Shown: piece after piece, positions 1 to 22,119 of the stretch
Layout of the letters: each line of letters opens with the position of its first letter
How positions within the stretch are numbered: position 1 is the stretch's first letter
Virus record (IMG/VR): IMGVR_UViG_3300008263_000056
Location: 1-22,119 of that record
Length of the DNA: 22,119 nucleotides
Reading direction: 5' to 3' (one strand)
From: a virus
The notes under the pieces: generated by a model
What the model saw: the letters and a program-made list of their open reading frames with translations, nothing else
The model's database searches: none
What the model was told of the DNA's origin: nothing
Position numbers and translations under genes: made by a program

Positions 1-1
1 A

Positions 2-223
2 GGCGGGATTCGCAAGTCTCACGGTGATGATGCGCTTGTAAACGCTCTGAGGGATTGTGTGAAGGCAAAGCCGTTACAGCCTTTGGAATGGCTGGCAAAG
101 GCACTTCCCCCAATGGGAGCAAAGGGAAAACCTAACAAGCAAGAGGCGTTAGAGCAGCGAAACAAAGAAATTGCAAGGGCATGGGCTTCAAAAGATAGCG
201 AGGTAATCAATGAATCAATCTGA
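2..223 (+). CDS. C-terminal end of a probable phage replication protein (partial)
   Basis: The frame is open from the left edge to a TGA at 221-223, giving the last 73 residues of a protein whose start lies outside the window. The visible part is basic and hydrophilic, with a segment reading LEWLAKALPP about halfway. Such tails are seen at the end of phage replication initiator (O-like) or DUF1376-type proteins; that is a remembered resemblance, not a domain match. It overlaps the next gene by 14 bases, and that gene looks like a helicase-loader-position protein, so the pair mimics the O-P order of lambdoid phages. The exact family cannot be settled from this fragment. Confidence 0.6.
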   Translation, partial: GGIRKSHGDDALVNALRDCVKAKPLQPLEWLAKALPPMGAKGKPNKQEALEQRNKEIARAWASKDSEVINESI

Positions 224-884
224 AAAACATCGGTTTAGCGAACTGATGACTGACGTAATGGCGTATTACGGCAAGGACACCAGCGACTTTATGCTCTCGC
301 TTTGGTGGGATGCTTGTGCAAACTTCAGCTTTGAACAGGTTTCAAAGGCTTTGAACGCCCATGCAAAGGACGCGGAGCGCGGGGTTTATGCGCCAAAGGT
401 TGCGGACATTGTGCGACAGCTTGAGGGCACTTCCACTGACCGCGCTGGAATTGCATGGGGCAAGGTTTTGGGAGCTATCAGTGCAGTAGGAGCCTATCAG
501 GATGTTGTTTTTGATGACCCTGCTATCCATGCTGCTATTGTGGATTGTGGGGGCTGGACTAAGGTTTGTCGTGGTGAACTGGCGGAACTTAGTTACTTGC
601 AGCACCGATTCTGCCAAGCCCACAAGACGTACACAGAGCGCCGCGAGTTTGAATACCCTAAACAGCTAAGCGGTGACCGCTCACCCGATTCTGAGTATCT
701 GAAATACGGGCGACCATTGCCGCGCCCTGCATTGGTTGGAGACATTGAGAAAGCAAAGCGCGTATTGATGGAAGGCGGCGAAGGTGGGCCAAAGATAGCT
801 TTTAACGTGTCTGAGCAGGCGCTTATGTTGATTGATGCAAGGGTAAACCCCAATACCCAAAGCAGTCCGTTAAAAGTACAGTGA
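210..884 (+). CDS. DUF6475-like phage protein, possible replication (helicase-loader-position) protein
   Basis: This 224-residue protein has an N-terminal helical region with the pattern FxLxLWWDACxxFSFEQVSKAL followed by HAKDAERGVYAPKVADIVRQL and AWGKV. I recognise these segments as typical of DUF6475 proteins of betaproteobacterial phages. The biochemical role of that family is not established. Its position directly after a replication-type protein suggests a part in replication, as with lambda P; this is inference. The last residues (RVNPNTQ and on) are encoded by one of the repeated 19-base boxes (841-859), so the C-terminal tail may be a by-product of a regulatory site rather than conserved protein. 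Confidence 0.75.
   Translation: MNQSEKHRFSELMTDVMAYYGKDTSDFMLSLWWDACANFSFEQVSKALNAHAKDAERGVYAPKVADIVRQLEGTSTDRAGIAWGKVLGAISAVGAYQDVVFDDPAIHAAIVDCGGWTKVCRGELAELSYLQHRFCQAHKTYTERREFEYPKQLSGDRSPDSEYLKYGRPLPRPALVGDIEKAKRVLMEGGEGGPKIAFNVSEQALMLIDARVNPNTQSSPLKVQ
841..882 (+). promoter_or_regulatory. Repeated box plus -10 (copy 1 of 4), candidate phage promoter
   Basis: The box GGGTAAACCCCAATACCCA at 841-859 is followed after exactly 17 bases by TACAGT at 877-882, a fair sigma70 -10 hexamer. The box has GGG/CCC arms and covers the place of a -35 element, but has no TTGACA-like sequence. The next gene starts at 902 with AGGAG before it. Three further copies have the same geometry. The box lies inside the end of the upstream gene. 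Promoter or activator/operator function is inferred from position and repetition. Confidence 0.6.
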
Positions 885-901
885 AGTTTTAGGAGTGAGA
901 T

Positions 902-1321
902 ATGACTGATTACCACAATGGCGAAGAAGCCTACCGTTTGGCCGCATGGCTACAAGAAGGCGCATTTCACAAGATGACGCTTGGTGACGTTGAAAAAGCA
1001 GGCCGATTGCTTATCAAACTACAAGAGCGACTTGTAGAGATGGAGAAAGAATACGACGCAAGCATGGTTCACCAAAACAACCAATACAACCGGCGTGTTT
1101 CTGAGCGTGATGCACTTGAATTGCGCTGTCATCAATTGGTTTGTGAGACCGCCAGATATGCAGCGGAAATATCACTTGGCAAGTCGGCAACCATCAAGCT
1201 GTCCATGGCTCTTGATGAGGCGCAGTCTCAAAGCGATAGACGCGCCGCCTTGTTGAGGCAATATCATTTGGGACATAAAACACCGGCCTTGTTTGAGGCG
1301 GTAGAAAAGGAGATTAGATGA
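902..1321 (+). CDS. Hypothetical coiled-coil phage protein
   Basis: The start is set by AGGAG about six bases upstream of the ATG. The 139-residue product is mostly helical and charged. Residues about 25-75 (LLIKLQERLVEMEKEYD and on) and 85-139 show heptad-like spacing of leucine, methionine and alanine, suggesting a coiled coil. No catalytic motif is visible and I do not recognise the family. It is the first gene after box copy 1, and its TGA overlaps the ATG of the next gene, so the two are probably translationally coupled. Confidence 0.75.
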   Translation: MTDYHNGEEAYRLAAWLQEGAFHKMTLGDVEKAGRLLIKLQERLVEMEKEYDASMVHQNNQYNRRVSERDALELRCHQLVCETARYAAEISLGKSATIKLSMALDEAQSQSDRRAALLRQYHLGHKTPALFEAVEKEIR

Positions 1322-1653
1322 CAACAAGAGGCGCTGAAATGATGAAGGAAATTCATCAAGATGTTTTGGACATTGGCAAACAAGCATTGGATTTGAAGGC
1401 GCGTTGCGAAGCATTGGAGCTTGCATTGCGAGTTGAGCGTGGCGCAGCAAATTCTTATGCCAGACAAGTAGCCCACTGGATTGGCAAGCACGATGCGCTT
1501 TTGGAGCAACAGCTAGATGCAAACAAGACTGTTAAGCAATGTATGGATTGTTTGCACTACAACGAGCCATTAGCCAGTCAAAATTGTGCATCGTGCATTC
1601 ATGGTGGAAACGTAGAAGATAACTTCGTTTCACTCGGAAAGGAATACGAATGA
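1318..1653 (+). CDS. Small protein with a helical N-terminus and a C-terminal four-cysteine zinc knuckle
   Basis: This 111-residue protein begins in an ATGA overlap with the previous gene and has AAGGAG nine bases upstream. Residues about 10-70 are helical with coiled-coil character. The C-terminus has two CxxC pairs, C75/C78 and C90/C93, spaced as in a small zinc ribbon (CMDC and CASC). A zinc-binding, nucleic-acid or protein-contact role is plausible but not shown. Similar short accessory genes with Cys pairs are common in phage early regions. Function is unknown. Confidence 0.7.
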   Translation: MTTRGAEMMKEIHQDVLDIGKQALDLKARCEALELALRVERGAANSYARQVAHWIGKHDALLEQQLDANKTVKQCMDCLHYNEPLASQNCASCIHGGNVEDNFVSLGKEYE

Positions 1654-1838
1654 CAACCTATTTTGTGAACCGTGAACTTAGTGCGCGAGCTGATATGAAT
1701 TTTACGATTGATATACCGCCTGAAATTGAAAAATTAGGTAATCAATCAATAAAGTCTTACATAAAGGCCAATAGCGAATGGCGTGATTATGTGGAAATTG
1801 ATGTTGATTGCATAATTTTTGAAAAGGATTCGGAATGA
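1650..1838 (+). CDS. Hypothetical small AT-rich gene
   Basis: This 62-residue protein starts in an ATGA overlap, with AAGGAA upstream as ribosome binding site. The sequence is acidic toward the end and contains FTIDIPPEIEKLGNQSIKSYI, with no motif I recognise. Codon use is more AT-rich than in the genes on either side, which may mean a separate origin. It ends in an ATGA overlap with the next short gene, so it belongs to the same coupled series. Function unknown. Confidence 0.6.
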   Translation: MTTYFVNRELSARADMNFTIDIPPEIEKLGNQSIKSYIKANSEWRDYVEIDVDCIIFEKDSE

Positions 1839-2005
1839 ATGAAGAACTTTTAACAGCCATTCGTGATCTGGCTATGCGTTCACTTAGAGGCGAATGGTGG
1901 CAGCCGTATGAACTTCATAGAACAACTGGGAACAGTGATGCTGAATTTATTGCAGCTATGTCGCCAGAGTTGGTGCTTGACCTTGTGTATGAAATTGAGC
2001 CATGA
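1835..2005 (+). CDS. Hypothetical 56-residue phage protein
   Basis: ATG at 1835 overlaps the preceding TGA; AAGGA lies about 8 bases upstream. The protein ends with AAMSPELVLDLVYEIEP. A run of the form SPEVVxxLI is typical of the start of Ea22/ead-like phage proteins, so this may be a short relative or a fragment of that modular group. No enzymatic motif is seen. Its TGA overlaps the ATG of the next gene. Frame continuity and tight junctions on both sides support it as real. Confidence 0.6.
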   Translation: MNEELLTAIRDLAMRSLRGEWWQPYELHRTTGNSDAEFIAAMSPELVLDLVYEIEP

Positions 2006-2196
2006 ACCACCCCGAAGCCCATAACCTACTAGACCAACGCAAAGCAGGCGCAGACCTACCCGCGCATGTGGTCAATCAAGCGCTATTCCTGACCGGCGAC
2101 CTGAGCGAAAACGAGTTACTAAGGGTTTCCCCTAATACCCAACATAACAAAACTAACAATAATCGGAATCTTCCTAACGGTAATTGGACTGTCTAG
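2002..2196 (+). CDS. Hypothetical 64-residue phage protein with a box-encoded tail
   Basis: The N-terminal 40 residues (AHNLLDQRKAGADLPAHVVNQALFLTGDL) form a compact helical unit of a type I recall in short proteins of betaproteobacterial phages. The last 24 residues begin RVSPNTQ, encoded by box copy 2, and then turn Asn-rich and low in complexity. The tail therefore probably reads through regulatory DNA and is not part of the functional fold. The start overlaps the previous stop (ATGA). No ribosome binding site is obvious, so translation is likely coupled. Confidence 0.6.
   Translation: MNHPEAHNLLDQRKAGADLPAHVVNQALFLTGDLSENELLRVSPNTQHNKTNNNRNLPNGNWTV
2123..2164 (+). promoter_or_regulatory. 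Repeated box plus -10 (copy 2 of 4), candidate phage promoter
   Basis: GGGTTTCCCCTAATACCCA at 2123-2141 is followed by 17 bases and then ATAATC at 2159; AATAAT one base earlier is an equally good -10. It differs from copy 1 only in the box centre and adjoining positions. The next gene, with a strong AGGAGG, starts 103 bases after the start of the box, the longest distance of the four. The box lies within the C-terminal codons of the upstream gene. Confidence 0.55.
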
Positions 2197-2225
2197 GCTA
2201 ATCGGAAAAATCTTAGGAGGAATAA

Positions 2226-2480
2226 ATGCAAGTAACCATTAAGCAGCAAGCCGCAGAGATTGAGCGCAAAGGCATCGAAGTGATGATGGCGCTTTCAAAG
2301 CAGCAAGACCTTGCCATTGCGTGTGAGCAGCTACGGGCCGAGCGTGACGCAGCCTTAGCAGAGATTGAGCGGTTGAAGGCTGACATTCAGACGCACCAGC
2401 GTTCATTCGCTGCGCTCAAGTCTGACACTGACGCCCTTCAAGCCAAGCTCGCCGCGATGGAAGCGGTGGATCAGCCATGA
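2226..2480 (+). CDS. Coiled-coil protein, Ea22-like module
   Basis: This 84-residue protein is preceded by a strong AGGAGG and is the first gene after box copy 2. It is almost entirely a predicted coiled coil: residues about 5-80 alternate charged and Leu/Ala positions (QLRAERDAALAEIERLKADI). It ends with DALQAKLAAMEAV, a segment repeated nearly identically, in DNA as well as protein, in the gene at 2897. Such tails are common in modular Ea22/ead-like phage proteins. It may be a truncated member of that group. Function unknown; structural or scaffolding-type helices are all that can be seen. Confidence 0.7.
   Translation: MQVTIKQQAAEIERKGIEVMMALSKQQDLAIACEQLRAERDAALAEIERLKADIQTHQRSFAALKSDTDALQAKLAAMEAVDQP
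2429..2469 (+). repeat. 41-base direct repeat, copy A
   Basis: This segment, inside the 3' end of the coiled-coil gene at 2226, matches 3082-3122 at 38 of 41 positions. It encodes DALQAKLAAMEAV in the same reading frame as the other copy. The match at DNA level suggests recombination or duplication between modular early genes. Confidence 0.85.
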
Positions 2481-2656
2481 AAATCCAAGACCTATTGCGC
2501 CAGTGCGCTGCCAATCAAGCAAGCACAGACGGAAAGACGTACCACCCGTGCCGCGCAAAATCAGCAGAAAACACCTTTCTGACTGAGCGCATTAAAGCAG
2601 CTTGGAAGGTTTTAACAGGCAAGGCTGATGCCGTTGAATGGGGATATTGGGAATGA
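2477..2656 (+). CDS. Hypothetical 59-residue phage protein
   Basis: ATG at 2477 overlaps the TGA of the previous gene. The 59-residue product begins MKIQDLLRQCAANQASTDGK and ends in VEWGYWE. It has two cysteines (C10 and C25) too far apart for a simple knuckle. I do not recognise the family. ATGA junctions at both ends and a clean frame support expression. It lies in a run of very small coupled genes. Confidence 0.6.
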   Translation: MKIQDLLRQCAANQASTDGKTYHPCRAKSAENTFLTERIKAAWKVLTGKADAVEWGYWE

Positions 2657-2745
2657 AAGATATTTTTATTTTTATTGGGTGCATTGCTGCGGCTATTTTT
2701 ATTTTTGTGGTGTCTTTTGTTTGGAGCTTTTGGGACCTTATATGA
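2653..2745 (+). CDS. 30-residue single-pass membrane peptide
   Basis: ATG at 2653 and the TGA ending at 2745 both sit in ATGA overlaps with neighbours. The product, MKDIFIFIGCIAAAIFIFVV then a Trp-rich end, is almost wholly hydrophobic and would span the inner membrane once. Small membrane peptides are frequent in phage early regions, where known ones alter host envelope or superinfection behaviour; nothing here assigns such a role. The coding evidence is the two-sided overlap and hydrophobic composition, so expression is probable but unproven. Confidence 0.55.
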   Translation: MKDIFIFIGCIAAAIFIFVVSFVWSFWDLI

Positions 2746-2900
2746 AACAACTGATTCTGAAAATAACCCACCGCATGTGGAACCGCGAAATCTCTCGAAT
2801 CCTATGCCGAGCCTACGAAAAGCAAATCATCAACAGCTATCAGCTCCATGAGCTTCTTGCAAAGTTTGACCCAACGCAGAAGCACGAGGTTTACAAATGA
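2742..2900 (+). CDS. Conserved small basic phage protein
   Basis: The start at 2742 is chosen because it overlaps the preceding TGA; upstream in-frame residues read through the membrane peptide in another frame and are not protein-like. The 52-residue product (ILKITHRMWNREISRILCRA, then INSYQLHELLAKFDPTQKH) is helical and basic. I recall closely similar short proteins in betaproteobacterial phage early regions, all of unknown function. It ends in an ATGA overlap with the next gene. Confidence 0.75.
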   Translation: MKQLILKITHRMWNREISRILCRAYEKQIINSYQLHELLAKFDPTQKHEVYK

Positions 2901-3466
2901 CCACCGAGAACATTGAAAACCACATGGCTTACACATGCAAATGCGGTGGCGTGAACTTTGCCTTGCTCAAATCTGGCGGCATTGAATGCAACAAATGCAG
3001 CAGCCAGCTTGATGGCGTTAAGTGGTGGGCAGGCGGCATGGGCGCGCAACTCGCCAGAGCTATCAAAGCAGAAGACCAGCGTGACGCCCTGCAAGCCAAG
3101 CTCGCCGCGATGGAGCCGGTGGCGTATTTTGGGTCGGCTTACGTCAATGAGAACGGCGTACACGTCACAACAGTGCTTGGCCCTGTCGCAATTCCGCAGG
3201 ACGCAAAGCTCTACACAGCACCCAAGGCGCAACCAGATGACTCGGACATAAACCAAGTTCACGAGGCCAATGCGCAGGTTACTTACGCCCCGATTGTTTA
3301 CAACGCAGCACCCAAGGTGGCACAACCGCTGACGGATGAGCAAGTGCGCAAATGGTGGGCAAGTGAGAACGGCCTAGAAGATTGCTGCATGTGCAAGCTG
3401 GATGACTTCAGTCAGGTGGTTCGTGCAGTTGAAAGCAAGCACGGCATAGGAGGCCAGCAGCCATGA
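2897..3466 (+). CDS. Ea22-like modular protein with N-terminal zinc ribbon
   Basis: This 189-residue protein has an N-terminal Cys cluster (CKC, then CNKC about 17 residues later) resembling a zinc ribbon. A short coiled coil follows, ending in DALQAKLAAMEPVAYFG. Next comes a segment with VTTVLGPVAIPQDAKLYTAP, and a C-terminal part with LTDEQVRKWWASENGLEDCC. The middle (AKLAAMEPVAYF and LYTAP) is typical of Ea22/ead-type phage proteins, which are mosaics of interchangeable parts. GAGG lies just before the ATG, which overlaps the previous stop. Function is unknown. Confidence 0.75.
   Translation: MTTENIENHMAYTCKCGGVNFALLKSGGIECNKCSSQLDGVKWWAGGMGAQLARAIKAEDQRDALQAKLAAMEPVAYFGSAYVNENGVHVTTVLGPVAIPQDAKLYTAPKAQPDDSDINQVHEANAQVTYAPIVYNAAPKVAQPLTDEQVRKWWASENGLEDCCMCKLDDFSQVVRAVESKHGIGGQQP
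3082..3122 (+). repeat. 41-base direct repeat, copy B
   Basis: This is the second copy of the segment at 2429-2469, with three mismatches. It encodes DALQAKLAAMEPV within the gene at 2897. Both copies are in the same frame and orientation, 653 bases apart. Confidence 0.85.
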
Positions 3467-3615
3467 CCAAGCTACTCCGCACAAAGTACCTACGCATCAA
3501 GTGGGAACCGCGATGGCCTGCGCTTGGCATTGGCTTTTACGGCGGGAAGTATGGACGCCAGTTCATTGTGCTGTTTGCGCCACTCGTGATCGAAATTGGA
3601 AAGGATATTAGATGA
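3463..3615 (+). CDS. Hypothetical small basic protein
   Basis: This 50-residue protein starts in an ATGA overlap with AGGAGG about nine bases upstream. It is basic and aromatic at the front (LLRTKYLRIKWEPRW) and hydrophobic near the end (FIVLFAPLVIEIG). The second part could lie at a membrane surface, but is short for a full membrane span. I do not recognise the family. It ends in an ATGA overlap with the next gene. Confidence 0.65.
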   Translation: MTKLLRTKYLRIKWEPRWPALGIGFYGGKYGRQFIVLFAPLVIEIGKDIR

Positions 3616-3854
3616 CCAAAGAGCAAGTAATCGCAATGGCTCGGGAGGCGGGTTTTTCAATGGAGAACTCTGCCGCAATACAGGCGGCGGAACGCTTCGC
3701 CACTCTGGTACGCAATGCCGCGCTGGAGGAGGCTGCGCAGAAGTGCAAGCAGTTAGAGATCGCAATTGATGGCGGTGGAAATGCGTATTACAGGCCAGCC
3801 GATGCGCGCCAGTGTGTTGCCGCCATCGAATCTCTCAAGGAGCCGACACCATGA
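3612..3854 (+). CDS. Small phage protein of the 'aERFAtLV' type, unknown function
   Basis: The 80-residue product is helical: VIAMAREAGFSMENSAAIQA leads into AERFATLVRNAALEEAAQKC. It resembles short proteins widespread in proteobacterial phages that pair an MAREAGF segment with an ERFAxLV helix; their role is unknown. AAAGGA lies upstream and the ATG overlaps the preceding stop. The C-terminal end, with AAIESLKEP, overlaps the start of the next gene. Confidence 0.75.
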   Translation: MTKEQVIAMAREAGFSMENSAAIQAAERFATLVRNAALEEAAQKCKQLEIAIDGGGNAYYRPADARQCVAAIESLKEPTP

Positions 3855-4219
3855 CGCCCACCGAAAAAACACAGCGCAAGTGCTACAGCGTAGATGAAGA
3901 AACCTTCAACTGCGATTCACTTGAGGAATTGATTGATGACAACGGCCTTGAAGTCGGCGCGACCTACTGGGAGGCTGATGCTGTTGAAATCAGCCATGCC
4001 GACAACATCGATGTACATGGCATCCTCGAAAACATGGACGAGCGCCTATACGAGGAAGTTGGAGAAATTGCCGACTGCGATTACACCGATGTTCCGCAGG
4101 AGGCAAAAGACGAGCTGGCTGCGCTGATTGCTGGCTGGGCGGCAAAACACGTCAACCTGCGTTACTGGAAGGTGCGCAATGCCAAGGAATTGAAGGTGAC
4201 TTCGGAGGATGCGCAATGA
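3851..4219 (+). CDS. Acidic hypothetical phage protein
   Basis: The start at 3851 is preferred over an earlier ATG because AAGGAG stands eight bases before it and the ATG overlaps the preceding TGA; residues upstream merely read the previous gene in another frame. The 122-residue product is acidic and starts with a segment like YSVDEETFNCDSLEELIDDN, continuing EVGATYWEADAVEISHAD. I recall similar proteins in phages, without known function. The C-terminus contains ALIAGWAAKHVNLRYWKV. It is followed by an ATGA overlap. Confidence 0.75.
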   Translation: MTPTEKTQRKCYSVDEETFNCDSLEELIDDNGLEVGATYWEADAVEISHADNIDVHGILENMDERLYEEVGEIADCDYTDVPQEAKDELAALIAGWAAKHVNLRYWKVRNAKELKVTSEDAQ

Positions 4220-4299
4220 AGCGATACACCTACACGCTAAACCCTTGGCTCATTGGCCCTTACTCGGTTCAATTCTGTTCACTTGATTGGATGCACTAA
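4216..4299 (+). CDS. Tiny ORF of 27 codons in the coupled gene run
   Basis: The ATG overlaps the previous stop and CGGAGGA lies about seven bases upstream, a good ribosome binding site. The product, MKRYTYTLNPWLIGPYSVQF followed by a short end, has no recognised motif. Its TAA overlaps the ATG of the next gene. The strong signals suggest translation. It could also serve mainly to couple translation to the next gene. Confidence 0.45.
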   Translation: MKRYTYTLNPWLIGPYSVQFCSLDWMH

Positions 4300-4454
4300 T
4301 GGCACACGAAGCAGGCAAAGGATCGGCACCAAGACCGACAGACATGGAAGAATTCCGCAAAAACTGGGAACGAATTTTCGGAGATAAGAATGCACCCCCT
4401 AGCAACACTCCGAAGCAGGATGATCGACCACATCCTGTACCTAAAAAAGATTGA
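4299..4454 (+). CDS. Small 'GKGSAPRP' phage protein
   Basis: The 51-residue product starts MAHEAGKGSAPRPTDMEEF and continues with WERIFGDKN. Short proteins that begin with GKGSxPRP and contain an IFG segment are frequent in phage early regions and have unknown function; the match is clear by eye. The start overlaps the previous stop as TAATG. The last 65 bases overlap the gene at 4390 in another frame, so three successive genes here are nested. Confidence 0.7.
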   Translation: MAHEAGKGSAPRPTDMEEFRKNWERIFGDKNAPPSNTPKQDDRPHPVPKKD

Positions 4455-4566
4455 CGAGGACTACGCACGATGGGCACTCAAGAATTACGAAACGATGTTT
4501 CCAGAGCTAGAGCTAATCAAGGGAGTGACGGAAGCATTACGCTCCCTTGGCCCCCCAAAGAACTAA
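4390..4566 (+). CDS. Small conserved phage protein overlapping rusA
   Basis: The 58-residue product (or 48 from the ATG at 4420) reads MIDHILYLKKIDEDYARWAL, then LIKGVTEALRSLG. It resembles small helical proteins near resolvase genes in betaproteobacterial phages. It overlaps the upstream gene by 65 bases and the RusA frame by 97 bases. No clear ribosome binding site distinguishes the two starts. The protein-like composition and family resemblance argue that this frame, not only the flanking ones, is expressed. Confidence 0.65.
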   Translation: MHPLATLRSRMIDHILYLKKIDEDYARWALKNYETMFPELELIKGVTEALRSLGPPKN

Positions 4567-4895
4567 GCCCGAACGCTCGATTGCACTGGAGCAAGAAAAG
4601 CAAAGCCGCAGCAACTTACCGACAAGCCTGTTACATGCTGGCAATACAGGCCGGTGCGAAGGCTGGGATACCGTGGGAGGGGGATATACACCTATGGATT
4701 GATTTCTACCCGCCAGACCGCCGACAGAGAGACGATGACAACATGATTGCAGCCTTCAAGAGTGGGCGCGATGGGCTGGCGCAGGCATTTGGAGTGAATG
4801 ACAAGCGGTTTAGGACACACCCATACGTCAAAGACCAGATTGGCGGGATGGTGAAGGTGCGATTTACAAAAGGGCCAGAAATATCTAAAACCTAG
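4470..4895 (+). CDS. rusA: RusA-family Holliday junction resolvase
   Basis: RusA enzymes are small dimeric nucleases that cut four-way DNA junctions, usually in phage recombination or replication. The 141-residue product contains ITLPWPPKELSPNARLHW, the usual front of the family, then RRQRDDDNMIAAFKSGRDGL and GVNDKRF. D88 and D90 with D111 match the family's metal-binding acidic residues, and K97 is near the expected catalytic lysine. Family similarity begins only at about residue 23. The first 22 residues lie inside the overlapping gene at 4390, so the ATG at 4470 may not be the true start; no other ATG or GTG is available in frame. It belongs with ninB downstream. Confidence 0.9.
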   Translation: MGTQELRNDVSRARANQGSDGSITLPWPPKELSPNARLHWSKKSKAAATYRQACYMLAIQAGAKAGIPWEGDIHLWIDFYPPDRRQRDDDNMIAAFKSGRDGLAQAFGVNDKRFRTHPYVKDQIGGMVKVRFTKGPEISKT

Positions 4896-4936
4896 GGTTT
4901 CCCCTAATTCGCAAGCCTAAAAAAGTGCTAGACAAT
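4895..4936 (+). promoter_or_regulatory. Repeated box plus -10 (copy 3 of 4), candidate phage promoter
   Basis: GGGTTTCCCCTAATTCGCA at 4895-4913 is followed after 17 bases by GACAAT at 4931-4936. The box begins at the last base of the rusA stop codon. The next ATG, at 4960, has CGGAG before it. This copy and copy 4 are mostly non-coding, so conservation here cannot come from protein sequence. Confidence 0.65.
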
Positions 4937-4959
4937 ACAGACAACTAACCGGAGCGAGC

Positions 4960-5145
4960 ATGAAAAAAATTGAAGTAAGCGAATCCGCACTGCAAACCAT
5001 CAAAGTAATGGCAGTAGAGCGCGAACAAGAAATTGAGCTATTGCGCGAAACTCTGCGAGCAATCAAAGACATTGCCCAGAATCAGGATGTTGGCAAGGCA
5101 TGGGCGACGGTGGAGAACCTTTGCAATCAGGCGCTATGCGGGTAA
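4960..5145 (+). CDS. Hypothetical small helical protein
   Basis: The 61-residue protein starts after CGGAGCGAGC and is the first gene behind box copy 3. It is helical and charged (VSESALQTIKVMAVEREQEI, then LLRETLRAIKDIAQ), likely one coiled coil. I do not recognise it. The leader just before its ATG resembles the leaders before the genes at 8617 and 9263. After it comes about 100 bases leading to the inserted endonuclease. Confidence 0.7.
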   Translation: MKKIEVSESALQTIKVMAVEREQEIELLRETLRAIKDIAQNQDVGKAWATVENLCNQALCG

Positions 5146-5154
5146 CACTGCATA

Positions 5155-5246
5155 TATAATATGAGTATGGCTACCTTTAGCGGGGGAAAAGCGTCTCATC
5201 AACGCCTGCCATATTTTTCACGATGACTATCCACTCTGATGAGGTG
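5155..5246 (+). promoter_or_regulatory. Promoter-like -10 and possible RBS-masking leader before the endonuclease
   Basis: A perfect TATAAT lies at 5155-5160, without a good -35 at the usual spacing. Downstream, GCGT (5191-5194) and ACGC (5202-5205) can form a hairpin whose seven-base loop, CTCATCA (5195-5201), is perfectly complementary to TGATGAG at 5237-5243. That second segment overlaps the GAGGTG ribosome binding site (5241-5246) of the endonuclease gene. The pairing could hide the site. Pairing is read from sequence only; regulation is inferred. Confidence 0.4.
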
Positions 5247-5250
5247 CGAC

Positions 5251-5871
5251 ATGCCAAAAAAGCAATCTGACATAACTGGTCAAAAATTTAACATGCTTAC
5301 CGCTGTTGAATTTGTTGATAGGGGTTCAAGTGATCAATACTTTTGGAAATTTGTATGTGATTGCGGAAATTTTGTTACTGTTAAAAAATCAGTTGTTTTT
5401 CGTGGTGTAACAAAATCATGTGGTTGTATAAGAAAAATTAAAGCCTTGGAGTCAATCAAAAAGCATGGGATGACAAATGCCAAAATATATAAAACATGGT
5501 CATCAATGATTCAGCGGTGTAAAAATGAAAAAAATCCTTTTTATCATAGGTACGGAGGAAGAGGAATTACCGTTTGCGAAAGCTGGCTTAAATTTGAAAA
5601 TTTTTATAAAGACATGGGTGATAGGCCATTTGGTTTTACGCTTGATCGAATTGACAACAATGGAAACTATGAACCTACAAATTGCAGGTGGGCTACAGGC
5701 ACAGAGCAGGGGTTAAACAAAGAAAAAACGGTAAAAGTTTTGTTTAATGGCGAACTCTTGCCACTAATGTTAGTTGCTGAAATTCATGGAAAAAAATATG
5801 CGCCTGTGAAAAAGAGAATTGACAGGGGGTGGTCTTTAGAAAAAGCCCTAAATGAGCCAATGAAGAAATGA
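5251..5871 (+). CDS. HNH homing-type endonuclease with zinc ribbon and C-terminal DNA-binding module
   Basis: Start 5251 is chosen over 5239 because GAGGTG stands directly upstream. The 206-residue protein has an N-terminal Cys pattern CDC (36-38) and CGC (57-59), suggesting a zinc ribbon. The central nuclease part follows the phage HNH style: YHRYGGRGITVCESW (98-112) and LDRIDNNGNYEPTNCRWAT (131-149). The C-terminal module has the form VKKRIDRGWSLEKAL, common after these nucleases as a helix-turn-helix. Such enzymes cut DNA and spread their own gene. The gene is clearly more AT-rich than its neighbours, pointing to recent arrival. Its TGA overlaps the ATG of ninB, so insertion kept downstream translation intact. 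Confidence 0.85.
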   Translation: MPKKQSDITGQKFNMLTAVEFVDRGSSDQYFWKFVCDCGNFVTVKKSVVFRGVTKSCGCIRKIKALESIKKHGMTNAKIYKTWSSMIQRCKNEKNPFYHRYGGRGITVCESWLKFENFYKDMGDRPFGFTLDRIDNNGNYEPTNCRWATGTEQGLNKEKTVKVLFNGELLPLMLVAEIHGKKYAPVKKRIDRGWSLEKALNEPMKK

Positions 5872-6254
5872 GAGTTTTATTAACAAACAGACAGCAAGCT
5901 CACGCGGTTGTTAATGAGGCTTATGTAAAAATTAAAGAGCAGCTACAGGCAGGTAAGCGGCTAGTCCTAACGCTGACAGAGGAAACCCGCAGCACGGAGC
6001 AAAACGCGAAGATGTGGGTCACTCTGGGCGAGATAGCCAATCAGGTGGACTGGTACGGCCAGAAGCTCACGGCAGAGGAATGGAAGTGGGTTCTATCCGC
6101 AAGCCTGAAAAAGCAGAGAGCAGTTCAAGGGATAGATGGTGGATTTGTGGTGCTAGGGCAGTCAACATCAAAGATGACCATTGCGGAAATGTCGGAAATG
6201 ATTGAACTAGCGATAGCGTTTGGAGCGCAACAAGGTGTAATTTTTAAGGAGTGA
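5868..6254 (+). CDS. ninB: NinB-family recombination protein
   Basis: NinB (lambda Orf) is a phage recombination mediator that binds single-stranded DNA and SSB, able to replace RecFOR. The 128-residue product carries the typical middle and end of the family: TRSTEQNAKMWVTLGEIANQ, VDWYGQKLTAEEWKWV, and GIDGGFVVLGQSTSKMT followed by EMSEMIELAIAFG. Length fits a complete protein. It starts in an ATGA overlap with the endonuclease and shares the block with rusA, so this part of the phage probably handles recombination during replication. Confidence 0.95.
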   Translation: MRVLLTNRQQAHAVVNEAYVKIKEQLQAGKRLVLTLTEETRSTEQNAKMWVTLGEIANQVDWYGQKLTAEEWKWVLSASLKKQRAVQGIDGGFVVLGQSTSKMTIAEMSEMIELAIAFGAQQGVIFKE

Positions 6255-6257
6255 ATC

Positions 6258-6440
6258 ATGTTTGGATTTATTGAATCTTTGGCTAAGGCCGCAACCGTAG
6301 TTGTTACAGCTCCCGTTGCTGTCGTGGCTGATGTGGTGACATTGGGAGGTGCATTGACCGACAAGGACAAGCCCTACACCGCAGAAGCATTGGGCGACTT
6401 TGTGGACAACCTGAAAAACGCTACAAATCCAGATAAATGA
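6258..6440 (+). CDS. Small conserved phage protein with hydrophobic N-terminus
   Basis: This 60-residue protein follows AAGGAG. Residues about 8-30 (LAKAATVVVTAPVAVVADVV) are hydrophobic, then TLGGALTDKDKPYTAEAL follows. Short proteins with the sequence VADVVTLGGALTD are common in phages and prophages, function unknown. The hydrophobic stretch may be a membrane helix. The stop overlaps the start of the next gene (ATGA). Confidence 0.8.
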   Translation: MFGFIESLAKAATVVVTAPVAVVADVVTLGGALTDKDKPYTAEALGDFVDNLKNATNPDK

Positions 6441-6745
6441 CAGCCCGACCTAAATTCCAATACGTGCGCAGCAAAAAGCTAATGGAGGCATACCGCACAA
6501 TTCCATGCCAGCATTGCGGACGCGATGACGGTACGGTGTGCGGGGCGCATTCAAATTGGTCAAGTGATGGAAAGGGCAAGGCTATCAAGGCAAGTGATGA
6601 CAAATGCGCCAGTCTTTGCAGCCGATGCCATGCCGCACTTGATCAAGGCTACACACTAAGCGCACAGGAAAAGCGCGTGCTCTGGACAGCAGCACACCAG
6701 AAAACAGTAGATGAACTGACTAAACGAGGGCTATACACATGTTAG
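6437..6745 (+). CDS. YbcO/DUF1364-like Cys/His protein, probable HNH-type nuclease
   Basis: The 102-residue protein contains YRTIPCQHCGRDDGTVCGAH, then HSNWSSDGKGKAIKASD and LCSRCHAALDQG. Cys/His groups C24, C27, C35, H38 and C61, C64, H65 could bind zinc and form an HNH-like fold. This layout matches YbcO-type proteins of lambdoid phages, one of which was reported as a nuclease and which sit in the nin region. The neighbouring ninB and rusA support a recombination role. The start overlaps the previous stop. Family placement is by eye; nuclease activity is inferred. Confidence 0.75.
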   Translation: MTARPKFQYVRSKKLMEAYRTIPCQHCGRDDGTVCGAHSNWSSDGKGKAIKASDDKCASLCSRCHAALDQGYTLSAQEKRVLWTAAHQKTVDELTKRGLYTC

Positions 6746-6861
6746 ACACGGAAAAAGAGGTATGCAAAAACATCCTAGACCGCCAGCAACTAGGGCTTAA
6801 AAAATACGGGCGCACGGTGGCAGGAAATCCGCTGATTCAAGAGATGGACAAGAATGCGTAA
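6739..6861 (+). CDS. Short, probably shortened relative of a 'KYG-T-V--NPL' phage protein
   Basis: ATG at 6739 overlaps the previous stop region (ATGTTAG). The 40-residue product reads CKNILDRQQLGLKKYGRTVA then NPLIQEMDKNA. In the related phage proteins I recall, the KYGTTVxxNPL segment is followed by a longer helical part with acidic residues (LxxWLxHAxEE type). Here that part is missing, so the gene seems to have an internal or terminal deletion. It overlaps the next gene by eight bases. Confidence 0.55.
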   Translation: MLDTEKEVCKNILDRQQLGLKKYGRTVAGNPLIQEMDKNA

Positions 6862-7309
6862 ATCTTGCAAGCGCAAAATCTATCAACTGATGAACCCAAT
6901 TAGCCTAGCGATAGAGGGAGCCGCAATCACGACGGACGACAAACTAGCCGAGCTACAGCGAGGAGAAGTCGCAATGCTTGACGCACTGATAAACGGCACT
7001 GACGATATGACAGGCTTTTATGGGCTATGCGCCATGCTCGGAATTGCTGAGACAATGGCCCGTAACGGGATAGGCCCGGAGGTTATGGAGTCGTGCAAGG
7101 TGGCAGAGTATTCGCTAACCAAGCTGAAAAATCGATACGACAAGTGGGGAAAGTGGGACATAACACCGGGCGAAAAGAACTCGCTAAGGGATTTGATGGA
7201 ATGGCACCACTTACAAAGGACAAGCGTAAGCCGTGGGGAGTATGAACGGTTTATTTTGAACGCAACCAACAGAATGAAAAGCAGAGCGCCGGAGGTAACG
7301 GTTTTATGA
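6854..7309 (+). CDS. Conserved phage protein of unknown function
   Basis: The 151-residue product starts with RKSCKRKIYQLMNPISLAIE and includes GFYGLCAMLGIAETMARNGI and LRDLMEWHHLQRTSVSRGEY. I recognise this pattern (RKSxKRK, ETMAxxGIGPE, HxLQRxSVxRxEYE) from early regions of betaproteobacterial phages and prophages, where it is annotated as hypothetical. It is mostly helical with a basic start that could contact nucleic acid. It overlaps the previous gene slightly. The length appears complete. Confidence 0.8.
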   Translation: MRKSCKRKIYQLMNPISLAIEGAAITTDDKLAELQRGEVAMLDALINGTDDMTGFYGLCAMLGIAETMARNGIGPEVMESCKVAEYSLTKLKNRYDKWGKWDITPGEKNSLRDLMEWHHLQRTSVSRGEYERFILNATNRMKSRAPEVTVL

Positions 7310-7338
7310 GCAAACACTTTTATTTGAATGGAATGTAA

Positions 7339-7719
7339 ATGCCATACCAAGACAAGGCCAAAAAATCAGAGAATGGGAAGGCTTATTACGCTGCAAATAA
7401 AGACAGAATAAATGCAAGAAACGCAGCATATAGGGCATTGCATCTTGACGAAGAACGAGAAAGACAGATCGCATGGAGAAAAGAAAACAGAGCCAGAAGC
7501 AATGCAATAAAAGCAAAGTACAAGGCCGCAAACCCAGAAAAAGTAGCATTACAAGCAAAGAAAGAGCGCGACATTCTGACTGATGGCTATGTAAGGAAAA
7601 AAATAGCGCAGGTTTATGCGATACCTAAATCGCAGATACCAGGGTCTTTGGTTGACGCTCATCGTGAATTATTGAAACTCAAAAGGGAGATTTGGAAATG
7701 CAAAACTGTGACGAACTAA
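7339..7719 (+). CDS. Lys/Arg-rich phage protein, part-related to HNH-associated helical repeats
   Basis: The 126-residue product has an N-terminal two-thirds of repeated basic helices (KAYYAANKDRINARNAAYRA, then WRKENRARSNAIKAKYKAAN). These resemble the YxxNxxxI/KYRxxNPEK units that precede nuclease domains in some phage HNH proteins. No HNH motif follows. Instead the C-terminus is ILTDGYVRKKIAQVYAI and LVDAHRELLKLKREIW, a form I recall as a separate small phage protein. It may be a fusion of the two. DNA or RNA binding is plausible from charge. It overlaps the next gene by 22 bases. Confidence 0.7.
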   Translation: MPYQDKAKKSENGKAYYAANKDRINARNAAYRALHLDEERERQIAWRKENRARSNAIKAKYKAANPEKVALQAKKERDILTDGYVRKKIAQVYAIPKSQIPGSLVDAHRELLKLKREIWKCKTVTN

Positions 7720-7922
7720 GGGCAGAGCTGGCATCAACGTTTGCCAAACTAAAGGCGGGTGAAATTAAGCCTACAGAGGCCGCAGAATTGGCAAATATTG
7801 CAGGGAAAATGATAGGAAGCGCCAAGGTTCAGGTTGAATACTACGTATTACGCAAAGAGTCGCCGCGAATCAACTTCTTAGAGGCTACGCCTTGCCTTGA
7901 TAAACTGGGGAGCGCGAAATGA
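7698..7922 (+). CDS. Small conserved helical phage protein
   Basis: The start at 7698 is preferred over the TTG at 7692 because GGGAGA ends seven bases before it. The 74-residue product has LRAELASTFAKLKAGEIKPT, EAAELANIAGKMIGSAKVQV and EYYVLRK. Similar short proteins (helix, then an xxGxVIxSAKVEV segment) are common in proteobacterial phages near the HTH or Cys-rich gene found next; their role is unknown. Its start overlaps the upstream gene, and its TGA overlaps the next ATG. Confidence 0.75.
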   Translation: MQNCDELRAELASTFAKLKAGEIKPTEAAELANIAGKMIGSAKVQVEYYVLRKESPRINFLEATPCLDKLGSAK

Positions 7923-8182
7923 CACGCCAATGCAGTTCATGTGGTGGTTTTTGCAAAAAATCAGGATGCGAACGTGTAAATGAACCAATTATTACCAGTT
8001 CAGATGTAATTGCGAGCCTACAAATGGCGCTATCTCAAGCAGAATCAATGATTGAGCGACAGCAACATGTCATGAGTCGCGCCATTGATGCATGGGACTC
8101 AACTACTCACCAGAAAAATGGAGATGGTCGCCTTTGGCAGTGTATGGAAGAATTGCGCGGTGAATTGATAGCGGGAAAATAA
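7919..8182 (+). CDS. Small Cys-rich phage protein
   Basis: The 87-residue product begins TRQCSSCGGFCKKSGCERVN, with five closely packed cysteines able to bind metal, and continues with a helical part (ALSQAESMIERQQHVMSRAI). GGGGAG stands upstream and the ATG overlaps the previous stop. I recall the CSSCGGFC front in short phage proteins. Function is unknown; the later part, DAWDSTTHQKNGDGRLWQCM, has no motif I can name. Confidence 0.7.
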   Translation: MTRQCSSCGGFCKKSGCERVNEPIITSSDVIASLQMALSQAESMIERQQHVMSRAIDAWDSTTHQKNGDGRLWQCMEELRGELIAGK

Positions 8183-8184
8183 CA

Positions 8185-8436
8185 ATGAGCAAGCAACAAG
8201 TCTATGAACTCATGGAGCAGGGCATAACCTGCCGCAAAGAGATATCACAGCGCACGGGACTGACCCGAAAGCAGGTAAACGGCGCACTCGCGCAGCTATA
8301 CCGCAACAAGCGAATCAAGCCTAAGGAGACGCTAACCATACGTGGTAACCCGTATCACGTTTTTGAGGTGAATAGCGGATTTAAAAAGCACATTTTTGAC
8401 GGGGTGAACTCAATTTTTAACGTGGGGGCTGTATGA
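8185..8436 (+). CDS. Small helix-turn-helix DNA-binding protein
   Basis: Residues about 1-60 read QVYELMEQGITCRKEISQRT then GLTRKQVNGALAQLYRNKRI, the layout of a winged helix-turn-helix with an ISxRTGLTRKQV recognition helix. The following IRGNPYHVFEVN could form the wing. The 83-residue size fits a single-domain regulator. It lies near the end of the early block, just before box copy 4, and is a candidate binder of the repeated boxes; that link is inference from position alone. GGGAAAA is the likely ribosome binding site. Confidence 0.75.
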   Translation: MSKQQVYELMEQGITCRKEISQRTGLTRKQVNGALAQLYRNKRIKPKETLTIRGNPYHVFEVNSGFKKHIFDGVNSIFNVGAV

Positions 8437-8549
8437 ACGACGAAGAACTGCAAGACGCAGAGCTAGACGCGCTTTTGTCTGGTGGGCTGTTTGTGGTGAC
8501 TGTAGCGTTTGCTGTGGTTGGTGCGATTATTTTGATGAACCTAGGGTAA
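8433..8549 (+). CDS. 38-residue single-pass membrane peptide
   Basis: The product has an acidic front (MNDEELQDAELDALLSGG) and a hydrophobic helix (LFVVTVAFAVVGAIILM) that would cross the membrane once. The ATG overlaps the previous stop and GGGGG lies upstream. Its TAA falls inside box copy 4. The role is unknown; the features are those of small phage membrane peptides. Confidence 0.6.
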   Translation: MNDEELQDAELDALLSGGLFVVTVAFAVVGAIILMNLG

Positions 8550-8585
8550 ACCCCTATACGCAGACGCAAAAGCAGGCCCGATAAT
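8544..8585 (+). promoter_or_regulatory. Repeated box plus -10 (copy 4 of 4), candidate phage promoter
   Basis: GGGTAAACCCCTATACGCA at 8544-8562 is followed after 17 bases by GATAAT at 8580-8585, the best -10 of the four. The box overlaps the stop codon of the membrane peptide gene. The gene at 8617 follows with CGGAGAG, and a terminator follows that gene, so this site would drive a one-gene unit. Confidence 0.65.
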
Positions 8586-8616
8586 TGAGCCATCAACAAC
8601 GCAACCGGAGAGAAAA

Positions 8617-8820
8617 ATGGCAATCACAATCAACAACGCAGCGACCCTCATTGCAGATATTGACCCATCACTGTCTGTAATATGGCTAAACAATCCATTC
8701 CAGCGCCATAACATCGTTACGGCTTTCCATGCTTCGCTGAGCAAAAGCAAGTATGCAGCAATGGCCGACCGCATTGCCGTAATGCTGCGATCTGCTATTG
8801 ATGCAGATACTGCAAAATAA
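8617..8820 (+). CDS. Hypothetical 67-residue protein in its own transcription unit
   Basis: The gene has CGGAGAG before its ATG, a promoter-like box and -10 upstream, and a UUCG terminator four bases after its stop. The product, MAITINNAATLIADIDPSLS then LNNPFQRHNIVTAFHASLSK and MADRIAVMLRSAIDA, looks like a small globular helical protein. I do not recognise it. Isolation between its own signals implies high or separately timed expression, unlike the coupled genes before it. Confidence 0.7.
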   Translation: MAITINNAATLIADIDPSLSVIWLNNPFQRHNIVTAFHASLSKSKYAAMADRIAVMLRSAIDADTAK

Positions 8821-8823
8821 TCC

Positions 8824-8843
8824 AAGGGCTTCGGCCCTTCTGT
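8824..8843 (+). terminator. UUCG-loop intrinsic terminator
   Basis: AAGGGC and GCCCTT (8824-8829, 8834-8839) form a six-base-pair stem around a TTCG loop, followed by CTGT. The T-tract is short, so efficiency may be moderate. It ends the early block after the 67-residue gene. Confidence 0.75.
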
Positions 8844-9262
8844 TAAAATAGAACAAACTAGGCGGCTCATTCTCTCCCTCCGGTAGTCTCAATCCTAGAC
8901 TAGACAATTTTCACAAGTGCAATCGCTCCGAGCCTGTGTTTTGAGACGAGCGAAAGCATTAAAAGCGGTGAGCCTTAATACATAACCGCAATTGTGAGAA
9001 TGGATACATCAAGCAAGCTAACGCATTTAGGCCGGTAACTAGAAATCAAGTCCGGGTTAAAGAAAGCAAGGCTACCTCATTGCGGGGCTTACTTGATGAA
9101 CTATGAACCAAGCCCCTTGGCATCAATTCAGATGCAGCTAAAGTAACAGGGGGTTTGATTGATGGTTAAGCGCAACGGCGGGCGGTATTAAACCACTGCC
9201 TTCTAAGCGTAGGGTAGGGGAGTCTCTGCCGCCATCACACAAAAGCACAATCCGGAGAAAGC
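8844..9262. other. About 420-base gene-free region with several complementary segments
   Basis: No ORF here has plausible composition or signals; the small reverse-strand ORFs look accidental. Pairings that can be read include GTCTCAA with TTGAGAC near 8886 and 8941, and CATCAAGCAAGC (9007-9018) with GCTTACTTGATG (9087-9098), 11 of 12 pairs around 68 bases. Another nested structure pairs AAGCCCC (9110-9116) with GGGGTTT (9150-9156) around the hairpin GCATC/GATGC (9120-9124, 9131-9135). No tRNA T-loop or recognised riboswitch is visible. Lying just before the terminase genes, it may hold a packaging site, the late leader or a structured RNA. Confidence 0.5.
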
Positions 9263-9406
9263 ATGAAAGTTCCGCCTCAATACATGCTGGTAAGCGATGC
9301 ATTCTATAAAGCAATGCAGAACGCCATAAAAGAGCAAACAGCGCGGGAGCAAGTATGCACTCCGTTTGGGCTATGGACGCTTTTCCCGTCATTGTGTAAG
9401 CGTTAG
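9263..9406 (+). CDS. Hypothetical 47-residue protein before the terminase genes
   Basis: ATG at 9263 follows CGGAGAAAGC, a good ribosome binding site in a leader similar to those of the genes at 4960 and 8617. The product reads VPPQYMLVSDAFYKAMQNAI then KEQTAREQVCTPFGLWTLFP. I do not recognise it. It is the first gene after the gene-free region. Its reality rests on the strong initiation signal and sensible composition. Confidence 0.55.
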   Translation: MKVPPQYMLVSDAFYKAMQNAIKEQTAREQVCTPFGLWTLFPSLCKR

Positions 9407-9460
9407 CACAAAGCACAACCCATGCCTATAATTGGCTATCACGGAAAACCCGAGGTAAGC

Positions 9461-9889
9461 ATGGCATTCAATCAAGACAAAGCAGACGAGGTATGTATCC
9501 TCCTAGAGGATGGCCTAAGCCTCCGCAAAGCAGCGGAAAAGGTGGGTGAATCAGCTAGGACTATCCTTAATTGGACGAAAGCTAATCCCGCATTCCTTAC
9601 ACAATACACGCGAGCAAGGGAAATCGGCTATCTGCAATTGGCAGACGAAATCCTAAACATCTCCGATGAGTACCAAGTAGAGGTAAAGCACAACGGGGAA
9701 GATAAGACTATCGACCTGAGTGCAACGGCTGTAGCCCGTAACCGCCTGAGAGTGGATACACGCAAATGGATGCTCTCTAAGATGCTGCCAAAGGTCTACG
9801 GCGATAAACTGGAATTGACCGGCGACGATACGAACCCGCTCCAAGTCGTAACTAAGGTGCAGTTCGAAGTTGTCCACCCTAAAACTTAA
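9461..9889 (+). CDS. terS: Terminase small subunit
   Basis: The small terminase subunit recognises phage DNA for packaging and regulates the large subunit. Start 9461 is preferred over 9422 because GAGGTAAGC stands directly before it while 9422 has no ribosome binding site. The 142-residue product has an N-terminal helix-turn-helix (ADEVCILLEDGLSLRKAAEK, then VGESARTILNWTKANPAFL), a helical middle (RAREIGYLQLADEILNISDE) and a typical small-terminase end (RLRVDTRKWMLSKMLPKVYG, then DKLEL). It overlaps the large-subunit gene by 20 bases, the normal order for terminase pairs. Confidence 0.9.
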   Translation: MAFNQDKADEVCILLEDGLSLRKAAEKVGESARTILNWTKANPAFLTQYTRAREIGYLQLADEILNISDEYQVEVKHNGEDKTIDLSATAVARNRLRVDTRKWMLSKMLPKVYGDKLELTGDDTNPLQVVTKVQFEVVHPKT

Positions 9890-11222
9890 AGTACCGGCAA
9901 AGCTAGCCCCATTACTCCAGCCAAAACGCTACAAAGGCGCATACGGTGGGCGAGGTGGGGCTAAGTCGCATTTCTTCGCTGAACAGATCGTATGCCAAGC
10001 CCTGACAGGTAAGCGCATCGTTTGTCTGCGTGAGGTGCAAATCTCCATTAAGGAATCCGTCAAGCAGTTGATTGTGGACAAAATCATAGGCATGGGCCTA
10101 GATTCACAGTTCGAGATTCTTGAATCAGAGATACGAGGGCCGCACGGTAGCCTAATCATCTTCAAGGGCTTGCAGTCATTCAACGCTGCGAACATCAAAT
10201 CGCTGGAAGGTTTTGATATTGCATGGGTAGAGGAAGCACAGACCCTCAGCCAGCACTCGCTAGACCTGTTACGCCCGACAATCCGCAAACCCGGCTCTGA
10301 GTTGTGGTTTAGCTGGAATCCCCGTTACAAGACTGACGCAGTAGATAAGTTTTTCCGCAAAGACAAGCGAGACGATGCTATCTGCATCATGATTAACTGG
10401 TACGACAATCCGTGGTTCAAAGATACGCCACTCTATGCGGATATGCTGGCAGACTTTGAAGCAGACGAGGATAAAGCCGAGCATGTGTGGAATGGCGCGT
10501 ATGGTTCAAGCCAAGGCGCTATCCTTGCGAAGTGGGTAGGACAGGCAGAGCGAGAGGGGCGAATCCATGATGGCGTGGAGTACGACCCAGAAGGGCCAAA
10601 AATCGTCATATCGTCTGACCTTGGTTTCAGGGATACAACGGCGTGGTGGTTCTGGCAAGCAGCTCCGGGCGGGTTTAACCTTGTGGACTACACGCAGGGT
10701 AACGGCATGGACGCCGATGATTGGATACCCGAGCTTAGAGATAAGCTGGCCGATATTGGTGGGCGCAACTGCTTAGGCAAGATATGGCTACCATCAGACG
10801 CACGGGCTAAGACGTTTCAGAGCAAGCATACGGCGGTAGAACGATTCATTGCGGCATTCGGGCATGACAAACTAGCCATAGTCCCACAATCGCGCAAGTC
10901 TGACCAGATCGAGGCCGCACGGACAACAATCAAGAAGTGCGCTTTTCATAAGACCAAGTGCGAGGAAGGGATAGACGGGCTATTAGCGTGGGAGTTTGTC
11001 TACAACGAGGAATCGGGAGTATTTAGCCGTGAGCCTAACCACAATTGGGCGTCTCACCCCTCCGATGGCTTCGCTTACGGGTGCCAAGTAATGTCGCAAG
11101 TTCAGCCAAAAGAACCCGAAAAACCCGCAGAATTTGCCATAAAAGGGCAGAATGGGCGCATAATCACGCAATCCCTAGACAAACTCTGGGCAGAAACCAC
11201 TACAAAGCGCGAGAGGTTCTAA
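9870..11222 (+). CDS. terL: Terminase large subunit (packaging ATPase and nuclease)
   Basis: The large terminase subunit drives DNA into the prohead and cuts it. No ATG fits; the TTG at 9870, about ten bases after AAGGTG, gives the expected N-terminus (STLKLKVPAKLAPLLQPKRY). The Walker A region is GGRGGAKS at residues 26-33, an accepted variant in terminases. Walker B is FDIAWVEEAQ at about 115-124, with the coupling motif SWNP at 148-151. The nuclease part has D250 in SSDLGFRDTTAW, D310 in LPSDARAK and a C-terminal SHPSDGFAYG. At 450 residues it is full length. It overlaps the small subunit upstream, and its stop overlaps the next ATG. Confidence 0.95.
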   Translation: MSTLKLKVPAKLAPLLQPKRYKGAYGGRGGAKSHFFAEQIVCQALTGKRIVCLREVQISIKESVKQLIVDKIIGMGLDSQFEILESEIRGPHGSLIIFKGLQSFNAANIKSLEGFDIAWVEEAQTLSQHSLDLLRPTIRKPGSELWFSWNPRYKTDAVDKFFRKDKRDDAICIMINWYDNPWFKDTPLYADMLADFEADEDKAEHVWNGAYGSSQGAILAKWVGQAEREGRIHDGVEYDPEGPKIVISSDLGFRDTTAWWFWQAAPGGFNLVDYTQGNGMDADDWIPELRDKLADIGGRNCLGKIWLPSDARAKTFQSKHTAVERFIAAFGHDKLAIVPQSRKSDQIEAARTTIKKCAFHKTKCEEGIDGLLAWEFVYNEESGVFSREPNHNWASHPSDGFAYGCQVMSQVQPKEPEKPAEFAIKGQNGRIITQSLDKLWAETTTKRERF

Positions 11223-11563
11223 TGAGTACCCTAACAGTAACAAGCGGCGCGGTTCTTTTGGGAATAGGCGCTATTCAGCCTACAGACACATACCAAAACG
11301 GCGTATTGACTTCTGCCACTGGTGGACTAAATCGCGCAGTTCCCGCAGGTGGCGACGAATACTCCAACGGTCTATTGCGCACTGATGCAGGCCAGCTACG
11401 GTACGTTGACGCAACCGCAGGACTGCCAGCCGGTACAACGTGGACTAACGGCCTGCCCTTGTCTGGTGGCGCTTTGTGTATCTCTACCAATGCCGCCTCA
11501 ACCTATTCAAACGGCATCCCCTTTGCCGCTAACGGCGCAGTAGCCGCAGGACTCATCCCATGA
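11222..11563 (+). CDS. Small protein of four imperfect [YW]-x-N-G repeats
   Basis: The 113-residue product starts at an ATG overlapping the terL stop, with GAGAGG upstream. It carries four units: TYQNGVL (from 23), EYSNGLL (46), TWTNGLP (73) and TYSNGIP (94), spaced 21-27 residues apart, each followed by a Gly/Ala-rich turn. The low-complexity beta-turn pattern suggests an extended or beta-solenoid-like virion part. Its place between terminase and portal is consistent with a structural or packaging accessory. I cannot name a family. Confidence 0.75.
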   Translation: MSTLTVTSGAVLLGIGAIQPTDTYQNGVLTSATGGLNRAVPAGGDEYSNGLLRTDAGQLRYVDATAGLPAGTTWTNGLPLSGGALCISTNAASTYSNGIPFAANGAVAAGLIP

Positions 11564-13752
11564 TGGAAGAAATCAACCCCGTAGACGAGCATCGCCGCTG
11601 GACGCAAGAGCTAAAACTGGCTCAGGACGAAGACAAGAAGTGGGCAAAGCGTGGAGACAAAATCGTTAAGCGCTATCGTGATGAACGCCAAGGCTGGAGC
11701 GATTCAGGCAAGCGATACAACATTCTCTGGGCAAACATTCAGACGATGCTGCCTGCCTTGTATGGCCGCACTCCCCGCGCACAGGTGGAGCGCCGATGGA
11801 AAGACAAAGACCCCGTAGGCCGCACAGCTTCGGTTATATTGGAGCGAGCACTTCAATACGAGATTGACCACTATGGTGACTTCGATAACACGAATAAACA
11901 TGCGGTACTTGATCGGCTATTGCCGGGACGTGGAACGGCGTGGGTACGATTTGAGACGAAGGAAGTGGCGGAGCCAGAGGTAATCGAGGAGCCAGTAGAG
12001 GATGTAATGGGCGAACAGCCCGATATGACCTACGAATGCACTCCCACTGACTACGTCTTCTGGAAAGATTTTCGCTGCTCTCCGGCTCGCACATGGGATG
12101 AAGTTACTTGGGTGGCCCGTCGCATTTACATGACCCGTGGAGACGGTGTTAAGCGCTTCGGAGAAGACTTCAAAGAAGTACCCCTAGCGCATGAGCCTAT
12201 CGGACTGGATGACCTGAGCAAAGCAGGTGCAAGCCAAGCCGAGCAGGAAAGTCTGAAAAAAGCAATTGTTTGGGAAATCTGGAGCAAGGGCGACAAGCGG
12301 GTTCATTGGGTGGCCGAGGGCCATAACAAGCTATTGGACAGCAAGGAAGACCCCTACGGGCTAGATAACTTCTGGCCTTGCCCTAAGCCTCTGTTTGCTA
12401 CCCAGACGACAGACACGCTAGTCCCCGTCCCTGATTACGCGCTCTATCAAGACCAAGCCGAAGAAATCGATATGTTGACGCAGCGTATCGGCATGCTGAC
12501 TGAGGCGTTGAAGGTCGTAGGGGTTTTCGACGCCAGCCAGCCAGCTATTGCGCGAATGCTGAATGAAGGTGTAAACAATACCCTGATCGGCGTAGATTCG
12601 TGGGCGGCGTTTGGCGAGAAGGGTGGACTGAAGGGGACTGTAGACTTCCTGCCGCTTGAACAGGTTGTAAACGCTCTGGCCCACTGCTACACAGCCCGAG
12701 AGCAGGCGAAGCAAGTGGTCTACGAGGTTACCGGACTGTCAGACATTATCCGAGGCGCTTCTATGGCCTCCGAGACAGCTACAGCCCAGCAGATTAAGAG
12801 CCAATACGCATCTCTCCGTTTGAAGCGCATGCAGACCGAAGTAGCGCAATTCTGCTCCGAGTTGCTGCGCATTAAGGCCCAGATGATGTGCGACCTGTAC
12901 AGCCCTGAGAGCCTGATAGAGATGTCCGGCATCATGGGGACTGACGACGCGCCTTATGCCGAGCAAGCGATTGCACTGATTAAACAAGAGCCTTCCCGTT
13001 CATTCCGCATTGAAGTTGCCGCTGATTCGCTGGTAGAAATGGATGAGATTGGCGAGAAGCAAAGCCGCACGGAGTTCATGACTGCCTTCGGCGCGGTTCT
13101 ACGTGATGCCGTGCCAATGGTGCAAGCTGCCCCTGAGATGGGCGCTCTAGTGGGCGAAGTTCTGCAATTCGTTGTCCGCACGTTCAAGGGTGGGCGTCAA
13201 TTGGAGAATGTTTTGGAGACAACCATTGCCAAGATGAACGAGCCTAAGCCCCCAGCACCGCCACAACCAGACCCCGAGCAGATCAAAGCCGAGGCCGCTA
13301 TGCAGTTGGAGCAAGCAAAGCAATCCGCAATGGCGCAAACTGAGCAATTTAAAGCCCAGAACGCGCAAGCCATCGAAGCCGCGAAGATGCAACACGCCCT
13401 AGAGCTGGAGCAGATAAAGCAACAAGCCGAAACGGAACGCGCCCAGATGCGTGCCCAGATCGACGCAGACACAAAGCTGCAAATCGCCGCAATGAATGCT
13501 CAAGCCGCTGAAAAACCCGCTATTACTATGGATGTAGACGGGAAAGAGCAACTAAACGCAGTGGGTGAGGAAGTTAAGGCTATGGCGTCTCAAGCTGTGG
13601 CAGGGGTGGACACGCAAGTCCAAGCAATCACGCAGGCAATGGCGATGCTCGCAGACGCTGTGCAACAAATGAACCGACCTAAGCGCCGCATGGTAGAGCG
13701 TGGGCCTGATGGCCGTGCAATCGGCGTTATTGAAATCAACGAGGGCGAATAA
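11560..13752 (+). CDS. Portal protein, P22-type
   Basis: The portal forms the ring through which DNA enters and leaves the head. The 730-residue size is close to P22 gp1 (about 725). Recognisable segments include QDEDKKWAKRGDKIVKRYRD and NILWANIQTMLPALYGRTPR near the start, YTARE then VVYEVTGLSDIIRGASMASE in the middle, and TATAQQIKSQYASLRLKRMQ after it. The C-terminal fifth (from about residue 560) is a long Gln/Ala/Glu-rich coiled coil, comparable to the barrel or tail of P22-like portals. It starts in an ATGATG where the first ATG overlaps the previous stop. Order terL, small gene, portal supports the call. Confidence 0.93.
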   Translation: MMEEINPVDEHRRWTQELKLAQDEDKKWAKRGDKIVKRYRDERQGWSDSGKRYNILWANIQTMLPALYGRTPRAQVERRWKDKDPVGRTASVILERALQYEIDHYGDFDNTNKHAVLDRLLPGRGTAWVRFETKEVAEPEVIEEPVEDVMGEQPDMTYECTPTDYVFWKDFRCSPARTWDEVTWVARRIYMTRGDGVKRFGEDFKEVPLAHEPIGLDDLSKAGASQAEQESLKKAIVWEIWSKGDKRVHWVAEGHNKLLDSKEDPYGLDNFWPCPKPLFATQTTDTLVPVPDYALYQDQAEEIDMLTQRIGMLTEALKVVGVFDASQPAIARMLNEGVNNTLIGVDSWAAFGEKGGLKGTVDFLPLEQVVNALAHCYTAREQAKQVVYEVTGLSDIIRGASMASETATAQQIKSQYASLRLKRMQTEVAQFCSELLRIKAQMMCDLYSPESLIEMSGIMGTDDAPYAEQAIALIKQEPSRSFRIEVAADSLVEMDEIGEKQSRTEFMTAFGAVLRDAVPMVQAAPEMGALVGEVLQFVVRTFKGGRQLENVLETTIAKMNEPKPPAPPQPDPEQIKAEAAMQLEQAKQSAMAQTEQFKAQNAQAIEAAKMQHALELEQIKQQAETERAQMRAQIDADTKLQIAAMNAQAAEKPAITMDVDGKEQLNAVGEEVKAMASQAVAGVDTQVQAITQAMAMLADAVQQMNRPKRRMVERGPDGRAIGVIEINEGE

Positions 13753-14903
13753 TGGCTGATAACTTAAATCTAAACACTGGAAGCGGCCCAACAAAGAGCC
13801 GCGCTATTGACCGTGGAAGTGATGTATTCACGCAGGTAACGCAGATTGACATTGGCGGCGCGTCTGGTGAATCTTTGGTTAGCGCTGCTAATCCAATGCC
13901 TATAAGCAGCCAAGCTAGTTATGTTGAGGATACTCCACACGTATCTGGTGCAATTGGCAACCTAATGCTGGCAATCCGCTCGGATAGCGATGCAGTAACT
14001 GCGGATAATGGAGATTACACAATTTTGAAACTGGATGAGGAGGGGCGCTTAAAGGTATCCAGCAAGCCCTCCAGTTACCCCGACATTACAGGCGACATTA
14101 CCGCAGTGCAGGCAACCATTGGAACGCCAGTGGCTGGCGGCACTGTATCTGGTGACGTTTCCCGTGCGTCTAACGTGATGATGTTTTGCACTGGCACGTT
14201 TTCTACAATTAACGTGACGTTCGAGGGTTCGATTGAAGCTACGGGCGATACAAACTGGTTTGGTGTCCAAGCTGTGCGGTCTAACGCAAACACCATTGAA
14301 ACAGCAACGGGTAACCTTTCCGCGCAACCTGCCTATGGATGGGAGCTATCTGTCAACGCATTAAAGCGGGTTCGGGTGCGCTGCACAGCCCGCACATCTG
14401 GAACGCAATCATGGCGCTTTGTGCAGGGAACTTACGCCACCGAGCCAATCCCTGCCGCGCAGGTGTCAGCAACTCAGCCAGTGAGTGGGTCTGTTACCGC
14501 AACGCTTGCCGCCGCCGTAGTGCGGGCGGGCTTTGTCGCCGCGGCTGGTATCTGGTACGACGACAGCGCCACAGTGCTTGCAGCCTTAGCCACATTCACA
14601 GGAACAAGCCGCGACTTGACCGTAACCGCTACCGCCACGGCTATGGCAAACGCTGCCACGTACAGCAAAGAGGTGCGGGTATCAGCGGAGTCTGACCAGT
14701 CCGGCACGCTTTGGGTAGAGTTCTCCCGAGATAACACCAACTGGCGCAGGGCAAAGTCAGCACCGACTGCAGCCGTTACAGGCGGTGGGCAGTTTGCCGA
14801 GATCATATTCCGCCCCAGTTGGCGCTACATGCGCGTGGGATTCACCAACGGCGCAACGCTGCAAACCCGCTTTTCTATCGGCTCTATGTTGATTGCGAAC
14901 TAA
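13752..14903 (+). CDS. Beta-rich virion protein, possible tail or decoration protein
   Basis: The 383-residue product follows the portal with a TAATG overlap. It starts LNLNTGSGPTKSRAIDRGSD and contains SLVSAANPMPISSQ, a form seen in phage structural proteins. The rest is rich in Thr, Ser, Gly and Val with short beta-strand patterns, including SNVMMFCTGTFSTINVTFEG and TNWFGVQAVR, then later SGTLWVEFSRDNTNWRRAKS. The two similar parts (around 145-215 and 290-375) both pair an IxVTFEGS or LWVEFS strand with a NW motif, so the protein may contain two related beta-sandwich domains. Attachment to the capsid or tail is inferred from position. Confidence 0.75.
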   Translation: MADNLNLNTGSGPTKSRAIDRGSDVFTQVTQIDIGGASGESLVSAANPMPISSQASYVEDTPHVSGAIGNLMLAIRSDSDAVTADNGDYTILKLDEEGRLKVSSKPSSYPDITGDITAVQATIGTPVAGGTVSGDVSRASNVMMFCTGTFSTINVTFEGSIEATGDTNWFGVQAVRSNANTIETATGNLSAQPAYGWELSVNALKRVRVRCTARTSGTQSWRFVQGTYATEPIPAAQVSATQPVSGSVTATLAAAVVRAGFVAAAGIWYDDSATVLAALATFTGTSRDLTVTATATAMANAATYSKEVRVSAESDQSGTLWVEFSRDNTNWRRAKSAPTAAVTGGGQFAEIIFRPSWRYMRVGFTNGATLQTRFSIGSMLIAN

Positions 14904-14905
14904 TC

Positions 14906-15064
14906 ATGCCAGACTTCCCAATTTGCCCACTTTGTAAGCAGCCGGTAAACACCAACACGGATGCGCACATTACTGAAACTGACGGCACGGTAAAGCACCA
15001 CGAATGCCCAACCGCTAATGACCCAGTAGCTGATGACCCTGCGGTTGATGAAGATGATGCCTAA
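14906..15064 (+). CDS. Small acidic protein with possible zinc site
   Basis: The true start is taken as 14906, two bases after the preceding stop, because an earlier ATG in frame only reads through the upstream gene. The 52-residue product begins MPDFPICPLCKQPVNTNTDA and has HHEC later; C7, C10, one or both His and the later Cys could bind zinc. The tail is very acidic (DPVADDPAVDEDDA). Function unknown. The stop overlaps the next ATG as TAATG. Confidence 0.7.
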   Translation: MPDFPICPLCKQPVNTNTDAHITETDGTVKHHECPTANDPVADDPAVDEDDA

Positions 15065-15393
15065 TGCTTGATCTATTTCGCACATTACTAGAAGGCGGTG
15101 ACACTCCGGTAGTGGAGGACACGCCCGATGGGTATTGGTACAAGCAATGGGAAAAGCTGCACAAGAAAAAACCAAAGCTAGAGGAAGTAATCGAGTTAGT
15201 CAAAGAGCGACCAGCTACAGCCCTAGCCGAGGTAAAAGAGGCAGTAAAGCGCGAGTATCCCCGCATCGACTACACGCAAGTTGCGCGTAATGCTGAATTG
15301 CAGCGATTTATAGCCCATCAGATACTCATTGCTTTAGAATTGCGCAGAATCGCAGACGATGAGGAAGATATAGAAATCTTGATGCTGCTATGA
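15064..15393 (+). CDS. Hypothetical helical late-region protein
   Basis: The 109-residue product starts in a TAATG overlap. It includes DGYWYKQWEKLHKKKPKLEE, VIELVKERPATALAEVKEAV and QRFIAHQILIALELRRIADD. It looks like an all-helical small protein with charged ends. I do not recognise a family. Coupled junctions on both sides place it in the late operon, possibly as an assembly helper. Confidence 0.7.
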   Translation: MLDLFRTLLEGGDTPVVEDTPDGYWYKQWEKLHKKKPKLEEVIELVKERPATALAEVKEAVKREYPRIDYTQVARNAELQRFIAHQILIALELRRIADDEEDIEILMLL

Positions 15394-15698
15394 AAACAGA
15401 CAAAGAGAAATGGCTAGAACTCTGGAACCTTTCAGGGGAAGAAGGCGAGCGCCAATGGCAACTAAAGCAAGAGATGCATGCTAGACCGCCTCGGGTCAAT
15501 TACGTCATTCCAGATATTGGCGGGTATCAGTCTCAGGCAACGGGCGAATGGATTAGCTCTCGCTCCGCACATCGCGCACATCTTAAACAACACGGGCTTA
15601 TAGAACTCGGCAACGAGCGAATTAAGCCACCAGAGCAAAAACCAGACCCGACAATCAAGCGGGACATTATCAACGCCGTTAACTCGGTAATGGGGTAA
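15390..15698 (+). CDS. Conserved phage protein of unknown function
   Basis: The 102-residue product has VNYVIPDIGGYQSQATGEWI then SSRSAHRAHLKQHGLIELGN. The GGYxSxxxGxWIxSRSxHRxHLKxHG pattern is one I recall from many phages, usually in the head gene region and annotated as hypothetical. The last part, KRDIINAVNSVM, is a short helix. It starts in an ATGA overlap with the previous gene, and a late-operon role is inferred. Confidence 0.75.
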   Translation: MKTDKEKWLELWNLSGEEGERQWQLKQEMHARPPRVNYVIPDIGGYQSQATGEWISSRSAHRAHLKQHGLIELGNERIKPPEQKPDPTIKRDIINAVNSVMG

Positions 15699-15701
15699 AT
15701 C

Positions 15702-17375
15702 ATGGCAGGTTCAGCGACTATTACGGGCACTCAAAATTATGTGATGGGTATTGGGCATCCGAAGACGGAAACTACTACCGAAGCGCCTCCGGCGATGGTG
15801 GTAACCGATCCCCTCACCGGAGGGATGGCAGGTATCACTGGCCCTGACGGGAAGCTCTATTCCGTAGGTGGACAGCGCACAACTCCGTTGCGTGTTGCTA
15901 CCTTTGGCGACTCCACGGCTAACGCTGGCGGGGTTCGTTCTGTCACCAACCAAGACACCGCACAAGCGGTTAATGCAAATTGGGGCGCAACGTTTTCCGG
16001 TGGACTCACATCAGACCGATATGCACTTGACCGAGCATATCCACAAGCCTATTTGGTTATCAACGGTGGTATTACTGGTCAAAGCACAACCCAAATGCTT
16101 GCCCGTGACACGCTGGGAGCATCCATCACCCGCCGCGCCATCACTGACGTAATCAACGCTGCGCCAGATGTTGTCCTGTTTCACGGTGGTTCAATTAACG
16201 ACCTCGGAACCGTTACAACTGGCACCCTTGCTGCACAAGTTGCAACCACCTACGCAAACCATATCCTGATTATTCAGCGATTCATTGCCGCAAAGATTCC
16301 GGTCATTGATGTTGGCATTTACGGATTTACCAACGGCTCCGCAATCACCGCAACCGACCAAGCTGCAACCCGTTCCGCACTGGTGCAACTAAATAGACTG
16401 TATGCAGCCTATGCCGCTCAATACCCACAGTGGATTCGCTTTGTGCCTGCGCTTGGCATCGTGTCGGATTCGACCGGCGCCTATCTGCCTGGAATGTCCA
16501 CGGATGGCACCCACTTGAACCGTGCAAGTCAATTGCTCATGTCGCAGCAAGAGGCATTAGCCTTGACGCAGCTATTTGGCCCAAGCGCAAAATGCCGCTA
16601 CCAAGGCCCCAACCTGTTCACCAATGCGCTGTTTGCCAATGCCACAGCAAGTTTGGCTACCGGCATCACCACGGGCGGCACCAACACAACCCCTGGCAAC
16701 AATCAAATCCAAATCATCAATGGCGCTGTATGGCAAACCGTTGACTACACAATTAACGCCACCAGCAACAGTTCCACCCTGAACATTGCCTACACACCGC
16801 AAAGCTATGGCCTTACTGCTGGCGACTTGGTGGGTATGGAGGTGGACATTCTGATTCAGGGCTTGAACGGTTATTCACCCACGGTCACTGGCCTGACCCT
16901 GCGTAATTCGACATTCTTCACGGGTGGCGCATTCCGCACCGAAAGCGACATGATGGCTGGCGCAGCCAACGGTGAGCAAATCTCGTCGTATATCGGGCAC
17001 ATCAATTTCCCGCCGATGTTGTTTGGTGTGTCGTCGTCAAGCCTTGGAAGCAATAGCTCCATTTCCTTGAACGTGCAGACCAATGACACATCAGGGACTA
17101 TCCGCTTGGGCTACTCCAACCCGCGCATCGTCAAGCTGAATAACCCAACGGTGGTAGATCAAGGCTCTGCAACTCTGGTTGCTGGCACTGTGACCGTTGC
17201 AAACACCAACGTCTTCCCAGGTGCTGAAATTGTGGTGACTTGCATCACCCCAGGCGGCACCCCAGGCGCTTTGTTTGTCGGAACGATTACAGCAGGCACC
17301 AGCTTTGTCATCAACTCGACCAACGCGGGTGACACCAGCATAGTGCGCTGGGAAATTCGCGGGTTTACTGGTTAA
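15702..17375 (+). CDS. SGNH/GDSL-hydrolase virion protein
   Basis: SGNH hydrolases are Ser esterases; in phages they usually remove acyl groups from host surface glycans. The 557-residue product has the family blocks in order: FGDS with Ser71, a block II-like NGGITGQST at about 121-129, GGSIND with Asn166, and DGTH with Asp268 and His271. The N-terminal 60 residues (TGTQNYVMGIGHP then VVTDPLTGG) look like a virion-attachment part. From about 300 the chain is beta-rich and Thr/Asn-rich, ending in VRWEIRGF, likely a carbohydrate-binding or trimer domain. It sits between portal and scaffold, not with tail genes. Deacetylase or esterase activity on a host glycan is inferred. Confidence 0.85.
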   Translation: MAGSATITGTQNYVMGIGHPKTETTTEAPPAMVVTDPLTGGMAGITGPDGKLYSVGGQRTTPLRVATFGDSTANAGGVRSVTNQDTAQAVNANWGATFSGGLTSDRYALDRAYPQAYLVINGGITGQSTTQMLARDTLGASITRRAITDVINAAPDVVLFHGGSINDLGTVTTGTLAAQVATTYANHILIIQRFIAAKIPVIDVGIYGFTNGSAITATDQAATRSALVQLNRLYAAYAAQYPQWIRFVPALGIVSDSTGAYLPGMSTDGTHLNRASQLLMSQQEALALTQLFGPSAKCRYQGPNLFTNALFANATASLATGITTGGTNTTPGNNQIQIINGAVWQTVDYTINATSNSSTLNIAYTPQSYGLTAGDLVGMEVDILIQGLNGYSPTVTGLTLRNSTFFTGGAFRTESDMMAGAANGEQISSYIGHINFPPMLFGVSSSSLGSNSSISLNVQTNDTSGTIRLGYSNPRIVKLNNPTVVDQGSATLVAGTVTVANTNVFPGAEIVVTCITPGGTPGALFVGTITAGTSFVINSTNAGDTSIVRWEIRGFTG

Positions 17376-17416
17376 TCCCCTCAGCACGAAGATTCATCAA
17401 CCACTAGGAAAACCCT

Positions 17417-18421
17417 ATGTCAGACCTCCGCTCCGCACTCGAATCCGCTTTTGAAGAAAAAACGGACGATATTTCCCAGAATAATAGTGTAGTAAATACG
17501 CCTGAGCCCGTAACTGAGGACAAACCCTTAGAGACAAGCGCCGAGCAACGTGCTAGGGATGAGGCCGGACGATTTGCGGCAAAAGAGAAGGCACCAGAAC
17601 CTACGCCACCAGTAGAGGAAGCAAAGCCAATCAAGGCTCCTTCAAGCTGGAAGCCTGCCGCACAGGAGGCCTACCTAAAGGCAGAGCGAGGCGAAGCACT
17701 GACGCCCGAAGAAGTGCGGATTCTGACCAACGAGGCAAACCGGCGAGAGTCTGACTTCCATCGAGGCGTGGAAGAATTTAAAACCCACGCGCAGAAGGCC
17801 CGAGCATACGAGGCAGTAATTGCACCTTATCAGCAGACATTCCAAAGTCTGGGAGTGGACGCGCCTACAGCTATCGGTCATCTATTGAAGGCTGACCATA
17901 CACTGCGATATTCTGACCCCGCAACTAAAGCGCAGTATTTCCAGCAACTCGCGCAACAGTACGGGGTTAACTTGGAGCAGATCCAAAATCCCCCGCAATA
18001 TGACCCGCAAACCCAGTATTTGATGCAGCAACTAAATGAATTGCGTCAAACTCAGGCACAGTGGCATAATTCAATTCAACAGCAAGAGCAAACCCGCGCT
18101 AATCAAGAGTTAGAGCAGTTTTCTCAGGCTGGGAACGCACACTTCGAGGCTGTGCGTGGTGATATGGCAGATTTGCTGGAGACCGGCAAAGCCACATCAC
18201 TGCAAGATGCCTACGAGAAGGCTGTTTGGATGAATCCAGACATCAGGCAATCCCTGATTGAACAGCAACGGTCTGAAGCTCAGAAAAAGGCAATGGCAGA
18301 AGCCCAAAACCTACGCGCAAAAACTGCGGCAGTATCGGTGAAGGGGTCTAGTCCTAGCGCTGGCGGTGTACAGACTAATGGAAGCGACTTACGGTCTTTG
18401 ATCGCAAGTCAATTTGGCTAA
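17417..18421 (+). CDS. Capsid scaffolding protein
   Basis: Scaffolding proteins guide coat assembly and leave before or during packaging. This 334-residue protein lies directly before the coat gene, is acidic and helical, and has a disordered Pro/Glu-rich front (residues about 25-75, including PEPTPPVEEAKPIKAPSSWK). It continues with KPAAQEAYLKAERGEALTPE, a Gln-rich coiled coil around 180-240 (QTQYLMQQLNELRQTQAQWH), and a C-terminus LRSLIASQFG that may touch the coat. No enzymatic motif is seen. AGGAAAA precedes the ATG. Confidence 0.88.
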   Translation: MSDLRSALESAFEEKTDDISQNNSVVNTPEPVTEDKPLETSAEQRARDEAGRFAAKEKAPEPTPPVEEAKPIKAPSSWKPAAQEAYLKAERGEALTPEEVRILTNEANRRESDFHRGVEEFKTHAQKARAYEAVIAPYQQTFQSLGVDAPTAIGHLLKADHTLRYSDPATKAQYFQQLAQQYGVNLEQIQNPPQYDPQTQYLMQQLNELRQTQAQWHNSIQQQEQTRANQELEQFSQAGNAHFEAVRGDMADLLETGKATSLQDAYEKAVWMNPDIRQSLIEQQRSEAQKKAMAEAQNLRAKTAAVSVKGSSPSAGGVQTNGSDLRSLIASQFG

Positions 18422-18444
18422 TCAATCTTTAAGGAACCTGAATC

Positions 18445-19437
18445 ATGGCCTCTTTTGCCAATTTGAGCGATATCATCTCCACCACCATTCAGAGCCGTTC
18501 CGGTACTCTGGCTGACTCGGTGACCGAAAACAATGCCCTGCTTGCCAAGCTGAAAGAGCGCGGCAACGTTAAGCCCTTCTCGGGCGGTAACGTGATTTTG
18601 CAGGAACTGATGTACAACGACGCGTCCACCCAGAACGCATCCTCGTACTCCGGTTACGACACAATCGACATTACCCCTAACAGCCCTATCAGCGCCGCTC
18701 AATTCGATTTGAAGCAATACGCTGCCGCTGTGTCTATCTCTGGCCTTGAACAGCTCCAAAACGCTGGCAAAGAGCAGATCATTGACATGCTGGAAGGCCG
18801 TGTGCAAGTGGCTGAAGCTCAGTTGATGAACCAAATCAGCGCAGGCGTGTACTCTGACGGTACCGGCAACTCTGGTAAGGACATCACCGGTCTGGCCGCT
18901 GCTATCTCCACTGCTCCCACTTCGGGCACCTACGGTGGTATCAACCGCGCCACTTGGTCTTTCTGGCGCAACGTGGCGTTTGACGCTACGACCGATGGCG
19001 GCGCGGCTGCTACCTCTGCCAACATTCAAAGCTACATGAACCGTGTGGCTGTGCAGTTGGTTCGTGGTACTGATCGCCCTGACATGATCGTGGCTGATAA
19101 CAACTACTACCGCCTGTTCCTTGAGAGCTTGCAAGCTATCCAGCGTGTGACTTCTGAGTCCTCCGCTGCTGCTGGCTTTACCTCCATCAAGTACATGGGC
19201 GCAGGCTTGAACTGCGATGTGTATCTGGACGGTGGTATCGGTGGTTCTATCCCCACAAACCGCATGTACTTCATTAACTCGAAGTTTTTGTTCCTGCGCC
19301 CACACCGTGACCGCAACTTCGTGCCAATCGGCGGCGACCGTCAGTCTGTCAACCAAGACGCAATTGTGCGCCTTGTAGGTTGGGCAGGCAATCTAACATG
19401 CAGCGGATCCCAATTTAATGGCGTCCTTGCTGATTGA
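18445..19437 (+). CDS. Major capsid protein (HK97-fold type)
   Basis: The 330-residue product begins ASFANLSDIISTTIQSRSGT and includes ALLAKLKERGNVKPFSGGNV then ILQELMYND, DLKQYAAAVSISGLEQLQNA, and later RPDMIVADNNYYRLFLESLQ. These are typical of phage coat proteins of the HK97 fold. The codon use is more G/C-ending and uniform than in early genes, as expected for a highly expressed protein. It follows the scaffold after 23 bases with AAGGAA as ribosome binding site, and a UUCG hairpin follows directly. It would form the capsomers of the head. Confidence 0.93.
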   Translation: MASFANLSDIISTTIQSRSGTLADSVTENNALLAKLKERGNVKPFSGGNVILQELMYNDASTQNASSYSGYDTIDITPNSPISAAQFDLKQYAAAVSISGLEQLQNAGKEQIIDMLEGRVQVAEAQLMNQISAGVYSDGTGNSGKDITGLAAAISTAPTSGTYGGINRATWSFWRNVAFDATTDGGAAATSANIQSYMNRVAVQLVRGTDRPDMIVADNNYYRLFLESLQAIQRVTSESSAAAGFTSIKYMGAGLNCDVYLDGGIGGSIPTNRMYFINSKFLFLRPHRDRNFVPIGGDRQSVNQDAIVRLVGWAGNLTCSGSQFNGVLAD

Positions 19438-19445
19438 TAGTGATT

Positions 19446-19462
19446 GGGGCTTCGGCCCCTTT
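19446..19462 (+). terminator. UUCG-loop terminator or attenuator after the coat gene
   Basis: GGGGC and GCCCC (19446-19450, 19455-19459) form a stem with a TTCG loop, followed by TTT. It begins nine bases after the coat stop and lies 26 bases before the next start. Probably partial, letting downstream genes be read at a lower level. Confidence 0.7.
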
Positions 19463-19487
19463 CCAAAACATTGAAAGGAATTAAATC

Positions 19488-19784
19488 ATGGCTGCTCCAT
19501 TTAACACCATCCCCACCGCTGGCGCTGACTTCAACACTATCACCACTGCGGCTGACGCTGCTGCCGGTAAAGTGCTGGATGCGCGTCTTGGCACTATTGC
19601 TCACGGCTCCAATGGACGTTTTTTCGTGTATGGCCGCGCTAATGCGACCATTGCGGCATCTACGGCTGTATGTACCGTTAACACTACTACCTTCTTGGTA
19701 ACTGCTACTGGTGGCTCTTATCTGTCTCCCGCTGTTGCAATGGCTACCGGCGATTACGGATGGTTCTCCAAAGCAAGCGTTTAA
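19488..19784 (+). CDS. Probable capsid accessory (decoration-type) protein
   Basis: The 98-residue product, AAPFNTIPTAGADFNTITTA then ADAAAGKVLDARLGTIAHGS and later GDYGWFSKAS, is small, Ala/Thr-rich and beta-like, and follows the coat gene behind AAAGGA. Proteins of this size and make-up directly after a coat gene are often decoration or cement proteins. I recall similar ones annotated as hypothetical in related phages. It stands between two hairpins, so it may be expressed as highly as the coat. Function is inferred from position. Confidence 0.7.
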   Translation: MAAPFNTIPTAGADFNTITTAADAAAGKVLDARLGTIAHGSNGRFFVYGRANATIAASTAVCTVNTTTFLVTATGGSYLSPAVAMATGDYGWFSKASV

Positions 19785-19795
19785 CGCTTAGAATC

Positions 19796-19818
19796 GGGAG
19801 GCCCTTCGGGGCCTTCCT
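19796..19818 (+). terminator. UUCG-loop terminator or attenuator after the accessory gene
   Basis: GGGAGGCCC (19796-19804) pairs with GGGCCTTCC (19809-19817) around TTCG, nine pairs with one G-T. The following bases are TCTTAT, a weak T-tract. It separates the accessory gene from the 182-residue gene. Confidence 0.7.
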
Positions 19819-19842
19819 CTTATCAACTCTGAAAGCAATCAA

Positions 19843-20391
19843 ATGAGCAATCCTCATCTCGAATCGCACGTTTTCGTTACTATTTACCAAGACGCCGTAG
19901 AACTGAAAGCGGAGTCTGAAAAGGCTGGACGCCCTATTTTTAAGGATATCCCATTTATCCGTATCACCATTCCCGGCGATACAAACAACATCATTGAGCG
20001 CAAACTTACTGAGCAAGACAAACACAAATACCCCCGCGCATGGGCTGAGTACGAGCGCGGCGAGACCCAAGGCTTTACCGGTACGCCCTTGGAGCAGTGG
20101 ACGCAGATTACCCGCGCACAGGTCAAAGAGTCCAAGTATTTTGAGTGCCACACTGTAGAGCAGCTCGCCGGACTGACTGATAACCATTGTCAAAAAATGG
20201 GCATGGGCTTTCGTGAACTTCGCGAGAAGGCCAAGGCTTATTTGGGTGTCGCAGAATCCACCGCAGCGGCAACAGCTCAGGCACTGGAAAACGAGAAACT
20301 GCGCCAAGAGATGGCAGAGCTTCGCGCCATGATCGCAGAAGGCGCGGACAAGAAAGTGGGACGCCCACGGAAAGAAACGGCTGAAACATGA
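19843..20391 (+). CDS. Conserved phage protein with C-terminal coiled coil
   Basis: The 182-residue product begins with a beta-like part (HVFVTIYQDAVELKAESEKA, then IPFIRITIPGDTNNIIERKL). It goes on with GFTGTPLEQWTQITRAQVKE and HTVEQLAGLTDNHCQKMGMG, and ends with FRELREKAKAYL and a Glu/Ala coiled coil with a basic tip (KKVGRPRKETAE). The GTPLEQW and TVEQLAxL segments are familiar from late-region phage proteins of unknown role. The VEQLAGL part resembles a short helix-hairpin-helix. Position suggests a head-completion or accessory role. Confidence 0.75.
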   Translation: MSNPHLESHVFVTIYQDAVELKAESEKAGRPIFKDIPFIRITIPGDTNNIIERKLTEQDKHKYPRAWAEYERGETQGFTGTPLEQWTQITRAQVKESKYFECHTVEQLAGLTDNHCQKMGMGFRELREKAKAYLGVAESTAAATAQALENEKLRQEMAELRAMIAEGADKKVGRPRKETAET

Positions 20392-20591
20392 CACTAATCC
20401 AGCTTATCCAACAAGTATGCGATGAACTCGCAATCAATCGACCCACTGTTATCGTGGACACGACTGACCCGCAGACACGTCAAATGTCTGCATTGTTGTA
20501 TCGGCTGGGTAACGACCTTGTAAAGCAGTTTGAGTGGCAGCGGCTGAATAAGGAGTACATCCTTCAGACCGTGACAACGCCACGCAAGTAA
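20388..20591 (+). CDS. Head-tail adaptor (gp4-like), N-terminal part of split gene
   Basis: The 67-residue product (LIQLIQQVCDELAINRPTVI, then LLYRLGNDLVKQFEWQRLNK, EYILQTVTT) matches the front of phage gp4-like adaptor proteins, which normally run about 200-260 residues and bridge portal and tail. It stops at a TAA at 20589-20591. The rest of the family continues in the next ORF in the -1 frame. It starts in an ATGA overlap. Whether this is a broken gene, two working peptides or a frameshift site is open. Confidence 0.7.
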   Translation: MTLIQLIQQVCDELAINRPTVIVDTTDPQTRQMSALLYRLGNDLVKQFEWQRLNKEYILQTVTTPRK

Positions 20592-20593
20592 CA

Positions 20594-21157
20594 ATGAACA
20601 TGCCATCCACGGCTTCAGGCACTGTGACGCTGCAATTCTCTCAGGTGCAATACAACCTGCCCTCAGATTGGGATAGGGAGATTCCGCAGACTGAGTGGGA
20701 CAGAACAAACCGCTGGCCTTTGATGGGGCCACAGTCCGCGCAGGATTGGCAGTCGTTCAAGTCCGGTATTGTGTACGCTGGCCCCCGTGAGCGATTCCGT
20801 ATTCTTGGCAACACCTATGCAATCAATCCTCCACCGCCTAACGGACTGGTTTTTGGTTTTGAGTATATTTCTAAGGCATGGATTTACTCTGCTGGCGGCG
20901 TGGCTCAGACAGCATTCGCTTCTGACAGTGATACCTTTATCTTCACTGACAGCCTTCTTATTACTGGCCTCAAAACACAATGGAAAATGGCTAAGGGATT
21001 GGATGCCAGTTTTGACCTAGCAGAATTCCGCAGTCTTTTGGAAAGCAACAAAGCGCAGGATAAGAGCTATCCTAAATTGTCACTTTCCCCTGTTGGAAGT
21101 ACCGTATTGATGACCACAATGAACCTACCCGATGGCGGGTTCGGAGGAATCGTCTAA
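20594..21157 (+). CDS. Head-tail adaptor (gp4-like), C-terminal part of split gene
   Basis: The 187-residue product contains SQVQYNLPSDWDREIPQTEW and RWPLMGPQSAQDWQSFKSGI, then GPRERFRILGNTYAINPPPP and VFGFEYISKAWIYSAGG. These are the middle and end of gp4-like adaptor proteins. The ATG at 20594 comes three bases after the first base of the run beyond the TAA of the N-terminal part, with only two bases between the ORFs. In-frame codons upstream of this ATG (from 20552) still look family-like just before it (ATQVTMNMP), so the break is recent or bridged. The stop overlaps the next ATG (TAATG). Confidence 0.75.
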   Translation: MNMPSTASGTVTLQFSQVQYNLPSDWDREIPQTEWDRTNRWPLMGPQSAQDWQSFKSGIVYAGPRERFRILGNTYAINPPPPNGLVFGFEYISKAWIYSAGGVAQTAFASDSDTFIFTDSLLITGLKTQWKMAKGLDASFDLAEFRSLLESNKAQDKSYPKLSLSPVGSTVLMTTMNLPDGGFGGIV

Positions 21158-21423
21158 TGGACAAACAAGCCATCATCAAAGCACTGCGAGACACAACACA
21201 AAGCGCGTCTAACTCAGTCGCTGAGACTGCATCGCTTCCTATTGACGCCATAACATGGGCACTTCGTAAAGCTGGCCTAGACATTAAAAACCCTGTTGGC
21301 GGCTCTGATTGGATGGCCCAAAATGGACTAACCACTCCAGTGCAGGAAGGCGTGCCAAAGATGGCGGGTGAAGTTATCGGCAACCTACTGCCCACAATGG
21401 CGCTCACCAAGGTTATGAAATGA
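21157..21423 (+). CDS. Small conserved late phage protein
   Basis: The 88-residue product reads QAIIKALRDTTQSASNSVAE, SLPIDAITWALRKAGLDI, NPVGGSDWMAQNGLTTPVQE and ends AGEVIGNLLPTMAL. I recall the DAIxWxLRKAG and PVGGSDWM pattern in proteins encoded near adaptor and neck genes of betaproteobacterial phages, with unknown role. It joins both neighbours by overlapping stop and start codons, so it is translated with them. Confidence 0.8.
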   Translation: MDKQAIIKALRDTTQSASNSVAETASLPIDAITWALRKAGLDIKNPVGGSDWMAQNGLTTPVQEGVPKMAGEVIGNLLPTMALTKVMK

Positions 21424-22119
21424 AAGCCACAGCAACATCCATACCCGCATGCGTTGGAGGATTGAACGATAGAGACGGTATCGCAGAGATGCCGCCTAGT
21501 GATGCTGTCATTCTCGAAAACTGGTGGCCGTATCCCTCTTACCTTGGAATCCGCAAAGGCAGTAGCTCACACGTTACCGGACTGCCTTCTACCGTCGAAA
21601 CGCTTGTAGAGTATCTGCCCACTACGGGCGGCTCCACCCTTTTCGCAGCGGCTGGCACTTCGTTCTACAACGTCACCACGGCAGGCGCGGTGGGCGCAGC
21701 GGTACAGACTGGCCTAGCCAATGCAAGGTGGGAACATGCCCAGATCACGACACCGGGCGGTTCTTTCCTATATCTTGTTAACGGAGTTGATAAGCCTCGT
21801 TTGTGGAATGGCACAGCATGGACTTCGATTGACGGGGTTTCTACTCCGGCGATCACGGGTGTAACCACAACCCTCCTAGCCCATGCGCAGCTATTCAAAA
21901 ACCGGCTTTTCTTCGTGGAGAAAAACTCCATGCGGGCTTGGTATCTGCCGGTTAACTCCGTGGGCGGCGCGGCTTCGCAACTTGACCTTGGTTCGGTTTT
22001 CCGTCTGGGTGGCTTTATCCAAGCCTGCTACACATGGACAATTGACGCCGGTTCGGGTTCGGATGATCATTTTGTGGTGCTGTCTAGTAACGGGGAAGTG
22101 GCTGTCTACTCAGGGGCAG
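21420..22119 (+). CDS. Neck/tail structural protein, N-terminal part (cut by window edge)
   Basis: The frame opens at an ATG overlapping the previous TGA and runs off the right edge; 233 residues are visible. It contains VGGLNDRDGIAEMPPSDAVI, LENWWPYPSYLGIRKGSSSH, TLFAAAGTSFYNVTTAGAVG and later AQLFKNRLFFVEKNSMRAWY, then FVVLSSNGEVAVYSG. I recognise this as a common phage virion protein built of short beta blades, located after gp4-like adaptors. By position it resembles P22 gp10-type stabilisation or stopper proteins; that role is inferred. Confidence 0.85.
   Translation, partial: MKATATSIPACVGGLNDRDGIAEMPPSDAVILENWWPYPSYLGIRKGSSSHVTGLPSTVETLVEYLPTTGGSTLFAAAGTSFYNVTTAGAVGAAVQTGLANARWEHAQITTPGGSFLYLVNGVDKPRLWNGTAWTSIDGVSTPAITGVTTTLLAHAQLFKNRLFFVEKNSMRAWYLPVNSVGGAASQLDLGSVFRLGGFIQACYTWTIDAGSGSDDHFVVLSSNGEVAVYSGA

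Follow-up and report, generated by a model that had tools for sequence, protein, structure and literature searches.

The window, a 22,119-nucleotide stretch of virus DNA (IMG/VR record IMGVR_UViG_3300008263_000056), raises the question of what is encoded by about 420 bases in front of its terminase genes. The initial annotation had seen no credible gene there and a density of inverted repeats beyond chance, and it offered a packaging (pac or cos) site, a late leader acted on by an antiterminator, or an undescribed phage RNA as explanations. The stretch from 8821 to 9262 indeed holds no conserved open reading frame (ORF), and the first gene downstream is an ORF of 47 amino acids (Table 1). Comparison with homologous loci leads us to read positions 8842 to 9237 as very probably a plus-strand structured RNA locus, composed of a promoter-like block, a core and an array of swappable modules. 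That a structured plus-strand RNA lies where the packaging operon begins is, in our judgment, highly likely.

Genomic setting of the region

Upstream of the region lie genes for RusA (4470-4895), two HNH proteins (5239-5871 and 6437-6745), NinB (5868-6254), and a small winged-helix protein (8185-8436), and downstream of it lie the genes for an Sf6-type terminase small subunit (TerS), the terminase large subunit (TerL), the portal, and the major head protein. The locus is the junction of a lambda-like nin region with the late genes. No Q-like antiterminator gene was recognised with Pfam and PHROGs among the ORFs scanned. The free-standing HNH endonuclease at 5239-5871 within the nin-like region belongs to phrog_374 (E 1.8e-69). 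Among cultured phages, the nearest portal proteins are less than 40% identical to that of the window. One contig, L160, is practically the same phage (99.98% identity across 11,971 bases); in the comparison of the window’s end (20568-22119) with L160, the two diverge at about 20572, where L160 carries extra sequence before similarity resumes.

The 47-amino-acid ORF is flanked by AAAGCACAATCC at 9242-9253 and AAAGCACAACCC at 9410-9421; these two near-copies of one sequence bracket the cassette (9242-9421) as if its insertion had duplicated that sequence. A close homologue of the ORF occupies the same place in L120, and L002 and others do not have the ORF. The second conserved leader precedes differing first genes in many homologues (L006, L009, L013, L113, L120 and L124), and for this reason TerS probably starts at 9462 (MAFNQDK) rather than at 9422, the ATG of the ORF that was used in the TerS profile searches (PF20901 and phrog_1482). 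Forty bases of the conserved TATAAT leader (9422-9461) lie ahead of this likely start. A promoter-like match of the sigma-70 scan (9403-9432) covers the TATAAT of the second leader; the promoter-like block at 8842-8857 was not listed by this simple scan.

Table 1. Positions of the features discussed, numbered along the window; helices, modules and promoter-like elements are predicted
Feature	Position	Strand	Description or basis
Promoter-like block GTTAAAATAGAACAAA	8842-8857	+	TGn and TAAAAT, in the style of an extended −10; without a good −35
Conserved core RNA	8856-9005	+	Alignment A1, RNAalifold, covariance model R1
Core pseudoknot	8864-8868/8970-8974	+	5′-end GGCTC with GAGCC of the P5 loop
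Core P2	8884-8889/8897-8902	+	Local hairpin, RNAalifold
Core P3	8907-8912/8996-9001	+	RNAalifold
Core P4a	8917-8920/8956-8959	+	RNAalifold
Core P4b	8924-8928/8948-8952	+	RNAalifold
Core P5	8965-8968/8986-8989	+	RNAalifold
Module 1	9007-9098	+	Long hairpin CATCAAGCAAGC...GCTTACTTGATG with its own insert; fold z = −3.15
Module B	9105-9163	+	Hairpin CAAGCCCCTTG/CAGGGGGTTTG around GCATC/GATGC, and near-invariant AGCTAAAG strand
Module E	9160-9237	+	Three-way junction: acceptor-like stem TGATGGT/GCCATCA, hypervariable arm, T-arm-like stem GGGTAGG..TCTCTGCC
47-amino-acid ORF (MKVPPQYMLVSDAFY...)	9263-9406	+	Small gene cassette separating the array from the terminase leader
Second conserved leader AAAGCACAACCCATGCCTATAATTGGCTATCACGGAAAACCCGAGGTAAGC	9410-9461	+	TATAAT at 9427-9432
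Terminase small subunit, Sf6 type	9462-9889	+	PF20901, E 8e-29; phrog_1482, E 1.4e-32
Terminase large subunit	9870-11222	+	PF04466, E 4.9e-32; phrog_3717, E 3.4e-53

The core ahead of differing terminase genes

Relatives of the TerL, two DNA patterns and BLAST together led to homologues of the 5′ part of the region on about 20 distinct IMG/VR contigs; the known copies of the core are confined to one phage group, on about 20 contigs. In their alignment, a core of about 150 nt comes after the promoter-like block GNTAAAATARAACAAA; beyond the core, similarity stops and gives way to a variable array. The block is conserved immediately 5′ of the core in most homologues (L197 does not have it), and the sequence farther upstream is not conserved.

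From the 17 distinct copies in alignment A1, RNAalifold yields the helices P2, P3, P4a, P4b and P5, to which the pseudoknot was added. With the pseudoknot included, 98.0% of the 510 core pair cells are standard, versus 24 to 42% when the partners are slid by 1 to 3 columns. Doubly changed pairs number 8 (3.0 in shuffles) and doubly changed cells 23 (5.6 in shuffles), with the clearest cases in P4b (four pairs) and P5 (two pairs). The covariation score of the core is 0.166 (0.079 in shuffles), a value that none of 500 shuffles reaches. Fourteen of the 30 core pairs are invariant across the copies, and the pseudoknot has one double change, from GGCUC:GAGCC to GGCCC:GGGCC, in L197. Because G-U cells outnumber A-C cells 82 to 9 in the alignments of the core, module B and module D combined (modules are described below), we take the plus strand to be the functional RNA. 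Judged by these comparisons, the core is shown to be a pseudoknotted plus-strand RNA of about 150 nt that has been retained across phages with different terminase families.

The core precedes terminase genes in all copies with sufficient downstream sequence. The TerL behind it is of the PF04466 type in the window, L104 and L197, of the PF03237/Terminase_6 type in L113 and L134, and of the phrog_38 type in L135, and the TerS belongs to PF20901 in the window and L197, to phrog_309 in L135, and to phrog_15261 in L006 and L104, with one unclassified TerS in L092. The same core therefore stands before at least three TerL and at least three TerS families. Between the TerL proteins of the window and L135 there is no significant BLASTP similarity, and between those of the window and L113 similarity is restricted to the C-terminal half. 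L197 lacks an array, and an intrinsic terminator, CCCACTAAGGTGGGCTTTTTC, stands between its core and TerS, so that the core can occur independently of the array and may face a terminator. A downstream terminator was seen in L197 only.

Covariance model R1 recovers the core members at E values of 1e-33 or better, down to 1e-44, and finds nothing significant among about 240 other loci. It has no match among 80 relatives of the L197 TerL, and 80 relatives of the L113 TerL yield no members beyond the known ones. Two matches to Bacteroidota metagenome-assembled genomes, from a genome scan with the core pattern, were judged to be chance (model E 0.51 for L466, and no model match for L467). A blastn search with the region as query gave no match in 50,697 phage records. 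The Rfam check suggested by the initial annotation gave no gathering-level match in the window, including none to GOLLD, ROOL, introns or Y RNA; on 8780-9480, with E values up to 10, the sole match was a chance-level one to a miRNA model (E 2.7). Our literature searches found no published description of the array or the core.

Fold z-scores against shuffles agree with the earlier impression that structure is denser here than expected by chance. The region 8821-9262 has z = −4.1 on the plus strand (none of 100 shuffles is as good) and −2.7 on the minus strand, and 8856-9238 has −5.5 and −2.1, respectively; the median across 383-nt windows scanned along the contig is about −0.4. This excess stability derives from the modules in the second half of the region, and the core alone has a z near 0; the core RNA is supported by covariation instead. 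All four pairings that the initial annotation had listed are present in the sequence, and homologues back three of them. The pairing of CAATTTTCACAAGTGC (8905-8920) with GCAATTGTGAGAATG (8988-9002) corresponds to core helix P3, and GCATC/GATGC nested in AAGCCCC/GGGGTTT (9110-9156) corresponds to module B. The helix 9007-9018/9087-9098, with 11 of 12 pairs, is backed only through a sister module with similar end stems. The fourth, GTCTCAA/TTGAGAC near 8886 and 8941, has no such backing and was rejected: its GTCT is part of the local hairpin P2, and the arm at 8941 is not conserved. Also rejected was a closing helix from the single-sequence fold (8861-8866/9228-9233), which is lost in L164 and L134 and clashes with the supported pseudoknot.

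Modules of the array and their relatives in other phages

The array of the window has three modules (1, B and E). Module 1 is missing from L002, a phage otherwise about 95% identical, and a module of L135 resembles it in the end stems (AAGTAAGCGC..GCGCTTACTT) and differs in the interior. Module B, known in 14 distinct copies, has three doubly changed pairs (for example, G-C to C-G at columns 11/51) and a fold z of about −2.9. The seven copies of module E are nearly identical at both ends, while their interiors share almost nothing; in the copies from the window, L002 and L124, the variable slot still folds into an arm, and the sequences of these arms are unrelated. The window and L002 have TerL proteins that are 99% identical and flanking DNA that is about 95% identical on both sides, and yet the L002 array has no module 1, has two other modules added, and has the interior of module E replaced. 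Comparison of such arrays shows modules with predicted constant end stems and hypervariable interiors, which are gained, lost and refilled between near-identical phages.

ARAGORN found no tRNA genes when run on the window and on 20 sister loci, and Rfam found none in the window. The window array also has no module D, no canonical T-arm and no match to the small RNA family STnc100 (RF02076). The sister arrays additionally hold module A, module C (CATCACGCATGCGG...CCGCAGCCGTGATGG, with unrelated interiors) and tRNA-like modules, and canonical T-arms occur in five of them (0.09 expected from shuffles). Between the modules of the arrays of L009, L008, L108, L270 and L570, a small hairpin recurs whose loop is nearly constant and whose stem changes (CCTCGGAAAGACGAGG, CCCCGGAAAGACGGGG).

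Module D, found in sister arrays, is composed of a 9-bp acceptor-like stem, AAT, a D-like arm with the loop GGCTGA, a variable middle of 19 to 162 nt and a T-like arm with the loop ..ATCAGCA. The two loops can pair over 5 bp (GCTGA with TCAGC; in L013, GATGA with TCATC). In 28 copies, 17 of the 24 pairs are doubly changed, versus 7.4 in shuffles, a contrast that is inflated because the collection of copies partly required pairing. At most locations, a single strand serves both as the 3′ strand of the hairpin preceding module D and as the module’s 5′ acceptor strand, so that the two pairings would compete; the 5′ strand of module E likewise overlaps the base of module B in the window (9160-9163).

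Copies of module D are present in P1 (two), IME207, ZC03, CASP1, CUS-3, HK633, mEp460, ep3 and IME11. The module lies within a tRNA cluster in ZC03, adjoins tRNAs in P1 and CASP1, and, in CUS-3 and HK633, has Q (and PR′) on one side and the holin gene on the other. Some module interiors are identical in unrelated phages, such as P1 and IME207. These comparisons show module D to be a tRNA-elbow-like scaffold, as predicted from its pairing, that is found again in other phages, frequently within tRNA clusters or late leaders. Sequence related to a 243-base P1 query is present in 125 phage records and in 1147 of 5426 E. coli genomes; part of the matches are P1-like plasmids, some cover only the hairpin before module D, and a few comprise no more than a segment that may coincide in part with a tRNA annotation. 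In IME11 (L474, Schitoviridae), about 2 kb without annotated genes (about 983-3067) surround the module D copy, and the genome has sub-threshold STnc100 matches.

Module D resembles STnc100 and PasD in having a terminal stem, a D-like arm by the 5′ strand, a variable middle and a T-like arm by the 3′ strand, and both kinds of RNA are prophage-borne and located near Q and lysis genes. The RF02076 model scores one P1 copy (L463:2092-2212) at 33.9 bits (E 4.7e-6; the gathering score is 47), and the alignment has the same topology. STnc100 and PasD are prophage small RNAs (sRNAs) of enterobacteria that probably share an ancestor and differ in seeds and targets; PasD is located close to the antiterminator gene Q and lysis genes, and both are described as base-pairing sRNAs (PMC13192938). 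STnc100_4 was detected by Northern blot in EHEC (PMC5331693). STnc100 differs in being described as a single sRNA rather than a cassette behind a pseudoknotted core. RF02076 has no match in the window or in the records of L006, L008, L124 and L135, and because the window modules do not match it, we do not claim STnc100 membership for them. Module E has a terminal stem, a variable arm and a T-like arm, but no D-like arm with loop-loop pairing. The link of the window array to an STnc100-like class runs through the sister arrays. This link, the pseudoknot and the modular array go beyond what the initial annotation had seen.

Possible roles of the core and the array

We propose that the region is probably transcribed as the 5′ leader of the late operon, which holds the packaging genes, and that it specifies a structured RNA of several parts, a reading that joins the comparatively supported parts to transcription as a leader. 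An antiterminated late leader comes into consideration because a promoter-like block precedes the core and packaging genes follow it; in lambdoid phages, related modules lie between PR′/Q and the lysis genes. Transcription would start at the extended −10 block, and the core would act in cis, most likely on the passage of RNA polymerase through the hairpin-rich leader into the late genes, in the manner of put/EAR antitermination; alternatively, it may protect the 5′ end. The terminator of L197, the position of the core and its pseudoknot are what suggest antitermination. We hold such a cis-acting core, by either mechanism, tentatively and at somewhat less than even weight, and put it forward as a candidate antitermination element and new pseudoknotted RNA. 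Both put (HK022) and EAR (Bacillus eps operons) act in cis as structured leaders close to where an operon starts, and EAR is similar to the core in size and contains a pseudoknot. However, their fold details are unlike those of the core, which matches no Rfam family.

For the array, we conjecture that tRNA-type processing cuts it into small stable RNAs. Each would display, on a constant scaffold, a variable portion able to pair with an RNA of the host or of a rival, or to mimic such an RNA. Base pairing would parallel the STnc100/PasD prophage sRNAs, which are thought to pair with targets. We consider the chances evenly balanced that the array is a precursor of small stable RNAs whose variable parts act by base pairing or as decoys. 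More speculatively, and rather doubtfully as a whole, the locus may be a two-part system in which the pseudoknotted leader controls late transcription and an exchangeable cassette array supplies tRNA-shaped or hairpin RNAs whose hypervariable interiors act on RNAs of the host or of rivals; its scaffold class would also exist, so far unnoticed, in P1, lambdoid phages, Schitoviridae and many prophages, and STnc100 would be the one named member found here.

The best-surviving alternative, although we think it unlikely, is that the core is a free regulatory small RNA with its own promoter rather than a cis-acting element, and that the array is unrelated cargo at a recombination hot spot. The core does have its own promoter-like block, the content of the array is independent of it, and in L197 the core and its intrinsic terminator would yield an RNA of about 200 nt. 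In the window, however, no terminator is seen behind the core, so that transcripts should run on, and a constant position directly ahead of packaging genes is unexpected for a purely trans-acting RNA.

Less probable still is that the modules are decoys, tRNA-like or, in two other phages, sarcin-ricin-loop-like, that soak up RNA-cutting defence enzymes or toxins of the host, with an arms race varying the interiors. The elbow geometry of module D with its loop-loop pairing, the excess of canonical T-arms in sister arrays and the hypervariable interiors would fit, as would AGTACGAGAG in a module interior of L561, which presumably recalls the 23S sarcin-ricin loop. Most interiors, however, have no recognisable mimicry, and base pairing is the described mode of action of the related STnc100/PasD sRNAs (PMC13192938). 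The module D interiors of L561 (about 1614-1720) and L462 (6002-6110) are related to each other, and the counterpart of AGTACGAGAG in L462 is AGAACGAGAG.

We find it improbable that the modules are mobile DNA elements (palindromic repeats) without RNA function, whose folding is a by-product of the palindromes. Their palindromic ends, their shuffling among phages and the identical interiors in P1 and IME207 could be so explained, but the arms of module D co-vary and its loop-loop pairing is kept, which is unexpected for a simple palindrome, and the G-U bias and the better folding of the plus strand also speak against it. A pac or cos DNA site read by the adjoining terminase is the least credible reading, notwithstanding the inverted repeats and the position immediately upstream of TerS and TerL: such a site would hardly survive exchanges of terminase family, and one core stands before differing TerS and TerL families without co-varying with them; its compensatory changes allow G-U pairs, whose excess over A-C (82 to 9) is explained by an RNA but not by a DNA site; the L197 terminator separates core from TerS; and related modules, including module D, sit far from terminases. 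In Sf6/P22-type phages, pac is located inside the TerS gene. Of the explanations first offered, the packaging site is thus disfavoured, and the undescribed phage RNA is borne out by covariation, by the G-U asymmetry and by the absence of Rfam matches in the window.

Other RNAs of phages and bacteria are similar in part to this locus. YrlA bacterial Y RNAs have a tRNA-like module with features of D- and T-arms; for YrlA, the only matches were weak and below threshold, located on tRNA genes in P1 and ZC03, and there were none in the window. Species 1 and 2 RNAs of T4 are likewise stable RNAs among phage tRNAs, and species 1 has a T-arm (CCGGGTTCGAATCCCGG), but kinship of the arrays to them was set aside, as no clear match was seen by eye. 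Phage tRNA clusters also differ from the window, which holds no tRNA gene, and we know of no array in such clusters (of the T4 species 1/2 type) with a constant scaffold and variable interiors. GOLLD and ROOL, often found near tRNAs, are also large structured phage RNAs. They differ in that neither has an Rfam match here, where the core is about 150 nt and the remainder is modular and variable; an ornate class of phage RNAs that includes both has been described (PMC12286853).

Phage tRNA clusters and late leaders have contained stable RNAs of unexplained function since T4 species 1 and 2, and this locus indicates that stable phage RNAs can be interchangeable scaffolds with hypervariable interiors. 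One scaffold, of which STnc100 is a named relative, spans an uncultured phage group, P1, lambdoid phages, and prophages or P1-like plasmids in about one-fifth of E. coli genomes, and P1 in E. coli K-12 permits a direct test of module function. In P1, an unannotated array of hairpins and tRNA-like modules lies between dmt and tciA (L463:600-2212; about 64834-66446 of OP279344.1) and surrounds the tRNA-Asn and tRNA-Thr genes. The annotated “plp” gene of AF234172 covers one of the P1 modules and may be spurious.
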